Positions 1 through 64,000 of a DNA stretch of 64,000 nucleotides are shown piece by piece. The position numbers and the translations under genes were made by a program. The DNA lies in the NCBI RefSeq assembly GCF_022662105.1, contig NZ_JAKMCP010000001.1:310001-374000 (forward strand). The letters are read 5' to 3'. The notes beneath the pieces were generated by a model. The model searched no databases, was not told where the DNA came from, and saw only the letters and a list, made by a program, of their open reading frames with translations. The stretch's first letter is position 1. The number at the start of each line of letters is the position of its first letter. This DNA is from Aestuariivivens sediminis (GTDB lineage: Bacteria > Bacteroidota > Bacteroidia > Flavobacteriales > Flavobacteriaceae).

Positions 1-50
1 ACTATTTTAGTGGTTCCAATGTCTAACCCTACTGCTATATTATGTTCCAT
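1..50 (-). CDS. ftsA: Cell division protein FtsA, N-terminal fragment
   Basis: Only the first codons are inside the window; the gene runs off the left edge. Translating the minus strand from the ATG at 50 gives MEHNIAVGLDIGTTKI, which carries the phosphate-1 loop (DIGTTK) of the actin-like ATPase fold at the position expected for FtsA. FtsA tethers FtsZ to the membrane at the division site. It begins 3 nt after the ftsQ stop, the usual ftsQ-ftsA order of the dcw cluster. The identification rests on 16 residues plus position. Confidence 0.85.
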   Translation of the reverse strand, partial: MEHNIAVGLDIGTTKI

Positions 51-53
51 GTG

Positions 54-773
54 TTATGTTTTGGTACAGACGACTTGATTGTCAAATTGCAAATTAATTA
101 CACTATAGCTGCTAAGTGTATGTTCTTTTAAGTTCTTTTTATAAAACACCTTTAGGTTATTAATCTTTTTGTCCAATAATTCTATAGTTCCCAGTTTAAC
201 TACAAAATCACAACGTCTTAGTTTCAAAAAAATCTCTTTTTTATTGTTTTGATAAATTTCAATAACGTTCTTTTTCAAAAAATCATCTTCATGTACCGTT
301 TTCGCTACCTTATAAATATTGTTTAAATTATTTTTTTCTACATACCCTGATATCAAGGGTACCCTTGCCGAATAATTAACAGACAATGGCATATATGCAC
401 CTTCATCATCGATATAATATGACGCATTTGTATGGACACGTGCTATTGGTGTTTTTTGTTCAATATCGGCATTAAGTGTACCGTTTACAGATACATATAC
501 TTCAGCCGATTTAATCATTGGGTTAGAATTTAGGGCGCGCTCTAATTCATTCAAATCTAAAGTTTCTTTAAGCACATTTTTAACACCGTGTTGATTTTGT
601 ATTAACAATTTACTAACAGTTTGGTTGGTTATAAATAGATTGTTTTCTCCAATAAATTTAATATTCGGAGGTGTAACTGTTCTGGCCTTATTCCTTATTG
701 ATGCAAATCCAAACAGGAAGACCAGCAATCCAAGCAAAAACACTATTTTTAAAAAACTCCAATTAACTCGCAA
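54..773 (-). CDS. ftsQ: Cell division protein FtsQ
   Basis: 239 aa bitopic membrane protein of the divisome. One transmembrane segment at about residues 6-26 (LKIVFLLGLLVFLFGFAS) is followed by a POTRA-like region at about 33-110 (NIKFIGENNLFITNQTV, then the NPMIKSAEVYV pattern) and a periplasmic beta domain. FtsQ bridges early and late divisome proteins. Sequence conservation in this family is low, so the call leans on topology, the POTRA pattern and position between murC and ftsA. The start overlaps the 3' end of murC by 11 bp, implying translational coupling. Confidence 0.88.
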   Translation of the reverse strand: MRVNWSFLKIVFLLGLLVFLFGFASIRNKARTVTPPNIKFIGENNLFITNQTVSKLLIQNQHGVKNVLKETLDLNELERALNSNPMIKSAEVYVSVNGTLNADIEQKTPIARVHTNASYYIDDEGAYMPLSVNYSARVPLISGYVEKNNLNNIYKVAKTVHEDDFLKKNVIEIYQNNKKEIFLKLRRCDFVVKLGTIELLDKKINNLKVFYKKNLKEHTLSSYSVINLQFDNQVVCTKT

Positions 774-2115
774 TACTTAATTCTTTTTTAATTCGCTTAA
801 CTTCTTCTCCTATATCACCTGCTCCTATGGTTAACAGAATTTGAGCATGAATATCATGAATCTTTGAAACCAATTCCTTTTTATCCACCAACTGCTTATT
901 GTCTAAATCAATTTTATCAAGCAGCCAAGCAGATGTTATGCCTTCGATGGGTAACTCCCTTGCAGGGTAAATATCTAATAATATCAATGCGTCGAACTGG
1001 GCCAGGCTTTTTGCAAAATCGTCTGCAAAATCACGAGTTCGGCTATATAGGTGAGGCTGAAAAACAGCCAGTACTTTCTTCTGGGGATACATTTCACGAA
1101 CGGCTTGATATACCGCATTAATTTCTTCCGGATGATGCGCATAATCATCAATAAAAACAAAATTTTCTGTTTTTATGTGATAGGTAAAACGCCGTTTTAC
1201 ACCTTGATAAGATGCTAAAGCTTTGACGAGCTGCTGGTGAGGGCAACCATACTCTACAGCCATCGCCAAAGCTATTAATGCATTCGACAAATTATGTCTA
1301 CCGGGTAGGTTAAATTTTAAATTTTCTAGAACGGTTAAAGGTGTTTTAACATCAAATACATACGTTCCATTTTTTATCTTAATATTTTGTATACTATAAT
1401 CTGAATGGTCTTCAATACCAAAAGTTATCCCTTTTAGGGGTAATCCATTTTTAATAAATAATTTCCCATTAGGTTTTAAGCCTCGTGCAAAAGCCTTAAA
1501 TGAATCTCTTAGTGATTCTGCTTCGCCATAAATATCCAGATGATCGATATCCATAGAGGTAATACAGGCCATATCCGGTTTTAGAGTGAGGAACGATCGG
1601 TCAAACTCATCAGCCTCCACAACAGTTACTTTAGTTCCTTTAAGGATCAAATTGGTGTTGTAGTTTTCACTGATCCCTCCAAGAAATGCAGTTAACGGGA
1701 TATTACATTCGTATAACAAATGTCCTAAAATACTTGTTGTTGTCGTCTTACCATGGGTACCTGCTATGGCGATACAATAGGTGTGCGCTGTAATCAGCCC
1801 CAAAACCTGGGAGCGCTTCAAAACATTATAGCCATGACTCTTAAAATAAGTCAGTTCACCGTGCATCTTTGGCACGGCAGGGGTATAAATCACTAAAGTT
1901 TTTGCTTTATCCAAAAATAGACGACTTATGTGTTCACCCCGATCTTCAAAATGAATCTTTATACCCAGTTGGGATAAGGTATCTGTTATTTCACTTGGTG
2001 TTTTATCATATCCGGCAACATGTTTATCCTTGGCCACAAAGTAACGTGCCAGAGCACTCATCCCTATGCCTCCGATGCCAATAAAATAAACACTATGTAT
2101 CTTTTTTAAATCCAT
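763..2115 (-). CDS. murC: UDP-N-acetylmuramate--L-alanine ligase MurC
   Basis: 450 aa, normal length. The cytoplasmic ligase adds L-Ala to UDP-MurNAc, the first step of stem-peptide synthesis. Visible features: an N-terminal Rossmann motif GIGGIGMSALA (about 13-23), the Mur-ligase ATP loop AGTHGKTTTT (118-127), a central motif around VVEADEFDRSF, DDYAHHPEE and the C-terminal FQPHLYSRTRDF. The start codon overlaps the murG stop by one base and the end overlaps ftsQ, so it is in the middle of a tightly packed operon. Confidence 0.97.
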   Translation of the reverse strand: MDLKKIHSVYFIGIGGIGMSALARYFVAKDKHVAGYDKTPSEITDTLSQLGIKIHFEDRGEHISRLFLDKAKTLVIYTPAVPKMHGELTYFKSHGYNVLKRSQVLGLITAHTYCIAIAGTHGKTTTTSILGHLLYECNIPLTAFLGGISENYNTNLILKGTKVTVVEADEFDRSFLTLKPDMACITSMDIDHLDIYGEAESLRDSFKAFARGLKPNGKLFIKNGLPLKGITFGIEDHSDYSIQNIKIKNGTYVFDVKTPLTVLENLKFNLPGRHNLSNALIALAMAVEYGCPHQQLVKALASYQGVKRRFTYHIKTENFVFIDDYAHHPEEINAVYQAVREMYPQKKVLAVFQPHLYSRTRDFADDFAKSLAQFDALILLDIYPARELPIEGITSAWLLDKIDLDNKQLVDKKELVSKIHDIHAQILLTIGAGDIGEEVKRIKKELSIAS

Positions 2116-3218
2116 TAAGCCTTTAACAGTTTTTCTACTTCGTCCACAATCTGCGACGTTGCATTGACATACGCCATCTTTCTAATATTTTCACCCAATT
2201 GCTTTTGTTTATCCGGAGCGTTTAAAAGCTGACTCAATTTATTTTTAAAGTCAACTTCTAAATCTTCTTCCTTAATTAACATGGCAGCATTCTCGTTTAC
2301 AATTGACATGGCATTCTTTGTTTGATGATCTTCCGCCACATTGGGTGATGGAATAAAAACAACAGGTTTTCCAACAATGCATAACTCCGAAACCGAGCTC
2401 GCTCCGGCTCGAGATATAATAATATCGGCGGCCGCATAAGCTAAGTCCATATGATTTAAAAACTCATAAACTTGCACGCCATTAGTATTATTGTATATCT
2501 TATACTGTGGATAGTAAAGTTTTCCACACTGCCAGATGATTTGAATGTTCTGGGTATCTAAAAAATCGAGTTCATGTTCAATTAATTCATTTATACGTTT
2601 AGCTCCCAGGCTTCCACCCAAAACCAAAAGGGTGTATTTGCCATGCTTTAATTTGAAAAAGTTTTTGGCTTCCACCGTCTTGGCCTCAATTTCCAGAAGG
2701 TCCTGCCTAACCGGGTTACCCGTTATAATAATTTTGTCTTTTGGAAAAAACCGCTCCAACCCATTATAGGCCACACATATTTTCTGAACTCTTTTCGCTA
2801 ATAATTTATTAGTAATTCCCGGAAATGAATTCTGTTCCTGAATTAAGCATGGTATCTTTCTAAACGATGCCATATATAATAGAGGCCCACTGGCAAATCC
2901 TCCCGTACCTATCACAACATCCGGTTTAAAATCCTTCACAATATGTCTTGCTACCCATAAGCTACTGAGCAATTTAAAAGGAAACATCAAGTTTTTTAAG
3001 GTTAGCTTTCGCTGAATACCCGAAATCCACAATCCTTTTATTTCATATCCCGCTTGCGGTACTTTTTCCATTTCCATCCTATGCTTAGCCCCAACGAACA
3101 AAAATTTAGCATTGGAATACCGTCGTTTCAATTCATTAGCAATAGCGATAGCGGGGTAAATATGGCCTCCGGTACCACCACCCGATAAAATAATTTTATA
3201 TGACTGTTCCTTTCCCAC
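2115..3218 (-). CDS. murG: UDP-GlcNAc:undecaprenyl-PP-MurNAc-pentapeptide GlcNAc transferase MurG
   Basis: 367 aa, full length. Converts lipid I to lipid II on the inner face of the membrane. The N-terminal glycine-rich loop [19 protein letters not shown] (about 12-30) and the C-terminal UDP-GlcNAc binding region ([24 protein letters not shown], then EDHQTKNA) are typical of GT28 MurG. It is adjacent to ftsW upstream and murC downstream, with a one-base overlap with murC. Confidence 0.97.
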
Positions 3219-3279
3219 TAATTCACTTCAATTTTTATACTTTTTATACTGCGCATTTATAACTTTAATAATTTATGAA

Positions 3280-4473
3280 TCAGATAGCTTCCGATAGGAT
3301 TTCCAATGGATTATCCTCATTTTTTTCTTGTTCTTTAATATCCTGCCTATGGGCACTAACACTTAAAATAATACCAATAGCCAAACAGGTCATCCAAATG
3401 GAGGTGCCTCCACTGCTTATTAACGGCAAGGTTTGCCCTGTTACGGGAAACAATTCAACAGCTACAGCCATATTAATCAACGCCTGAAATACAATGGGCA
3501 ACCCCACCCCCAACACCAAAAGTTTACCAAAAATGGTATCACTTTTTTGCGAAACAATTACGATTCTAAACAGCAGCCACATGTACAAAATCATAATAAA
3601 AATCCCTCCCAGTAAACCATACTCCTCTATAATAATGGCGAAAATAAAATCCGATGACGATTGGGGTAAAAAGTTTTTTTGAATGCTTTTACCCGGTCCA
3701 ACACCCTTAATACCTCCTGATGCAATAGCTATTTTTGCTTTTTCTATTTGATAATCGGCTTCCGTATCGTCGTCATTGGAATAATTTTTAATTCTATTTT
3801 CCCAGGTTGTCACCTTAACATGTAAGGGTCCCTTAGTTAACTTGGCGAACATTATAAATAAGACCAGGGCCATTATACCCAATCCAATTACAATCCCGAG
3901 ATAGCGTATGGGGTAGCCTCCGATAAATACCAATATGGAAACCATTAAAAAGAGTATGGCAGCAGTTGAAAAATTTGAAGGTAATATCATAACCAGAACT
4001 AAAAACACCGGTAACCAAAGAGGTAATAAAGATTCTCTAAAGGTTATGACCTTATCTTTAATTTTTGACATATAGCGCGCCACATAGACCATTAAAACAA
4101 CCGATGCAAATGTGGATGTCTGAAAGGACACCCCTACAAAGGGAATTTGAATCCACCGACTTGCACTGGCACCTTCAACAGTATGACCTTGAATCATGGT
4201 AAGACCCAACAGCACCATTACAACAGGGATCATGATTAGCGATAACCCCCTAAAGTATCGGTATGGTATCTTGTGCACGGCATACATAATGGCAAAACCT
4301 AAGAACAAATGCATAAAGTGCCTTACAAAAAAGGCAAAAGTATTACCGTCTCCAGCTCTGTAGGCTAAATTACTGGCCGCACTGTAGACTGGTAAAAAGG
4401 ACACGATAGCCAACAATGCCACAATGGCCCAGATCAACCTATCTCCTTTTATATTTTTAACTATTTGTTGCAC
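3280..4473 (-). CDS. ftsW: Peptidoglycan glycosyltransferase FtsW (SEDS family)
   Basis: 397 aa polytopic membrane protein with about ten hydrophobic segments. SEDS proteins polymerise lipid II glycan strands at the septum together with a class B PBP, here FtsI encoded upstream. Family signatures seen: PSSSDFIFAIIIEEYGLLGG near the second half and the C-terminal PLISSGGTSIWMTCLAIGIIL. The 61-nt gap to murG contains no obvious terminator. RodA is the alternative SEDS member; the dcw context favours FtsW. Confidence 0.95.
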   Translation of the reverse strand: MQQIVKNIKGDRLIWAIVALLAIVSFLPVYSAASNLAYRAGDGNTFAFFVRHFMHLFLGFAIMYAVHKIPYRYFRGLSLIMIPVVMVLLGLTMIQGHTVEGASASRWIQIPFVGVSFQTSTFASVVLMVYVARYMSKIKDKVITFRESLLPLWLPVFLVLVMILPSNFSTAAILFLMVSILVFIGGYPIRYLGIVIGLGIMALVLFIMFAKLTKGPLHVKVTTWENRIKNYSNDDDTEADYQIEKAKIAIASGGIKGVGPGKSIQKNFLPQSSSDFIFAIIIEEYGLLGGIFIMILYMWLLFRIVIVSQKSDTIFGKLLVLGVGLPIVFQALINMAVAVELFPVTGQTLPLISSGGTSIWMTCLAIGIILSVSAHRQDIKEQEKNEDNPLEILSEAI

Positions 4474-4502
4474 TTATTTTTTCGTTATTTATCAACTTTA
4501 TG

Positions 4503-5837
4503 TTATAAATTTCTAACCGCTTCTTTAAACTGACGTCCTCTATCTTCATAATTTTCAAACAAATCAAAACTGGCACAGGCTGGGGATAATAAGACATTAT
4601 CACCAGCTTCAGCTATTTTATAAGCAATCTTAACGGCTTCACTCATAAATTGAGTTTCAACCATTATATCAACCATTCCACCAAACGCCTCCATGATTTT
4701 ATCATTATCAATTCCCAAACAAATAATGGCCTTTACCTTTTCATTAATAAAGGGATAAAGTTCCTTGTAATTATTACCCTTATCAAGACCTCCTACAATC
4801 CATACCGTGGGTGCATCCATACTCTCCAACGCATAATAGGTGGCATTTACGTTGGTTGCTTTAGAATCGTTTATGTATTGAACCTTGTTAATTTTTAGTA
4901 CATGCTCCAATCGATGTTCCACCCCTTGAAAGTTTTCTAAACTTTCACGTATGGTCTGTTTTCTAATCTTTAACAAATGGGCAACTGTTGAAGCTGCCAT
5001 GGCATTTTTAATGTTGTGATTTCCCTTTAAGGTTAAGTTTGTTGTTGGCATAATTATGTTTTGGTTATCAATAGTTATTATTATATTATTATTTTTAAAG
5101 TACGCTCCATTTTCAATGGGCCTTGTCAATGAAAATGGCAGTAACTTCGATGCAACTGGATGATGTTTTAAATGGGTAACAATTACGTCGTTATCAGCGT
5201 CATAGATCAAATAATCATCTGCAGTCTGATTCATTGCGATTTTAAATTTTGAAGCGATATAATTTTCAAACTGATAATCATACCGATCCAAATGATCCGG
5301 AGTTATATTTGTGATTACAGCAATTCTTGGCCTGAAATCAATAATATCATCCAATTGGAAACTGCTGATTTCAAGCACATAATTTTTGTAATTCTGCTCT
5401 AATACCAGCTTTGCAAAACTGTAGCCAATGTTTCCTGCTAAGCCCACGTTTAAATCCTGTTTCAACAAATGATGCGTTAAGGTTGCCGTAGTGGTTTTAC
5501 CATTACTGCCCGTAATCCCTATAATAGTCGCTTCGGTATATCGTGAAGCAAATTCTATCTCGGATATGACCGGAATTTGAGCTTCCAGTATACGGGTCAC
5601 GATATCCACTTTACTCGGAATTCCCGGGCTTTTCATAACCAGGTCTGCGGTCAAAATTCGTTCATTGGAATGTTTTCCCTCCTCCCATTCAATCTCATTA
5701 TGTATAAGAACTTGTTTATAGTTTTCTTTAATTATTCCTTTATCCGAAACGAATACTTCATAGCCTTTTGCCCTTCCAAGTAGGGCTGTTCCCACACCAC
5801 TTTCTCCCCCTCCCAGTATGACTAGCCGCTTCCGCAT
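4503..5837 (-). CDS. murD: UDP-N-acetylmuramoyl-L-alanine--D-glutamate ligase MurD
   Basis: 444 aa. Cytoplasmic ligase that adds D-Glu to UDP-MurNAc-L-Ala. The ATP loop ITGSNGKTTTATLTHHLL lies at about 108-125; ITPDHLDRYD and the C-terminal LSPACASFDLFENYEDRG motif, typical of MurD, are present. It sits 8 nt after mraY in the dcw operon. Confidence 0.97.
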   Translation of the reverse strand: MRKRLVILGGGESGVGTALLGRAKGYEVFVSDKGIIKENYKQVLIHNEIEWEEGKHSNERILTADLVMKSPGIPSKVDIVTRILEAQIPVISEIEFASRYTEATIIGITGSNGKTTTATLTHHLLKQDLNVGLAGNIGYSFAKLVLEQNYKNYVLEISSFQLDDIIDFRPRIAVITNITPDHLDRYDYQFENYIASKFKIAMNQTADDYLIYDADNDVIVTHLKHHPVASKLLPFSLTRPIENGAYFKNNNIIITIDNQNIIMPTTNLTLKGNHNIKNAMAASTVAHLLKIRKQTIRESLENFQGVEHRLEHVLKINKVQYINDSKATNVNATYYALESMDAPTVWIVGGLDKGNNYKELYPFINEKVKAIICLGIDNDKIMEAFGGMVDIMVETQFMSEAVKIAYKIAEAGDNVLLSPACASFDLFENYEDRGRQFKEAVRNL

Positions 5838-5844
5838 ATCTGTT

Positions 5845-7086
5845 TTATCTAATTTTCAATGTAACCAGACTTATTATGGCCAGTAAAATCCCAATAATCC
5901 AGAACCGTGTTACTATTTTACTTTCATGATACCCTGACTTCTGATAATGATGGTGCAATGGCGACATCTTAAAAATGCGCCTACCTTCTCCATATTTCTT
6001 TTTGGTATATTTAAACCAACTCACCTGTATGACTACCGATAAATTTTCAGCCAAAAAGATGCCACATAACAATGGAATTAACCATTCTTTACGAACAGCA
6101 ATGGCTATGACGGCTATGATACCGCCAATAGTTAAACTTCCTGTATCTCCCATAAAAACTTGGGCCGGATAGGTATTGTACCATAAAAATCCAATTAATG
6201 CTCCCACAAAAGCTGCTATATAAATGGTTATTTCCTCCACCCGTGGGATATACATGATATTGAGGTAATCTGAAAAAACAATATTACTCGATACCCAGGC
6301 GAATATGCCCAGTGTAAGCACAACTATGGCCGACGTTCCTGCTGCCAGTCCATCAATTCCATCGGTTAGATTGGCACCATTAGAGACCGCTGTAATAATA
6401 AAAATGGAAACCAAAATAAAAATGATCCAGGCATATTTATCCAAATCCGGGTGAATCCAGGTGATTAAAGAGGCGTAATCAAATTCATTGTTCTTTACAA
6501 ATGGAATAGTGGTTTTCGTGGATTTCTCTTCTTCCTGAAATAATTTGGAAGGTGAAATATTAGGATCTTTGATGAGTAACTCCTGCTGTTCGTTTACCGG
6601 TAATTTTTCTTTTATGGTGACATCTGAATTGAAAAACAAGGTTAACCCAACAATCAATCCTAACCCAACCTGACCTAAAATTTTAAACCTTCCTTTCAGG
6701 CCTTCTTTATCATTTTTGAACTTTTTTAAATAGTCGTCAACAAAACCGATTGTTCCCATCCATAGTGTTGTGACTAATAGAAGAATGATATATATATTAT
6801 CAAGTTTGGCCAATAGTAATACAGGAATTAACGTTGCCAGTATGATAATGATCCCTCCCATAGTTGGGGTTCCGGCCTTTTCCTGCTGCCCTTGTAATCC
6901 CAAATCTCTGATGGTTTCACCCATTTGCTTTCGTAATAACAACCTGATAATCCGTTTACCATAAATGGTAGATATTAATAGCGATAAAATAATTGCAAAA
7001 GCCGCCCGAAACGTTATAAATCCGAAAAGCGAAGCCCCCGGAAACTGGAATTCTTGTTCTAAATATTCAAATAGATAGTATAACAT
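5845..7086 (-). CDS. mraY: Phospho-MurNAc-pentapeptide transferase MraY
   Basis: 413 aa polytopic membrane enzyme making lipid I from UDP-MurNAc-pentapeptide and undecaprenyl phosphate. Catalytic motifs: GFVDDYLKK (about 114-122), [12 protein letters not shown] (239-250), FMGDTGSL, and the MraY-specific histidine motif SPLHHHYQ near residue 380. It is longer than the roughly 360 aa proteobacterial enzyme, mainly because of a polar insertion at about 153-210 ([12 protein letters not shown]... region) between two membrane segments. A longer form is common in Bacteroidota. Confidence 0.97.
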
Positions 7087-7130
7087 TAATCTGGTCTGTT
7101 AGTATTCTTCGATTTTTCTTAGAATGTCCT

Positions 7131-8594
7131 TTATTTTTGTAATTGCTTTAAATAGTCCTTTATGATTTTAAAATCATCAAAATCAAAACGTTCTCCTTTA
7201 ATCTCCTGATAGGTCTCATGTCCTTTTCCGGCTATTAAAATGATATCGTTCGCACTAGCCATCTGACAGGCTGTTTTTATGGCCTGTCTTCTATCGATTA
7301 TCGACACCACCTTTTTAAAGTGTTGGGAGGCTACACCCTGTTCTATATCTCTTATAATATCCTCTGGAACTTCACTTCTTGGATTATCACTTGTAAAAAT
7401 GACTTTTGTGCTTAGAAGCGCGGCAATATTCCCCATTATTGGACGCTTGGTTTTGTCTCTATCGCCCCCACAGCCTACTACGGTAATTAATTCTTCATTT
7501 TTTGTTCTAATACTGTTAATAGTTTCCAATACATTTTTTAAAGCGTCAGGTGTATGGGCGTAATCGACGATAGCTGTAATTTTTTCATCTGAAATAAAAT
7601 ATTGAAAACGTCCACTCACACTATCCAAATCACTTATTAAACGCAGCACTTCTGCTTTTTCAAGACCCAATAATTCTGCCGTGGCGTAAATGGCTACAAT
7701 GTTATAGGCATTAAAATGTCCAATTAGTTTGGTCCATATTTCACTATCATCTATTTTGAGTAAAAGACCACCCAATTGATTTTCCAAAATCTGGGCTTTA
7801 TAATCAGCATACCCCTTTAAGGCATAAGTGAATATTTTAGCTTTGGTATTTTGCACCATGAACATCCCATTTTTATCATCCACATTGACCAAGGCAAAGG
7901 CTTTAGGCGACAATCCATCAAAGAATTGCTTTTTGACATCCCTGTACTCGGAGAACGTATGGTGATAGTCCAGATGATCATGGGTTAAATTGGTAAATAT
8001 TCCACCAACAAAGTGCAACCCTTCAGTACGCTTTTGATGGATTCCATGAGAGCTGACTTCCATAAAGCAAAACTCAACACCAACCTCATTCATTTCCTTT
8101 AAATACCTGTTAATGGCAATAGAATCGGGCGTTGTGTGAGTCGCATTGAATACCTTATCATCTACCATTATTTTCACTGTAGAGAGTAAGCCTACTTTAT
8201 AACCTGCTTTTTTAAATAATTGATAAAGCAAACTGGCTACTGTTGTTTTCCCATTAGTACCAGTAACGCCTACTAATTTTAAGTTTTCCGAAGGCACGCC
8301 ATAATAATTGGATGCCATCACTGCCAAGGCTTTGTTTGTATTTTCGACTTCTATGTAGGTGATATCTTTTACTAGGTTTTTTGGAAGTTTTTCACAAACA
8401 ATAGCAATAGCTCCAAATTCAATAGCTTGATCAATGTATTTATGACCATCGGCAACAAGCCCTTTAATAGCTATAAAAACAAAATTCTTTTCAACCTTTC
8501 TCGAATCAAACTCCAAGGCATGAATTGACACCCCGGTACTTCCCACAACTGCGTTAATTGTTACCTTATACAGGATGTCTTTTAATACCATCAT
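7131..8594 (-). CDS. murE: UDP-MurNAc-L-Ala-D-Glu--2,6-diaminopimelate ligase MurE
   Basis: 487 aa. Adds the third stem residue. The ATP loop GVTGTNGKTTVASLL is at about 109-123. The substrate-selecting loop reads DNPR (FTSDNPRSEVPEDI), which in this family goes with meso-diaminopimelate rather than lysine, so the organism probably has A1-gamma peptidoglycan. The first codons (ATGATG) overlap the ftsI stop in an ATGA arrangement, indicating coupling to ftsI translation. Confidence 0.96.
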   Translation of the reverse strand: MMVLKDILYKVTINAVVGSTGVSIHALEFDSRKVEKNFVFIAIKGLVADGHKYIDQAIEFGAIAIVCEKLPKNLVKDITYIEVENTNKALAVMASNYYGVPSENLKLVGVTGTNGKTTVASLLYQLFKKAGYKVGLLSTVKIMVDDKVFNATHTTPDSIAINRYLKEMNEVGVEFCFMEVSSHGIHQKRTEGLHFVGGIFTNLTHDHLDYHHTFSEYRDVKKQFFDGLSPKAFALVNVDDKNGMFMVQNTKAKIFTYALKGYADYKAQILENQLGGLLLKIDDSEIWTKLIGHFNAYNIVAIYATAELLGLEKAEVLRLISDLDSVSGRFQYFISDEKITAIVDYAHTPDALKNVLETINSIRTKNEELITVVGCGGDRDKTKRPIMGNIAALLSTKVIFTSDNPRSEVPEDIIRDIEQGVASQHFKKVVSIIDRRQAIKTACQMASANDIILIAGKGHETYQEIKGERFDFDDFKIIKDYLKQLQK

Positions 8595-10612
8595 GAAGCC
8601 GTTAATATTATGGTTTGATTATCGCTTAACTTTATATGTTCCTTAACCGATTGCGTTTTCACAATACCATTACCCTGCAGGTTTACCTTAACCTTAACAT
8701 GCATATTTTCCAAAAGGGTAAGTGCATCCATAGCTGGCATCCCAACAACATTAGGCATAACCGTCTTATAGGTTTTAGCCAGCTTATAGTAATTTTCAAA
8801 TTCTTGTTCAGCCAATACACTTTTTATTTCAAGCGATTTTACCTCATCTATAATCGGTGTATCTGTAAATATTTTTTGTGCTATTTTTTGAAATACAGGT
8901 CCGGATACATCTGCACCATAGTATCCAACACTTTTATCCGGTTCATGTATGACCACGATGCAGGAGTACTTAGGGTTTTCGGCTGGAAAATAGCCTACAA
9001 AAGAGGAAATGTAATTGAGTTTATCTTTATCTCTGTAATCCTTTTGGCAGGTTCCTGTTTTACCCGCCATGGAAAAGTTTTCATTGTATAACCGATGTCC
9101 TGTGCCGTGTTTTTTAATGACAACATTTTTTAACAATTGCTGTAACTTGGCTACGGTTTCCTTGGAACAGACCTGCTTATTAATAACCTCTTTTTTAAAA
9201 GGCACTATAACATTATCAAATTCCTTAACCTCTTTTAAAAATTGAGGTTTCACCATTTCACCATCATTGGCAATAGCATTATAAAACGTTAAGGTCTGCA
9301 ATGGTGTAAAAGACACACCATAGCCATAGGCCATCCATTGCAAAGCAATACCGCTCCATCGTCCATTTTTAATCCTGGGGTCGGGAATGGTCATTTTACC
9401 CTCTCCAATTATGGGAATTCCTAACGAATCATTATGTCTTAAATTCATCCGATACAAACGATCAATAAACTGACTCGGCTGCTTTCGATAGGCCTGATCT
9501 ATTACTTTTACAATGCCGGTATTCGAGGAGACTTCAAACGCTTTGGAGATAGTAATCTTACCATATCCACCATTCTTGGAATCCCGTACTTTTTTACCAT
9601 AAAAGGATATAACCCCCTTTTCTGTATCTACAACGTCACTGGTATCGACCAATTTATCTTCAAATGCTGCAGCCAAGGCCATTAATTTAAATGTAGAACC
9701 CGGTTCATGACTTTCTCCAACCGCATAATTCAATCGTTCATAATACACCCCTTTAGAACTACGGCCCAAATTAGAAATGGCTTTAATTTCACCTGTTTTG
9801 GTTTCCATAACCACCACACAGCCGTGATCGGCCTTATACTTATCCAATTGCTCCAAAAGGGCATGATGCGCGATATCCTGAATATTGACATCAATGGTGG
9901 TATAAATATCATAACCATCCTGAGGCTCTATTTGATTATAATCGGTTAACGGCTTCCATTTATCCTTACCTATCTTTTGTTTCCAGCGCTTTCCATCAAC
10001 ACCACGTAAATATTTTACGCCAAAAGCGCCATCGATACCTGGTCTGGTCACATTCCCATAATCATCAATATGCTCATATCCAATGGTTCTTCTGGCAATG
10101 CTTCCCATGGGAAACTCACGTTTCGTATTTTGCTCCACAATCAACCCTCCCGGTATGGCTCCTTTATTTAATAACGGGAATCCTCTAAAACGTAAATAAT
10201 CTGAATAGCCAATGTTTCTGGCCAACAGAAGGTATTGATCTTTATTAATCCGTGCTTTTCTTATCAGTTTGTCATAATCCGCAGATGGTCTACCGAAGTA
10301 TCCGGACAACGAGTCGCATAGTCCTTTGATTTGGTCCTCAAAAAGTTTGTTCGAAGACACTACGGCATCTATAGCAATGTTATACTTTGGAATGGATGTG
10401 GCCAACAAACTGCCATCATCGGCATAAACATTACCTCGATTTGCCGGAATGGTGACATTCTTAACGGCTTGTTTTTCAACCAAGCTTTTATATTTATCAC
10501 CTTGCAGGAATTGTAGGCTCACCAACTTAAACACGACAGCAAGGCCGAAGACGAACATACATCCTGCCACAAAATACAATCGGTTTAATATGTTTTTCTC
10601 GTTTACTGCCAA
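8591..10612 (-). CDS. ftsI: Penicillin-binding protein / FtsI-type transpeptidase with C-terminal PASTA domain
   Basis: 673 aa class B PBP that cross-links septal peptidoglycan. One N-terminal membrane anchor (about 12-33) and a PBP dimer domain precede the transpeptidase, which has its three motifs: GSTFKL (Ser306, Lys309), SSN (362-364) and KTGT (518-521). The last 60 residues (TVMPNVVGMPAMDALTLLENM...) form one PASTA domain, a muropeptide-binding-type module also found in other bacteroidete FtsI proteins but absent from E. coli FtsI. It lies between ftsL and murE. Confidence 0.95.
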   Translation of the reverse strand: MAVNEKNILNRLYFVAGCMFVFGLAVVFKLVSLQFLQGDKYKSLVEKQAVKNVTIPANRGNVYADDGSLLATSIPKYNIAIDAVVSSNKLFEDQIKGLCDSLSGYFGRPSADYDKLIRKARINKDQYLLLARNIGYSDYLRFRGFPLLNKGAIPGGLIVEQNTKREFPMGSIARRTIGYEHIDDYGNVTRPGIDGAFGVKYLRGVDGKRWKQKIGKDKWKPLTDYNQIEPQDGYDIYTTIDVNIQDIAHHALLEQLDKYKADHGCVVVMETKTGEIKAISNLGRSSKGVYYERLNYAVGESHEPGSTFKLMALAAAFEDKLVDTSDVVDTEKGVISFYGKKVRDSKNGGYGKITISKAFEVSSNTGIVKVIDQAYRKQPSQFIDRLYRMNLRHNDSLGIPIIGEGKMTIPDPRIKNGRWSGIALQWMAYGYGVSFTPLQTLTFYNAIANDGEMVKPQFLKEVKEFDNVIVPFKKEVINKQVCSKETVAKLQQLLKNVVIKKHGTGHRLYNENFSMAGKTGTCQKDYRDKDKLNYISSFVGYFPAENPKYSCIVVIHEPDKSVGYYGADVSGPVFQKIAQKIFTDTPIIDEVKSLEIKSVLAEQEFENYYKLAKTYKTVMPNVVGMPAMDALTLLENMHVKVKVNLQGNGIVKTQSVKEHIKLSDNQTIILTAS

Positions 10613-10621
10613 TTTATAACG

Positions 10622-10939
10622 CTACTTTTGAGATTTTACTTTTATTTTTTTCGGTGGAATTACAGACGGCCCCAGCCCCTTTTCCTTCATTTTTAAAGCC
10701 ACTGCCGATTCCATTTTAAGCTGCATGAGTCGGGAACGACCATCCAAAAACCTAGACCGTAATTCTTTTACTTCATTATTTAATCGTGCAATTTCATATA
10801 CTTTTTTATCTGCACTGTGAGAACTTGCAATCATGACGATAGCCAGAACCGATAAGAAAATGATGAATCTCCAATTTTTAAAAGAGTCATCACTGATCAA
10901 AAAAGTCCCTTTTAATATGCTATACATGTTTTTCTTCAT
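10622..10939 (-). CDS. ftsL: FtsL-like cell division protein
   Basis: 105 aa bitopic protein with a hydrophobic segment at about 23-41 (NWRFIIFLSVLAIVMIASS) and a following coiled-coil-like stretch (VYEIARLNNEVKELRSRF). FtsL with FtsQ and FtsB scaffolds the septal synthase. Position directly upstream of ftsI and downstream of rsmH supports the call; sequence similarity across the family is weak. The 120-nt spacer before it contains a perfect 6-bp hairpin (CAGACC/GGTCTG, 10961-10981) whose role is unclear; no U-tract follows. Confidence 0.85.
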   Translation of the reverse strand: MKKNMYSILKGTFLISDDSFKNWRFIIFLSVLAIVMIASSHSADKKVYEIARLNNEVKELRSRFLDGRSRLMQLKMESAVALKMKEKGLGPSVIPPKKIKVKSQK

Positions 10940-11059
10940 TCCTTGTCTTTAAGGTATGCCCAGACCAACTTTTAAGGTCTGAGTAAATTAGGTCTTGCTT
11001 AACGTCCCCATACCATCCAATTATTTGGAATCTCTCCTGGGGCCATTTTGACTGATCAT

Positions 11060-11968
11060 CTATATCTTCTCCGCAATACGAAGTTTGGCACTTCTTGCCC
11101 TGTTATTCAATGCTATTTCTTCCTTTGTTGGCACAATAAGTCCATTAACTTTTTTAAGTGGCACATCAAAATTTCCAAAAACATCTCGCTCAGGCTCCCC
11201 TTCAAACATGCCATTTCTTATAAATCGTTTCACCAATCTATCTTCCAGAGAGTGATAAGAAATAAAACTTAATCGGCCTCCTTCTTTTAACAACTCCGGC
11301 AGTTGCTGTAAAAACTCCTTTAAGGCTTCAACCTCCTGATTAACCTCTATACGAATGGCCTGATAGATTTGTGCCAACACCTTATTTTCATGTTTTGGCG
11401 GCAAAAACTTTTTTAATACTGTCTTCAATTGGTTACTGGTTACAATGGGCTTTTGTTCCCTCGATTCAACAATCACCCTTGCCATGGCTGGTGCAGCTCG
11501 TAATTCACCATACCGAAAAAACACTTGTTTTAAACGCTCCTCATCATATTCATTAACCACATGGTAAGCAGATAGTTTATGGTGCTGGTTCATCCGCATG
11601 TCCAAATTGGCTTCAAATCGGGTTGAAAATCCTCTTTCTGCCACATCGAACTGATGGGAAGACACCCCAAAATCGGCTAAAACTCCATCTACTTGTTTTA
11701 CGCCATGAAACCGCAAGAAGCGCTTTACATACCTAAAATTTTCATTTATGAAGGTAAAGCGATCGTCATCGATTATATTTTTAAGAACGTCCTGATCTTG
11801 ATCAAAAGCATACAGCCGGCCTTCAGGCCCCAACCGCTTCAATATTTCTTTACTGTGTCCCCCTCCGCCAAAGGTGACATCTACATAAATACCATCAGAC
11901 TTAATATTTAACCCGTCAACGGTTTCCTTTAATAGCACTGGATTATGATAAGCCATGATCATCATCAT
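11060..11968 (-). CDS. rsmH: 16S rRNA (cytosine1402-N4)-methyltransferase RsmH
   Basis: 302 aa SAM-dependent methyltransferase (formerly MraW) acting on C1402 of 16S rRNA. The N-terminus AYHNPVLLKETVDGL, SAM loop YVDVTFGGGGHSKEIL, DGVLADFGVSSHQFD and RLSFISYHSLEDRLVKRF are all typical. The ORF opens with several Met codons (MMMIM); initiation at the fifth (11956), just before AYHNPVLL, is equally plausible. It overlaps the mraZ 3' end, so the two are probably translationally coupled. Confidence 0.95.
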   Translation of the reverse strand: MMMIMAYHNPVLLKETVDGLNIKSDGIYVDVTFGGGGHSKEILKRLGPEGRLYAFDQDQDVLKNIIDDDRFTFINENFRYVKRFLRFHGVKQVDGVLADFGVSSHQFDVAERGFSTRFEANLDMRMNQHHKLSAYHVVNEYDEERLKQVFFRYGELRAAPAMARVIVESREQKPIVTSNQLKTVLKKFLPPKHENKVLAQIYQAIRIEVNQEVEALKEFLQQLPELLKEGGRLSFISYHSLEDRLVKRFIRNGMFEGEPERDVFGNFDVPLKKVNGLIVPTKEEIALNNRARSAKLRIAEKI

Positions 11969-12413
11969 CTTGTCCCATTACCTCCTCAGCCAAATCGGCA
12001 AAGTCTAAAGCAGCATCACTTATAACCTGTTCATATAAATCCTTGTCCCATATTTCAACAATATGTATTGCAGAAGCCACCACAATATGCTTTGAAATAT
12101 TTGCAAAAACCGTTAAATCCTTGGGTATTAATAATCGGCCGTTGAGATCCACTTCAACCATTTTGACCCCTGCAGTAAACCGACGGATAAAATCGTTGTT
12201 CTTTTTTTTAAACCTGTTAAGCTTATTAACCTTCTGCATTACGTTTTGCCACTCTTGCATGGGATATAGCTCCAGACACTTTTGAAAAACGGAACGACGC
12301 AATACAAACCCATCCTGCAATACTGGTGAAAGTTGCTTTTTCAACGCAGCAGGCATCATCAATCGACCTTTTGCATCGACTTTACATTCGTATGTACCAA
12401 TTAATGAGTCCAA
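11943..12413 (-). CDS. mraZ: Transcriptional regulator MraZ
   Basis: 156 aa, first gene of the dcw cluster. Two SpoVT/AbrB-like half-barrels are visible, each with the MraZ signature: KVDAKGRLMMPAALKKQL near the N-terminus and EVDLNGRLLIPKDL in the middle. MraZ forms rings that bind direct repeats upstream of its own gene and usually repress the cluster. Three such repeats lie 50-80 bp upstream here (12463-12492). The C-terminus is acidic (GQDDDDHG). Confidence 0.96.
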   Translation of the reverse strand: MDSLIGTYECKVDAKGRLMMPAALKKQLSPVLQDGFVLRRSVFQKCLELYPMQEWQNVMQKVNKLNRFKKKNNDFIRRFTAGVKMVEVDLNGRLLIPKDLTVFANISKHIVVASAIHIVEIWDKDLYEQVISDAALDFADLAEEVMGQDDDDHGLS

Positions 12414-12445
12414 TTAGGTTGGTTAGTTTTTTGGTGTTTAAGTTT

Positions 12446-12453
12446 CAAATATA
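12446..12453 (-). promoter_or_regulatory. Predicted -7 box of the mraZ (dcw) promoter
   Basis: On the minus strand the bases read TATATTTG, an exact match to the Bacteroidota -7 consensus TAnnTTTG. It lies 33 bp upstream of the mraZ start codon. The -33 region, about 20 nt further upstream, falls inside the MraZ repeats, so bound MraZ would block sigma factor. The start site would be near 12440. Predicted from sequence only. Confidence 0.6.
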
Positions 12454-12462
12454 TTGAAAATT

Positions 12463-12492
12463 TTACCACATTTTACCACTTTATACCACTTT
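12463..12492 (-). promoter_or_regulatory. MraZ operator: three 10-bp direct repeats
   Basis: Minus strand, in order: AAAGTGGTAT (12492-12483), AAAGTGGTAA (12482-12473), AATGTGGTAA (12472-12463). Three copies with an exact 10-bp period place the GTGG cores on one helical face. MraZ operators described in other bacteria are similar tandem repeats (GTGGG-like or AAAGTG(T/G) units at 10-bp spacing). The position overlaps the predicted -33 element of the dcw promoter. Confidence 0.8.
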
Positions 12493-12651
12493 GTTAATAA
12501 ATTTTTATCAAAAAAGGACGTAATCCGGTTTTAAAACCAACCCCAATATCCTTTTAGGGGCAGTATCAAATGTTTAAGAGCAAGGGGGAAATCTAATCTA
12601 TGGTTAACGACTTAAGACGGGCAAATTTTTTTTGATAATCAATTAAAATGA

Positions 12652-12680
12652 TTGTAATATGAATGATTTAATTATATTTG
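12652..12680 (+). promoter_or_regulatory. Bacteroidota promoter of the alpha/beta hydrolase gene
   Basis: TTG at 12652-12654 and TATATTTG at 12673-12680, separated by 18 nt, match the TTG / TAnnTTTG pattern of the major sigma factor in Bacteroidota. The ATG of the downstream gene is 28 bp after the -7 box. It faces away from the mraZ promoter in the same 294-bp intergenic region. Confidence 0.65.
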
Positions 12681-12707
12681 TTTTTAACGCAATGACCAAC
12701 TGAATTA

Positions 12708-13472
12708 ATGACGCATCATTTAAAAAAGGAAAAAAATTACCGTTATATTGAAGTAGGTGAAGGCACTCCCATTATTGTGCTTCATGGGCTTATGGGGGGC
12801 TTGAGTAACTTTAGTTCTGTATTGGATTTTTTTAGTGCTAATAATTATAAAGTTATTATTCCCGAACTTCCCATTTACACGATGTCCTTATTGAAAACCA
12901 ATGTAAAGAGTTTCGCTAAATACCTGCATGAATTCATAGATTTCAAGGGTTTTAAGGAAGTTATTCTGCTCGGTAATTCACTGGGTGGACATATTGGTCT
13001 TTACCATACCAAGCATTACCCTGACAAGGTGAAGGCCCTTGTTATTACAGGTAGTTCCGGACTTTACGAAAGTGCTATGGGTGGCGGTTACACCAAACGG
13101 AGTGACTACGAAGTGATTAAGAAAAAGGCTCAAGAAGTATTTTACGATCCTGCTATAGCCACCAAGGAGATTGTTGACGAAGTTTATGAAACCGTTAATG
13201 ATCGAAATAAACTCATAAAAACTCTCGCTATTGCCAAAAGTGCCATACGTCATAATATGGCAAAAGATTTACCTAAAATGTATACCCCAACCTGTATCAT
13301 TTGGGGTAAAAATGACAGTGTAACTCCACCGGAGGTAGCACAAGAATTCAATGATCTCTTACCGGATTCCGATTTGTTTTGGATTGACAAATGTGGTCAT
13401 GCTGCCATGATGGAGCATCCTGATGAATTCAATCAAATTTTGATTGGGTGGCTTCAGCAAAAGGGATTTTAG
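12708..13472 (+). CDS. Alpha/beta-fold hydrolase
   Basis: 254 aa cytoplasmic hydrolase with a complete catalytic triad by motif: oxyanion region VLHGLMGG (24-31), nucleophile elbow GNSLGG (Ser91), acid in WGKNDSVTPPE (Asp203) and His231 in CGHAAMMEHP. The cap region lies at about 120-185. The substrate cannot be told from sequence; esterase, thioesterase and C-C hydrolase members share this pattern. It is followed by engB on the same strand with a 112-bp gap and is divergent from the dcw operon. Confidence 0.85.
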   Translation: MTHHLKKEKNYRYIEVGEGTPIIVLHGLMGGLSNFSSVLDFFSANNYKVIIPELPIYTMSLLKTNVKSFAKYLHEFIDFKGFKEVILLGNSLGGHIGLYHTKHYPDKVKALVITGSSGLYESAMGGGYTKRSDYEVIKKKAQEVFYDPAIATKEIVDEVYETVNDRNKLIKTLAIAKSAIRHNMAKDLPKMYTPTCIIWGKNDSVTPPEVAQEFNDLLPDSDLFWIDKCGHAAMMEHPDEFNQILIGWLQQKGF

Positions 13473-13584
13473 AAAAATCCGGAATCCAAGTAAAATATCA
13501 GGAATACGATTGTTAAATTTCAAACCTTGTTTCAGGATAGGTAGCGCTTGAATCTTGGTCTTTGAACATGGAATCATTATCACG

Positions 13585-14190
13585 ATGCATATAAAATCGG
13601 CCGAATTTATAATGAGTAACTCCAATGTGGCAAAATGCCCTAAAAGCATGCTCCCTGAGTATGCATTTATTGGCAGAAGCAATGTGGGTAAGTCATCACT
13701 CATCAATATGATAACGGGTAGAAAGAGTTTGGCAAAAACGTCCGGTCGTCCGGGAAAAACTCAGCTCATCAATCATTTCTTGATCAATAAAAATTGGCAT
13801 TTGGTAGATTTACCGGGTTACGGTTACGCACGAGTCTCCAAATCGGCAAAAAAAACATTTCAAAAGTTTATTACCGAATATCTTGCCTTGCGTGAGCAAT
13901 TGGTCTCCGCCTTTGTGCTAGTGGATATACGTCACCAACCCCAAACTATAGATTTGGAATTTATGCAATGGCTCGGTGAAAATAATGTTCCCTTTTCCAT
14001 CATATTTACCAAAGCCGACAAATTAAAGCCCAATGCCATTAAAAGACATGTCGAGGATTACCAAAATGTACTTTTAGAAACTTGGGAAACCATGCCCAAT
14101 TACTTTATTACCTCGTCATCAATGAGTATGGGTAAAGAGGAGCTATTACATTATATTGATGAACTCAATGTAAATATGGAGCGCATTTAA
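13585..14190 (+). CDS. engB: Ribosome biogenesis GTPase YsxC/EngB (YihA)
   Basis: 201 aa TRAFAC GTPase needed for large-subunit assembly. G1 loop FIGRSNVGKSSLINMI, switch region SGRPGKTQLINHF, G3 DLPGYGYARVSKSAKK and G4 TKADKL are all present. The frame is open from a TTG at 13555, but the family's N-terminus begins at MHIKSAEFIMSNS, so I place the start at the ATG at 13585. The NTF2-like gene follows after 20 nt and may be cotranscribed. Confidence 0.95.
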   Translation: MHIKSAEFIMSNSNVAKCPKSMLPEYAFIGRSNVGKSSLINMITGRKSLAKTSGRPGKTQLINHFLINKNWHLVDLPGYGYARVSKSAKKTFQKFITEYLALREQLVSAFVLVDIRHQPQTIDLEFMQWLGENNVPFSIIFTKADKLKPNAIKRHVEDYQNVLLETWETMPNYFITSSSMSMGKEELLHYIDELNVNMERI

Positions 14191-14210
14191 CCATACAATG
14201 GAAATGGATA

Positions 14211-14588
14211 ATGGATAGACGACACATTGCAAAACGCTATTTAAAATACCTCGAAGAAGGTCATATTACCCCGTTAATGGAGTTGTTCGAGGAAGATGGG
14301 CTTGTTGAATCTCCTATTTATGGTATTAAAAAGGCTTCGGAATTTTATTCTGAATTATATAATGATACCTCCCGTTCCACCATAAAGCTAAAAGGGATCT
14401 TTGAAGAAAATGATTCTCATCGTTTGGCCCTATACTTTACTTATATATGGACCTTGAAAAATAAAGAATCGGTAACTTTTGATGTTGTTGATATTATTGA
14501 GTTTAACACCAATAATAAAATCAAAACATTAAAAATAATTTACGACACGGTGGTATCCAGAACTTTGGTGGAACGCCTAAAGGCTTAG
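14211..14588 (+). CDS. NTF2/SnoaL-like small protein
   Basis: 125 aa with no signal peptide or membrane segment. The order helix (DRRHIAKRYLKYLEEGHITPLMELF), conserved SPIYGIKKASEFYSELYND and a run of alternating strands (LALYFTYIWTLK, VTFDVVDIIEFN, IKTLKIIYDT) fits the cone-shaped NTF2-like/SnoaL fold used by small isomerases, binding proteins and many proteins of unknown function. No catalytic residue set can be assigned. It starts 20 nt after engB. Confidence 0.6.
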   Translation: MDRRHIAKRYLKYLEEGHITPLMELFEEDGLVESPIYGIKKASEFYSELYNDTSRSTIKLKGIFEENDSHRLALYFTYIWTLKNKESVTFDVVDIIEFNTNNKIKTLKIIYDTVVSRTLVERLKA

Positions 14589-14684
14589 ATTAAACATATA
14601 CAAGATCCCCATTCTTAGTATTTTAAAGCCGCTAAAATAAACGCCTTTGTCTGATAAGCGCCTTTTATCAGTTCCAAATAACAT

Positions 14685-15779
14685 TTACCCCTTCACATCC
14701 AAAGCATCACGCAAGGCATTTCCCATAAGCATAAATGCCATGACCAAACCCATAATGCACAGACCCGGAATAATAGCCAAATACGGTTTCCCAAGAATAA
14801 TATAGTTGTAATGGTCTTTAATCATGGCACCCCAACTGGCCATAGGTGGCTGTGCTCCAATACCCAAAAAGCTCAATCCACTTTCTATTAATATGGCTGC
14901 TGCAAAATTCGCTGCAGAAATGACAATAACCGGAGCCATAATATTTGGCAAAATATGCTTGGTAATGATCCTGAAATTACTAAATCCTAAGGCTCTTGCA
15001 GCGGTAACATATTGCATTTCCTTAACACTCATCATTTGACCCCGCACTACTCTGGCCACTTCCACCCACATGGTTAACCCAACAGCAATAAACACCTGCC
15101 AAAAGCCCTTGCCCAGTGCCAAAGTTATGGCAATGACTAACAATAAGGTAGGAATGGACCATGTTACATTGATAATCCACATGATAAAGGCATCTATTTT
15201 CCCCCCGAAATAGCCTGCTATACTACCCATAAAAACGCCAATTACCAACGAAATAAATACGGCTATAAACCCTATAGAAAACGATATTCTTGCCCCTACT
15301 AAAACGCGACTTAACAGGTCCCTGCCGTATTTATCAGTTCCAAATAAAAACGTTTTCTCTTTAATAAATTGATCAATTGATGCCTTTGGAAACAGGCCTA
15401 GACTAATAGATTTTTCAACGCCTTGCAATCCATCAGAGGCATATTCTACATAGGTTAACACCGTGTCTTTAACACTAAAATGGGAAATAGGAACTTCGGT
15501 CTCAGCATTCTTTATACCAAAAAAGACTCTATTAAATGCCGTCTGCTCTGTTTTAGATTTGGAGGGGATGGTTAACATGGCTACCTTAAAACCAGGTTTT
15601 TTAGAATGGATGGCCAAATGCATCTGGTTGGCGTGTTGTGATTTATCCGGAGCCAATGCATAGGCAAATATCGAAATAAAGCCAACCAGAAGAACTACAA
15701 AAAAACTTAAAACGCCCCAAAAGTTTCTTTTAAACTTCTGGAGCGCTAAATGTTTTAACGAGTTTGATCTAGAACCCAT
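14685..15779 (-). CDS. ABC transporter permease, OppC/DppC type
   Basis: 364 aa inner-membrane subunit of a peptide/nickel-type importer. A first membrane segment (about 18-42) is followed by a long periplasmic stretch (about 45-135), then five membrane segments of the BPD_transp_1 domain. The EAA loop reads ARALGFSNFRIITKHILPN, and FGTDKYGRDLLSRVLVGARISF is the usual OppC lead-in. The cognate OppB, ATPase and binding protein are not adjacent, so it is an orphan here. The prc stop lies 8 nt upstream, so the two are cotranscribed. Confidence 0.9.
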   Translation of the reverse strand: MGSRSNSLKHLALQKFKRNFWGVLSFFVVLLVGFISIFAYALAPDKSQHANQMHLAIHSKKPGFKVAMLTIPSKSKTEQTAFNRVFFGIKNAETEVPISHFSVKDTVLTYVEYASDGLQGVEKSISLGLFPKASIDQFIKEKTFLFGTDKYGRDLLSRVLVGARISFSIGFIAVFISLVIGVFMGSIAGYFGGKIDAFIMWIINVTWSIPTLLLVIAITLALGKGFWQVFIAVGLTMWVEVARVVRGQMMSVKEMQYVTAARALGFSNFRIITKHILPNIMAPVIVISAANFAAAILIESGLSFLGIGAQPPMASWGAMIKDHYNYIILGKPYLAIIPGLCIMGLVMAFMLMGNALRDALDVKG

Positions 15780-15787
15780 ACATGAGG

Positions 15788-17950
15788 TTAATTCTTAATT
15801 TTACCCGATGTCGTAACGACTCTTTTAACACCTAAAGAACGATTTAAATCTTCCAAAACATTCAGAGCCTCTTCCACATAAACATCCTGACTCAGACTCT
15901 CGTGCCAACGTTCCCGTTTCTCACGTAAATTGGTGGTGTCAGATTCAAATAAGGCACGCTCGTAAGCCAAGGAATTAAAACTTAAATTGGTCTTGTAATC
16001 TGCTATGGCATCAAATTTTTTCGATTCCTCCTCGTTTAACTGTAATTGGGCCTTATAAGTCTTATAATTTAAAGAATAAACGGTTTCATCAATTTTACTT
16101 TTTACCCATCTCGCATTTTCTTCAATGAGCTTCAATTGTTCATTATTTTTCATACGCGCATTACTATTGCTGATGGCTTTATCGTAATCAAAATAATTAT
16201 CCCAAACTTTATAATTAGCCGGATCTATTTCATCGTAAGGCAATGGATTATCCTTATCCTTTTCTCCTACTTCAATAAAACTGAAACGGCCAGGAACCAT
16301 AACATCACTCTTTACCCCTTCTAATTGTACAGAACCACCATTTATTCTATAATATTTTTGAGTTGTTAAAGCCAACGCTCCTAAATCCCCTTGAGAACTA
16401 TTCCGAAGAATATTATTAAGGTTTATCACATTTTGTACGGTCCCTTTACCATAGGTTTGTTTACTGCCAATTATGATCGCCCTTTTGTAATCTTGCATAG
16501 CGGCGGCCATAATTTCGGAGGCTGAGGCTGATATTTCATTAACTAAAATTACTAATGGGCCATCCCATACAACAGACCGATCCCTATCGCTAAGCACTTC
16601 CTTAGATTTCCCTGAGGACCGTACTTGTACCACGGGGCCATCTTTAATAAACAGACCGGCCATATCCACAACGGCCGGTAATGAACCACCACCGTTATTT
16701 CTTAAATCTAATACAAGCCCCTCCATCCCTTCAGCTTTAAGTCGTTCTATCTCCAACTTAACATCCTTGGCTGCATTCAGAGTTTTATAATCTTGAAAAT
16801 CAACGTAAAAAGAAGGTAAATTAATCACTCCAAATTTCTGATTGTCCTTTTCAACTATAGAGGCTTTAGCGTACGTCTCACCCAGCTCTATAATATCCCT
16901 TACAAGAACCACATCCTTTATGGTACCATCTATTTTTTTTATGGTAAGGGTCACCTTGGTGCCCTTGGGGCCCTTTATATATTTAATAGCATCATTAATA
17001 CGCATGCCCACAATATTAACAGGGACATCTTCATCTTCCTGTTTTACCTTTAAAATAACATCTTCAACTTCCAATTCGTTACTTCTCCATGCCGGTCCCC
17101 CAGAGATGAGTTCAACTATTTTAATATAATCCATGCGTTTTTGTAATCGCGCTCCAATACCCTCGAGTTTTCCTGACATACGCTCATCAAAATTCTCCTT
17201 ATTTTTTGGGGCCAAGTAATAGGTATGGGGATCAAACTCACTCACAATGGCATCCACATAAAGCGAAAACCATTCTTCGCGGGTTAAATCATCTATGTTG
17301 TCATTAAAATAAATTTCTATGGAATTTAAAGTCGCCTCTCGTGCTTCCTTTTCAATTTCTATTTCTGTTTTCATCACATGGGATGGATCTCTATCCTTGG
17401 CCGCTTTTTCATCCATGATCAAATCGTCATAATTGGTAAGCGTGGAAAATTTGAGTTGTTTTCTCCACCGCTCCCTCATCTGCTTTTTGTTTTTCACATA
17501 GTTCACCTTGTCATAATTGGTCTCAAAGGTTTCATCAATGGTGTAATCAAATGGTTTAGAAAGTACGTCTTTGTAAATTTCCCGAGCCTCTTCGATTCGC
17601 TGCAATAACCGCTCGTGCACCACATTAAAAAAAGTGACGTCAACCGCTTTTATTTGATCGTCCAAACTCCATTTATACCTTTCAAAATCCTTTATATCAG
17701 AATCATAGAAGTAACGCTTAACAGGATCGATAGTTTCAAGGTAATCGTCAAATAATGCTACCGAAAAGTCATCGTTTATCTCAATCGGGTCAAAATGACC
17801 CTGTTCCAAAACATAGCTAATAATACGAACCAGCAACTTATCCTTATCCGTATCGTCAAAAGTTTTGGCAGTAAAACTACAGGAAGCAAATGCCAGTAAT
17901 AATACCAGCAATAAAACCTTATAATTCCTCTTCATCATTTTTTTCATCAT
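15788..17950 (-). CDS. prc: Carboxy-terminal (tail-specific) processing protease Prc, S41 family
   Basis: 720 aa exported serine protease. The N-terminus is a lipoprotein signal (LLLAFASC, Cys24 lipobox), so it is probably anchored on the periplasmic side. An N-terminal helical domain is followed by a PDZ domain (GIGARLQKRMDYIKIVELI... PAWRSNELEVEDVILKV). The S41 core holds the catalytic Ser in NEISASASEIMAAAMQDY and Lys in YGKGTVQ. A C-terminal DUF3340-like region follows. Prc trims C-termini of periplasmic proteins and peptidoglycan hydrolases. It is larger than CtpA-type S41 proteases, matching E. coli Prc. Confidence 0.95.
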   Translation of the reverse strand: MMKKMMKRNYKVLLLVLLLAFASCSFTAKTFDDTDKDKLLVRIISYVLEQGHFDPIEINDDFSVALFDDYLETIDPVKRYFYDSDIKDFERYKWSLDDQIKAVDVTFFNVVHERLLQRIEEAREIYKDVLSKPFDYTIDETFETNYDKVNYVKNKKQMRERWRKQLKFSTLTNYDDLIMDEKAAKDRDPSHVMKTEIEIEKEAREATLNSIEIYFNDNIDDLTREEWFSLYVDAIVSEFDPHTYYLAPKNKENFDERMSGKLEGIGARLQKRMDYIKIVELISGGPAWRSNELEVEDVILKVKQEDEDVPVNIVGMRINDAIKYIKGPKGTKVTLTIKKIDGTIKDVVLVRDIIELGETYAKASIVEKDNQKFGVINLPSFYVDFQDYKTLNAAKDVKLEIERLKAEGMEGLVLDLRNNGGGSLPAVVDMAGLFIKDGPVVQVRSSGKSKEVLSDRDRSVVWDGPLVILVNEISASASEIMAAAMQDYKRAIIIGSKQTYGKGTVQNVINLNNILRNSSQGDLGALALTTQKYYRINGGSVQLEGVKSDVMVPGRFSFIEVGEKDKDNPLPYDEIDPANYKVWDNYFDYDKAISNSNARMKNNEQLKLIEENARWVKSKIDETVYSLNYKTYKAQLQLNEEESKKFDAIADYKTNLSFNSLAYERALFESDTTNLREKRERWHESLSQDVYVEEALNVLEDLNRSLGVKRVVTTSGKIKN

Positions 17951-18111
17951 TTTAAATGTCTCTTTTAATAAAAAGCTGCAATATATTTTCCACTAAAATA
18001 AAGAAAAAACTATGCCAACTGGGTTTATTGCCGCTAATTTTTTGTTAAACCAAAGAAATAAAGTGTTTACATAGGAATTTATGTATTTTAGCGTTGTTAA
18101 AATTAACATGA

Positions 18112-18882
18112 ATGAGCAAAAAGCCCTTAATTTTAGTCACTAACGACGATGGTATAAATGCCAGTGGGATACGCACCTTAATTGCCATCATGAAAACCAT
18201 AGGTGATGTTATTGTGGTAGCTCCGGACAGTCCACAAAGTGGTATGGGGCATGCCATTACCTTAGATTCTACACTTTATGCCGAAGAGCTTACATTTAAG
18301 AAAGGTACACATAAGGAATATAGCTGCTCCGGAACCCCTGCAGATTGTGTAAAGTTGGCGATAAGACAACTTACGGATAGAACTCCAGATTTATGCGTAT
18401 CTGGAATTAATCATGGGTCGAATTCATCCATCAATGTGATCTATTCCGGAACCATGAGTGCAGCCATTGAAGCCGGTATTGAAGGCATTCCTGCCATTGG
18501 GTTTTCCTTGTTAAACTATAAATGGAATGCCAAGTTTGATGCCTGTGAGCCCTATGTAAAAACCATCACGGAAAATGTTCTGGCTAACGGCTTACCTAAT
18601 GGTGTCGTATTAAATGTAAACATCCCCGATATACAGGGCATTGACATCAGGGGAATTAAAATTTGCAGACAAGCCAGGGCCAACTGGGTAGAAGAATTTG
18701 ATAAGCGCATCAACCCTCAGGGCAAGGATTATTATTGGTTAACCGGTAAGTTTGTTAACTTGGATGAAGGCGAAGATACTGATGAATGGGCCTTAGCTAA
18801 TAATTTCGTTTCGGTGGTTCCCGTTCAATTCGATTTGACAGCCCATCACTACATTAATAACCTAAAAAATTGGAATTTTTAA
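18112..18882 (+). CDS. surE: 5'/3'-nucleotidase SurE
   Basis: 256 aa metal-dependent phosphatase of nucleoside monophosphates. N-terminal LVTNDDGINASGI with the metal-binding Asp pair, VVAPDSPQSGMGHAIT, CSGTPADCVKLA and GINHGSNSSINVIYSGTMSAA are the family's conserved blocks. It is divergent from prc across a 161-bp region; TATTTTAG at 18084-18091 is a one-base variant of the -7 consensus. It heads a plausible run surE, small membrane protein, lpxB, C40 peptidase. Confidence 0.96.
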   Translation: MSKKPLILVTNDDGINASGIRTLIAIMKTIGDVIVVAPDSPQSGMGHAITLDSTLYAEELTFKKGTHKEYSCSGTPADCVKLAIRQLTDRTPDLCVSGINHGSNSSINVIYSGTMSAAIEAGIEGIPAIGFSLLNYKWNAKFDACEPYVKTITENVLANGLPNGVVLNVNIPDIQGIDIRGIKICRQARANWVEEFDKRINPQGKDYYWLTGKFVNLDEGEDTDEWALANNFVSVVPVQFDLTAHHYINNLKNWNF

Positions 18883-18904
18883 CCATAACCGCATTGAATT
18901 ATAG

Positions 18905-19186
18905 ATGAAGAAAGATATTTTTATTGGCATTATTGTTGGACTTATTGCAAATGCAATGGGGCTCTTTTTTGCAGCCACATTACTTGGTCAGGGAGATGAT
19001 TTTACCAAAGTCGTTAGAGCTGCAGCACAAGAAGGCTTTTTAGGAAAACTGATTAGTTTGGGTGCGATTTTGAACCTCATCGCTTTTTTTATTTTTATTA
19101 GAAAAAAACAGGATTATCGCGCCCGCGGTGTATTGCTCATCACCGTTTTTATCGCTGTTTTTACGTTTATTTTTAAATTATTTTAA
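18905..19186 (+). CDS. Small membrane protein of unknown function
   Basis: 93 aa with three predicted membrane segments: about 5-27 (FIGIIVGLIANAMGLFFAATLL), 46-64 (KLISLGAILNLIAFFIFI) and 74-92 (GVLLITVFIAVFTFIFKLF). No catalytic motif is recognised. It is 22 nt after surE and 74 nt before lpxB, all on the same strand, so it is probably cotranscribed. Confidence 0.7.
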   Translation: MKKDIFIGIIVGLIANAMGLFFAATLLGQGDDFTKVVRAAAQEGFLGKLISLGAILNLIAFFIFIRKKQDYRARGVLLITVFIAVFTFIFKLF

Positions 19187-19260
19187 TGAATCTAAAAATA
19201 AGAGTGCCGTAATATCCTTTGCGAAAAAAGGTTTCAAGTGCACTCGACCGGACAGAATAA

Positions 19261-20382
19261 ATGAGATACTACATTATAGCTGGTGAAGCATCGGGAGACT
19301 TACATGGCTCAAACCTTATGAAGGCCTTACGTAAAAAGGACGTTAATGCCGATATTAGGTTTTGGGGAGGTGATCTTATGGCAGCTGCCGGTGGCCATAT
19401 GGTGAAACATTATAAAGAACGTTCCTTTATGGGTTTTATTGAAGTTCTAAAAAATTTACCAAAAATATTCAATGACATCGCCCTTTGCAAAAAAGACATC
19501 ACCAATTACCAACCGGATGTTATTATTTTTATCGACAATTCCGGTTTTAACCTAAGGATTGCCAAATGGGCCAGAAAACAGAGATACCGAACTAACTACT
19601 ATATTTCGCCACAGGTATGGGCCTCTAGAGCCCAAAGAGTACAAGCCATTAAGCGTGATATTGATGCGATGTACGTTATACTTCCTTTTGAAAAAGCGTT
19701 CTATAAATCTTATAATTATGAGGTTACCTTTGTGGGCCACCCCCTGATTGATGCGATTTCCGAAAGACCGGTTATAGACGAATATGAGTTTAGAAGAAAA
19801 CATTTGCTAAGTGATAAGCCTATTATTGCTTTACTTCCCGGGAGCAGAAAACAGGAAATTACTAAAACACTTTCTGTTATGCTCAGTGTAATTGACCATT
19901 ATCCGAATTATCAATTTGTCATTGCCGGAGCACCGAGTCAGGATTTTGAGTTTTATAAACCTTATATTACCAATCCCAATGTCAATTTTGTAGATAATAA
20001 AACCTACGACCTGTTGAGCATGTCCATGGCGGCATTGGTAACTTCGGGCACGGCCACTTTGGAAACGGCCTTGTTTAAAGTACCACAAGTGGTTTGCTAT
20101 AAAGGAAGTAATATATCCTATCAAATTGCCAAACGTATTATTACCTTGAAATACATTTCTTTGGTGAATTTAATTATGGACAAAAAGGTGGTTACGGAAC
20201 TCATACAAAACGATTTTAACCCCGGTCGGCTAAAAAAGGAATTAGACCTTATTTTAGATGATCATGAACGTACAAAGTTATTTTTGAATTATTACGAATT
20301 AGAAAAAAAACTGGGCGGTAAAGGAGCAAGTGAGAAAACCGCCGATTTAATTTTTAAATCCCTTCAATCCATCGGTAAGTAA
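19261..20382 (+). CDS. lpxB: Lipid-A-disaccharide synthase LpxB
   Basis: 373 aa GT19 glycosyltransferase joining UDP-diacylglucosamine and lipid X into the lipid A disaccharide at the inner membrane. IIAGEASGDLHGSNLM at the N-terminus, YYISPQVWASRAQRV, FVGHPLID, LLPGSRKQEI and TSGTATLETALFKVPQVVCYK are the diagnostic blocks. Its stop codon overlaps the next gene's ATG by one base (TAATG). It indicates a normal LPS-type outer membrane. Confidence 0.97.
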   Translation: MRYYIIAGEASGDLHGSNLMKALRKKDVNADIRFWGGDLMAAAGGHMVKHYKERSFMGFIEVLKNLPKIFNDIALCKKDITNYQPDVIIFIDNSGFNLRIAKWARKQRYRTNYYISPQVWASRAQRVQAIKRDIDAMYVILPFEKAFYKSYNYEVTFVGHPLIDAISERPVIDEYEFRRKHLLSDKPIIALLPGSRKQEITKTLSVMLSVIDHYPNYQFVIAGAPSQDFEFYKPYITNPNVNFVDNKTYDLLSMSMAALVTSGTATLETALFKVPQVVCYKGSNISYQIAKRIITLKYISLVNLIMDKKVVTELIQNDFNPGRLKKELDLILDDHERTKLFLNYYELEKKLGGKGASEKTADLIFKSLQSIGK

Positions 20383-20927
20383 TGCGAATATTTTTGATTC
20401 TTTTTATCCTCATGACTTGTTATACAAGTTGTAAGTCCACAAAGCGTGCTAAGGGTTCGAAATCAAAAACTTCAAAAACAATACCTGAATATTCTGAATC
20501 CGATCCATACAATAACGCTTCAAATTCACTTAAGGTCTTTACATTACAGGACCGCATTACCGATTACGCCAAAACGTTTGTAGGAGTTAAATACAAATGG
20601 GGTGGTACTACAAAATCAGGTATGGATTGTTCCGGTTTGGTATTTGAATCGTTTAGAGAACACCGCATTTTTTTACCACGAATTTCCAGGGATATGGCCA
20701 AAAAAGGCCTGAGAATAGACCGTAGTCAAGTTGAAAAAGGAGATTTACTTTTTTTTAAAACAGGTAAAAGTAGACGTCAGGCCATCAATCATGTGGGATT
20801 GGTGGTTGAAGTTTCTCAAAGTGATATCGCGTTTATTCACTCCACTACAAAAAAAGGTGTTATGATTTCCCGTCTTTCCGACCACTATTGGTATTCCGCT
20901 TTTATTGAAGCACGACGGTATCTTTAA
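20382..20927 (+). CDS. C40 (NlpC/P60) peptidase lipoprotein
   Basis: 181 aa. A lipoprotein signal (ILMTCYTSC, Cys17) is followed by a low-complexity Lys/Ser linker and an NlpC/P60 domain. Catalytic residues by motif: Cys83 in SGMDCSGLVF, His137 in INHVGLVVEV and His153 in FIHSTTKKGV. Such enzymes cleave gamma-D-Glu-meso-DAP bonds in peptidoglycan stems, consistent with the DAP-type MurE in this genome. It is translationally coupled to lpxB by a one-base overlap. Confidence 0.93.
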   Translation: MRIFLILFILMTCYTSCKSTKRAKGSKSKTSKTIPEYSESDPYNNASNSLKVFTLQDRITDYAKTFVGVKYKWGGTTKSGMDCSGLVFESFREHRIFLPRISRDMAKKGLRIDRSQVEKGDLLFFKTGKSRRQAINHVGLVVEVSQSDIAFIHSTTKKGVMISRLSDHYWYSAFIEARRYL

Positions 20928-21014
20928 CAGCATGCTCCGCTCCCAATAAATAAGATACCATATTTGAAAGTAATTACATCGTAATTTATAGGCTATTTCT
21001 TATATTTATGCCGT

Positions 21015-23054
21015 ATGATTGCCTTAAACTTTACGGTAATAAAACTTACCCTATGCCTGATTCTAGGTATTTTGGTTGGCTATTTTTATCCTTTTGAATG
21101 TACTACCCTTATCCTCATTACCATTTTTCTCCTAACGGGTTTGTTCATCTTTCACTTAATGTCGAACAAACCCTTTAAAACGACATTTTGGTTTGGTTGT
21201 TTTAGCTATATGGCATTCATTGTTATAGGTATGTTAACCGTGTTTAGCCATGATCAAAAGCAATTTACAAATCACTATTCCCATCATATTGAACCCACTG
21301 AAAATGTACATGCGGCCCTTACATTTACAATTCATGAAGCTTTAAAATCGAGTACATCTTACGACAGGTATGTTATTCGTACTTCTCGAATTAACGCAAA
21401 AACCGTCAATGGTAAACTCCTGTTACATATTAAAAAAGATACCTTAAGCCACCCCTTGAATGTAGATGAGCAATACCGGGCTATGGTACAAATTAAGGCT
21501 GTAACGCCTCCCCTAAATCCAAATCAATTTGATTATAAGGCCTATTTGGCCAGGCAATACATCTATCATCAAATCTTTACGGAATCTCAAAAATTAGTTA
21601 ACGTTAAACCAGGCGGGCATTCTATTTTTGGTCTGGCCGATATGGTTAGACGTTACCTGAACTCGAAACTGAACCATTACCATTTTAAACCCGACGAACG
21701 CGCCATCATCAACGCCTTGCTTTTGGGGCAGCGTCAGTATATAAGCGATGACGTTTACTCCCATTATGCTCATGCAGGCGTCATCCACATTCTTGCTGTA
21801 TCGGGGCTGCATATTGGAATATTACTGCTCATTTTTAGTTACATCCTTAACCCCTTGGAACGCCTAAAATATGGTAAAACAATTAAAGTTGTTTTGCTCT
21901 TAGGCTTACTGTGGAGCTTTGCCATTATCACCGGTCTTTCAGCTTCAGTAACAAGGGCCGTAACCATGTTTAGCCTTGTTGCCATAGCCTCAAACCTCAA
22001 GCGTCCAACAAACATTTATAATACCCTAACCGTTAGTATGTTTATCCTGCTTCTATGGAAACCGATGGCCTTATTCGATGTGGGCTTCCAATTGAGTTAT
22101 TTGGCTGTTTTTTCCATTGTATCCCTGGATCCCATGTTCTATAAACTGTTCCAATCTAAATATTGGATTGTGGATAAACTATGGCACACCTTTACAATTA
22201 CCATGGCCGCTCAATTGGGAATCCTCCCGGTAAGCTTATATTACTTCCACCAATTTCCCGGTTTATTTTTTATGTCCAACCTGGTTATTGTTCCTGTTTT
22301 AGGTTTGATTTTAGGGCTGGGATTACTAACTATGGCGTTGTCCATTTTTAATGCCCTACCCCATGGACTTGCCCATGGTTATGGTTCTATCATATCTACT
22401 ATGAATGATTTTGTGGATTGGATAGCAAAACAGGATTCATTTTTGTTTACGGACATTCCTTTTAACGGGTTATATGTTCTGGCAAGCTATTTTTTTATTA
22501 CAGCCCTGGTGTGTTTTCGTTTTAAATCACTTTATTTCTGTCTTAAAATGATATTATGTGGTCTGCTTTTTACACAAATCGCAGTCATGATAACAGCATA
22601 CCGTGCACCCCATAACACCTTGATCATATTTAACAAAAGCAGGTATACTTTAATTGGCCATGTTACCGCTAACCACATGAAGGTGGCCCAGAACCTGAAT
22701 CAAGGGCATTCTGCTTCCATCAAAACCATAAAAGACTATGCCTTGGGTAACCACATCAAAACTATTGAAAACGAATCCTTAAAATCTGTTTATGTATTGG
22801 ATAAAACATCTCTTTTAATTGTAGATAGCCTATGTGTTTACAACGTGAAATCTTTCCGCCCGGATTATGTTCTATTACGTGGGTCTCCAAAACTTAATGT
22901 CAATCGTTTGATCGATTCTCTTAGACCCAAACTAATCATAGCAGATGGCAGTAATTTTAAATCGTATGTTTTACAATGGAAATCCGTTTGTGAGCAAAGA
23001 AAACTCCCCTTCCATTATACCGGCGAAAGGGGAGCTTTTATTATTAATTATTAG
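21015..23054 (+). CDS. comEC: ComEC/Rec2-family competence protein
   Basis: 679 aa polytopic membrane protein, the putative inner-membrane channel for DNA uptake. The N-terminal membrane pair plus soluble DUF4131-like region spans about 5-190. The competence domain begins at about 230 with the family motif HAGVIHILAVSGLHIGIL and contains about eight membrane segments. The C-terminal ~130 residues are short and show no HxHxDH metal motif, so the metallo-beta-lactamase domain of longer ComEC proteins is missing or degenerate. Confidence 0.9.
   Translation: MIALNFTVIKLTLCLILGILVGYFYPFECTTLILITIFLLTGLFIFHLMSNKPFKTTFWFGCFSYMAFIVIGMLTVFSHDQKQFTNHYSHHIEPTENVHAALTFTIHEALKSSTSYDRYVIRTSRINAKTVNGKLLLHIKKDTLSHPLNVDEQYRAMVQIKAVTPPLNPNQFDYKAYLARQYIYHQIFTESQKLVNVKPGGHSIFGLADMVRRYLNSKLNHYHFKPDERAIINALLLGQRQYISDDVYSHYAHAGVIHILAVSGLHIGILLLIFSYILNPLERLKYGKTIKVVLLLGLLWSFAIITGLSASVTRAVTMFSLVAIASNLKRPTNIYNTLTVSMFILLLWKPMALFDVGFQLSYLAVFSIVSLDPMFYKLFQSKYWIVDKLWHTFTITMAAQLGILPVSLYYFHQFPGLFFMSNLVIVPVLGLILGLGLLTMALSIFNALPHGLAHGYGSIISTMNDFVDWIAKQDSFLFTDIPFNGLYVLASYFFITALVCFRFKSLYFCLKMILCGLLFTQIAVMITAYRAPHNTLIIFNKSRYTLIGHVTANHMKVAQNLNQGHSASIKTIKDYALGNHIKTIENESLKSVYVLDKTSLLIVDSLCVYNVKSFRPDYVLLRGSPKLNVNRLIDSLRPKLIIADGSNFKSYVLQWKSVCEQRKLPFHYTGERGAFIINY
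23001..23040 (+). terminator. Intrinsic terminator inside the 3' end of comEC
   Basis: Perfect 8-bp stem CTCCCCTT (23004-23011) / AAGGGGAG (23027-23034) with a 15-nt loop, followed by CTTTTATTATT. The hairpin overlaps the last codons of comEC. It would separate comEC from the convergent thioredoxin genes, only 12 nt away. Confidence 0.55.
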
Positions 23055-23066
23055 TCCTGTAAAGAT

Positions 23067-23606
23067 CTAAAACTCCGGATTAAAAGCCTTATAATAGGCG
23101 TTAAACTTCTCCTGAGTATCTAGTGCCCTATGATCGTCGTTTTTAAACATTTTCAAATACAATTCCAATTGAGTTGGTGTTTTATAGCCTCTTATGGGGG
23201 CAATCATATTTGCTTCTTCATCAAAAAACACAATGGTGGGATAGGCACTAACCTGTAAATATCCGGTTAATTGATGCGCTGCATTACGCCTGTTGGCATT
23301 GGCCGGATTGTAATTAGGATTTTCAAAGGTTTTATTATCAAAGGTCACCACCTCATTACCTTCGCCATTAAACTTTACAGCATAATAATGTTTGTTCACA
23401 TAATCCACAACGTCCTTATTTTGAAAGGTGTTTTTATCTAACATTTTACAGGGGCCACACCAATTGGTATACACATCCATCATTATTTTTTTTGGCGTTT
23501 TCTTTTGAAGTGCCAGAGCGTTGTCCAAGGATAACCAATTAATTTCCTGTGCTATCCCCTTCAAGGACATTGCACTCAGAATCAGTAGTATAATTTTTAA
23601 TTTCAT
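23067..23606 (-). CDS. Secreted thioredoxin-fold protein (CGPC)
   Basis: From the ATG at 23606 the protein has 179 aa: a signal peptide (about 1-20, MKLKIILLILSAMSLKGIAQ) and a thioredoxin domain with the redox motif WCGPC (Cys50, Cys53) and the cis-Pro region SAYPTIVFF. The frame is open for nine more codons upstream, but only the downstream Met gives a proper signal peptide, and it begins 1 nt after the preceding gene's stop. Probably a periplasmic disulfide reductase or thiol carrier; the partner is not evident. Confidence 0.88.
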   Translation of the reverse strand: MKLKIILLILSAMSLKGIAQEINWLSLDNALALQKKTPKKIMMDVYTNWCGPCKMLDKNTFQNKDVVDYVNKHYYAVKFNGEGNEVVTFDNKTFENPNYNPANANRRNAAHQLTGYLQVSAYPTIVFFDEEANMIAPIRGYKTPTQLELYLKMFKNDDHRALDTQEKFNAYYKAFNPEF

Positions 23607-23607
23607 T

Positions 23608-24072
23608 CTATTTTTGTATAAAATTATTGGCAACGGTTAACCATTCCTGAGCTCCGCCACGAACATAACCGGTTTTACCTAAACTATTCAAATTCATTTT
23701 GCCATCCGCTTTCTTCTCCGGGTTCACAAAGAATACGGTCGGGTATCCTCTCACATTAAAAATTTGCTGCAATTGGTAATTTTGAACCTTAACGGATTGC
23801 TCCTGGGCGGTTCGCCTTGGAAAGTCCAGTTCCATTAAAACCACATTATCTTTCGCCCATGATTCGAAATCTTGGGTTTGAAATACTTCTTTTTGGAGCC
23901 TTTTACACCAACCACACCAATCCGATCCCGTAAAAAACATGAGTACAGGCTTGCTTTCTCTAATCGCAATTTCGGACGCCTTTTTCATATCAGTATGCCA
24001 TATTAATTCCTGGCCAACACTAAAGAATGACACAAAAATAATAAACATAATCGAAAGCACAATTCTTCTCAT
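23608..24072 (-). CDS. Secreted thioredoxin-fold protein (CGWC)
   Basis: 154 aa with a signal peptide (RRIVLSIMFIIFVSFFSVGQ) and a thioredoxin_7-like domain: KPVLMFFTGSDWCGWCKRLQ with Cys53 and Cys56, and the cis-Pro segment RGYPTVFFV. It is directly followed by the CGPC paralogue with a 1-nt spacer, so the two probably act in one periplasmic thiol pathway. Confidence 0.88.
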   Translation of the reverse strand: MRRIVLSIMFIIFVSFFSVGQELIWHTDMKKASEIAIRESKPVLMFFTGSDWCGWCKRLQKEVFQTQDFESWAKDNVVLMELDFPRRTAQEQSVKVQNYQLQQIFNVRGYPTVFFVNPEKKADGKMNLNSLGKTGYVRGGAQEWLTVANNFIQK

Positions 24073-24133
24073 ATTTCCATCTTTTTTATTGCAAAAATCT
24101 TTAATCTATTCGCAAAATCCATACCTAACTTAC

Positions 24134-24161
24134 AAAAAAAGCCCTTAAACAAGAGCTTTTT
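24134..24161 (-). terminator. Terminator of the dipeptidyl-peptidase / POT operon
   Basis: Near-perfect palindrome AAAAAGC-C-CTT / AAG-A-GCTTTTT (24136-24161). On the minus strand it ends in a run of T (A-run at 24134-24140), placing it about 25 nt after the stop of the distal POT gene. The A/T symmetry could allow it to work in both directions. Confidence 0.7.
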
Positions 24162-24186
24162 GAGTTTACTTTAACGTTTTTTTCGA

Positions 24187-25959
24187 TTAACGTACCCCGT
24201 GCATGAGCTTTTTGATTACCGGATATAAAATAGCCGACAATACTGCCAGGGCCAGAGATACTCCAGTAAGAATCCAGAAAAAATAACTTATGCCATGCTC
24301 CTGGGCAATACTCTCGGAAGATTCGGCGAACATGCCTGCCAATTTCATCCCTATGGCAATCGCTAAGTACCAAATGCCAAACATGGTCGCAATCATTCTC
24401 GGGGGAACTAATTTACTAACATAGGACAAGCCTACCGGTGAGATACAAAGTTCACCCATGGTGTGAAATAAATAAACCAATATGAGCCATACCATACTAA
24501 CCTGGGCCGTTTTTGCCCCGGGTTCAATACCGCCGGCACCAAAAGCCACGCAGGCCATACCTAATCCCAAAAGGCCCATTCCAATGGCCCATTTCATATT
24601 GGCATTAGGATTGTACTTACTCTCCCACCATTTGGAAAATAAAGGGGCTAAGGTGATTATAAATAACGAATTCAATACAGAAAACCACGAGGCAGGCACC
24701 TCGGTTTGTTCCTTTTGAAATTCTGTAGACAGCATCCATAGGGCAATACCCCAAACAATGAGAAAACTTAAGGATAAGAACATATTGGATAAGGCATATT
24801 TGGCAAAAGTCTTTTTAAACAGCATGACCAACACCCAGGTAATAACACCCAAAGGGATTATCGTCATTAAGGAATTCGCAATTTTAAAGGTTAATCCCGC
24901 TCCTCCCAACAACGTGCGCTGTGTATAGTCTCTGGCGAAAACCGTTAAGGAACTTGGGGATTGTTCAAAAATGGCCCAAAAAAACATGGTAACAAAAGCA
25001 AAAAATATAATAGCTAACATTTTCTCCTTGGTTGTTTTTACATATTTGGGAATTCTAATTATCAGTAAAAGGACAAATAAAGCTAAAGCAAATAAAATGG
25101 TTATGGTAGATCCCGATAATCCGAACATTTCAAAATTAAACAGATTGTATTGGCCTTCAGATATCTTGGATATGGGATCATTTAAAATCCAGGCTAAACC
25201 AAGTACAGCGGCTACAACAATCATGAGTCTTTGTACAGATGTAAACGGGTTCCTTTGGTCTTCCGATTCAGGATCCGGTGACGTATCCATAACGATGTCC
25301 AGGACATCTTCGTTTTTCTTTTTAGGTTTCAGTGCAATAGTCCCGAAAATACCTTGGGCAAACCAAAACTGCAACAGCCCGAACAGCATGAATATTCCGG
25401 CAATTCCAAAGCCCCAGGACCATCCGACTTTTTCTCCAAGGTAACCACATAATAAAATACCCAGAAAGGCTCCTGCGTTAACACCCATATAAAAAATAGT
25501 ATAAGCCCCATCCTTTTTCTCCGGCTTTTCCTTGTACATTTCAGAAATTATGGAGGTCATATTGGGCTTAAAAAACCCACTGCCAAAAACCAAAAGTGTT
25601 AACCCAGAATAAATGAAGAATGTCGTTTCAAGGGCCATACAAGCATGTCCTAAAGTCATTAACAAGGCGCCCAGTACCACAGACTTTCTAATGCCTATCA
25701 CATTATCGGCAAAATACCCCCCTAACATGGTGGATAAATAGACCAAAGAGGTATAGGTTCCAAAAATAGCGTAGGCCCATTCTTTAGGCCAACCCCATCC
25801 CCCTTCCCCCATAATGGAGGCCGTGAAGAATAATATGAGCAGGGCCCGCATCCCATAATAGGAGAAACGCTCCCACATTTCCGTAAAGAACAGCACAAAT
25901 AAGCCTGCAGGGTGTCCCAGGACTTTATCCTTAAAAAGATTTTCTACATCTGTAGTCAT
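24187..25959 (-). CDS. POT/PTR2-family peptide transporter (MFS), long form
   Basis: 590 aa proton-coupled oligopeptide symporter. The family signature in helix 1 is complete (FFTEMWERFSYYGMRALLILFF), as is FYMGVNAGAFLGILLCGYLGE. It is longer than its neighbour because of a polar central loop (about 215-245, KPKKKNEDVLDIVMDTSPD) and extra membrane segments. It lies 12 nt after the second POT gene and is last in the operon headed by the S9 peptidase, so it probably imports the di- and tripeptides that enzyme releases. Confidence 0.93.
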   Translation of the reverse strand: MTTDVENLFKDKVLGHPAGLFVLFFTEMWERFSYYGMRALLILFFTASIMGEGGWGWPKEWAYAIFGTYTSLVYLSTMLGGYFADNVIGIRKSVVLGALLMTLGHACMALETTFFIYSGLTLLVFGSGFFKPNMTSIISEMYKEKPEKKDGAYTIFYMGVNAGAFLGILLCGYLGEKVGWSWGFGIAGIFMLFGLLQFWFAQGIFGTIALKPKKKNEDVLDIVMDTSPDPESEDQRNPFTSVQRLMIVVAAVLGLAWILNDPISKISEGQYNLFNFEMFGLSGSTITILFALALFVLLLIIRIPKYVKTTKEKMLAIIFFAFVTMFFWAIFEQSPSSLTVFARDYTQRTLLGGAGLTFKIANSLMTIIPLGVITWVLVMLFKKTFAKYALSNMFLSLSFLIVWGIALWMLSTEFQKEQTEVPASWFSVLNSLFIITLAPLFSKWWESKYNPNANMKWAIGMGLLGLGMACVAFGAGGIEPGAKTAQVSMVWLILVYLFHTMGELCISPVGLSYVSKLVPPRMIATMFGIWYLAIAIGMKLAGMFAESSESIAQEHGISYFFWILTGVSLALAVLSAILYPVIKKLMHGVR

Positions 25960-25971
25960 AGATCATAAATA

Positions 25972-27366
25972 TTAGTTAGTATCGGCCAATTCAAAACCTT
26001 CAGTTTCTTCGACATAATGCATCTCTCTTTCATCATCTTCGGCATTATGGGTTAAATATTCTAATTTCTTTCTTAAAACCAATATTAACGATCCAAAGAC
26101 AACACAAAATACAGCAATTCCGGTAAATACGGTAAACTCACCGACACCTTCTGCCGACTCACCCAACAATCCTGCCAATTTGTTTCCAAAACCGGTCATT
26201 GCAAAATAAATCCCCATCATTAAGGAGGCATATTTAACCGGAGCTAATTTGGTAATATAGGATAAGGCCACCGGAGATATGCACAATTCTCCAACCGTAT
26301 GAAACAGATACGCCAGCACCAACCAATACATGGCCGAAGAACCTGTATTATTGAATTCTGAAGCAGCAGCAGACATAAAGAAAAAACCGGTACCCATAAT
26401 AATCAATCCAAGGATCATTTTAAATAAAGAGGTAGCGACTTTCCCTTTTAGTTTCCGCTTTGCCCAATAAGCGGCAACCGAAGTTCCTAAAAATATGATA
26501 AACATAGCATTTAAGGATTGAAACCAGGACGCCGGTATTTCCCAACCCAATAACATTCTATTGGTATTCTCTTTGGCATAAATATTCATCAATCCACCGG
26601 CTTGTTCAAATGCTCCCCAAAAAACAATAACCAATAAAAAAGAAATCATTAGGACCACAATCCTATCTTTCTCAATCTTGGTTAACGGTTTTTTCATGAG
26701 GTCCTTATCTTCTTCATTCATGGAGGTTCCTAAATAATTACCGACATGCCTTAAATATTTTTGACCAACAACATACTGTATCAATCCTAAAGCCATCCCT
26801 ATTCCGGCAAGCCCAAAGCCATAATGCCAACCATGCACCTCCCCAACATAACCTACAATTAAACTTGATAAAAAAGCACCGACATTTATTCCAATATAAA
26901 ATATAGTAAACCCTTTATCCCTTCTAATGTCTCCTTGTTTATACAAGCCCCCTACCATGGTGGAGATATTTGGCTTCAGCATCCCGACACCCGCAATAAT
27001 TAACCCTAAACCTGAATAAAAAGCCCACATTTGTTCCACCGCCAGAATACTATGGCCGGCCACTAACAGTATCCCTCCGTAAAGCACCGATTTTTTCTGA
27101 CCTAAAAACTTGTCAGCGATCCAACCTCCCGGTATAGACATCACATATACGAGCATGGTATACCAACCATAAAGTGCTAAAGCTTCTCCATTAGACCATC
27201 CCAGACCCGCATTAGAATCGGTTGTCGATTGAACGAGATAAAGTACTAATATGGCACGCATCCCATAATAGGAGAAACGCTCCCACATTTCAGTAAAAAA
27301 TAATACATAGAGCCCTACCGGATGTCCAAAAAGTTCTTTAACATGAGGTTGTTTAATATTTGCCAT
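25972..27366 (-). CDS. POT/PTR2-family peptide transporter (MFS)
   Basis: 464 aa with about 12-14 membrane segments. Helix 1 signature FFTEMWERFSYYGMRAILVLYL, then IFYIGINVGAFLSSLIVGYVGE, and GELCISPVALSYITKLAP in the C-terminal half. The ExxER proton/peptide coupling motif is intact. It sits 20 nt after the S9 peptidase gene. The two POT genes share many blocks and are clearly paralogous, but differ in length and loop structure, suggesting different substrate ranges. Confidence 0.94.
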   Translation of the reverse strand: MANIKQPHVKELFGHPVGLYVLFFTEMWERFSYYGMRAILVLYLVQSTTDSNAGLGWSNGEALALYGWYTMLVYVMSIPGGWIADKFLGQKKSVLYGGILLVAGHSILAVEQMWAFYSGLGLIIAGVGMLKPNISTMVGGLYKQGDIRRDKGFTIFYIGINVGAFLSSLIVGYVGEVHGWHYGFGLAGIGMALGLIQYVVGQKYLRHVGNYLGTSMNEEDKDLMKKPLTKIEKDRIVVLMISFLLVIVFWGAFEQAGGLMNIYAKENTNRMLLGWEIPASWFQSLNAMFIIFLGTSVAAYWAKRKLKGKVATSLFKMILGLIIMGTGFFFMSAAASEFNNTGSSAMYWLVLAYLFHTVGELCISPVALSYITKLAPVKYASLMMGIYFAMTGFGNKLAGLLGESAEGVGEFTVFTGIAVFCVVFGSLILVLRKKLEYLTHNAEDDEREMHYVEETEGFELADTN

Positions 27367-27386
27367 AAAATGTTGTTATTAGTTAA

Positions 27387-29621
27387 TTATCCTTTAAGTT
27401 CTTGTTTCTCTTTTACTTTTTCCTGCTCTTGTTGTTCTCGCTTATCGCCCAGTTTTTCATGAATGAATCTCGTCATCTTTTTATACAAATGCAATCTGGT
27501 ATTTCCGCCATAGATCCCATGATTATCATCCGGATAGACGGCCCAATCAAACGGTTTATCAGCCTGAATTAAGGCTTCTGCCAAACGCATGGTATTTTGT
27601 AAGTGGACGTTATCGTCTGCCGATCCATGTATCAATAAAAAATCTCCTTTAAGTTTATCGATGTGATTTAAGGGGGAGTTATCATCATAGCCATCCGGAT
27701 TTTCCTGAGGTGTGGTCATATACCGTTCGGTGTATATGGTATCATAAAACCGCCAACTGGTAACCGGTGCAACGGCTATGGCCATTTTAAATACATCATT
27801 CCCCTTAAACAGACAATTACTGCTCATAAACCCCCCATAGCTCCAACCCCAGATTCCAATCCTACTCGCATCGATATAGGGCAATTCCCCAAGGTATTTT
27901 GCGGCGGCTATTTGATCTTCTACCTCATACTTCCCCAATTCGTTCTGTGTTACTTTTTTAAATGCTGCGCCTTTAAATCCCGTACCACGGCCGTCTACAC
28001 ATGCAATAACATAACCCTCCTGAGCCAAATGCTGAAACCAATAATCGTTGGGTTCATTCCAATGGTTCACTACTTCCTGGGAACCGGGCCCCGAATACTG
28101 GTACATTAACAAAGGATATTGCTTATTCGGATCAAAATCGTGGGGTTTAATCATCCACATATTCAAATCGTTCCCATTAATAGGTATCGTACTAAATTCC
28201 TTCCTCGAGGTTTTATAATCTGAAAGCTTTTGCGTCAATACATCATTATCTTGAATGCTCTTAATGACGTTCCCGGAGGCAGCGCTGTTAAGGGTATACT
28301 CCGGTGGTGTTGTAGCACTGGAAAACGAATTGATGAAATAGGAAAAGTCAGCACTGAACGAGGCGCTATTGGTACCTTCACTTTTTGTTAATCGCGTCTT
28401 ATCGCGACCGTTTAATTTTATGGCATAAACATCCCTGTTGATGGAGCCATTTTCTACAGACTGATAAAAAATGGTGTTGGTCATCTCATCATAACCGTAA
28501 TAATTGGTGACTTCCCATTTTCCATTGGTGACCTGATTAATCAATTTTCCTGTAGGATCGTAATGGTAAATATGGTTATATCCGTCCTTTTCACTGGTCC
28601 AAATAAAACTGTGGTCCTTTAAAAAGGTAAGGTTATCGGTAACAGAAACATAGGCTGTATCGGTTTCGGACAGCACCAATTTAGCGGTATCGTTTTTTGT
28701 ATCAATAAACCATAAATCCAATTCATTTTGATGCCGGTTCATAAATTGTGCACTTAACACATCTGGTTTATGGGTCCATTGTAAGCGTGGTATGTAAAAA
28801 TCATGATAGGGTTTATCCACTTGCACTTCCTTAGTCATTGCTTTTTTAACATCATAGATATGAAGGGACACTTCAGAATTGGCCTCCCCGGCTTTGGGAT
28901 ACTTAAACACCTGTTGATCCGGATAAAGCCCTGTGCCATAAATATCCATTGAAATTTCGGGAACCTTGGATTCATCAAAGCGTATAAATGCAATCTTATC
29001 ACTATCGGCATTCCATTCAAAAGCACGAACAAACGCAAATTCTTCTTCATAAACCCAATCGGTTATGCCATTAATAACGGTATTGAATGCACCGTCATCC
29101 GTTATCTGAATGGTCTCCCCTGTTTTCAAATCTTTAAGGTACAGATTATTTTCAAAGCCATAGGCGACCTTATGACCGTCGGGTGAAAAGGTAGGTTCCT
29201 GGATTTTATGTTCACTGATTGACCTTATGGAATGATCCATCAAATCGTAAACAAAATAATGCCCTTTTGTGGAGCGTCTGTAAATGGCCTCTTCTTTGGT
29301 GGCCAGCATCACCTTCGACTCATCGTCACTAAAGGCGTAGTCTGTAAAATACGACAATTCATCAATATCTATGGAACTCACCAGGGTTTGAACCTTGCTT
29401 AAGGTCTTGTAATCATAAACATCTATAGCAGTACTGCGCGTGGCCCGATCAAAATGAAGCACCGTGTATTGCTGCCCATTTTTCATGGAATGCAGAACAT
29501 CCATTCCTTTAGTTATAAAGGCGCCATGCCATAGCTCTTCCAGGGTAATGGACTTCTGTTGTGCCGACAAAAGGGTTGTTAAAAAAAGGCAAACAACCAG
29601 GGAAAATTTAAGATGCTTCAT
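27387..29621 (-). CDS. S9-family dipeptidyl-peptidase (DPP IV-like)
   Basis: 744 aa from the ATG at 29621, which gives a clean signal peptide (KHLKFSLVVCLFLTTLLSAQ); ten more codons are open upstream. An N-terminal beta-propeller of DPPIV_N type contains the Glu-rich substrate-anchoring motif DWVYEEEFAF. The C-terminal hydrolase carries the nucleophile GWSYGG, the acid in HGSADDNVH and His in DDNHGIYGG. It probably removes X-Pro or X-Ala dipeptides in the periplasm. First gene of an operon with two peptide symporters. Confidence 0.94.
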   Translation of the reverse strand: MKHLKFSLVVCLFLTTLLSAQQKSITLEELWHGAFITKGMDVLHSMKNGQQYTVLHFDRATRSTAIDVYDYKTLSKVQTLVSSIDIDELSYFTDYAFSDDESKVMLATKEEAIYRRSTKGHYFVYDLMDHSIRSISEHKIQEPTFSPDGHKVAYGFENNLYLKDLKTGETIQITDDGAFNTVINGITDWVYEEEFAFVRAFEWNADSDKIAFIRFDESKVPEISMDIYGTGLYPDQQVFKYPKAGEANSEVSLHIYDVKKAMTKEVQVDKPYHDFYIPRLQWTHKPDVLSAQFMNRHQNELDLWFIDTKNDTAKLVLSETDTAYVSVTDNLTFLKDHSFIWTSEKDGYNHIYHYDPTGKLINQVTNGKWEVTNYYGYDEMTNTIFYQSVENGSINRDVYAIKLNGRDKTRLTKSEGTNSASFSADFSYFINSFSSATTPPEYTLNSAASGNVIKSIQDNDVLTQKLSDYKTSRKEFSTIPINGNDLNMWMIKPHDFDPNKQYPLLMYQYSGPGSQEVVNHWNEPNDYWFQHLAQEGYVIACVDGRGTGFKGAAFKKVTQNELGKYEVEDQIAAAKYLGELPYIDASRIGIWGWSYGGFMSSNCLFKGNDVFKMAIAVAPVTSWRFYDTIYTERYMTTPQENPDGYDDNSPLNHIDKLKGDFLLIHGSADDNVHLQNTMRLAEALIQADKPFDWAVYPDDNHGIYGGNTRLHLYKKMTRFIHEKLGDKREQQEQEKVKEKQELKG

Positions 29622-29688
29622 CCGTAAGTAACTGGTCTTTATTAAGTTCAATGATCACCATGATCCTGCTTTTTCAAGGTGATGGAAA

Positions 29689-29705
29689 TTACAAATCATT
29701 TGTAA
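29689..29705. promoter_or_regulatory. 17-bp palindrome in the divergent intergenic region
   Basis: TTACAAAT-C-ATTTGTAA is a perfect 8-bp inverted repeat around one base. It lies 68 bp upstream of the dipeptidyl-peptidase start and about 156 bp upstream of the HMG-CoA reductase gene. Its form suits a dimeric regulator's operator, but no regulator gene is nearby and no terminator tract follows. Confidence 0.4.
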
Positions 29706-29833
29706 ATTGACAAAAAAACTATTTTTTTCTTAAAATGAGGTCAAGTTTACTAAAAATTATGCAAAATCCTAAATTATTAACACTTTAATAACCCGACCAA
29801 CTTTGGGATATTCAATATTCACCACAAGAGTAG

Positions 29834-29841
29834 TATCTTTG
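29834..29841 (+). promoter_or_regulatory. Predicted -7 box of the HMG-CoA reductase gene
   Basis: TATCTTTG matches TAnnTTTG exactly, 20 nt before the ATG. No TTG lies at the ideal distance (the nearest clear one, 29803-29805, is 28 nt away), so the -33 element is weak. Confidence 0.45.
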
Positions 29842-29860
29842 CAATGAAATCGCATTATTT

Positions 29861-31195
29861 ATGAGCAAATCTATTTCAGGCTTTTCAAAATTATCCAAAG
29901 CAAAAAAAATTGATTGGATTGTCACCACCTATTTTTCAAATTCCGAAGAAGCCAGAACCATCATAGAACAGTATTGGAATACCGATGCGAAAATCCAACA
30001 ACTCCATGACGAGTTTATTGAAAACACGATAACCAACTATTATTTGCCATTGGGTGTCGCTCCCAATTTTCTTATCAACGACAAGCTTTATACCATTCCC
30101 ATGGTCATTGAGGAAAGTTCGGTTGTAGCGGCCGCCAGCAAGGCGGCCAAGTTTTGGTTGGATCGTGGTGGATTCAAAACGAAAGTCCTTTCTACTACTA
30201 AAATTGGCCAGGTCCATTTTATATACCATGGCGACGTCCATAAACTTCGGGCATTTTTTAAGCATATTAAGCCACAACTGTTAAGTGATACGGCCTCCAT
30301 TACTAAAAATATGGCCGATCGCGGTGGGGGCATACTCGATATTGAATTGCGGGATAAGACCAAGGATAAAAAAGGATACTATCAACTGCACGTATCATTC
30401 GAAACCTTAAATGCGATGGGGGCCAATTTTATAAATTCCTGCCTGGAACAGTTTGCCAAAACCCTTAAGGATGGTGCAAAATCCTTCGAATTATTTTCTG
30501 ATGAAGAAAAGAAAATCGATATCGTCATGAGCATTCTTTCCAATTATGTGCCGGATTGCCTGGTTCGTGCCGAAGTGAGTTGTAAGGTTGAGGACCTGAC
30601 TGAAAGCGACCTTATTTCCGGAGAAGCCTTTGCCTATAAATTTATACAAGCCGTTAGTATTGCCGAGGTTGAACCCTATCGCGCGGTAACCCACAATAAA
30701 GGCATTATGAACGGGATCGATGCGGTTGTTTTGGCTACAGGAAATGATTTTAGGGCTGTTGAGGCGGGCGTGCATGCCTATGCCGCACGACATGGTCGTT
30801 ATCGCAGCTTAACCCATGCCAAGGTGGAAGATGGGATTTTCCATTTTTGGATAGAAATCCCTTTAGCACTTGGTACGGTAGGAGGCCTTACCAAATTACA
30901 CCCCCTCGTGAAATTAGCACTGGAACTTTTGCATCATCCTTCGGCCAAAGAGCTTATGCAGATCGTCGCCGTGGCCGGTTTGGCTCAAAATTTTGCAGCT
31001 TTGCGTTCCTTGACTACAACTGGCATTCAGAAAGGACATATGAAAATGCACCTCTTGAATATTTTAAATCAATGTGGTGCTAATGAAATGGAGAAACAAA
31101 CTTTAACCGAATATTTTAAATCCCATACAGTATCACACAGTGCTGTCTCGGAAGCTTTGCATCATTTAAGATCCGGGCCCGGAGTGTCAGGTTGA
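29861..31195 (+). CDS. Hydroxymethylglutaryl-CoA reductase, degradative-type class II
   Basis: 444 aa soluble enzyme interconverting HMG-CoA and mevalonate. Class II blocks: ENTITNYYLPLGVAPNFLIN (54-73), PMVIEESSVVAAASKAAK with the catalytic Glu, MGANFINS, NKGIMNGIDAVVLATGND with the catalytic Lys and Asp, LGTVGG, and GHMKMH near the C-terminus with the catalytic His. No membrane anchor. In Flavobacteriia this enzyme serves the mevalonate route to isoprenoids, consistent with the GHMP-kinase sequence immediately downstream. The original downstream start codon (31211) is 15 nt after this stop. Confidence 0.94.
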   Translation: MSKSISGFSKLSKAKKIDWIVTTYFSNSEEARTIIEQYWNTDAKIQQLHDEFIENTITNYYLPLGVAPNFLINDKLYTIPMVIEESSVVAAASKAAKFWLDRGGFKTKVLSTTKIGQVHFIYHGDVHKLRAFFKHIKPQLLSDTASITKNMADRGGGILDIELRDKTKDKKGYYQLHVSFETLNAMGANFINSCLEQFAKTLKDGAKSFELFSDEEKKIDIVMSILSNYVPDCLVRAEVSCKVEDLTESDLISGEAFAYKFIQAVSIAEVEPYRAVTHNKGIMNGIDAVVLATGNDFRAVEAGVHAYAARHGRYRSLTHAKVEDGIFHFWIEIPLALGTVGGLTKLHPLVKLALELLHHPSAKELMQIVAVAGLAQNFAALRSLTTTGIQKGHMKMHLLNILNQCGANEMEKQTLTEYFKSHTVSHSAVSEALHHLRSGPGVSG

Positions 31196-31210
31196 GTCTG
31201 TAAAAATTAG

Positions 31211-31288
31211 ATGAAGACCCGGTTAGGGAATATAAACGCAACTCAATTGAGGCTTCGACAATCCCGGCCTCCAAAAAAAATTAAATAG
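31211..31288 (+). other. 25-codon upstream ORF: stranded start of the GHMP kinase gene
   Basis: ATGAAGACC opens a short frame ending at TAG (31286-31288), 3 nt before the GIY-YIG start codon. Met-Lys-Thr is also the expected beginning of the kinase (K-T-Y-Y-S-N-G-K... resumes at 31667), and the spacing to the HMG-CoA reductase stop is 15 nt, typical of an operon partner. I read it as the original kinase start codon, cut off from the rest of its gene by the insertion at 31220-31666. It may be translated as a leader peptide. Confidence 0.6.
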
Positions 31289-31666
31289 ACCATGCCTAAA
31301 GGCTTTGTTTACATATTAGAATGTTCAGATGGCAGCTTTTATACCGGTAGAACGGTGGATTTGGGCAAACGACTAAGAGCACACCAAAGTGGCCGTGGTG
31401 CCAATCATACTAGAATAAGGCTTCCCTTGAGATTAGTTTATGTTGAAGCGTTCCAAACCATCGATGATGCCATTTACAGAAAAAAACAAATACAGGGCTG
31501 GAACAGGGCAGAAAAAATGACTTTGATAAAAGGTAAACGCAATGCGCTTCCAAAATGGTCGATGACCTATGGAGATAAAGCAGTTCCCAAGACTATGGCC
31601 GCTTCGAAGGCCTCAATACCCAATACCGTATCGAGTAATCTGGTATCTCAAACTCTCGAAGAGACC
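31220..31666 (+). mobile_element. Candidate GIY-YIG-encoding insertion within the GHMP kinase gene
   Basis: About 447 bp bounded on both sides by the same hexamer AAGACC (31214-31219 and 31667-31672), as a target duplication would leave. Inside are two inverted copies of a REP-like sequence: ATTGAGGCTTCGA (31246-31258) and TCGAAGGCCTCAAT (31604-31617), flanking the nuclease domain. Small palindromes lie near both ends (GAGGC/GCCTC 31249-31271; CTCT-CGA-AGAG 31653-31663). Removing the segment and one hexamer copy would restore ATG-AAG-ACC-TAT-TAC, a normal kinase start. The mechanism of insertion is inference. Confidence 0.6.
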
Positions 31667-32587
31667 AAGACCTATTACTCCAACGGTAAACTGCTGTTCA
31701 CGGGAGAATATGTTATTTTGGATGGTGCCAGGGCTTTGGCCCTTCCCACTTCATTAGGTCAATCCTTAACCGTTGCTCCTTTGGACGGGTCACGGCTGGT
31801 GTGGACCAGCCTGGATGACCAGGGTAAGGTATGGTATGAAGAGGGGTTCGACATTGAAAAACAAGGGTGGTCCTCTTCGCGCTCTGCGGGTCGGGATACG
31901 CACGGTATTGGACTGAGGCTCAGGGAAATTTTGGAAGCCGCCAGATCGCTTAATCCGCATTTTCTTAACGGCAGCCGGGGGTATCGGGTGACCACTCAAT
32001 TGGCTTTTCCCAAAGATTGGGGATTGGGGACCTCGTCCACCTTAATCAACAATATAGCACAATGGGCACATGTTGACCCCTATCGGCTCCTGGCACTTAC
32101 TTTTGGTGGCAGCGGATATGATATTGCGTGCGCACAGCACAACTACGCCTTGACCTATCAACTTAAAAACAAAGCCCCTATTGTCACAGCAGTAGACTTC
32201 AACCCGTCCTTTAAAGACCGGTTGTATTTTGTATACCTCAACAAAAAGCAAAATAGTCGTGAGGGCATTGCCCACTACAAAAAGGCGAAAACGACATCCC
32301 GGGACCTTATCAAAACCATTTCCAACATTACCGAAGCGATGGTCTGTTGCGCTTCGTTTAGCACCTTTCAGGATTTGATGCGGCAGCATGAAGCGATGAT
32401 TTCAAAAGCCATACAGCAAGTTCCTGTTAAAGTGCGGTTATTTCCAGATTTTAAAGGGGCCGTCAAAAGTTTAGGGGCCTGGGGTGGCGATTTTATTTTA
32501 GTGGCCTCAAAGGAGGATCCCGGACCCTATTTTAAGGGGAAGGGCTATCCTACGGTACTCCGCTATTCCGATTTAATATCGGTATAG
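31292..32587 (+). CDS. GIY-YIG nuclease domain fused to a GYDIA-type GHMP kinase
   Basis: 431 aa in one open frame. Residues 4-85 are a small GIY-YIG domain (VYILECSDGSFYTGRTVDLGKR, later Arg and the Glu-region YVEAFQTIDDAIYRKKQI), like the UPF0213/YhbQ group. Residues 86-125 are a Ser/Thr/Ala-rich linker. Residues 126-431 are a complete GHMP kinase: YYSNGKLLFTGEYVILDG, the ATP loop FPKDWGLGTSSTLINNIA and GGSGYDIACAQH, the motif after which the GYDIA family is named. It is placed after HMG-CoA reductase, so it probably acts in mevalonate metabolism. The two domains have no obvious functional link; the fusion looks like a product of insertion. Internal Met codons at 31562 and 31595 might yield the kinase alone. 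Confidence 0.9.
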   Translation: MPKGFVYILECSDGSFYTGRTVDLGKRLRAHQSGRGANHTRIRLPLRLVYVEAFQTIDDAIYRKKQIQGWNRAEKMTLIKGKRNALPKWSMTYGDKAVPKTMAASKASIPNTVSSNLVSQTLEETKTYYSNGKLLFTGEYVILDGARALALPTSLGQSLTVAPLDGSRLVWTSLDDQGKVWYEEGFDIEKQGWSSSRSAGRDTHGIGLRLREILEAARSLNPHFLNGSRGYRVTTQLAFPKDWGLGTSSTLINNIAQWAHVDPYRLLALTFGGSGYDIACAQHNYALTYQLKNKAPIVTAVDFNPSFKDRLYFVYLNKKQNSREGIAHYKKAKTTSRDLIKTISNITEAMVCCASFSTFQDLMRQHEAMISKAIQQVPVKVRLFPDFKGAVKSLGAWGGDFILVASKEDPGPYFKGKGYPTVLRYSDLISV

Positions 32588-32631
32588 GGTGGTCTTCAGA
32601 TCTCCCCATCCCCATTGTAGGTATGTGCACC

Positions 32632-32662
32632 AAAAAAAAACATGCTCCTTTAGAGAGCATGT
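32632..32662 (-). terminator. Rho-independent terminator downstream of the PpiD-like gene
   Basis: Perfect 8-bp stem ACATGCTC (32640-32647) / GAGCATGT (32655-32662), 7-nt loop. On the minus strand it is followed by nine T (A-run 32632-32640). It is placed 28 nt after the stop codon of the minus-strand gene. Confidence 0.85.
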
Positions 32663-32689
32663 CTTATTCATTAATTTAAATATAATATC

Positions 32690-34846
32690 TTATTGCACCT
32701 GGGTTTTGGCCCGGTTATCTTCAATTACGGCAGCCGCCTTTAGGGCGTTATAGACTTTAGTGGTTACTGCTCCGGTTTTACGCTGCTCCACTCTATTGGC
32801 AGCAGCTTGATAGTTTTCAAGGGCTACCGCTGGGGTTACCTTGGTCACCTGAATCATATACACCCCTTTTTCACCTTCAATCAAACCGGAAGTCTCACCT
32901 TCATCCAACCCAAACGCCGTGCCGACGACTAAGGGTTCCCTGCCGGCTCCCGAAATCGTTGGTGTTTTCATCGTAATGGCCGATGCCGTTCTTACGGTTG
33001 TATTTTCGGCTGCAGCCACATCTTCCAATGTGGTTGCGCTAATGCGGTCTTTAATAATTTGGGCTTTCTTTTCTTTACGTATCAAGGGTAACACCGATGC
33101 CGAGGCATCCTCAACGGCCATAAGGCCCTTATCGTGCTTCGCCACCAATTGTACAATGGCATAGCCTGAAGAAATGGTGAACCGCTTAATATCACCCACC
33201 TTAGACTCATCTTCAAAAGCCCAACGTACAATTTGTCTCTGACTTCCTATTCCCGTGATATTTTCGTCCAGCACCTTAATCCCATTGATAGGGCGAACGG
33301 TATACTTACTTTCCGTAGCGACCTCCTGGAAGTCTTTTTTATCCACTTCAACCTCGAATTTCGAGGCATCTCTGAACACCTTATTTATGGTGGCTTCCGA
33401 AGGTTCAATCTTTTTAGAAATCGTTCCCACGTTTACCGCTCGTTTTTTGTCCTTCTGACCTTCAATTTCAATAATATGGAATCCAAAAACCGTTTTTACA
33501 ACGCCGAGATCACCCACTTCGCCTTCAAACTCAAAATCGTTAAATTCCGGGACCATGGTATTGTAGGGATGCCAGTCATAGCGTCCTTCATTTTGAACAC
33601 TCCCCTGATCTGAAGAGAATTCTTCAACAAACTCAGGGAATTTTGAACGGTCTTTCTTAAGAATAGCAAGTAAACTATCTGCAGTGGCCTTGGCTTCAGC
33701 TTCCGTTTGAATGATATCCGGAGCAGCACTTTGGGCACCCAAAAATGGAATTAAAATATGCCTAACCTTGGCGGAATCGGGAATATTTTTTTCTGCAATG
33801 AGCTTCGTTAATTTAAATTGACCATCGTGTTTGTAAGGGCCAAAAACTTCACCTACATTCAAGTTGTATATACTATCGGCATAGGGTGTCGGTAAACTGT
33901 TTTTAAACACAAAACGTTCCTCATATTTCTCGTTTGACCCTGCAATGGTATTGATATACTGGGCGTGGTTCTTCACTTGAGAAAAGGCAACGATGGTATC
34001 TTTTCTTCCCGTGTCATCCACCAGACGTCCATTCAAATACATGTTTAACTCTGCTTTAATGGCTTCTTCATCCTCCAAAGTCGCTTCTTCCTTAAATTCC
34101 ACATAGCGTATATCCCTGGATTCATCAACTTCATATTGCTTTTTATGGGCTTTTATGTAAGCCGAAATATCAGATTTAGATACCGCAACCGTACTATCGG
34201 GAATAGCCGTATAAGGCACTTGTACATATTTAATATCTACTTTATGTCCTTCCAGGTTATGGTCTAACTCTCCTTCAGCAAGGGTTCCTGTTAGTCCTGC
34301 TTTTACCAGGTTATAATAATTTTGCTGCAAAGCGTTTGTCGCTAAGCTTTGTTCGTAATTGGTCCAGTCGGAATAGGTAATGGGTTGCCCATTAAAAAAC
34401 CCTGGTTGTGGTGCTATTTCCTTAAGGTTGGCTATAAATTCGTTTAACTTGTTCTCATCAAATATTCCGGCTTCATTTAAGAATTCCGGATTGGTGGCCA
34501 AAGCGGTTTTTATCAGGTCCCTCATTTTGTCCTTTTCAATGGAAATCCCCAAGGCTTCGTATTGCGATTCCATCACTGCTTTTCTAACCTCCTGATCCCA
34601 AATACGGTTCACAACCTGAGTATTGGTGGCGTTAGGTCCGGCCTGCCTTTGGGCCACTTCAACCTTCTGTAAAAAATCTTCTCGGGTAATATCCTTACCA
34701 TTAATTGTAGCCACAATATTTTGCGACTTTGAAGTTAACGCATCGCTATTCCTAAATAAATCTGCCAGCACAAAAGAAAACAAGGCCAATGCAATAATTA
34801 ATATTAAAAAAAGAGAACGTTGTCTAATCTTATTTAAAACTGCCAT
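32690..34846 (-). CDS. Membrane-anchored peptidyl-prolyl isomerase, SurA/PpiD type
   Basis: 718 aa. A single N-terminal membrane anchor (about 11-31, LFLILIIALALFSFVLADLF) is followed by a SurA_N_3-like helical domain (about 40-180). A parvulin rotamase domain spans about 360-470 (KVRHILIPF... FPEFVEEFSSDQGSVQNEGRYDW... VKTVFGFHIIEIEGQ), with a second, more diverged parvulin-like region before the C-terminus. It is a periplasmic folding factor for outer-membrane and secreted proteins. Last gene before a strong terminator; the CBS/DUF21 gene is 153 nt upstream. Confidence 0.92.
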   Translation of the reverse strand: MAVLNKIRQRSLFLILIIALALFSFVLADLFRNSDALTSKSQNIVATINGKDITREDFLQKVEVAQRQAGPNATNTQVVNRIWDQEVRKAVMESQYEALGISIEKDKMRDLIKTALATNPEFLNEAGIFDENKLNEFIANLKEIAPQPGFFNGQPITYSDWTNYEQSLATNALQQNYYNLVKAGLTGTLAEGELDHNLEGHKVDIKYVQVPYTAIPDSTVAVSKSDISAYIKAHKKQYEVDESRDIRYVEFKEEATLEDEEAIKAELNMYLNGRLVDDTGRKDTIVAFSQVKNHAQYINTIAGSNEKYEERFVFKNSLPTPYADSIYNLNVGEVFGPYKHDGQFKLTKLIAEKNIPDSAKVRHILIPFLGAQSAAPDIIQTEAEAKATADSLLAILKKDRSKFPEFVEEFSSDQGSVQNEGRYDWHPYNTMVPEFNDFEFEGEVGDLGVVKTVFGFHIIEIEGQKDKKRAVNVGTISKKIEPSEATINKVFRDASKFEVEVDKKDFQEVATESKYTVRPINGIKVLDENITGIGSQRQIVRWAFEDESKVGDIKRFTISSGYAIVQLVAKHDKGLMAVEDASASVLPLIRKEKKAQIIKDRISATTLEDVAAAENTTVRTASAITMKTPTISGAGREPLVVGTAFGLDEGETSGLIEGEKGVYMIQVTKVTPAVALENYQAAANRVEQRKTGAVTTKVYNALKAAAVIEDNRAKTQVQ

Positions 34847-34999
34847 TTTTGAAATTTTATATTAAACCAGATGTACCGGTATATCATTGTTCATGGTTTT
34901 TATTTGCCTCGTTGGCAAAAATACCGTGCGCGAAAATACCATTTTCTAATTAATAATAAAAGTAGATTCTTGCAATAATTGGATTCATCCTTATAGTTC

Positions 35000-36289
35000 T
35001 TAATCTGCCTCCAAAATCTTGAGTTCCACAAGGTCAATCTTGGTATTGGACACTTCCAAAATAGTAAACTGGAACAGATCAATGGTCACGATCTCATTTT
35101 GTCGCGGAATTTCTTCGGTGTGATTCACGATTAAACCGCCAAGTGTTTCGTAATTTTCACTTTCCGGGAGACTCAATTTATAGGTTTCATTAATTTGATC
35201 AACTTCCATACGTGCCGAAAATCGATAGGTCTCTTCATCAATACGTTCCTCAATTAGAACCGCCGTATCGTGTTCATCCTCAATTTCACCAAACAGCTCT
35301 TCAACGATATCCTCAACGGTCATAATACCCGAAGTCCCACCATATTCGTCGATGACCACGGCAATACTTTTATGCTTTTTTGTAAGCACCCCTAAAACAT
35401 CTTTAATCAATACCGTTTCGGGAACAAATTCAACAGGTACCATAACCGATTTAATGTTTTTGGGTTTTTTAAACAGTTCAAAGGAATGTACATAGCCTAA
35501 AATATCATCTATGGTGTCCTGGTATACCAAAATTTTGGTACAGCCCGATTCGGTAAACAGGGTATTTAACGTCTTAATGGATTCCTTAATTTCAACCGCG
35601 ATGATTTCGGTACGGGGAACCATAACCTCACGTGCCTTGACCTCTGAAAACTCTAAGGCATTTTGAAAAATCTGGATCTCGGTATCGACATCATCATGTT
35701 CCTCAACGGATTCCATTTGTTCACTTATATAATTACCCAATTCCACTTTAGTAAAGGCCAGTTGAATCTGATCCCCTTCTGTTTTAAAAAATGTTTTTAA
35801 CACCGTATCGGAAATCCAAATAATGAAATCCGAAACAAAGGTAAACAACACATAAAACATATAGGCCGGAATGGCCAGGGCTTTTATAAGGGTATTGGCA
35901 TACACCTGAAAGAACACTTTGGGTAAAAATTCAGCGGTAATCAGGATCACTATTGTTGAAATAATGGTTTGCGACAACAAACTTAAATCGGTAATCATAT
36001 AGCTCAATACCCCTGATGCCGAAGGCAACAGGGATTGAAACCAGGCCACCAGCATATCCCCCATAAACAGACCATAAACCACCAGGGCAATATTGTTACC
36101 AATAAGCATGGTGGCGATAAATTTAGATGGTTTCGCTGTTATTCTGCCTAAAACAAGGGCTAAAAGTCCCTCTTGCTTTTTTTCAATCTCAATATGGATC
36201 TTGTTGGACGAGACGTAGGCGATCTCCATACCCGAAAAAAATGCGGATAGCAACAAGGACACAATAATAACAGCAAGTTCTACATTCAT
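35000..36289 (-). CDS. Hemolysin-family CNNM/CBS membrane protein
   Basis: 429 aa with DUF21/CNNM membrane domain (about 1-185, four hydrophobic segments; SAFFSGMEIAYVSSNKIHIE at the start), a CBS pair (about 210-330, VMVPRTEIIAVE, then IAVVIDEYGGTSGIMTVEDIVEELFGEI) and a C-terminal CorC/HlyC domain (about 345-425). Such proteins are implicated in Mg2+/Co2+ efflux. The flavobacterial gliding protein GldE has the same architecture, but its usual neighbours are absent here, so I do not assign that name. It starts 6 nt after the 81-aa gene. Confidence 0.9.
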   Translation of the reverse strand: MNVELAVIIVSLLLSAFFSGMEIAYVSSNKIHIEIEKKQEGLLALVLGRITAKPSKFIATMLIGNNIALVVYGLFMGDMLVAWFQSLLPSASGVLSYMITDLSLLSQTIISTIVILITAEFLPKVFFQVYANTLIKALAIPAYMFYVLFTFVSDFIIWISDTVLKTFFKTEGDQIQLAFTKVELGNYISEQMESVEEHDDVDTEIQIFQNALEFSEVKAREVMVPRTEIIAVEIKESIKTLNTLFTESGCTKILVYQDTIDDILGYVHSFELFKKPKNIKSVMVPVEFVPETVLIKDVLGVLTKKHKSIAVVIDEYGGTSGIMTVEDIVEELFGEIEDEHDTAVLIEERIDEETYRFSARMEVDQINETYKLSLPESENYETLGGLIVNHTEEIPRQNEIVTIDLFQFTILEVSNTKIDLVELKILEAD

Positions 36290-36294
36290 TTAGG

Positions 36295-36540
36295 CTATTG
36301 ATCTTTATTGTCCATCTTTTTGGCAAACCGTCTTCTAAAGAAAAACATAAAAATAGCCGTTGCTGCCAACAATAGGGAAGTATAAGCAACAACACCTTCA
36401 TTGAGGTATTTACTCATCGCATCATACCCAAATAAAACAGCGAATATCAAATAGGCGTATTGAAAGAATTTTGAATATTTCATACCAATCAATTCATAAT
36501 TGTAATTGGCTGTAAAGATACTTAAAAAAAAACTGTACAA
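36295..36540 (-). CDS. Small two-helix membrane protein
   Basis: 81 aa with hydrophobic segments at about 25-42 (KFFQYAYLIFAVLFGYDAMS) and 50-68 (VVAYTSLLLAATAIFMFFF), ending in a charged tail (RRRFAKKMDNKDQ). No known function recognised. It precedes the CNNM/CBS gene by 6 nt and is probably coupled to it. A later Met (MKYSKFF, codon 20, at 36483) would give a 62-aa form. Confidence 0.65.
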   Translation of the reverse strand: MYSFFLSIFTANYNYELIGMKYSKFFQYAYLIFAVLFGYDAMSKYLNEGVVAYTSLLLAATAIFMFFFRRRFAKKMDNKDQ

Positions 36541-36599
36541 AATTTGAAATATGGGATTTCTTTACCCCGGCAGGAATTTTATGCCGGATGCCTTTTCTG

Positions 36600-36680
36600 T
36601 CCGTTACATCAGGCCCAACACCGTTCCGTTCCTACCCTGGTCTGACAACCTACAACGGGTGTCGGCAAATAGCAACAGGA
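36600..36680 (-). ncRNA. Candidate structured RNA (possibly SRP RNA)
   Basis: The 209-bp gap between lptC and the 81-aa gene is clearly GC-richer than its surroundings and has no ORF. On the minus strand it folds as a long hairpin: TCC(T)GTTGC (36680-36672) pairs with GTAACGGA (36607-36600), CCGACACC (36665-36658) pairs with GGTGTTGG (36622-36615), and the apex contains GTTGTCAGACCAGGG...GGAAC. The elongated rod with small internal loops and an apical CAG-rich loop resembles bacterial 4.5S/SRP RNA, but the canonical CAGG/AGCA loop is not exact, so the identity is unproven. A second hairpin, CCGGCA/TGCCGG, lies at 36567-36587. Confidence 0.45.
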
Positions 36681-36749
36681 TTATCCATCGAGCAAGGCGC
36701 GATCCCAAGTGCCGGCTAAGAATTGGGTATCGGCGTTGTTTCAGGAATA

Positions 36750-37325
36750 CTAATCTTCCACGGTAATATTCCCTGTAGGTTCCAGCACACTGGCGTTATT
36801 GAACTTGGTATCCGAGTCAAAAATATTGCCGTGAATAATATCAGACTCGGTTTTAAAGGTTACCGGTTTATTCGTAAATAACCATTCCTTATCTTGATCG
36901 TAGTATAGTTGTTCGGCAAACAGAGTGTCTTTATTATGGGTCGCAATCCGCACGTTACCCTGCAAATCGATAAGGTTTGTCTTATCGTAGTTAATGGCAT
37001 AATCGGCAACGACCACGCTTTTATTATGGTCTTCGTCAAACAGGTCCAGGACGATACCCTCCGGAAACTCACTAAAGGCAAACTCCCTATTGGAATAATC
37101 CAACATTTTTGGACTAACCAGAATGGCTTTTATTCTTCCGGAATCGGTATATTTCAAATGGATCTGTTCGGCGACGCCTATGGGTTCGTTTTCCGAAATA
37201 CCAATAGTTTGCACATTGCCAAAGTTGTCCTTACATGACATGAGTAGTACGAGAAGGACTGCGGTTATAAGAAATCGTTTATGCCCACGACATTCCGGTA
37301 CTGAGGGCCGTCGAAGTATGTCCAT
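36750..37325 (-). CDS. lptC: LPS export ABC transporter periplasmic protein LptC
   Basis: 191 aa. After an N-terminal hydrophobic segment (KRFLITAVLLVLLMSC, with a lipobox-like Cys at about 30) come beta-strand repeats typical of the OstA/LptC fold (HLKYTDSGRIKAILVSPKM, FPEGIVLDLFDE, VVADYAINYDKTNLIDLQGNV). LptC relays LPS from LptBFG to LptA. The first 15 residues (MDILRRPSVPECRGH) look unlike a signal region and are encoded by a stretch resembling the CTTCGAC-type repeat seen elsewhere in the window; no alternative ATG exists before the hydrophobic segment. Confidence 0.85.
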   Translation of the reverse strand: MDILRRPSVPECRGHKRFLITAVLLVLLMSCKDNFGNVQTIGISENEPIGVAEQIHLKYTDSGRIKAILVSPKMLDYSNREFAFSEFPEGIVLDLFDEDHNKSVVVADYAINYDKTNLIDLQGNVRIATHNKDTLFAEQLYYDQDKEWLFTNKPVTFKTESDIIHGNIFDSDTKFNNASVLEPTGNITVED

Positions 37326-37348
37326 TAAAAAAAATTGAAATTATTCTA

Positions 37349-37386
37349 AAAAAAACATAGTCACCGCAACTAAGGTGACTATGTTT
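37349..37386 (-). terminator. Rho-independent terminator after the TPR gene
   Basis: Perfect 13-bp stem AAACATAGTCACC (37353-37365) / GGTGACTATGTTT (37374-37386) with an 8-nt loop. On the minus strand it runs into T8 (A-run 37348-37355). It ends the coaX-OMP-TPR transcription unit just before lptC, so lptC needs read-through or its own promoter. Confidence 0.88.
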
Positions 37387-37415
37387 ACTATGTTATATGT
37401 TGGTATGCTTGTGCA

Positions 37416-38795
37416 TTAAATATTGGGCACTGTCACCGATGCCCCTATCCAACATGCAATTTTTATAGATTGACCACTATTCCCAGCGGTAAAAATCTCT
37501 GATTTTGTAGGGGCCTTAGCCGTATAATTCGCTACCGACTGGGCGGCATCCTTTTTCAGGGTCGGATCTACACGTGCTGCTTTTGCGGCTTCATCGGCAG
37601 CCAACCAATATACAGCTCTTTTATTAAAGTTGGTATCCCCACAATCCTTCGCACTGGCGGCATACATGGCTGCAATGGATAAATGCGGACGACCATTAGA
37701 AGGATTAAGTTTAAGGGCTTCTCTAAAGAACCCTCTTGCCGAGCCATAGCTTCCTCTGGCCTTGAGTTTCAACCCAATTCTATTATTCAACTTGGCCTTT
37801 TTATAGTTATCGGTTTCCAAATCAATGGCTTGTTTATAAAATGAGATGGCCTCATTGGATTTGCCTTCCTTATCTTTTAGAATTCCTAAATAATAAGCCG
37901 AATTGGCCGAAGGACTCAACTCATGATAGGCGTTTACCAGTTTAAAGAATAAAGGGTGGTCTGTACATTCTTTTTCCGACATTTTTCCGGCCGCACGTTG
38001 CAACCAGATAGCACTGGTTTTGTTCTCGTCAAAGCCTTTCTCATAAAGCGGAATAAGGTTATCACAATTGGCACGGTCCCCTAATTTAGAATCTATACTA
38101 CCGGCTATCTTATCGTAGGCACTTAAATAACTTTCATAGTACTTTTTATATTTTTCTTCTTTACCGGTTAACTGGACCCCGCTGTCTTCTTTTTCAATGA
38201 GCACATTCAGTTTTTCAGAATAGTTCTGAATCTCATCCTCTACCTTTTCAACAACATCATCATATTTATTGAATAACTCTGCAGCAGACTTTTTCTTGGC
38301 ATCATACAAATCCACCATCAACGAAAAATAGGTATATAAACTTTTTGGGTTGGTAAAGGTCGCTTTGTCCAAATTATAAGCGGCATCAAAACACTCATAC
38401 AATTCCAAATCGGATAAATTCAACTCTTCCCTGTAATCGTATTTTAACTGGCATGCCTGGGCAGCATACTCTCCTTTGGGGGTTTTGCTGGCAAAATGCA
38501 CACCGCGTTCTTCCCAAACTTTTAACAGGTCATTAATATAACCCACTTTTTCCGCTCCAGTGGTTTTTTCGATTTTATCATCTAATATTTTCTCCCCATC
38601 AATATATATGGCGTTATTAAACTTCGGGCACTTTTTTCTCACGGCCATCCATGGTTCGTAAGCCGCATCAAAATTTTTGGCTTTAACATATTCATGGAAA
38701 ATGGACAACTTGGTCATGCATTCTTCGTCTTGTTGCGCAAAACCTAAGTTAAGTACAAAAAGGGACAGTGCTAATAGGGTAATTTTCGTCTTCAT
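37416..38795 (-). CDS. Exported TPR-repeat protein
   Basis: 459 aa. Signal peptide (KTKITLLALSLFVLNLGFAQ) followed by helical repeats; TPR consensus is clearest near 295-390 (SANSAYYLGILKDKEGKSNEAISFYKQAIDL and ARGSYGSARGFFREALKLNPSNGRPHLSIA). Such proteins act as periplasmic scaffolds. It is third in the unit coaX, outer-membrane protein, TPR protein, with a 16-nt gap to the preceding gene and a strong terminator after it. No enzymatic motif is present. Confidence 0.85.
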   Translation of the reverse strand: MKTKITLLALSLFVLNLGFAQQDEECMTKLSIFHEYVKAKNFDAAYEPWMAVRKKCPKFNNAIYIDGEKILDDKIEKTTGAEKVGYINDLLKVWEERGVHFASKTPKGEYAAQACQLKYDYREELNLSDLELYECFDAAYNLDKATFTNPKSLYTYFSLMVDLYDAKKKSAAELFNKYDDVVEKVEDEIQNYSEKLNVLIEKEDSGVQLTGKEEKYKKYYESYLSAYDKIAGSIDSKLGDRANCDNLIPLYEKGFDENKTSAIWLQRAAGKMSEKECTDHPLFFKLVNAYHELSPSANSAYYLGILKDKEGKSNEAISFYKQAIDLETDNYKKAKLNNRIGLKLKARGSYGSARGFFREALKLNPSNGRPHLSIAAMYAASAKDCGDTNFNKRAVYWLAADEAAKAARVDPTLKKDAAQSVANYTAKAPTKSEIFTAGNSGQSIKIACWIGASVTVPNI

Positions 38796-38811
38796 GATAA
38801 TAATTCTACTG

Positions 38812-40122
38812 TTAGTTATATTTTCGTTTCATAAACCATCTATCGTTCAAAGATAAACTTAATTGGAGATTTATGAAATTCTCCTGTATAAGATTATTGT
38901 TTGTGGTGCCTCGTTGCCCTATTTCAAGCCCAATATTGGCATTGGAAAAGCTACTTATTTCTCCAACCGGTAATCCTACTCCAAAAGATATGCCAAACTC
39001 TTGTATGGATTCTTCGTTGAGCAATAATCCCGTTTTTTCAAAACGCACACCAGCTCTGTACACTGCGCGTTTCAGGTAGCCATTAAAGGCGTTGTATTGC
39101 GGTATAAAAAATCCCCCAAGGGCTATTGAAGACGCATCTTCATAAGCCGTGGCACTGCTCGAATACAGTGGGTTTGAAAATGCACTGGTTTGTTGTCCGG
39201 TATACTCAGCACCCACAAACCATTTTCTCGGTTTCCCTATACCTGCGCCAAATGAGAATTTAGAAGGCAAGGTAAGTTCCGTTTCCAGTAATCCCAGAGC
39301 CTCTAAATCGGTTTGAATTTGGTTAACCACAATTTCATCTTCATTCGCATTTACAAATATAGTGGAAAACAACCGTTCATTGGATGAGGTTAAGTTACTC
39401 TTGGGTGTAAAGGTGGCACTGGAAACAAACTCCAGGCTTTCGTTAAGTTTGGTTTGATAGTACAGCCCGATATTAAAATTCAATCCGCTTAAATCGGAGC
39501 GGTTGTTCTCTCTGGTTTGATATTGTAAGGGGACGTCCTGGTCGTCATATTGAAATTCAATCACACTATTCTGCAGGTTACCGAAATTGTAATGGGCATC
39601 AATCCCTATGCTCAAAGCCTTGCTAATTTGGTAGCCCACTCCTAAAAAGGCCTTATTTAATCCACCTTCACCGCGAAAGCGATTTTCAATAGCACCATTA
39701 GCGTTCAGGGACTCCAGCCGATATCCTACGGCGGTATAGGGCAAAAGCCCAAATCCAAAACCAAATTTACCTACGGGAACGGACAGCGCCAGATAATCGA
39801 AGGTTGTGGACGACGCCTTACCCGTATCGGTCGCACTCTTCAAATTGGTACTGGAATAACTCCCCCCAACCGTAAACTTTACAGGTCTGCTTTCATAGCC
39901 CCAAAGCTCAAGATTGTTACCGGCATAAGAGGCGGGGTTTCTTAAATTAACATGGACACTATCAATATATACACTCAAACCGCCCATGCTCCTGTTCTCC
40001 ACCGTCCCTTTAAATTTCAAGCTTCCTATACCATAAAAGGAATAAGGCGATGACGTCCCTTCCTGAGCATAACTTTGAATGGCGAATACCGCTATAAAAA
40101 CTACTACAAGTTTTTTGATCAT
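38812..40122 (-). CDS. Outer-membrane beta-barrel protein of unknown function
   Basis: 436 aa. Signal peptide (IKKLVVVFIAVFAIQSYAQ), then a GTSSPYSFYGIGSL start and alternating aromatic/hydrophobic strands ending in LQLSLSLNDRWFMKRKYN, the usual pattern of a 12-16-strand barrel. FadL/OmpP1-like or PorP/SprF-like relationships are possible but not clear. The start codon overlaps the coaX stop by one base (TAATG arrangement), so the pair is coupled. Confidence 0.75.
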   Translation of the reverse strand: MIKKLVVVFIAVFAIQSYAQEGTSSPYSFYGIGSLKFKGTVENRSMGGLSVYIDSVHVNLRNPASYAGNNLELWGYESRPVKFTVGGSYSSTNLKSATDTGKASSTTFDYLALSVPVGKFGFGFGLLPYTAVGYRLESLNANGAIENRFRGEGGLNKAFLGVGYQISKALSIGIDAHYNFGNLQNSVIEFQYDDQDVPLQYQTRENNRSDLSGLNFNIGLYYQTKLNESLEFVSSATFTPKSNLTSSNERLFSTIFVNANEDEIVVNQIQTDLEALGLLETELTLPSKFSFGAGIGKPRKWFVGAEYTGQQTSAFSNPLYSSSATAYEDASSIALGGFFIPQYNAFNGYLKRAVYRAGVRFEKTGLLLNEESIQEFGISFGVGLPVGEISSFSNANIGLEIGQRGTTNNNLIQENFINLQLSLSLNDRWFMKRKYN

Positions 40123-40850
40123 TAAAATGAATTAAATTGTAAAATATAATTTAGTCCCTCTAAAAGAAAATTAGAGTTGGCAAATATGCTACTTTTTAAT
40201 TGTTTAGACAAGAATTTAGCATCTCCACCTGTTAAAATTACTGTTAAATTGGCATATTTTTGTCGATAGGTCTCAATAACCCCATCGATTTCGTTTAAAA
40301 CACCGTAAATAACCCCGGCGTGTATGGCGGCCTTTGTGGTATCTCCCGTAAGGGCATCGGGCATCTCCGTATCCAGTAAGGGCAAGTTGGCCGTGAACGT
40401 GCTGAGGGCTTTATAGCGCATTCTGATTCCGGGTGAAATCGCCCCTCCCACATAGCTATTTTGCGCTGTGATACAATCATAAGTGATACAGGTTCCGGCA
40501 TCAATAATAAGAACATTGGTATTGGGGTAATGAAAGACGGAGGCACTGACCAACCCTAATCTATCCATCCCTAAGGTTTTTGGGGTTTTATAGGCATTTT
40601 TAAATGGCAAGCTGGTATGGTGGTCGAGTTTTAAAATTTTAAAGTCAGCCTCCAATCTTGCCACCTGGTCGTCGTCCAATGTGGCCACCGAAGACACTAT
40701 GGCGTTTTGAATACCCGGATAGTCGCGTTTAACGGTCTCTAATGTATCCACAAAACCGGAACGTTCAACAAGCGTCTTAAACACCAATTCATCATGGTTG
40801 AAAACCGCCAGTTTAACCAATGAATTCCCTATATCTATAATTAAATTCAT
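40122..40850 (-). CDS. coaX: Type III pantothenate kinase CoaX
   Basis: 242 aa ASKHA-fold kinase that phosphorylates pantothenate, first step of CoA synthesis. N-terminal phosphate loop IIDIGNSLVKLAVF, LGMDRLG, the central IIDAGTCITYDCI, GGAISPGIRMRYKAL, GDTTKAAIHAG and LTGGDA are the family blocks. It is first in a minus-strand unit with an outer-membrane protein and a TPR protein, and divergent from tRNA-Phe. Confidence 0.95.
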   Translation of the reverse strand: MNLIIDIGNSLVKLAVFNHDELVFKTLVERSGFVDTLETVKRDYPGIQNAIVSSVATLDDDQVARLEADFKILKLDHHTSLPFKNAYKTPKTLGMDRLGLVSASVFHYPNTNVLIIDAGTCITYDCITAQNSYVGGAISPGIRMRYKALSTFTANLPLLDTEMPDALTGDTTKAAIHAGVIYGVLNEIDGVIETYRQKYANLTVILTGGDAKFLSKQLKSSIFANSNFLLEGLNYILQFNSF

Positions 40851-40942
40851 GCCCTTAGCAAAGTGTAAATCTACAAAATGACGGGTATTTAAATCTTAAA
40901 TAATCTATAATTATTAAATTATTCTTTTTTTATTTTTTTCTT

Positions 40943-40971
40943 TTGGCAAATGGTAAAAATGAATATATTTG
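40943..40971 (+). promoter_or_regulatory. Promoter of tRNA-Phe
   Basis: TTG at 40943-40945 and TATATTTG at 40964-40971, 18 nt apart, match the Bacteroidota consensus exactly. The mature tRNA begins 51 nt further on. Confidence 0.75.
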
Positions 40972-41022
40972 CACCCGCCTGAATGGCAGACAAGTATTTG
41001 TCAGACAGGAGCGCTTAGGCGA

Positions 41023-41095
41023 GGTACCTTAGCTCAGTTGGTAGAGCAAAGGACTGAAAATCCTTGTGTCCCTGGTTCGATTCCTGGAGGTACCA
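41023..41095 (+). tRNA. tRNA-Phe (anticodon GAA)
   Basis: 73-nt cloverleaf. Acceptor stem GGTACCT (41023-41029) pairs with AGGTACC (41088-41094), discriminator A at 41095; D loop AGCTCAGTTGGTAGAGC; anticodon stem AAGGA/TCCTT around the loop CTGAAAA with GAA at 41056-41058; T arm CCTGG-TTCGATT-CCTGG. The terminal CCA is not encoded. A perfect promoter precedes it and a terminator follows. Confidence 0.97.
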
Positions 41096-41099
41096 CATT

Positions 41100-41137
41100 A
41101 AACCCTGTAAACATTTGTTTTGCAGGGTTTTTTGTTT
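41100..41137 (+). terminator. Terminator of tRNA-Phe
   Basis: Stem AACCCTG (41101-41107) / CAGGGTT (41123-41129), extendable inside the loop, followed directly by TTTTTGTTTTT. It starts about 5 nt after the tRNA. Confidence 0.85.
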
Positions 41138-41183
41138 TTAAGGGTGCTAATAAGATGAGAAAATTATAAACTACAATAATCTT

Positions 41184-41243
41184 ATGGAAAATCCTTTTGA
41201 GCGTATTGCTGAACAATTAGATCGAATTGAAAATTTTTTGTAA
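41184..41243 (+). pseudogene. Nineteen-residue remnant resembling the start of a helix-turn-helix/excisionase gene
   Basis: ATG to TAA encodes MENPFERIAEQLDRIENFL. The form MENPF-x-x-I-x-x-x-L-x-x-IE is familiar to me as the N-terminus of small helix-turn-helix proteins carried by bacteroidete mobile elements, but here it stops before any HTH domain. It sits about 90 nt downstream of tRNA-Phe, a common integration site. The rest of the 309-bp stretch to the next gene has no ORF, only the promoter-like box and cassette boundary listed separately. Confidence 0.35.
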
Positions 41244-41330
41244 TTCAATGATTTAACCTCTTTAAAAGCAGATACAAGATCAGTCTTATCGATAATATGG
41301 AAGTCCTTTCGAAAAGATAGGAAAATTCGA

Positions 41331-41338
41331 TACATTTG
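41331..41338 (+). promoter_or_regulatory. Predicted -7 box ahead of the cassette-like array
   Basis: TACATTTG fits TAnnTTTG. No TTG is at the ideal distance. It is 41 bp upstream of the first cassette boundary (41379) and 67 bp upstream of the PLP decarboxylase ATG, the place where an integron Pc-type promoter would be. Confidence 0.4.
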
Positions 41339-41347
41339 GAAATAGGA

Positions 41348-41386
41348 AATAAACGCAATAAAATACGTTTATTAGATAGTTAGGGC
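41348..41386 (+). repeat. Left boundary of the cassette-like array: inverted repeat plus GTTAGGGC
   Basis: AATAAACG (41348-41355) and CGTTTATT (41366-41373) form a perfect 8-bp inverted repeat. It is followed at 41379-41386 by GTTAGGGC, the exact complement of GCCCTAAC found just after the decarboxylase gene (42815-42822). In integron cassettes the bases after the crossover point (TTRRRY) are complementary to the R'' box at the gene's 3' side in this way. Confidence 0.5.
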
Positions 41387-41404
41387 CAACCCTATTATAT
41401 ATAA

Positions 41405-42808
41405 ATGAAGGAAGACAATTCATTACAGCGTAAAATGTTCCTGGAACTGAAAGATGCCGAACTCTTTCGCAGAGCGGAATCTTTTGGCATGGATTACCTC
41501 CGGAGCATTTTTGACAGAAATGTATATCCTTCCAAGAGTGCTCTCAATGATCTTTCTATATTTGAGGAAGATTTTCCAGAAAATTCCGGAGATCCTCTTG
41601 AAACTTTAAATCTTTTAAATAGATATGGAGCTCCCGGGACAACAGCTCAAATTGGTGGTAGATATTTTGGCTTTGTTCATGGTGGAATTATTCCAGTGGG
41701 GCTAGCAGCAAAAAATCTTGCAACATTTTGGGATCAAAATGCAACAGTATACCAGAGCTCTCCCATCTCCTCAAAATTAGAAACTGTTGTTCAAAAGTGG
41801 CTTGTCCAACTCCTTTCATTGCCGAGTGAAACGATAGCTGGATTTGTAAGCGGCACCTCGACAGCCAATTATTGTGCCTTAGCTGCAGCACGATATCGGA
41901 TATTAAAGAATTTGAACTGGGACGTGACTACAAAAGGCCTTTTTAATGCCCCAAAGATTAGGGTTGTAGCTGGCAGACAGGTACATTCCTCCATGCTTCA
42001 GGCAATATCTCTTGCCGGTTTTGGAATTGACAATATTGAATTAGTGGAAGTTGACGACCAAGGAAGGATTTTGGCAGATAAAATTCCAAAACTTGATAAT
42101 ACCACAATTTTATCTCTACAAGCAGGAAACGTAAATACCGGATCTTTTGATGACTTTGCATCAATTTGTAAAAAAGCTAAAGAACAAGGGGCATGGATTC
42201 ATGTTGATGGTGCATTTGGACTATGGGCGGGTGCTACGCAGCATTTTAAACATCTTACCGTTGGTTATGAATATGCAAATTCGTGGGCAGTTGATGCACA
42301 TAAGACATTAAACTCGCCTTACGACTCCGGTATTATATTTTGTACCGATGAGGAGGCACTTATTTCCTCTCTACATATTAATGCAGCTTATCTGCCGAAT
42401 GAGAATGAAAGAAATGGCATGTATTACGTACCAGAAATGTCAAGAAGAAGCAGAGTTATTGAACTTTGGGCTATTTTGAGATATCTAGGCCGAACTGGTA
42501 TAGAAGAACTGATACATAATTTACACAAACGGGCTTTACAATTTGCCGAATTATTGAATTCCGAAAAAGGTTTTCATGTCCTGAATCAGGTGGTTTATAA
42601 TCAAGTTCTCGTGCAATGTGATAATGATACATTAACAGAAAAAGTTCTTAAAGAAATACAAGAAATGAGGGAATGCTGGGTTGGTGGTTCCATCTGGAAA
42701 GGACGTAAGGTTATCAGGATTAGTGTTTGTTCCTGGGCAACTACAGAGGAAAATGTTAACAGATCTGTTGATTCATTTAGTAAAGCACTCAGGAACATAA
42801 AAAATTAA
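41405..42808 (+). CDS. PLP-dependent group II amino-acid decarboxylase family protein
   Basis: 467 aa cytoplasmic fold-type I enzyme. The PLP lysine is Lys300 in SWAVDAHKTLNSPYDSG; upstream are the His that stacks on the cofactor (AGRQVHSSMLQAISLAG) and the Asp pairing with the pyridine nitrogen (WIHVDGAFGLWAG). This is the pattern of glutamate, diaminobutyrate and aromatic amino-acid decarboxylases; the substrate cannot be chosen from motifs. The gene lies alone between palindromic cassette-like boundaries and is unusually long for such a cassette. Confidence 0.88.
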   Translation: MKEDNSLQRKMFLELKDAELFRRAESFGMDYLRSIFDRNVYPSKSALNDLSIFEEDFPENSGDPLETLNLLNRYGAPGTTAQIGGRYFGFVHGGIIPVGLAAKNLATFWDQNATVYQSSPISSKLETVVQKWLVQLLSLPSETIAGFVSGTSTANYCALAAARYRILKNLNWDVTTKGLFNAPKIRVVAGRQVHSSMLQAISLAGFGIDNIELVEVDDQGRILADKIPKLDNTTILSLQAGNVNTGSFDDFASICKKAKEQGAWIHVDGAFGLWAGATQHFKHLTVGYEYANSWAVDAHKTLNSPYDSGIIFCTDEEALISSLHINAAYLPNENERNGMYYVPEMSRRSRVIELWAILRYLGRTGIEELIHNLHKRALQFAELLNSEKGFHVLNQVVYNQVLVQCDNDTLTEKVLKEIQEMRECWVGGSIWKGRKVIRISVCSWATTEENVNRSVDSFSKALRNIKN

Positions 42809-42814
42809 AGGCCA

Positions 42815-42872
42815 GCCCTAACAATGTATAAACGGCATTAAAACGTCCGCTTATACTGAACCGTTAGGTAGC
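42815..42872 (+). repeat. attC-like recombination site between decarboxylase and SnoaL-like genes
   Basis: The order is GCCCTAAC (42815-42822), spacer AATG, TATAAACGG (42827-42835), an 11-nt loop, CCGCTTATA (42847-42855), spacer, GTTAGGTAGC (42863-42872). The outer CCTAAC/GTTAGG and inner arms (8 of 9 paired) give the R''-L''-loop-L'-R' layout and length of a short attC site. The predicted crossover is between G42863 and T42864. Confidence 0.6.
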
Positions 42873-42888
42873 ATTTATAAAACAAGGA

Positions 42889-43278
42889 ATGAAATCGAAT
42901 ATTGAAATTATAGAAGAACTATATCGAGATTTCTCGAATGGAAACATTGAAAGCATTAAGGAAAAATTTGCTCCTGAAATTGAATGGATACAAATGAAAG
43001 GCTTTCCAAATGGAGGGTGTCATATTGGATTTGATGATATTCAAAAAAACGTATTCAAAAAATTTAATGAGAATTGGACTAATTGGACTGCTAATGTTGA
43101 CGAATTTCTTGATGCAGGAGAGTCTATATTCGCAATTGGTCATTATGAAGGAAAGTACAATAAAACAGGAAAATCATTCAAGGCTGATTTCATTCACAGG
43201 TATGGATTAAAAGAAGGTCAAATAACCAAATTCACTCAATATACCGACACCAACCTTGTAGTAAAAGCAATGGCATGA
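42889..43278 (+). CDS. SnoaL-like / NTF2-family protein
   Basis: 129 aa. N-terminal helix (IEIIEELYRDFSNGNIESIKEKF), then APEIEWIQMKGFPNGGCHIGFDDIQKNVF and C-terminal strands (GKSFKADFIHRYGLKEGQITKFTQYTDT) follow the SnoaL-like ketosteroid-isomerase-type layout with a Trp/Asp/His-lined pocket. Function unknown; many such proteins detoxify or bind small molecules. The gene fills a cassette-like unit: GTTAGGTAGC precedes it and the exact complement GCTACCTAAC follows it. Confidence 0.75.
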   Translation: MKSNIEIIEELYRDFSNGNIESIKEKFAPEIEWIQMKGFPNGGCHIGFDDIQKNVFKKFNENWTNWTANVDEFLDAGESIFAIGHYEGKYNKTGKSFKADFIHRYGLKEGQITKFTQYTDTNLVVKAMA

Positions 43279-43288
43279 ATAAGAAAAC

Positions 43289-43426
43289 GCTACCTAACAA
43301 GGTATAAAACGAATTGCTTGGTTCTAGCCTACTCGGAAAACCTTTCGGATTTTCCTCTGGTTCGTTCCATTTTTAGTAAGTTAGTTGCTCGCACGCGCAA
43401 CTATCCTTACACAAAACGCTGGCAAC
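43289..43426 (+). repeat. Long attC-like site between SnoaL-like and acetyltransferase genes
   Basis: About 138 bp, non-coding. It begins with GCTACCTAAC (43289-43298) and ends with GCTGGCAAC (43418-43426). Near both ends lie degenerate arms (TATAAAACGAATTGC and GCGCAACTATCC...), and in the middle is a stable hairpin GGAAAACC/GG-A-TTTTCC (43335-43355). Length and layout fit the longer attC sites; the pairing of the arms is weaker than in the site at 42815. Confidence 0.5.
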
Positions 43427-43448
43427 AATCAAAAAAAATGAACTGAAA

Positions 43449-43904
43449 ATGAACTTTAGGAAAGCGACAGAAATGGATATTTCAATAATTGTGGAAATGA
43501 TTGCGGATGATAAGCTTGGAAAAAAAAGAGAAAACTTCCAGAACCCTTTACCAAATGAATATTTGAATGCGTTTAAAACAATTAACTCTGACGAAAATCA
43601 AGAATTAATTGTTGTAGAAAACGAAAAATCTGAAATTATTGGAACTTTACAGTTAACATTCATTCAATATCTGACTTATCGTGGCGGAATTAGAGCGCAG
43701 ATTGAAGCGGTAAGAATTAGAAAAGATAAAAGAGGACTCGGAATTGGAAAAACTATGTTTGAATGGGCTATAAATAGAGCCAAAGAAAGACATACGCATT
43801 TGTTACAATTAACGACTGACAAAAAGCGACCGAAAGCGATTAAATTCTTTGAAGATTTAGGATTTAAGGCAACTCACGAGGGAATGAAAATGCACTTTAA
43901 ATAA
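43449..43904 (+). CDS. GNAT-family N-acetyltransferase
   Basis: 151 aa. The acetyl-CoA loop reads VRIRKDKRGLGIGKTMFEWAINRAK (motif A, R/Q-x-x-G-x-G/A as RGLGIG), with GTLQLTFIQYLTYRGG before it and KRPKAIKFFEDLGFKATHEGMKMHF at the end, typical of small soluble GNAT enzymes. Substrate unknown. It starts about 22 nt after an attC-like boundary; the expected complement of that boundary (GTTGCTAAC, 43915-43923) follows the stop. Confidence 0.88.
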   Translation: MNFRKATEMDISIIVEMIADDKLGKKRENFQNPLPNEYLNAFKTINSDENQELIVVENEKSEIIGTLQLTFIQYLTYRGGIRAQIEAVRIRKDKRGLGIGKTMFEWAINRAKERHTHLLQLTTDKKRPKAIKFFEDLGFKATHEGMKMHFK

Positions 43905-43914
43905 AGAAAAACCA

Positions 43915-44029
43915 GTTGCTAACAATGTATAACCGCAATTTATTCACAACATGTTGATTGTAGCTGAGTTCATCAGTCGCTATGCTGTAGTCGGCGGATT
44001 CGACTACCCTTCGACTACGCTTAGGGCTG
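43915..44029. repeat. Incomplete attC-like start followed by a REP-like palindromic repeat
   Basis: GTTGCTAAC-AATGTATAACCGC (from 43915) repeats the beginning of the other attC-like sites, but no matching right half follows. Instead 43987-44007 forms GTAGTCG...CGACTAC (perfect 7-bp stem), continuing into CCTTCGACTACGCTTAGGG (44008 on). This last sequence resembles dispersed CTTCGAC...CAGGG palindromes common in flavobacterial genomes. The repeat may have broken this end of the array. Confidence 0.45.
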
Positions 44030-44099
44030 TATGAATCGATTCGGAATTCATAAAGCCTGAGAGCAATACTGAGGTGTCATCTAAAAACCACATTATCAA

Positions 44100-44561
44100 A
44101 TGAAAAAAATCATCTACATTGATATGGACAATGTTCTTGTTGATTTTAAAACAGGGATAGATAAACTAGACAACGATACGATTATTGAATATGATGGGAG
44201 ATTGGATGAAGTTCCCAATATATTTTCACTGATGGAACCCTTGCCTGGCGCTATAGAATCAGTTTATAAGCTTTCGCACAAATACGACTTATATATACTT
44301 TCTACGGCTCCATGGTTAAACCCAAGTGCTTGGATACATAAGCTCAAATGGGTGCATAAATACTTTGGTAAGGAGAAAGATAGCTTATTCTATAAAAGAT
44401 TGATAATATCCCATAACAAGAACTTAAACGCTGGAGATTATTTAATTGATGACAGACCAAACAACGGTGCAGAGGATTTCAATGGTAAATGGATTCACTT
44501 TGGAAGTCAGGATTTTCCTGATTGGGATGCAGTGACAGAGTTTTTGTTAATAGAACAATAA
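44100..44561 (+). CDS. 5'(3')-deoxyribonucleotidase-like HAD phosphatase
   Basis: 153 aa. HAD motif I YIDMDNVLVDF with nucleophile Asp8 and Asp10, motif II region LSTAPW (Thr), Lys at about 122 region YKRLIISHNK, and motif III/IV LIDDRPNNGAEDFNGKWIHFG. This matches the NT5C group, which dephosphorylates deoxynucleoside monophosphates. It stands alone after the broken cassette boundary; it may be a fourth cassette-type gene, but I see no complementary boundary pair. Confidence 0.85.
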   Translation: MKKIIYIDMDNVLVDFKTGIDKLDNDTIIEYDGRLDEVPNIFSLMEPLPGAIESVYKLSHKYDLYILSTAPWLNPSAWIHKLKWVHKYFGKEKDSLFYKRLIISHNKNLNAGDYLIDDRPNNGAEDFNGKWIHFGSQDFPDWDAVTEFLLIEQ

Positions 44562-44675
44562 CTTTTTGGCAAATTCAATAACCGCTTCATTAATTGTTTA
44601 TAACAAATATTATCGATGTGTGGGGTCTTAACAAGACTCAAACTCGCTAATAGTTATAATTTAATGTCTCTTCTA

Positions 44676-44867
44676 TTAACCTTGCCTCACCGCAGGTATC
44701 TTAAGTTCACGTTTTAAATAAATTTCCATATATATTTCAACCGCTGCCACCCAGTGAGAGTTTTTCTGCTCTTTTACATTAAACAACAGAATTTTGCTAT
44801 CTGAGGCCTTTTCAATGTTCAGTTCCCTTTTCCCTTCAAGCAACTTAAATAATTGTAAACTTAATTC
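44676..44867 (-). pseudogene. Possible remnant of a protein-coding gene (C-terminal fragment)
   Basis: Within the 500-bp gap between 44562 and 45061 the minus strand keeps a 63-codon stop-free frame ending at TAA (44676-44678) and containing NVKEQKNSHWVAAVEIYMEI, with coding-like composition but no plausible start. Just upstream in another frame are further coding-like residues (FEKEFAPVRIKF), suggesting a frameshifted remnant. The family is not recognised. The rest of the gap holds the repeated motif at 44949 and nothing else I can name. Confidence 0.3.
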
Positions 44868-44948
44868 TTACAGGTGCAAACTCCTTTTCAAATTTTGTTA
44901 AAAACAGTGTTGTAAATGTTAGTACCCTAAAACTCCAGGCCTTTTCTC

Positions 44949-44975
44949 CCTGAACAATATTCTCCCCTATTTTGA
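44949..44975 (+). promoter_or_regulatory. Repeated upstream motif, copy A
   Basis: CCTGAACAATA-TTCTCCCC-TATTTTGA, 87 nt upstream of the ATG at 45062. It shares its core with copies at 45631, 46141 and 46201. A TACATTTA box, close to the -7 consensus, begins 59 nt after the G of TGAAC. Probably the binding site of the regulator that controls this polysaccharide locus. Confidence 0.5.
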
Positions 44976-45061
44976 CATAAAATAAGGTACTGGTTCATAT
45001 AATTGATTTTTACATTTACCATGGAAAAATCATTAAATCGAACTTAAAACAATAAGACATT

Positions 45062-45439
45062 ATGAAAAAAATTTTTGTTATCATTTTTACGCTATTCGCA
45101 TTTCATGTAACTCATGCACAAGATGAAATAACGCAACTGTCAGGACCAACTGAGGTTAAAACTGGAAAAAAAATAACGGTGAACGTATCTTACGTGGCGA
45201 GTGAGGCCAGGGAAATACTTGTTTTTCTTCAATTAAATGAAGATCCCTGGACCAATGTAGGTGCAACCAAAGTGAAGGTTTCTGGTGGAAAAGGCACTGT
45301 TGAAGCTGAATTAACAACAGATAATGCAGCTTCACCGGGTTCTAACTACAAAATATCAAGCGTCCTAGTTCCTAAGGGTAAAGCATGGCCTGAAAGGTTA
45401 GACCAAAAAGTGCAAACCGATGTTACCGTTATAAAATAA
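45062..45439 (+). CDS. Secreted single-module protein related to the C-terminal domain of a nearby esterase
   Basis: 125 aa: signal peptide (KKIFVIIFTLFAFHVTHAQ) plus one beta-sandwich-like module of about 105 residues (LSGPTEVKTGKKITVNVSYVAS... VFLQLNEDPWTNVG... GSNYKISSVLVPKGKAWPERLDQKVQTDVTVI). The same pattern (TAPKAFKAGQEIKVSVSYAVS... VFIQLNKDPWTLV... SDYKISVNILPRGKGWPYRLDERLQNNVTII) forms the last 105 residues of the SGNH protein at 49906. Probably carbohydrate binding, judging by the conserved Trp residues and context; no enzymatic residues. Confidence 0.75.
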   Translation: MKKIFVIIFTLFAFHVTHAQDEITQLSGPTEVKTGKKITVNVSYVASEAREILVFLQLNEDPWTNVGATKVKVSGGKGTVEAELTTDNAASPGSNYKISSVLVPKGKAWPERLDQKVQTDVTVIK

Positions 45440-45630
45440 ACATATAAAAAAGAACTCTCGCTATAGTTTATTTTAAAAATTTACACTTTGTATAAACCTG
45501 CCAAATTGAAAATATTAGCGGGCCAATAGCCTATTTAATGATTAATCGGTTACAATTGGGTTTAATTAAATGAGGTATGCCTATTGTTCTTTTTTTAAAT
45601 GAACATCTATCAAACGTTTTTAAGGGTATA

Positions 45631-45657
45631 GTTGAACAATATCTTCCCGTATTTTGA
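45631..45657 (+). promoter_or_regulatory. Repeated upstream motif, copy B
   Basis: GTTGAACAATA-TCTTCCCG-TATTTTGA, 75 nt upstream of the decayed gene's start. TACGCTTA begins 59 nt after the G of TGAAC, the same spacing as in copies A and D; a perfect TAnnTTTG (TATTTTTG, 45675-45682) lies closer. Confidence 0.45.
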
Positions 45658-45732
45658 TATAAAAATAGACGGTGTATTTTTGATTCAAAATGTACGCTTA
45701 GTCCTATAAAACCTAATATAAAAAAAGACTTT

Positions 45733-46077
45733 ATGAAAAAATCTCTTTGGTAATTACGGTTTTATTCGGATCGCTAGTAATGGCCCAGGAACTCACACAT
45801 GTGCCTTTCATGTCCAAGCATTAGAACATCCTCCATAAGACCCTTTTGATTTGTTGTTACCTCATTAATTGACAGCAAAAATATGGCTAACAACATTCTC
45901 AATACCGCAGACAATGGAGGAACAGTTTCCTGGAATACATTGGTTTAAGGGTAGACGCCACAATCCATTATTGCGACAATTCCTCACAACGAAGCAGGTA
46001 AACTGGTTAAGTATTTAGGTTTACAAATTCAACATGACGTTTTTACCAAAATCTATTGGTTTAACGATTTTAACTAA
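45733..46077 (+). pseudogene. Decayed secreted protein gene related to the one at 46315
   Basis: The ATG at 45733 reads only MKKSLW, but dropping the frame by one base in the A-run gives a clear signal peptide (ISLVITVLFGSLVMAQ), soon ended by stops. A later stretch (45870-46077) still shows MANNILNTADNGGTVSWNT, a stop, then in another frame ATIPHNEAGKLVKYLGLQ and IYWFNDFN. This tracks SYQTAWNSFTIVPHSGGGKNAKFVDLRTQ...YYIDELSL of the intact neighbour. At least two frameshifts or stops are present. The wider 875-bp region 45440-46314 otherwise contains only the repeated upstream motifs and an inverted repeat. Confidence 0.6.
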
Positions 46078-46097
46078 TTAAAGAATAGTGTAACAAT

Positions 46098-46150
46098 ATT
46101 GTTCAGGATATTTTAAAATTCAGTTCAATAATTTCTCTATCCTGAACAAT
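46098..46150. repeat. 13-bp perfect inverted repeat
   Basis: ATTGTTCAGGATA (46098-46110) and TATCCTGAACAAT (46138-46150) are exact reverse complements separated by 27 nt. The right arm includes the first ten bases of motif copy C, so the left arm is a partial motif in the opposite orientation. Confidence 0.6.
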
Positions 46151-46166
46151 AATCTCCCTTTTTGAA
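46141..46166 (+). promoter_or_regulatory. Repeated upstream motif, copy C
   Basis: CCTGAACAATAATCTCCC-TTTTTGA, two bases shorter than copy D, which follows 60 bp later; both continue with ACTAAATAGAACCAA, so C and D are a tandem duplication. No -7-like box is found at the 59-nt spacing. Confidence 0.45.
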
Positions 46167-46200
46167 CTAAATAGAACCAACGTTTATTACCAATAATTAA

Positions 46201-46227
46201 CCTGAACAATAATCTCCCCTATTTTGA
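46201..46227 (+). promoter_or_regulatory. Repeated upstream motif, copy D
   Basis: CCTGAACAATAA-TCTCCCC-TATTTTGA, 88 nt upstream of the ATG at 46315. TAGCTTTA begins 59 nt after the G of TGAAC, matching copies A and B. Confidence 0.5.
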
Positions 46228-46314
46228 ACTAAATAGAACCAATTTTAATTAGCTCTTATTAATAGCTTTATAGTGCAATTAAAAATTCATTAATCCAATT
46301 AAACTAAAACCATT

Positions 46315-47226
46315 ATGAAAAACATTTTTACTCTAATCATGGCCATCATGGCTTTTTCTTTCTCACACGGACAATATAACGTTCCCTTAACGAATGCTGA
46401 TGTTGAATCCAATACTCCTATGACAACGACAAACAACGTGCAATATACAATTGACGGTATGTATGTTAATGAAGCGGTAGACGGGGCTTTTGATGAGACC
46501 TCCAGCGGCCTGGCTCCAGGTGAAGGTGTTGGAAGCTCCCAAGCACTTAAAATTGTGACTCAAAATAGTGGTTCTACTCAAAGCTGGCACACCCAATTTG
46601 TTGTGAACCAAACCGATATCAGCGGTTATGGTAATGCGGATTTTATATTTTCATTTCAAATAAAATCGGCCACGGTTCCAGAATCTTACCCCATTTGGAT
46701 GACACTCAGGACTTTTGATGAAGACGGCACTGAAGTTACCGCCAATACTGTGACTAATTATGCCGCTGGGGGCAAGATATCTTCAGAGGCTGGAGTCGAT
46801 GGATATACTGTTGGTGATATGTCCACATCATATCAAACAGCCTGGAATAGTTTTACAATAGTACCCCATTCTGGTGGAGGCAAAAATGCAAAGTTTGTGG
46901 ATTTAAGGACTCAAATGTCCAAATTAGTAAACACCTATTACATAGATGAATTATCATTAGTATCATCTGCCCAATTATCTACAAAATCATTTGAAAAAAT
47001 AGGTGTTATTATGTATCCAAACCCAGTAAGTACAATCTCCTATATTAAGAGCAATACGCCAATAGAAAACGTCTCCTTATATTCAGTTACAGGAAAATTG
47101 TTATTGAATAAAAAAGTTGGGGCTACTTCATACAATCTTGACGTATCATCCTATTCTAAAGGAATGTATTTATTAAGCGTTACCAATACAAAAGGTACCT
47201 CAACCAGCAAATTGATAGTAGATTAA
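46315..47226 (+). CDS. Secreted protein with CBM-like domain and type IX secretion tail
   Basis: 303 aa. Signal peptide (KNIFTLIMAIMAFSFSHGQ), a jelly-roll-like domain at about 22-218 (LAPGEGVGSSQALKIVTQ, TQFVVNQTDISGYGNADFIFSFQIKS, TYYIDELSLVS) and a C-terminal Por-type sorting domain at about 232-303 (MYPNPVSTISYIKSNTPIENVSLYSVTGK... YSKGMYLLSVTNTKGTSTSKLIVD). The T9SS tail means export to or beyond the cell surface. No catalytic residues recognised; likely sugar binding. A degenerate relative lies directly upstream, and motif copies C and D precede the gene. Confidence 0.8.
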   Translation: MKNIFTLIMAIMAFSFSHGQYNVPLTNADVESNTPMTTTNNVQYTIDGMYVNEAVDGAFDETSSGLAPGEGVGSSQALKIVTQNSGSTQSWHTQFVVNQTDISGYGNADFIFSFQIKSATVPESYPIWMTLRTFDEDGTEVTANTVTNYAAGGKISSEAGVDGYTVGDMSTSYQTAWNSFTIVPHSGGGKNAKFVDLRTQMSKLVNTYYIDELSLVSSAQLSTKSFEKIGVIMYPNPVSTISYIKSNTPIENVSLYSVTGKLLLNKKVGATSYNLDVSSYSKGMYLLSVTNTKGTSTSKLIVD

Positions 47227-47264
47227 TAATTCTTCTTCCACGAAAGGTCAATAAAAAAATAATT

Positions 47265-47296
47265 AAGGGAGTATTATTTATAACACTCCCTTTTTC
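47265..47296 (+). terminator. Terminator after the T9SS-tail protein gene
   Basis: AAGGGAGT (47265-47272) pairs with ACTCCCTT (47285-47292), loop of 12 nt, followed by TTTCTT. It lies 39 nt after the stop, between the T9SS gene and the putative glycosidase, so the latter starts a separate transcript or depends on read-through. Confidence 0.75.
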
Positions 47297-47318
47297 TTAA
47301 ATATAAAATAGACGAATA

Positions 47319-48977
47319 ATGAATAGATGCCGGCCCCGAACGTTAAAAGCTACTTGCGTAATTGCTTTAATGGCTTTTATCATAATTGGTTATGCTCAGG
47401 AAAAGCATTTTAATACCATAGAATATAATTATCCCTATTGGCCGGAGTATAAAAAAACAGCCGTTTCAGAAATTTATAACCCAAAATGGATTGCTAAAGA
47501 CCATACGGTTGAAGGTTGGGACTGGACCTTGCCAAAATCGGTAAACCCTTCAGAAAAATCAAAACTTTGTATCGCAAGAAATTTTGGCTTAAGCAAAAAC
47601 AAAATTGAGGAGTTGCAAGAAATTCATTTTTCCTGTAATCCTGTTATTTCTCATTGGGTAAAATGGCGAGAATTAGAGCCTGAGGAAGGGGAAATAAATT
47701 TTAAGCCTCTTATCGATAACATAAAAAACGCTTACCAAAAGGGTTATGAATCAATCGTCCGAATCCATTTTTCGGCAATAGACTTTGCTCCCGATTGGAT
47801 TAAAAAATACAATATTCCCATTCGAAAAGAAGAAAAAGAAAACCCTGTCAAAAGAAATTATGAAGTCAGTCATCCAGAATTTCACAAACGCTACTTGAAT
47901 TTTGTAAAAGCTTTGGGTGAAAGTGGCCTTTCAAAAATGGAAGAAGTAAAAGGCCTTTTCTTAGGTTATGCCTCTCCTTCTAATGGCGATGAAGGTATTG
48001 GCCCCTATCCTGAAAAATATGCTAATGCCAATGATACCATCCCGCATGTAAGAGAGCGTATAGATGCATGGGCGAATGCCTGCTCTGGTGTAGAACACAA
48101 AGTATTTATGGGTGGCCTATCCAATTATGGACTGAGCAAAGGCTTTGGAATACGGCGCGGATTTGTAGAAATGTATCTCTACCATATCCCAGATGAACAT
48201 TTTGGTCAAGAACTGGATGCCAATGGTTACTTAATCGTAGATGAGGCCAATGAAATTATAAAGAAAAATTTATTTCATGGAGAAGAAAATGAAGAGTATG
48301 AAGAAAAATGGGCAACAGCGGAAAGGGACTTCCGTTTCGGAATAAATACAGAGCCTTACCCCTACCGCTACTTTACCGCCAACTTAAGGCTTCTTCAAAT
48401 GCGTTGCAACTATTTGTTAAATAATGAATTCTCCATACTACCTGATATGTTCACTTGGGTAAGTTTGAGTCTCGGAAAAACGGTCGAAGATACTCCAGAT
48501 GCCTGGTGCTTTTTGCGAGAAAGTTATTTAAAAGGCAATGAGCCACGTCCAGTCAAAAATTTTGAGCGTTGGGTCTATCAACGGGATTCCCCAGGTTATG
48601 CAACCAAACCCGTTGCAAAAATACATCACCCCATTAAAATGTGGATGGTTCAACCCGATAGGTACTATGATTATGTTGCCAGGAAAGGTAATAAAATTGG
48701 TTTTGATATTGATGACGACTTCCTTTCAACGAACATTAAGTTTGCTGTAAAAATATCCTATTTAGATGTAGACAATGGGAATTGGTCTTTGGTATTCCAA
48801 GGTGAAAAAGGACCGGAGAAAAAAACGATAAAGAATAAGAACACCGGTAACATAAAAACGGTTACTTTTTTCATTACTGCAAATTTTGAAAATAAAACAC
48901 GTCCTTTTGATCTCGAAATTCTTGGAGAAGGTGATTTCGAACCCACCATTAGCTTTCTAAGGATTATAAAATTATAA
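47319..48977 (+). CDS. Putative secreted glycoside hydrolase with TIM-barrel-like domain
   Basis: 552 aa. Signal peptide (about 1-26, ending IIIGYAQ). The central part reads like a clan GH-A barrel: HWVKWRELEPEEGEINFKPL resembles the W-x-x-x-EP-x-x-G start of GH42/GH5-type enzymes, followed by VRIHFSAIDFAPDWI, GLFLGYASPSNGDEG (possible acid/base region) and GINTEPYPYRYFTANLR. The last ~100 residues (NIKFAVKISYLDVDNGNWSLVFQ...) look like a beta-sandwich. The GH family is not recognised. It begins the plus-strand operon and ends 4 nt before the next gene. Confidence 0.6.
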   Translation: MNRCRPRTLKATCVIALMAFIIIGYAQEKHFNTIEYNYPYWPEYKKTAVSEIYNPKWIAKDHTVEGWDWTLPKSVNPSEKSKLCIARNFGLSKNKIEELQEIHFSCNPVISHWVKWRELEPEEGEINFKPLIDNIKNAYQKGYESIVRIHFSAIDFAPDWIKKYNIPIRKEEKENPVKRNYEVSHPEFHKRYLNFVKALGESGLSKMEEVKGLFLGYASPSNGDEGIGPYPEKYANANDTIPHVRERIDAWANACSGVEHKVFMGGLSNYGLSKGFGIRRGFVEMYLYHIPDEHFGQELDANGYLIVDEANEIIKKNLFHGEENEEYEEKWATAERDFRFGINTEPYPYRYFTANLRLLQMRCNYLLNNEFSILPDMFTWVSLSLGKTVEDTPDAWCFLRESYLKGNEPRPVKNFERWVYQRDSPGYATKPVAKIHHPIKMWMVQPDRYYDYVARKGNKIGFDIDDDFLSTNIKFAVKISYLDVDNGNWSLVFQGEKGPEKKTIKNKNTGNIKTVTFFITANFENKTRPFDLEILGEGDFEPTISFLRIIKL

Positions 48978-48981
48978 ACGA

Positions 48982-49854
48982 ATGAAAAATTTCATATTAA
49001 CAGTATTTCTTTTTTCAATAATGGTTGCATGCAGTGCAGCCCAAAATCCTGAAGATTCCAAACACACGAAAAAGGTATTTCTTTTTGCCGGGCAGTCCAA
49101 TATGGACGGAAGAGCAAGTGGTGATGTTTTAAGCGAAAATGATTTAGCCCGATTGGAAAAAGTGGCAAATAGAATTGATTTTTATTATAATCACAAACCC
49201 GTCTCCCCTCTTCAATTAAGCTCAGCTAGTAAATTCATCGAAAATAAATTTGGTTTCACACAAATATTTGGTCCCGAACTGTTTTTTGGAATTGAAATGG
49301 CCGAGAAATATCCTGATGATGAATTCATTTTCATTAAAAGATCTATTGGAGGTACGTCCTTATATGGTTGCTGGAATCCTGATTGGACTTTAGGAAAAGC
49401 CAACCAAATGGATGAAGCTGACAAACCAAAACTCTATTCAGGTTTTATTGAATACACTCAAAGTATCCTTAATTCTTTCGATGAAAATGATTATGAAATA
49501 AAAGGCATGCTTTGGGTTCAAGGAGAAGCTGATAGTAATATTAATAATTATGGAGAAGAACCCTCAATCACCTATGGTCAAAATCTAAAAAATCTTATAA
49601 ATTCAGTAAGAGAAGATCTGGAAGTGCCCAATATGCCATTTGCCCTGTTTCAAGTTGGGCAAGGGAAAGTTGTCGAGGGCATGATTGATACAGCGAATAA
49701 TGACGACGAGGTGTTTTTAATTCCTCAATCCGAGGATGAAAATTCAGAGTATTACTATGAACAGTACCCACCTCCAAAGTGGCACTATACAACCGAAAGT
49801 ATGAAAAGGATTGGAATAGAGTTTTTTAAAATTTACGATAAAATTTATAAATAA
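48982..49854 (+). CDS. SASA/DUF303-type carbohydrate esterase lipoprotein
   Basis: 290 aa. Lipoprotein-like N-terminus (VFLFSIMVACSAA, Cys17) followed by an SGNH/SASA domain: nucleophile Ser39 in LFAGQSNMDGRASG, the oxyanion region SIGGTSLYGCWN, GMLWVQGEADSNIN and a C-terminal His in KWHYTTESMKRIG. Members remove acetyl groups from plant or algal polysaccharides and sialic acids. It lies between the putative glycosidase and a second SGNH enzyme, suggesting an acetylated substrate. Confidence 0.85.
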   Translation: MKNFILTVFLFSIMVACSAAQNPEDSKHTKKVFLFAGQSNMDGRASGDVLSENDLARLEKVANRIDFYYNHKPVSPLQLSSASKFIENKFGFTQIFGPELFFGIEMAEKYPDDEFIFIKRSIGGTSLYGCWNPDWTLGKANQMDEADKPKLYSGFIEYTQSILNSFDENDYEIKGMLWVQGEADSNINNYGEEPSITYGQNLKNLINSVREDLEVPNMPFALFQVGQGKVVEGMIDTANNDDEVFLIPQSEDENSEYYYEQYPPPKWHYTTESMKRIGIEFFKIYDKIYK

Positions 49855-49905
49855 AAATAAGAACAGAACTTTTAATACGCACATGAACACAAAACAACTA
49901 CAACA

Positions 49906-51069
49906 ATGAAATTATTAAAAATTTTAAGTTTAAGCCTATTATTTCTTTCTTCAACTTCATTGATTTATCATTTTGAAACAAATGAAAACGTGAGAATACT
50001 TTTAATTGGTGACAGTACAACTATTGGAGGCAAGGGTATTTTTGAAACTACTATTGAAGATATTATTAATAAAAACACGGAAACGCCTTCAGTTAAAGTA
50101 ATTAATTCTGCAAGAGGAGGAGAAACAGCCTTTTCGGTTGTTGAAAGTGGTCGATACGATAATGATATCAAACCATTAGGTGAGATGGACTATATTTTTG
50201 TGAGATATGGCATTAATGATTCTTTTAAAAGAAAACCTGTTGAAGAAAATTTCCCTAAAGACTATAAAAATCTAATTGCTAAATTAAGGTCTGATTTCCC
50301 TTCTGCAAAAATTATTCTAACTACCATTATTCCTTTCTTTAAAAATGAAGACGACTCAATAATCATAAATAACATGGTTAAACAATTAGCTGAAGAAGAA
50401 AAATTAGAATTATTCGATGTTTATCCCGCATACAAGAAAGCATTAGAAACACACGGTGAAAATTCTATGAATGTTAGGTTTTATCCTCTTTCCGATATTC
50501 CAGAGGATTATAAAGAAGTGGCCTTGCCCTATTCTTCATATGTTAATTGGAAAGAAACGGATATGGTACGAATTCTAACAACTGAGTTAGATCCTGTTTT
50601 CGGCAATTTAGAAGGTTGGTACGACGATCGTCATCCCAACCCAATGGGTTACAGATTACTAGCCATGGAAACTGTAAACTACATACTTCCAAGATTAAAG
50701 AAGAATCTCAAATCCTTGCCTTTGTCCAAAAAAGAAGTAGAAAATAATACAGATAAAATTTATAAACTTACAGCACCAAAAGCGTTTAAAGCTGGTCAAG
50801 AAATCAAGGTAAGTGTTTCATATGCGGTGAGCCAAAAAAGGGATTTAAGGGTTTTTATTCAATTAAACAAAGATCCATGGACTCTTGTATCTACAACTTC
50901 AAAAGGAGTTGATATGGGTTCTGGAACCGAAGAATTTAGTATGACAATTCCGAAAGACACAAAAACAGGATCCGACTACAAAATTTCGGTTAATATATTA
51001 CCTAGAGGAAAAGGTTGGCCGTACAGATTGGATGAGCGTTTACAAAATAATGTGACTATCATTAATTAA
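49906..51069 (+). CDS. SGNH/GDSL hydrolase with C-terminal beta-sandwich module
   Basis: 387 aa. Signal sequence (LLKILSLSLLFLSSTSLIYHF) then an SGNH domain at about 28-240: block I ILLIGDSTTIGG (Ser37), block III VRYGINDSFKRKP (Gly/Asn) and block V DDRHPNPMGYRLLA (Asp, His), as in rhamnogalacturonan acetylesterase-like proteins. Residues about 283-387 are a separate module nearly co-linear with the standalone secreted protein at 45062. Likely a polysaccharide deacetylase with a binding domain. Confidence 0.85.
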   Translation: MKLLKILSLSLLFLSSTSLIYHFETNENVRILLIGDSTTIGGKGIFETTIEDIINKNTETPSVKVINSARGGETAFSVVESGRYDNDIKPLGEMDYIFVRYGINDSFKRKPVEENFPKDYKNLIAKLRSDFPSAKIILTTIIPFFKNEDDSIIINNMVKQLAEEEKLELFDVYPAYKKALETHGENSMNVRFYPLSDIPEDYKEVALPYSSYVNWKETDMVRILTTELDPVFGNLEGWYDDRHPNPMGYRLLAMETVNYILPRLKKNLKSLPLSKKEVENNTDKIYKLTAPKAFKAGQEIKVSVSYAVSQKRDLRVFIQLNKDPWTLVSTTSKGVDMGSGTEEFSMTIPKDTKTGSDYKISVNILPRGKGWPYRLDERLQNNVTIIN

Positions 51070-51090
51070 ATTCAATAAATAAATGACAAA

Positions 51091-52578
51091 ATGAAGAAAA
51101 TCAAATATGTATTGTATGTAATGTTTTTTACAGCATCACTTTTTAGCTGCAAGAATGAAAATAATAATAAAAGCGAGAAGCACCCTGAAGAAGAAAAACA
51201 AATACAGCCAAACATTATTTACATATTGGCAGACGATCTTGGTTACGCAGATGTTGGTGCATATGGACAAACAAAATTCTATACTCCGAATATAGATAAG
51301 CTAGCAAAAGAAGGTATGTTGTTCACACAGCATTACGCTGGTAGTACCGTATGCGCTCCTTCACGAAGTGTGTTATTATCCGGTAAACATACCGGACATA
51401 CATCCATTCGAGGTAACAAAGAATTTATTCCTGAAGGACAGCACCCTTTGGATGCCGAAACGTACACCATTGCCGAAATGCTAAAAGATGCGGGCTATAA
51501 TACTGGTGCTTTTGGCAAGTGGGGACTTGGATTTGTCGGCACGGAAGGTGACCCTAACAAGCAAGGCTTTGATGAGTTTTACGGCTATAATTGCCAACGG
51601 CAGGCACACCGTTATTATCCGGAACATTTATGGCATAATAATGAAAAAATTGTATTAGAAGGAAATGAGGGTTTTAAAAACACAAACACGTATTCTGGTT
51701 ATTTAATCCATGAAAAAGCATTGAACTTTATAGAGTCAAACAAAGACAAACCATTTTTCCTGTTTTATCCCAATGTAGCACCTCATGCTGAACTAATTGT
51801 TCCTGAATCTGAGATAGAAAAATTTAGAGGTGAATTTGAAGAAAACCCCTTTATAAATACCGAATCAGGTGCTAATTATGGCGATGAGAACTTTGAAGTT
51901 AAATATTATACCTCACAACCAGAACCCCACGCAACCTTCGCTGCAATGGTGTCGTTACTTGATCAACAAGTAGGTGAGATCATAGCTAAACTAAAAGAAT
52001 TAGGATTGGACGAAAACACTATAATTATGTTCTCTTCCGATAATGGGCCACATAAGGAAGGTGGTGCCGACCCGGATTTCTTCGATAGTAATGGTGATTT
52101 AAAAGGATATAAGAGAGATCTCTATGAAGGTGGAGTAAGAGTTCCTATGATTGTGCGATGGCCAACCAAAATAAAGAGTGGATCTGAGACAGACCACATT
52201 TCAGCTTTTTGGGACATCATGCCAACATTGGCTGAAGCAACTGGCGCTCAGGCTTCAGAAAATATTGACGGTCTTTCATTTTTACCGGAGTTGTTAGGTA
52301 AAGAGCAAAAGGAACATGATTTCTTATACTGGGAGTTTCATGAACAGGGAGGCAAAAAAGCGGTTAGAAAAGGTAAATGGAAAGCTGTGAAATTAAATTG
52401 TTTTAACGAAGCTGAAACAACTGTGGAATTATATGATTTAAGTGTTGATGTTGGAGAAGAAAACAATATTGCCTCAGAACATCCGGAAATCGTAAAAGAG
52501 TTGGTTGCAATTATGGAAAGAGAACACGAGGAAAATGAAGACTTTCCCTTCAGAGCAAAAGTGGCCAATAATTATTAA
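51091..52578 (+). CDS. Sulfatase (S1 family), arylsulfatase type, lipoprotein
   Basis: 495 aa. Lipobox FTASLFSC (Cys20). The formylglycine motif is TVCAPSRSVLLSG with the modified residue Cys88; metal ligands are in YILADDLGYADVG and FSSDNGPHKEGG. An anaerobic or FGE-type maturase must act on Cys88; none is encoded in the window. Surface lipoprotein location suits desulfation of oligosaccharides. It lies 21 nt after the SGNH gene and 19 nt before the sialate O-acetylesterase. Confidence 0.93.
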   Translation: MKKIKYVLYVMFFTASLFSCKNENNNKSEKHPEEEKQIQPNIIYILADDLGYADVGAYGQTKFYTPNIDKLAKEGMLFTQHYAGSTVCAPSRSVLLSGKHTGHTSIRGNKEFIPEGQHPLDAETYTIAEMLKDAGYNTGAFGKWGLGFVGTEGDPNKQGFDEFYGYNCQRQAHRYYPEHLWHNNEKIVLEGNEGFKNTNTYSGYLIHEKALNFIESNKDKPFFLFYPNVAPHAELIVPESEIEKFRGEFEENPFINTESGANYGDENFEVKYYTSQPEPHATFAAMVSLLDQQVGEIIAKLKELGLDENTIIMFSSDNGPHKEGGADPDFFDSNGDLKGYKRDLYEGGVRVPMIVRWPTKIKSGSETDHISAFWDIMPTLAEATGAQASENIDGLSFLPELLGKEQKEHDFLYWEFHEQGGKKAVRKGKWKAVKLNCFNEAETTVELYDLSVDVGEENNIASEHPEIVKELVAIMEREHEENEDFPFRAKVANNY

Positions 52579-52597
52579 AAAAACCTAGGTTTAATCC

Positions 52598-54556
52598 ATG
52601 AAATTCATGAAGTTTCTATTATCACTAATCCTTTTTATTTGGTCTTCACAATCCTTAAAGGCTGATGTGAGTGTTGCAGATATTTTTTCTAGTAATATGG
52701 TTCTGCAACGTAATATGGATTTAAAAATATGGGGTACTGCAGATCCTGAAGAAGCATTAACGCTTAGTTTTAATGGACAAAATCTGAAAACCAAAGCGGA
52801 CAAAAATGGTAAATGGCAATTAACACTCAAGCCCATGTCCGTAGGAGGTCCTTTTGAAATGATCCTTCAGGGCCATAATAAACTTGTGCTTGACAATATT
52901 TTAATAGGTGATGTCTGGATATGCAGTGGACAGTCCAATATGGCTTGGGCCATGAAGAACTCAAAAGATGCCAACAAGGAAATAAAGAATGCCGATTACC
53001 CAAACATCAGATTATACAGTGTACCCCGCGAAATCAGTACGGTACCAATGTCCGAAATCTCAAATGCATCCTGGGAAATATGCAATCCCCAAAATATCAA
53101 AGAATTCTCTGCAGTTGGTTATTTCTTTGGTAGAACTATTCATCTGGAACAAAACCTTCCCATCGGACTTATTAACACATCCTTTGGAGCAACTTGTGTA
53201 GAAACCTGGACTTCGCGAGAATCAATGATCAAGCTACCTAATTATGAAAATTTCGCTGCGAAAATCGACACTTTTAATATAGAAAAAGAAAAGGACAAGA
53301 AAAGAAATAAATTACGCAAAACACTTGGAACTTTCCCAGAAAATGAAATGGGAATGGAAGAGAAATGGATGTTACCTGAAACTGACCGTAGTAATTGGTT
53401 GAGTATACCACTCCCCGGTATTTGGGAAGAACAAGGTTATGACAATTTAGATGGTCTTGTTTGGTTTAGCCGTGATATTGATTTGAATATCAAAGACGAC
53501 ATAGATAAAATAGAACTTCACTTAGGCATTATTGATGATTCAGACATCGTTTGGGTTAATGGTGTTAAAGTTGGTGAAACAAATTGGGGGTTTGAAACTG
53601 AGCGTGTTTATACAATCCCGAATGAGGTGATCAAATCAGGACCAAATAATATTACTGTAAGAGTTCAAGACAGGAGAAATAAAGGGGGGTTTACTTCTTC
53701 GCCTAATGATTTATTCATAAAGCTTGGTAAAGAGAAAGTTCCATTAAGCGGTAAATGGAAATTTAAAGTGGATCAGGTTTACGACAATTTTGAAATTTCC
53801 CCGAATGAATCGCCAAGCTTACTTTTTAATGCCATGATTCATCCTTTAATGCCCTATGGTATGAAAGGCGTTATTTGGTATCAAGGTGAAAACAATACAG
53901 GAAGGGCAATGGAATACAGAATAACCTTTCCAAACATGATTAACAATTGGCGACATGAGTGGAAACAAGGTGAATTTCCCTTTTTATTTGTTCAGCTCGC
54001 CAATTTTGGGGCTCCCAATGATGCTCCAAGGAATTCTAACTGGGCAGAGTTACGTGAATCGCAAACTAAAGCCCTGGACTTAAAAAATACAGGAATGGCT
54101 GTGGCTATAGATTTGGGGGAAGCCTACAATATCCACCCAAAGAATAAGCAAGATGTTGGTAGACGATTAGCCTTGGCGGCTCAAAAAATAGGATACAATA
54201 AAAATATTGTACACTCAGGTCCTCAATATAAATCCATGAGAATAAAAGACGATAAAGCGATTATAAGCTTTGATTATGTTGGCTCTGGTTTAGAAGTAAA
54301 AGGCACAAACGATCAACTAAAAGAATTCGAAATAGCTGGAGAGGACCAAAGATTTTATAAGGCATCGGCAAAAATAGAGGGAGACAATGTAATGGTTTGG
54401 TCAGACAAGGTCAATAATCCGGTTGCCGTGCGTTTTGCCTGGGCAAATAATCCTTCAGAATTTAATTTCTATAATAAAGAAGGCCTGCCTGCTGTACCTT
54501 TTAGAACCGACAACTGGAAAGCTGTTACCCATGGCAAATCATTTAACGATTTATAA
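52598..54556 (+). CDS. Sialate O-acetylesterase-like enzyme with inserted beta-sandwich
   Basis: 652 aa. Signal peptide (about 1-21), an N-terminal immunoglobulin-like domain (SNMVLQRNMDLKIWGTADP), the SASA nucleophile in GDVWICSGQSNMAW (Ser113), ALIN-type block PIGLINTSFGATCVETWTSRE, a GH2-type jelly-roll insertion at about 255-385 (VWFSRDIDLNIKDD... VWVNGVKVGETNWGFE), then MPYGMKGVIWYQGENNTGRA with the second catalytic block. The split SASA domain with inserted sandwich is usual for this family. It probably removes acetyl esters from the target glycan rather than from sialic acid. Confidence 0.9.
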   Translation: MKFMKFLLSLILFIWSSQSLKADVSVADIFSSNMVLQRNMDLKIWGTADPEEALTLSFNGQNLKTKADKNGKWQLTLKPMSVGGPFEMILQGHNKLVLDNILIGDVWICSGQSNMAWAMKNSKDANKEIKNADYPNIRLYSVPREISTVPMSEISNASWEICNPQNIKEFSAVGYFFGRTIHLEQNLPIGLINTSFGATCVETWTSRESMIKLPNYENFAAKIDTFNIEKEKDKKRNKLRKTLGTFPENEMGMEEKWMLPETDRSNWLSIPLPGIWEEQGYDNLDGLVWFSRDIDLNIKDDIDKIELHLGIIDDSDIVWVNGVKVGETNWGFETERVYTIPNEVIKSGPNNITVRVQDRRNKGGFTSSPNDLFIKLGKEKVPLSGKWKFKVDQVYDNFEISPNESPSLLFNAMIHPLMPYGMKGVIWYQGENNTGRAMEYRITFPNMINNWRHEWKQGEFPFLFVQLANFGAPNDAPRNSNWAELRESQTKALDLKNTGMAVAIDLGEAYNIHPKNKQDVGRRLALAAQKIGYNKNIVHSGPQYKSMRIKDDKAIISFDYVGSGLEVKGTNDQLKEFEIAGEDQRFYKASAKIEGDNVMVWSDKVNNPVAVRFAWANNPSEFNFYNKEGLPAVPFRTDNWKAVTHGKSFNDL

Positions 54557-54583
54557 GCCAACAACAATAACGAACTTATTAAC

Positions 54584-56191
54584 ATGAAAAAATTACTTTA
54601 CTCTTATTTTTTGGGCTTATTGTTAGTCTCTTTTGATAGTCTGCCTGCTCAAGAGCTAATCGTTTTTGAAGACATTCCTGGTCGCGAAACATCAGACCAT
54701 TATCAGTGCAGAATTAAGTTTGAAAGTCAAAGTGATAGTGAATGGCGAGAAGCGCATGTCCTTCAGACTCGAGCAAAAGAAGCATCTGAAGATCCAGAGA
54801 ATGCCTATTATGATATACTAAGAGGATTCACGGCCTCTTGGATTGCCTTCGAATCTGATTTTAAAGGAGACCAGGTTGTGGTCGAAATCTCCAAAAAAGA
54901 TGGTTCTCCTATAACAAAAGCAATGGTAAGACCTGTTGGCGATGCCTCACCTGCAAAAATTATTAATGGCAAAGCTTATGTGACTTTTTCAGAGCCTGCT
55001 AACGTGAATGTGGATATAAACGGGCAAATGGAAGATAATTACACAGGTTTTGGTTATAAAGGACCCAAAGTTCATACGATAACTATATTTGCAAATCCAG
55101 TATTTCCCAAACCCAACATAAATGATTCGTCCGTTAAAGTTCTGCAACCAGGCGAAAATATTAATACTCTAGACCGTAATACCTGGCAAACCATTGTTTT
55201 TGCTCCGGGTGTTCATAACATAGGATTGGGTTTTCAAATTCTTAATGATGAAACCATTTACATTCCTGGTAATGCTGTTGTAAAAGGAACCATACATCCA
55301 TTAAACAAATGGGGAAATGATGCTTCTAAAAACTTTAAGGTCTACGGCTCAGGCACTTTGAGTAGTGAGCATATTGTAAGGCATCCGGATGATGATGATA
55401 ACAAATTGGTTAAACCCTTTACGTATCAGGCAGAAGGTGCTCACCTAGAAGGCTTTGTAATAGCAGATCCGGCATTTCATGCCCTCAATATGAATCATTC
55501 AAGCGGCAATGGAATACATCCCAACATCTATAAAAATATTAAAATATTGGCATGGAGAAAGAATAGTGATGGGATAAACGCTTTTCGAGATTCCGAAGTT
55601 TCAGATTGTTTTTTCAGGGTGCAAGATGATGCCTTTTACCTGGGAGCAAGCAATGTGAATCAACACGATAATGTGGTATGGACAGATGCTAACGGAGCTG
55701 TTTTATTTTTACAAAACATTAAAGATGGAAGTACTTGTAATTTTAATGACATTAAAGTAATCTATCAGCGTTCACAATGGCATTGGTGGCACGGTGGCAG
55801 AACTATTAGTTTCCGCTCGTTGCGCCCAGGTAATACCCTTGCAAATATTCATGTAAAAAATATCCTTGTGGAAGATCCATTACCGGCTTTTCCTCCTTTT
55901 TATGGAAGAATGGAGTCCAGAGGTAATTCAAAGGAAGATATAGTAATGGAAAACTTAGTTTTTGAAAATATACATCAGAAACACGATGGTGTATCGACAA
56001 GTTTAGATCCGAAGAAAGGAAAACCTAGAAACACCTTAACGGGACTAGATGAAGGTAGAAAAATTAAAAATATTGTATTTAAAAATTGCGCTTTCAACGG
56101 TAAGCCCTTAACACGTTTTGAAGATGGAAATTTCTTCACAGAATTTGTGGACCCTGAAACTGTAAAATTCACTTATACCCTTGAAAAATAA
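54584..56191 (+). CDS. GH49-like secreted beta-helix glycoside hydrolase
   Basis: 535 aa. Signal peptide (KKLLYSYFLGLLLVSFDSLPAQ), an N-terminal beta-sandwich (about 25-190) and a right-handed beta-helix (about 195-530). The active-site blocks NSDGINAFRDSEVSDCFF and RVQDDAFYLGASN supply the Asp residues used in GH28/GH49-type inverting hydrolases, and HWWHGGRTISF follows. The GH49 (dextranase-type) relationship is my best reading; marine members act on other glycans. No T9SS tail, unlike its close paralogue at 57683. The sulfatase gene follows after 2 nt. Confidence 0.78.
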   Translation: MKKLLYSYFLGLLLVSFDSLPAQELIVFEDIPGRETSDHYQCRIKFESQSDSEWREAHVLQTRAKEASEDPENAYYDILRGFTASWIAFESDFKGDQVVVEISKKDGSPITKAMVRPVGDASPAKIINGKAYVTFSEPANVNVDINGQMEDNYTGFGYKGPKVHTITIFANPVFPKPNINDSSVKVLQPGENINTLDRNTWQTIVFAPGVHNIGLGFQILNDETIYIPGNAVVKGTIHPLNKWGNDASKNFKVYGSGTLSSEHIVRHPDDDDNKLVKPFTYQAEGAHLEGFVIADPAFHALNMNHSSGNGIHPNIYKNIKILAWRKNSDGINAFRDSEVSDCFFRVQDDAFYLGASNVNQHDNVVWTDANGAVLFLQNIKDGSTCNFNDIKVIYQRSQWHWWHGGRTISFRSLRPGNTLANIHVKNILVEDPLPAFPPFYGRMESRGNSKEDIVMENLVFENIHQKHDGVSTSLDPKKGKPRNTLTGLDEGRKIKNIVFKNCAFNGKPLTRFEDGNFFTEFVDPETVKFTYTLEK

Positions 56192-56193
56192 TC

Positions 56194-57651
56194 ATGAGGC
56201 TTATCAAATTACTTCTTTTTCTTTACTTTTATTCTGCAAGCTTAATTGTTCAAAGTCAAGTTCCTGATAAGCCCAATGTACTGTTTATCGCCATTGATGA
56301 CCTGAATGATTGGGTGGGATGCTTTGGGGGTCATCCGCAAGTAAAAACGCCCAATCTAGACAGACTTAATGCGCAAGGTGCTATGGTTATGTCTAAAGCG
56401 CAGTCGCCCGCTACAGTTTGTGGTCCTTCACGTTCAGCAATATTGACTGGTAAATACCCAAGCAATACAGGAGTTTATAGGAATGATATCAATCTGAAAA
56501 ACGCGCCAAAGTCTAAGCGTTTAATCACCTTACCAGAATACTTTAGTAAATATGGATACCATACACTGTCTATGGGTAAAATATTTCATAAACATCCCAT
56601 ACCAAATTCAAAAGAACAAGATGAAGGTCAATGGGCCTTTGATGAATGGCATCGCCATTTGGGTGGTGTAGGTCCAATATGTAAGAATCGTCCAGTTAAT
56701 GGTTTACCAAATCTGCCAAATGAAAATATGGATAGTTATCATTCATGGGCTTTTGATTGGGGTCCTACAGTAGGTAATGATGAAAAGAAAATGCAAGATT
56801 ATAAAACCGCAAAATGGGCTGCAGAACAACTTTTGACCAGAGATTTTAATGGAAACCCATTTTTTATGGCTATTGGGTTCAGTAAACCTCATTTGCAATG
56901 GTATGTGCCACAGAAATATTTTGACATGTATCCACTTGATGATATTATTTTACCCGAAACCAAGGAAGATGATCTTTCCGATATATTGAATAAATATGGT
57001 AAACAGGCATATACACCTGCTGATTCATGGCAAAGAGCAGAAAAATACAATCGCCATAAAGAAGCTGTTCAGGCCTATTTAGCGACCATTGCATTTGTAG
57101 ATGATTGCATAGGTGTATTGATGGATGGGTTAAACGCCAGCAAGCATGCAAATAACACCATTGTAATGCTTTGGGGAGACCATGGTTGGCACTTAGGCGA
57201 AAAACAAAAGTATGGCAAAACACAACTTTGGATTGAAGCGACTCGAGTTCCTCTTATGGTAAAGGTGCCTGGTCTGACTCAAAAGAATAAAACATGTGAA
57301 GGAGTAGTCAACCTTATTGATATGTATCCCACTTTAATCGATTTATGCGGGTTACCTCCAAACCCTTCAAATGATGGACGGAGTTTCGCTAATCTTCTTC
57401 AAGTACCTGATCTATTATGGAACGAGCCAACCCTTACCACAGATAGATATAAAGCCCATAGAATATACGATGGACGCTTTAGCTATATAAATGTAGAGCC
57501 TACTGGAGTTGAGGAACTTTATGATCATCTAAGCGATCCGATGGAATATAATAATCTCATTTCGGATCCTAAATATGTTGACATAAATAAAAGACTTAAG
57601 GGTTATTTACCACCTTTAAATGAACCAGAAGGTCCTAAAAATATAAAATGA
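56194..57651 (+). CDS. Sulfatase (S1 family), iduronate-2-sulfatase type
   Basis: 485 aa. Signal peptide (LIKLLLFLYFYSASLIVQSQ), metal site LFIAIDDLNDWVGCFGG, formylglycine motif ATVCGPSRSAILTGK with Cys76, and the C-terminal MLWGDHGWHLGEKQKYGKT typical of the iduronate-2-sulfatase-like subgroup. The substrate here is more likely a sulfated algal sugar than a glycosaminoglycan. It lies between two GH49-like paralogues, with a 2-nt gap to the first, so it probably acts in the same depolymerisation step. Confidence 0.93.
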   Translation: MRLIKLLLFLYFYSASLIVQSQVPDKPNVLFIAIDDLNDWVGCFGGHPQVKTPNLDRLNAQGAMVMSKAQSPATVCGPSRSAILTGKYPSNTGVYRNDINLKNAPKSKRLITLPEYFSKYGYHTLSMGKIFHKHPIPNSKEQDEGQWAFDEWHRHLGGVGPICKNRPVNGLPNLPNENMDSYHSWAFDWGPTVGNDEKKMQDYKTAKWAAEQLLTRDFNGNPFFMAIGFSKPHLQWYVPQKYFDMYPLDDIILPETKEDDLSDILNKYGKQAYTPADSWQRAEKYNRHKEAVQAYLATIAFVDDCIGVLMDGLNASKHANNTIVMLWGDHGWHLGEKQKYGKTQLWIEATRVPLMVKVPGLTQKNKTCEGVVNLIDMYPTLIDLCGLPPNPSNDGRSFANLLQVPDLLWNEPTLTTDRYKAHRIYDGRFSYINVEPTGVEELYDHLSDPMEYNNLISDPKYVDINKRLKGYLPPLNEPEGPKNIK

Positions 57652-57682
57652 TAAATCAATCGCAACCCCAAAAACATAAATT

Positions 57683-59530
57683 ATGAATATAACTACAATT
57701 TTACTGAACATAATTTTTTTTCTACTTTATTTTACAGAGCTAAGTGCCCAAGAACTTGTTGTTTTCAACAATATTCCCGGTCGGTCGGCCTCCGATCATT
57801 ATCTATGCAGGGTGAAGTTTGAAAGCGAGGACAACACCGCCTGGCGCGATGCCTTTGTTCTGCAGACCAGGGGGAAGGAAGCAGCAGAAGATCCAGAAGG
57901 AGCATATTATGGTGTTATAAGGGGCTTCACAGCATCCTGGATCGCCTTTGAATCCGATTTTAATGGGGATAAGGTCGTAGTAGAAATTTCGAAAAAGGAC
58001 GGCTCTTCAATAACCAAGGCCATGGTAAGGCCGGTAGGCGATGCCTCCCCTGCTGTTGTCGTTGACGGCAAGGCCTATGTAACATTTACTGAACCTGCCA
58101 ATGTCAACGTCGATATAAACGGGCAGATGGAAGAGAATTATACCGGATTTGGTTACAGTGGGCCTAAGGTACATACTATAACCTTGTTCGCAAATCCCCT
58201 ATTACCGGTACCAGATGTAAATGATCCTTCCGTCAGGGTTTTACAACCGAACGAAGATATTAATAGCCTAGACCGTGCCAGCTGGCAGACTATTGTTTTT
58301 GCACCAGGAGTGCACGATATAGGCATGCCTTTTCAAATTTTGAGCAATGAAGTATTGTACATACCGGGAGATGCTGTTGTACACGGAACCATTCATCCAT
58401 TAAACGCATGGGGAAATTCGGCTTCTAAATTCTTTAAGGTCTATGGCTCGGGCACCCTAAGTGGAGAAAATATCGTAAGAGCCCCCAGCGATGACACCAA
58501 TATTGCAACCAAGCCCTTTACACGTCAGGCTGAGGGTGCTCATTTGGAAGGCTTTGTGGTTGCAGACCCTGCCTTCCACACCTTTAATATGAACCATTCC
58601 AGTAATAACTTAGCCAATCCCAATATTTATAAAAACCTGAAAATATTAGCATGGAGAGTTAATAGTGATGGGATAAACGCTTTCAGAAACTCTGAGGTCT
58701 CCGATTGTTTTTTTAGGACACAGGATGATGCCTTTTATTACGGAGCCAATAATGTAAACCAACATGACAACGTGGTTTGGAACGATGCCAACGGGGCGGT
58801 TCTATTTCTGCAGAACATACTCGATGGGAGCACCTCAACGTTTAGGGATGTTAAGGTGATATACCACCGTGCTCATTGGCATTGGTGGAGTGGTGGGAGA
58901 ATAGTCAGTTTTCGTGAAAGATCAAATGGGATAACTATTTCGAATGTAACGGTTACCAATATTTTGGTAGAAGACCCACTTCCAGCTTTTCCGCCATTTT
59001 ATGCTACTATGATTGACGATCCCGGAGGGGTGAATATCAATCTTAATAATATTTTAATAGAAAATGTACATCAAGAACATGATGGTGTGACTACAAGTTT
59101 TGTTCCGCAAGGCGATAGTAAACCCCAAAACACTATGATAGGTGTTCCTAGTCAGGTGTGGGAAAATATTTGGTTTAAGGATTGTTATTTCAACGGTAAG
59201 ATTTTAACCAGTTTTGAGGACGGTAATTTTTATACGGAATATGTTGATCCCAATACCGTAATTTTTAATGACCCAAATTTATCGACGGGAAAACGAATTG
59301 ATTTCGGAGTAAGTATATTTCCCAATCCGGTTAAAGAAAAGGTAATTATTAAAAGTGAAACATCAATAGGCAATCTCACTTTATATTCTTTGACAGGGAA
59401 GCTCATATTTAATACAAATTTAAGTACCCTAGAAGAAAAAATAGATGTTTCTGAGCTTTCCAAAGGGATGTACGTGTTAGAGGTTACGAATTCCAAAGGA
59501 AAAGCCAAGGCTAAACTCTTGATAAATTAA
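57683..59530 (+). CDS. GH49-like secreted beta-helix glycoside hydrolase with T9SS tail
   Basis: 615 aa, closely similar throughout to the 535-aa protein at 54584 (for example LVVFNNIPGRSASDHYLCRVKFES, RGFTASWIAFESDF, VNSDGINAFRNSEVSDCFF, RTQDDAFYYGANN). It adds a C-terminal Por-type sorting domain at about 545-615 (SIFPNPVKEKVIIKSETSIGNLTLYSLTGK... LSKGMYVLEVTNSKGKAKAKLLIN). The first 700 bp use visibly more G/C at third positions than the paralogue, hinting at a separate origin. T9SS export implies cell-surface or extracellular action. Last plus-strand gene of the operon. Confidence 0.78.
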   Translation: MNITTILLNIIFFLLYFTELSAQELVVFNNIPGRSASDHYLCRVKFESEDNTAWRDAFVLQTRGKEAAEDPEGAYYGVIRGFTASWIAFESDFNGDKVVVEISKKDGSSITKAMVRPVGDASPAVVVDGKAYVTFTEPANVNVDINGQMEENYTGFGYSGPKVHTITLFANPLLPVPDVNDPSVRVLQPNEDINSLDRASWQTIVFAPGVHDIGMPFQILSNEVLYIPGDAVVHGTIHPLNAWGNSASKFFKVYGSGTLSGENIVRAPSDDTNIATKPFTRQAEGAHLEGFVVADPAFHTFNMNHSSNNLANPNIYKNLKILAWRVNSDGINAFRNSEVSDCFFRTQDDAFYYGANNVNQHDNVVWNDANGAVLFLQNILDGSTSTFRDVKVIYHRAHWHWWSGGRIVSFRERSNGITISNVTVTNILVEDPLPAFPPFYATMIDDPGGVNINLNNILIENVHQEHDGVTTSFVPQGDSKPQNTMIGVPSQVWENIWFKDCYFNGKILTSFEDGNFYTEYVDPNTVIFNDPNLSTGKRIDFGVSIFPNPVKEKVIIKSETSIGNLTLYSLTGKLIFNTNLSTLEEKIDVSELSKGMYVLEVTNSKGKAKAKLLIN

Positions 59531-59636
59531 AACAAACAATAAATTGAAATCACAGATAAAACAATGCCAGATCTTTCCGTTTTAATTTTATTTAATAATT
59601 TGACACTGTTTAGGAAATCCGATTAGTATGGAATTT

Positions 59637-61127
59637 TCAATTCATATAAATGACGTTAAACTCGGTTATTGAGGGCGGTGCAACGGCTTCAAGCACACTA
59701 AATCTGAGTTTATAGGTTTGGTAAGAATACGGGAATTTAATCACTTTGCAGTCGCCCATAGGTTCGTCGCCCATATAAATGGTTTGCCAAACATCATCTT
59801 CTAAAATATCTATCTTATAAGATTGAATTCTATTAGTTCTGTAGTTTGAAAAGCTATCGCCTTCATCTTTACGAGTATCCTGGTATTCGAATATCGAGAT
59901 TTTATTAAACTCCTTTTTTGGGTTCAATCCGATTTCCAAAGTAGCTAAAGTGTCTTCTGCAATCCATCGTGTTTGCATTCCGCCGTCTACGGCTAATTGA
60001 CCCCCATAACTTTTTTCATCATTATCTTTTACTGAGGACACCTTAATTTTGTTATTCAAAGAAATGAATTCTCCATTTTTGGGTAATTCTTTACCTTTTT
60101 CTAATTTCAGGTGCTTTCCTAAAGAAATTATGGCATTGGCCTCATGTTCTCGGATTAACCCTCTTTCATCTGGTGGCACATTTACCAACAACGTATTGTC
60201 AATATCGGTACACCAATAAAACAGTTCTTCTAATTCATCCAAATCGCGGACGGGCCTATAATCCCTTTTTTGAAACCAGTTCCATCTTTTACTTAAACAT
60301 ATGGTATTTTCAAATGGAAGATAATAAGATCGGCCTTCGTGTAAATATTGCTTTTTATCTAGCTTATGTGATATTTTGGGATCCCATAGACGGAAATCAC
60401 TTGGAAAATACTGAAACGTGTAATGGTTATTGACAGTCATAGAATCGGGTAAAGCGAATTTTCTCGAGCCTGGTTGTAACTCAATGGTATGATTGACACC
60501 GACGGCACACCGAGGTTGTAATTTTTTTATATGACGGTAAACACGATCTAAGCTCCAATCCGACACTTTTCGATCCCAGCCACCATCAAACCACAACTCA
60601 CAAATGGCTCCATAATTGGTAAATAATTCGGTAAGTTGATTAATCATATAATCAACATATTTTTTCGAATTCTTATCCTTATAAGTGGGGTGATTACGAT
60701 CCCAAAGCGAATAATAAAGACCTAGTTTAAGACCATATTTTTTGCACGCTTTAGCCACTTCTGCAACAATATCGGTTTTTACAGGAGCCGATACCACATC
60801 ATAGGTAGTGTATTCACTATCCCATAAACAAAAACCATCGTGATGCTTTGTAACAAGAAGAATATATCGAAAGCCTGCATCGTGCGCAACGCGTACCCAT
60901 TGATCGCAATCCAATTTGGTAGGATTATAAATTGAAGCGGGAAGGGTTCCATCTGACCATTCGACATCTGCAAAGGTGTTAACCCCAAAATGGATGAACA
61001 TGCCATACCCTCGGTCGATTAGCAATTTCTGTGTTTGATTGGGTTCAGTTGAAGGTTCTATTACTTGAGCCAAAATTGAATGACTAATAAACAAAAAAAC
61101 GAAAACCAATTGTTTAGATGGCTTCAT
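59637..61127 (-). CDS. GH29 alpha-L-fucosidase-like enzyme
   Basis: 496 aa. Signal peptide (KQLVFVFLFISHSILAQ), then the GH29 barrel: YGMFIHFGVNTFADVEWSDG, LLVTKHHDGFCLWDSEYT, LGLYYSLWDRNHPTY and the nucleophile Asp in CELWFDGGWDR. A C-terminal discoidin/F5-8-type domain (about 375-496, ISLNNKIKVSSVKDNDEKSYGGQLAVDGG... RWIAEDTLATLEIGL) probably binds sugar. GH29 enzymes release alpha-L-fucose, and some related enzymes accept galactose. It converges on the plus-strand operon and is last of three minus-strand genes. Confidence 0.9.
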   Translation of the reverse strand: MKPSKQLVFVFLFISHSILAQVIEPSTEPNQTQKLLIDRGYGMFIHFGVNTFADVEWSDGTLPASIYNPTKLDCDQWVRVAHDAGFRYILLVTKHHDGFCLWDSEYTTYDVVSAPVKTDIVAEVAKACKKYGLKLGLYYSLWDRNHPTYKDKNSKKYVDYMINQLTELFTNYGAICELWFDGGWDRKVSDWSLDRVYRHIKKLQPRCAVGVNHTIELQPGSRKFALPDSMTVNNHYTFQYFPSDFRLWDPKISHKLDKKQYLHEGRSYYLPFENTICLSKRWNWFQKRDYRPVRDLDELEELFYWCTDIDNTLLVNVPPDERGLIREHEANAIISLGKHLKLEKGKELPKNGEFISLNNKIKVSSVKDNDEKSYGGQLAVDGGMQTRWIAEDTLATLEIGLNPKKEFNKISIFEYQDTRKDEGDSFSNYRTNRIQSYKIDILEDDVWQTIYMGDEPMGDCKVIKFPYSYQTYKLRFSVLEAVAPPSITEFNVIYMN

Positions 61128-61194
61128 GAATGGCTGGTTTATTCAATATTAATGTCTGGGTATTTATAATAAATGGAGGATTATACTCATGGCT

Positions 61195-62787
61195 CTATTC
61201 ATAGTCTGACAAATCCATTTTGTCTAAATCACCAGGATTAACCCAATTGGTATCTTCAATGGTAAACTCACTAGCCATAAAACGTTCATAATAATTCCAG
61301 CCCTGGTCATTCGAAAATTTATAGGTATTAAAAATAGCACCATTACCAAACATACGGGGATCATTTTGCTCTTTAAGCATGGTCTCCATTCTATCTTTCA
61401 TGTTGTTCTTGATATCTTCATATTCGGAATTGTTGGCCAAATTGAGCATGCATTCCTTATCCTTGCTTAATTGATAAAGTTCCTCATTCATTGTTCGTTT
61501 CCCCATAGACCATTGCCAATATTTGTCTTCTTCCCCACTCCTGAACTGTCTTAAAATTTCAGTCTTGGTAGGTGAGCCGTCAATATCCAGATAGCCTATT
61601 TCAGGATTTCCTGCGGGCCATAAGGATATGTCATAATTATATAGGTACAAATAATCATTTGACACTATGCCCCGGATTGGAAACCCTTGATTTTCAGGAC
61701 GGCTGTAATCGTGCCGCTCTTTCCCTATCAGAACAATATCCCTTTCTGGGTTTACCTGTTCCTCTTCTTCCGACCAGAAAATATCCGATAAACTCCTGCC
61801 AGGAGAGCTATGCATGCCAGACTTGTTAAAATCTATTCCAGCTAGCTGGAGAAAGGTAGGAGCAAAGTCGATAAAACTAACCATATCTTTAACCGTTCGT
61901 CCTGGATTTTTTATGCCACCAGGCCACATAATTGCTAATGGAACATTATTGGAGTAATAATATTCTTGTGCTTTACAGCGAGGAAATGGCATGCCATGAT
62001 CTGAAGTGAAAACTACAATTGTATTCTCTAACAATCCCCGTTGTTCAAGATTATTGATCATTTTTCCTAAGTGGAAATCCGCATATTCAATCTCTAAGGC
62101 ATAATCCAACATATCATTTCTTATGATATCGTTATCCGGCCAAAAAGCAGGAACAGAATCAATAGCGGTAATTTTTTTGCTGGCCACGCTATGACCGGAT
62201 CCATATTCATATTCCCGGTGGGGTTCCCTGGCTCCGTACCAGAAAAACCATGGTTCACCTTTATTAACATCGTTCAAAAAATCATCAAAATTAGTAGCGT
62301 AATCTTCCGAGCTCATTTTGTTGGCCCATGGTTTAATTTTATTGCTATTGTAAGATTCGCCTATTAACTCTCTAGGTTTGCCGTCAATTTCACCGGGATC
62401 TCCAGGTCCCCAGCCTTTACCCGTTTTAGCGGTTTTATAACCCTTTTCACGCAGAACCTCTGGGAATGTCATAAATTTCTTTGGAAAATTGTTCACATGA
62501 TTGGCGGCTTCTTCCAACTGCCATGAATTGCGACCAGTTAGTACCGCAGCCCGTGATGGGGCACACTTTGCATTTGGCGTGTATGCATTGGTAAAAAGAA
62601 TGCCTTTTGAAGCTATTTTATCGAAGGCAGGTGTATGGATCCAATCATAACCATAGGCACTCATATGAGGGGAGGCATCATCCATAATACAAAATAGAAT
62701 ATTTGGACTTACTACTTCTTTTTTGTTCGCTTCATTACAATTGAATAATAAGAAAACAAAAAACACAAAGACAATTCGATACTGCAT
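61195..62787 (-). CDS. Sulfatase (S1 family), heparan N-sulfatase-like, lipoprotein
   Basis: 530 aa from the ATG at 62787, which gives a lipoprotein signal (QYRIVFVFFVFLLFNC, Cys17); the frame is open for 33 more codons but those encode no export signal. Formylglycine motif NAKCAPSRAAVLTGR with Cys75; metal sites ILFCIMDDASPHMSAYG and FTSDHGMPFPRCK. The subgroup resembles sulfamidase-like sulfatases by its FCIMDDASPH start. It has a 67-nt gap to the fucosidase gene and 146 nt to the GH27 gene, all on one strand. Confidence 0.9.
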   Translation of the reverse strand: MQYRIVFVFFVFLLFNCNEANKKEVVSPNILFCIMDDASPHMSAYGYDWIHTPAFDKIASKGILFTNAYTPNAKCAPSRAAVLTGRNSWQLEEAANHVNNFPKKFMTFPEVLREKGYKTAKTGKGWGPGDPGEIDGKPRELIGESYNSNKIKPWANKMSSEDYATNFDDFLNDVNKGEPWFFWYGAREPHREYEYGSGHSVASKKITAIDSVPAFWPDNDIIRNDMLDYALEIEYADFHLGKMINNLEQRGLLENTIVVFTSDHGMPFPRCKAQEYYYSNNVPLAIMWPGGIKNPGRTVKDMVSFIDFAPTFLQLAGIDFNKSGMHSSPGRSLSDIFWSEEEEQVNPERDIVLIGKERHDYSRPENQGFPIRGIVSNDYLYLYNYDISLWPAGNPEIGYLDIDGSPTKTEILRQFRSGEEDKYWQWSMGKRTMNEELYQLSKDKECMLNLANNSEYEDIKNNMKDRMETMLKEQNDPRMFGNGAIFNTYKFSNDQGWNYYERFMASEFTIEDTNWVNPGDLDKMDLSDYE

Positions 62788-62933
62788 GGGGTGATAAAAT
62801 AAATAATTAATAACACTGGAAAATTCAAAAATACCATTAGGATTATTCAGCTTTGATAAGCCTGAAAAATGAATATCATCGGACATTCCAGATAATGAAA
62901 TCCAGTAATTTCAAAATATATAAAATAACCTAT

Positions 62934-64000
62934 CTACATCTTTATGGGAGAAGCATATTTTAAGAACACCACACCGTTGGGGTTTATCGTAAAGTAAAAA
63001 TTATCTACTTCTTTGTTGGCCCAAATATCATGAATAATATATTCCTCGTCATCAACGAAATTAAAGTCACTTTTTGAAAACGATAGGGATTTTAAAGATT
63101 TTGATCGATTAAAAATTCCAATCCAGCCATCTTTTCTATCTTTTTTGGGAGTTTTCCATATTTCAACATTATCTTCATCATATATCAAACTACCCATAAT
63201 GCCATTTTGATTACAGTCCAGAACATCTTCATGAGTAATTAGTTCTAGCGAAAAATCGTCCAGTGTAGGTAAATCCCCTCCCATCATCAATGGTGATGCA
63301 GATAAAGCTCTAAGCGTTATAAAGGTATACATTTGATCCTTTGTAAAAGCACTTTGCCTTGTCCAACCTTTACCAGCCAAAAGTTCCACATTACTCAATT
63401 CCCCGGATTCTATTTTTTTTGCTATGTCTTTTTTTGACTCATGCCCATTTACACCTTCTGGCTTTGGGGACATAAGTTGTAATTTTCCAAACGGTATCAT
63501 ATCTAAGTCAATCCAAAAGCCGGGTTCTTCTTCTCCTTGCCATTTTCGCCATGCATCAAAACACTGGTCTAAACCCACTTGGTCATCCCAAATATCTGGT
63601 GTAACACGTAACATATGTGCACGTTTGAAAGAATTTATAGCACTGACATCAACCTTATTACCCGGACTTAAGCTATAAACCATTGGTCTTCCGCACTGCT
63701 CAATAGCATTGGCTACGCCCTCCACCTCTTTAGGAAAAGGCACTAAGTCGTCATATTTTAAAAAGTCTACACCCCAATCTGCCATTTGATTGATTAGAGA
63801 ATTGTAAAATTCTTGAGCGCCTGGTTTTGACATGTCCACACCATAATTTTGATGATTCCATTCACAAATACTGGTGGTGTCGGCAATGTCTCTTGCATGG
63901 TAATCTGTGCCTTTTATCGGTGTGTTTTTTTTATATGCGGCTCTTGGAATACCTCTCATTAAGTGGATTCCAAATTTTAAGCCTAATTCATGGCAACGAT
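62934..64000 (-). CDS. GH27 alpha-galactosidase-like enzyme, 5' part beyond the window
   Basis: The frame stays open to the window edge (RCHELGLKFGIHLMRGIP continues upstream of the internal Met at 63959), so the N-terminus is missing. Blocks seen: FGIHLMRGIP, WGVDFLKYDDLVPFP with the likely nucleophile Asp in KYDD, VYSLSPGN, LRVTPDIWDDQ, and TLRALSASPLMMGGDLPTLDD near the end of the barrel, then a C-terminal beta domain. GH27 enzymes release alpha-D-galactose or related sugars. It is the first visible gene of the minus-strand group with the sulfatase and fucosidase. Confidence 0.87.
   Translation of the reverse strand, partial: RCHELGLKFGIHLMRGIPRAAYKKNTPIKGTDYHARDIADTTSICEWNHQNYGVDMSKPGAQEFYNSLINQMADWGVDFLKYDDLVPFPKEVEGVANAIEQCGRPMVYSLSPGNKVDVSAINSFKRAHMLRVTPDIWDDQVGLDQCFDAWRKWQGEEEPGFWIDLDMIPFGKLQLMSPKPEGVNGHESKKDIAKKIESGELSNVELLAGKGWTRQSAFTKDQMYTFITLRALSASPLMMGGDLPTLDDFSLELITHEDVLDCNQNGIMGSLIYDEDNVEIWKTPKKDRKDGWIGIFNRSKSLKSLSFSKSDFNFVDDEEYIIHDIWANKEVDNFYFTINPNGVVFLKYASPIKM

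Follow-up and report, generated by a model that had tools for sequence, protein, structure and literature searches.

How did a GIY-YIG nuclease domain come to stand in frame in front of a GHMP kinase, directly behind the gene for HMG-CoA reductase (HMGR)? The question is raised by a stretch of 64,000 nucleotides from Aestuariivivens sediminis (the window), in which a single open frame of 431 aa (31292-32587) encodes a GIY-YIG domain and a complete GYDIA-family GHMP kinase. A preliminary description of the locus recognized this frame correctly, as well as the end of HMGR at 31195 and the ATG-AAG-ACC at 31211 that opens a 25-codon frame ending at 31288 (Table). It proposed that a small GIY-YIG element had inserted after codon 3 of the kinase gene and had duplicated the 6-bp target AAGACC. 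Here, we suggest a different history. From the sequence comparisons, we consider it rather probable that the insert is the relic of a homing-like element, i.e. a UPF0213-type GIY-YIG gene with inverted REP-like palindromes, belonging to a lineage whose members occupy the space separating HMGR from the GYDIA kinase gene.

Table. Features of the HMGR-kinase locus, numbered by position in the window
Feature	Position	Strand	Evidence
HMG-CoA reductase gene (HMGR), upstream neighbour	29861..31195	+	PF00368 1.1e-94; TIGR00532 above cut-off
25-codon dead-end frame, begins ATGAAGACC	31211..31288	+	No Pfam match
Left AAGACC hexamer (duplication proposed in the preliminary description)	31214..31219	+	Hexamer sharing P 0.22, chance level
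Decayed palindrome 5' of the GIY-YIG gene, TCGA..CTC orientation	31247..31273	+	21/27 matches to a relative's palindrome
Fused GIY-YIG/GYDIA kinase frame, 431 aa	31292..32587	+	ORF, Pfam, NCBIfam, AF2 model
GIY-YIG nuclease domain, residues 1-88	31292..31555	+	PF01541; 1zg2 profile match; well folded in model
Codon of residue 64, Lys (predicted catalytic Glu elsewhere)	31481..31483	+	Alignment of copies
Linker with palindrome remnants	31556..31669	+	Low model confidence; alignment with relatives
Weak remnant of downstream palindrome	31596..31622	+	18/27 (background maximum 17); aligns with L038/L097 palindromes
Decayed palindrome at kinase border, GAG..TCGA orientation	31641..31667	+	22/27; aligns with intact L038/L097 palindromes
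Right AAGACC hexamer, probably native kinase codons	31667..31672	+	G003 has AAAACC
GYDIA-family GHMP kinase domain	31670..32587	+	NF040656 at residues 127-429; Foldseek best 1kkh mevalonate kinase

Both halves of the fusion are recognizable by domain. Pfam PF01541 places the GIY-YIG domain at residues 3-75 of the fused frame (E 1.9e-14), with a profile match to 1zg2, a UPF0213 protein. The kinase half matches the GYDIA kinase model NF040656 (NCBIfam) over its entire length (model positions 1-299 of 299; 415.8 bits versus a cut-off of 225) and resembles mevalonate kinases by profile as well as structure search. An AF2 model based on 20 fused homologues has a mean pLDDT of 82.7 and comprises two mostly confident domains; in the linker (residues 89-123), pLDDT is below 50. 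As a clue to the fusion itself, the structure search was uninformative, the 50 matches shown all being GHMP-type and mostly mevalonate kinases and galactokinases.

The second AAGACC is indeed present at 31667. A reading of the two hexamers as a target-site duplication is not supported: six hexamers are common to the 96 nt between HMGR and the fused frame and to the 135 nt of the linker region, where shuffling predicts 3.8 (P 0.22). The + strand of the window has 17 copies of AAGACC in all, and the right one of the pair adjoins the decayed palindrome at 31641-31667, directly 3' of it. In the stretches read of the congener G002, which has the same insertion, an AAGACC-type repeat is absent, and by eye no target duplication was found in the HsdR insert described below or in close pairs. 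The borders of such inserts are palindromes. The proposal that an element entered the HMGR-kinase junction and that the gene survived as a fusion is supported; the 6-bp duplication after codon 3 is not. The start suggested for the original kinase gene is plausible on the right side because AAGACCTAT is similar to the sequence with which the kinase gene natively begins in the congener G003, where it is unfused (ATGAAAACCTAT). This resemblance and the AAGACC at both borders are what a recent transposition into the window genome with a 6-bp target duplication would account for; however, hexamer sharing is at chance level, and the recent timing is contradicted by the presence of the same fusion in G002 (62% identity over residues 1-430 in a search among 119 genomes) and in several other genera, an observation that the preliminary description itself had named as speaking against its proposal. 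We regard a recent transposition of this kind as hardly credible.

What brackets the GIY-YIG gene are imperfect palindromes with the consensus GGTGSCTGAG-N-TCGAAGSCACC and the core GAG-N-TCGA. With a strict detector, 247 palindromes were found in 64,482 nt beside 118 GIY-YIG genes of the subfamily and 33 in 583,842 nt farther off in the same loci (shuffles, mean 0.1), corresponding to a density beside the genes that is ~68 times that of the rest of these loci; the palindrome and orphan counts are somewhat inflated because near-copies of one genome from two collections remain in the orphan set (e.g. L143/L173, L154/L178, L160/L177 and L138/L174). Palindromes lie upstream and downstream of the GIY-YIG gene in 17/20 and 18/20 fused loci, 10/14 and 9/14 adjacent loci, and 38/84 and 64/84 orphan loci, respectively. 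The nearest ones are mostly inverted (F in 47 of 65 upstream, R in 71 of 91 downstream), with F upstream and R downstream at 35 of the 118 genes and the opposite arrangement at 6. No palindrome was detected by the strict detector within 300 nt upstream of the kinase gene in any of the 47 empty loci. Under the strict rule, 21 of the 118 genes have no palindrome on either side, and the window gene is one of them. At the window locus, matching to the consensus identifies decayed palindromes with 21, 18 and 22 of 27 positions, the maximum being 17 in 479 other window tiles and also 17 in shuffles.

The suggestion that solitary GIY-YIG ORFs in Flavobacteriia are mobile finds support insofar as those of the window copy's subfamily look mobile. 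Other GIY-YIG ORFs in the window genome occur at six places: none of the six belongs to the same subfamily at E 1e-20, and five (all but L003) have no such palindrome in the stretch scanned. Duplicated GIY-YIG genes in G437 and Saonia were considered as a guide to the ends of the mobile unit; these are larger duplications and were not decisive. In Saonia flava (L143/L173), two GIY-YIG copies stand in tandem at a distance of ~512 bp, accompanied by additional short repeats. Contigs labelled Leptospiraceae, Anaerolineales and Kuenenia (L126, L144 and L134) contain closely similar GIY-YIG genes bracketed by palindromes, reflecting either transfer or mis-binning. In two loci (L009, L093), a palindrome supplies the HMGR stop codon (GGTGCCTGA).

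In many relatives, including some very close ones, the junction is tight and empty. In the congeners G001 and G003, for instance, the usual kinase gene follows HMGR after a few nt. Among 397 genomes of the family, with weaker kinase matches left out, at least seven genomes in six genera have the fusion. In a scan of named genomes, 80 loci were kept, 31 of which have both a GIY-YIG gene and the kinase; these include Wocania, Pontimicrobium, Winogradskyella, Flavivirga, Olleya and Bizionia, among others, as well as Polaribacter, Tenacibaculum, Lutibacter and Aestuariivivens insulae. After removal of repeats, the set comprised 34 occupied loci (20 with the fusion and 14 with an adjacent, unfused GIY-YIG gene) and 47 empty loci, the latter chosen via best kinase hits and not a random sample. 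Left out were repeats of other loci (L062-L091), rows considered to duplicate genomes already represented (L092, L095, L098, L102, L120 and L209), and GIY-YIG rows with fewer than 70 matched positions except three frame-broken ones. In the Winogradskyella-type genus, the full fusion was matched in 8 of 68 genomes. In Olleya, the junction is occupied in one of ten genomes, and the same 14-nt junction, with a TRATG stop/start overlap, is found in all of the other nine; the occupied species has an empty sister with ~92% nucleotide identity (blastn) and has kept the native ATGCAAACC behind the insert. For the Olleya pattern, one gain would be the simplest account. In Lutibacter oricola (L117), the GIY-YIG gene is downstream and not upstream of the kinase gene, and a metagenome-assembled genome labelled Chlorobiota (L092) contains the flavobacterial fusion with a 100% match to G281; its label is probably wrong.

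To follow this coming and going, we used quick IQ-TREE phylogenies with SH-aLRT support only. A tree of HMGR and kinase from 81 loci requires at least 17 changes of presence, nine of them forced by strong branches; presence is clustered on this tree, shuffled labels needing 26.1 changes and none of 500 shuffles being as low as 17. In a tree of 49 loci, mostly of the Winogradskyella-type genus and Olleya, there are at least 13 changes versus 13.8 in shuffles (182 of 500 as low), i.e. presence is ordered no better than shuffled labels. A single clade of at-locus GIY-YIG genes is not rejected (p-AU 0.63) in a test that left out L109, L111, L115 and the long or short rows L202, L204, L208 and L210, and the occupants of the HMGR-kinase junction may be one lineage. 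The GIY-YIG trees have 92 columns and few strong forks. Their main at-locus clade (SH-aLRT 94) encloses three divergent orphans, and the adjacent copies L109, L114 and L119 fall outside it. The GIY-YIG data reject the host topology (p-AU 3.6e-6 for DNA and 2.8e-4 for protein), and agreement between the GIY-YIG and host trees is far better than random. Because of this agreement and the clustering on the 81-locus tree, much of the inheritance is vertical.

One lateral tract stands out. Between L224 and L225, a pair of Winogradskyella species, identity is 0.74-0.84 in HMGR, 0.88-1.0 from approximately the HMGR stop through the GIY-YIG gene, the linker and ~225 nt of the kinase gene, and 0.56-0.86 in the remaining kinase gene. 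The difference amounts to ~20% for HMGR, 0-12% within the tract and nearly 30% for most of the kinase gene. For L224 and L226, it is 0.62-0.78 over most of the same kinase start, which is no more alike than the rest. Synonymous differences (pS) between L224 and L225 are 0.17 in the GIY-YIG gene, 0.58 in the kinase gene and 0.68 in HMGR, which is partial in L224 because the locus ends 485 nt upstream of the GIY-YIG gene. The tract fits with homing accompanied by co-conversion, as it would with ordinary recombination, which would give the same pattern. In 6 of 406 pairs, the GIY-YIG gene is younger than both neighbours (p<1e-4); these pairs all come from five related Winogradskyella loci. The reverse pattern was found in 1 of 406 pairs. 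The 29 rows of this test include L227/L100 and L228/L148, which have no synonymous difference and are probably the same genomes. The transfer signal appeared only with dense Winogradskyella sampling: among 31 intact occupied loci, no recent transfer was found at four-fold sites, which are saturated. In seven pairs of empty and occupied loci, there was no clear drop in identity beside the junction as a sign of co-conversion; the second 150-nt bin of the kinase gene is low in most of these pairs and is perhaps a variable region.

The kinase junction is not the only place in which the subfamily has become part of another gene. GIY-YIG domains are fused in frame, N-terminally and through palindrome-coded linkers, to HsdS (L168), RlaP (L124) and a ThiE-like protein (L164). 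In L189, GIY-YIG is N-terminal to RecQ with a masked stretch between the parts, and this frame is likely continuous. In L191 (G332:C1:166205-168916), the HsdR gene of a type I restriction system is interrupted in frame by a GIY-YIG gene; compared by eye with the unoccupied HsdR of G045, the insert has palindromes at both ends and has replaced nine codons, the arm of the right-hand palindrome being too short for the strict detector. Among the kinase fusions, linkers vary widely in length and sequence. Eight of the 20 have no ATG from GIY-YIG residue 89 to the kinase core, and seven of these eight have GTG or TTG.

The window copy itself has Y7 and Y17, i.e. the Tyr residues of the GIY and YIG motifs, and the central R27. 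Its residue 64 is Lys; all 116 other aligned copies with a letter at this position have Glu, which we read as the catalytic Glu from the motif description in the accessible part of PMC1564403. Three further conserved sites differ in the window copy, and its GIY-YIG branch length of 0.44 is approximately ten times the 0.041 of G002. The GIY-YIG dN/dS between the window copy and G002 is 0.11, with dS saturated, and this low value argues against a long period of pseudogene evolution. By its domain, the window copy is a member of the nuclease family, and it is predicted to be inactive as a nuclease. With Glu64 lost, other departures from the conserved sites and the palindromes decayed, it reads as a dead element that has been retained because it forms the N-terminal part of a kinase that is needed.

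The palindromes are also dispersed in genomes. Three core types (a, b and c) were counted in 80 genomes, 40 with a close GIY-YIG gene (GIY-positive) and 40 without one (GIY-negative), 20 of the latter being stated to have no match and the other 20 inferred from their absence among the matches listed. The median is 23.5 copies per GIY-positive and 2 per GIY-negative genome (p 1e-8), with p 1.6e-4 after subtracting 6 from each GIY-positive genome. The GIY-negative genomes G016, G009 and G042 are palindrome-rich (41, 37 and 28 copies), and all three have more distant GIY-YIG matches. In four of seven occupied genomes (G135, G257, G297 and G207), the junction has the same palindrome type that is abundant in the genome as a whole; for instance, G257 has 82 copies of type b and none of type a, and G135 has 39 of type a. 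This correspondence is not general, since there is no clear fit in G281, G250 and G002. In the window genome, types a and b add up to six cores, and type c is absent. Inverted core pairs 30-45 bp apart also occur away from the kinase locus (G135:C26:157182/157224, G047:C2:735542/735587 and G250:C1:354420/354453); we take these to resemble REPIN doublets.

The palindrome brackets, the occupied and empty alleles among close species, the one lateral tract and the fusions lacking ATG can be read from the sequences as they stand. We interpret the window insert as a worn-out mobile copy specialized to one site, because the same insert appears and disappears there from one relative to the next. In the mechanism that we envisage, the nuclease would cut the empty junction or a palindrome, and repair would then copy the element in with a short co-conversion of the 5' end of the kinase gene. 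In-frame fusion could then arise and survive because most palindrome frames are free of stops: of six consensus forms of the palindrome tried, five have five of six reading frames open and the other has three of six. In the window species, loss of the nuclease Glu and decay of the palindromes would have left a retained fusion in which the kinase half does the work. More tentatively, we think it quite possible that the small GIY-YIG nuclease propagates REP-like palindromes together with its own gene, that one lineage homes into the junction and rewrites the kinase N-terminus, and that many "solitary" GIY-YIG genes in Bacteroidota are such elements and form a distinct class of mobile element.

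Other histories have to be weighed against this homing-like origin. An old insertion could have been inherited vertically with many losses, homologous recombination giving the mosaics and the empty alleles and the nuclease having no part in the spread. The partial agreement of the GIY-YIG and host trees, the clustered presence on the 81-locus tree and the occupied Winogradskyella subgroup with empty junctions nearby fit with this history, and losses explain the pattern in this Winogradskyella subgroup as well as gains do. However, a single gain on the midpoint-rooted 81-locus tree amounts to 27 losses, none of which left a detectable palindrome in the 47 empty loci, and in Olleya the choice is between one gain and at least three losses to an identical 14-nt junction, so that we consider purely vertical descent rather unlikely. 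We see even less reason to expect that the palindromes are REPs moved by another enzyme, e.g. a RAYT, with the GIY-YIG gene as a passenger between two of them: the palindromes are tightly co-located with GIY-YIG genes and their counts are higher in GIY-positive genomes, even if they occur at many places beyond the GIY-YIG loci, in some cases as inverted doublets 30-45 bp apart, if some GIY-negative genomes are rich in them and if known GTAG REPs go with RAYTs in the accessible part of PMC3733652. Finally, the fusion might be a functional innovation in which GIY-YIG gives the kinase a regulatory or DNA-linked role. A GIY-YIG dN/dS of 0.10-0.24 in five fused pairs and fusion in 20 of the 34 occupied loci would be expected in that case; the widely varying linkers, the 14 unfused occupied loci, the unrelated fusion partners elsewhere and the absence of the predicted catalytic Glu from the window copy make such a role very improbable.

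If the homing-like origin is true, the junction provides a polymorphic site on the chromosome, empty in some and occupied in others of a set of very closely related species, at which GIY-YIG homing can be studied directly, and the palindrome-coded peptides VAERSRS, LRLRSATE and VPEALEGT at protein junctions in Bacteroidota are explained. The available part of the 2006 GIY-YIG survey (PMC1564403) leaves open whether further GIY-YIG members act as molecular parasites, a question on which our finding bears. We found no report of an association between GIY-YIG genes and palindromes in the open-access literature; the palindromes as such may well have been included in catalogues of REPs already, as the part of PMC12306157 consulted lists Flavobacterium species.

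The elements have features in common with several known systems. The best solved relative by profile is a UPF0213/Slx1-like protein (1zg2, BH0048) with the same domain, size and motifs; the copies described here differ in that they are mostly palindrome-bracketed and sometimes fused in frame to unrelated genes. Similarly, the GYDIA-family GHMP kinase model (NF040656) is matched as a whole, yet a GIY-YIG domain is added N-terminally. With free-standing GIY-YIG homing endonucleases, for which intronless homing is mentioned in PMC1564403 (in the part available), the elements share the GIY-YIG domain, occupied and empty alleles, degenerate copies and apparent signs of lateral spread with flanking co-conversion. 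By contrast, REP-like repeats at the ends and a location in a bacterial chromosomal operon set them apart; Pfam detected no further DNA-binding domain in the fusions scanned. The same part of PMC1564403 describes an HsdR of Methylococcus with a GIY-YIG insertion, as well as further fusions of GIY-YIG domains, compared to which the palindrome brackets and the recurrent polymorphic site are features of the elements described here.

A GIY-YIG gene together with dispersed palindromes is presumably also comparable to REPINs. As in REP/RAYT systems (REPtrons), an enzyme gene is flanked by imperfect palindromes that, in relatives, are also dispersed in the genome; the accessible sections of PMC3733652, which describe these systems, also report CGTC repeats for which no transposase is known, G. 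forsetii being among the species that have them. However, the bracketed enzyme here is a GIY-YIG protein and not a tyrosine HUH transposase, and the consensus lacks the GTAG end. Because the enzyme is not a tyrosine transposase, the element is not a strict REPtron; if our interpretation is true, GIY-YIG nucleases would join the tyrosine transposases as a second enzyme type associated with REP-like repeats.
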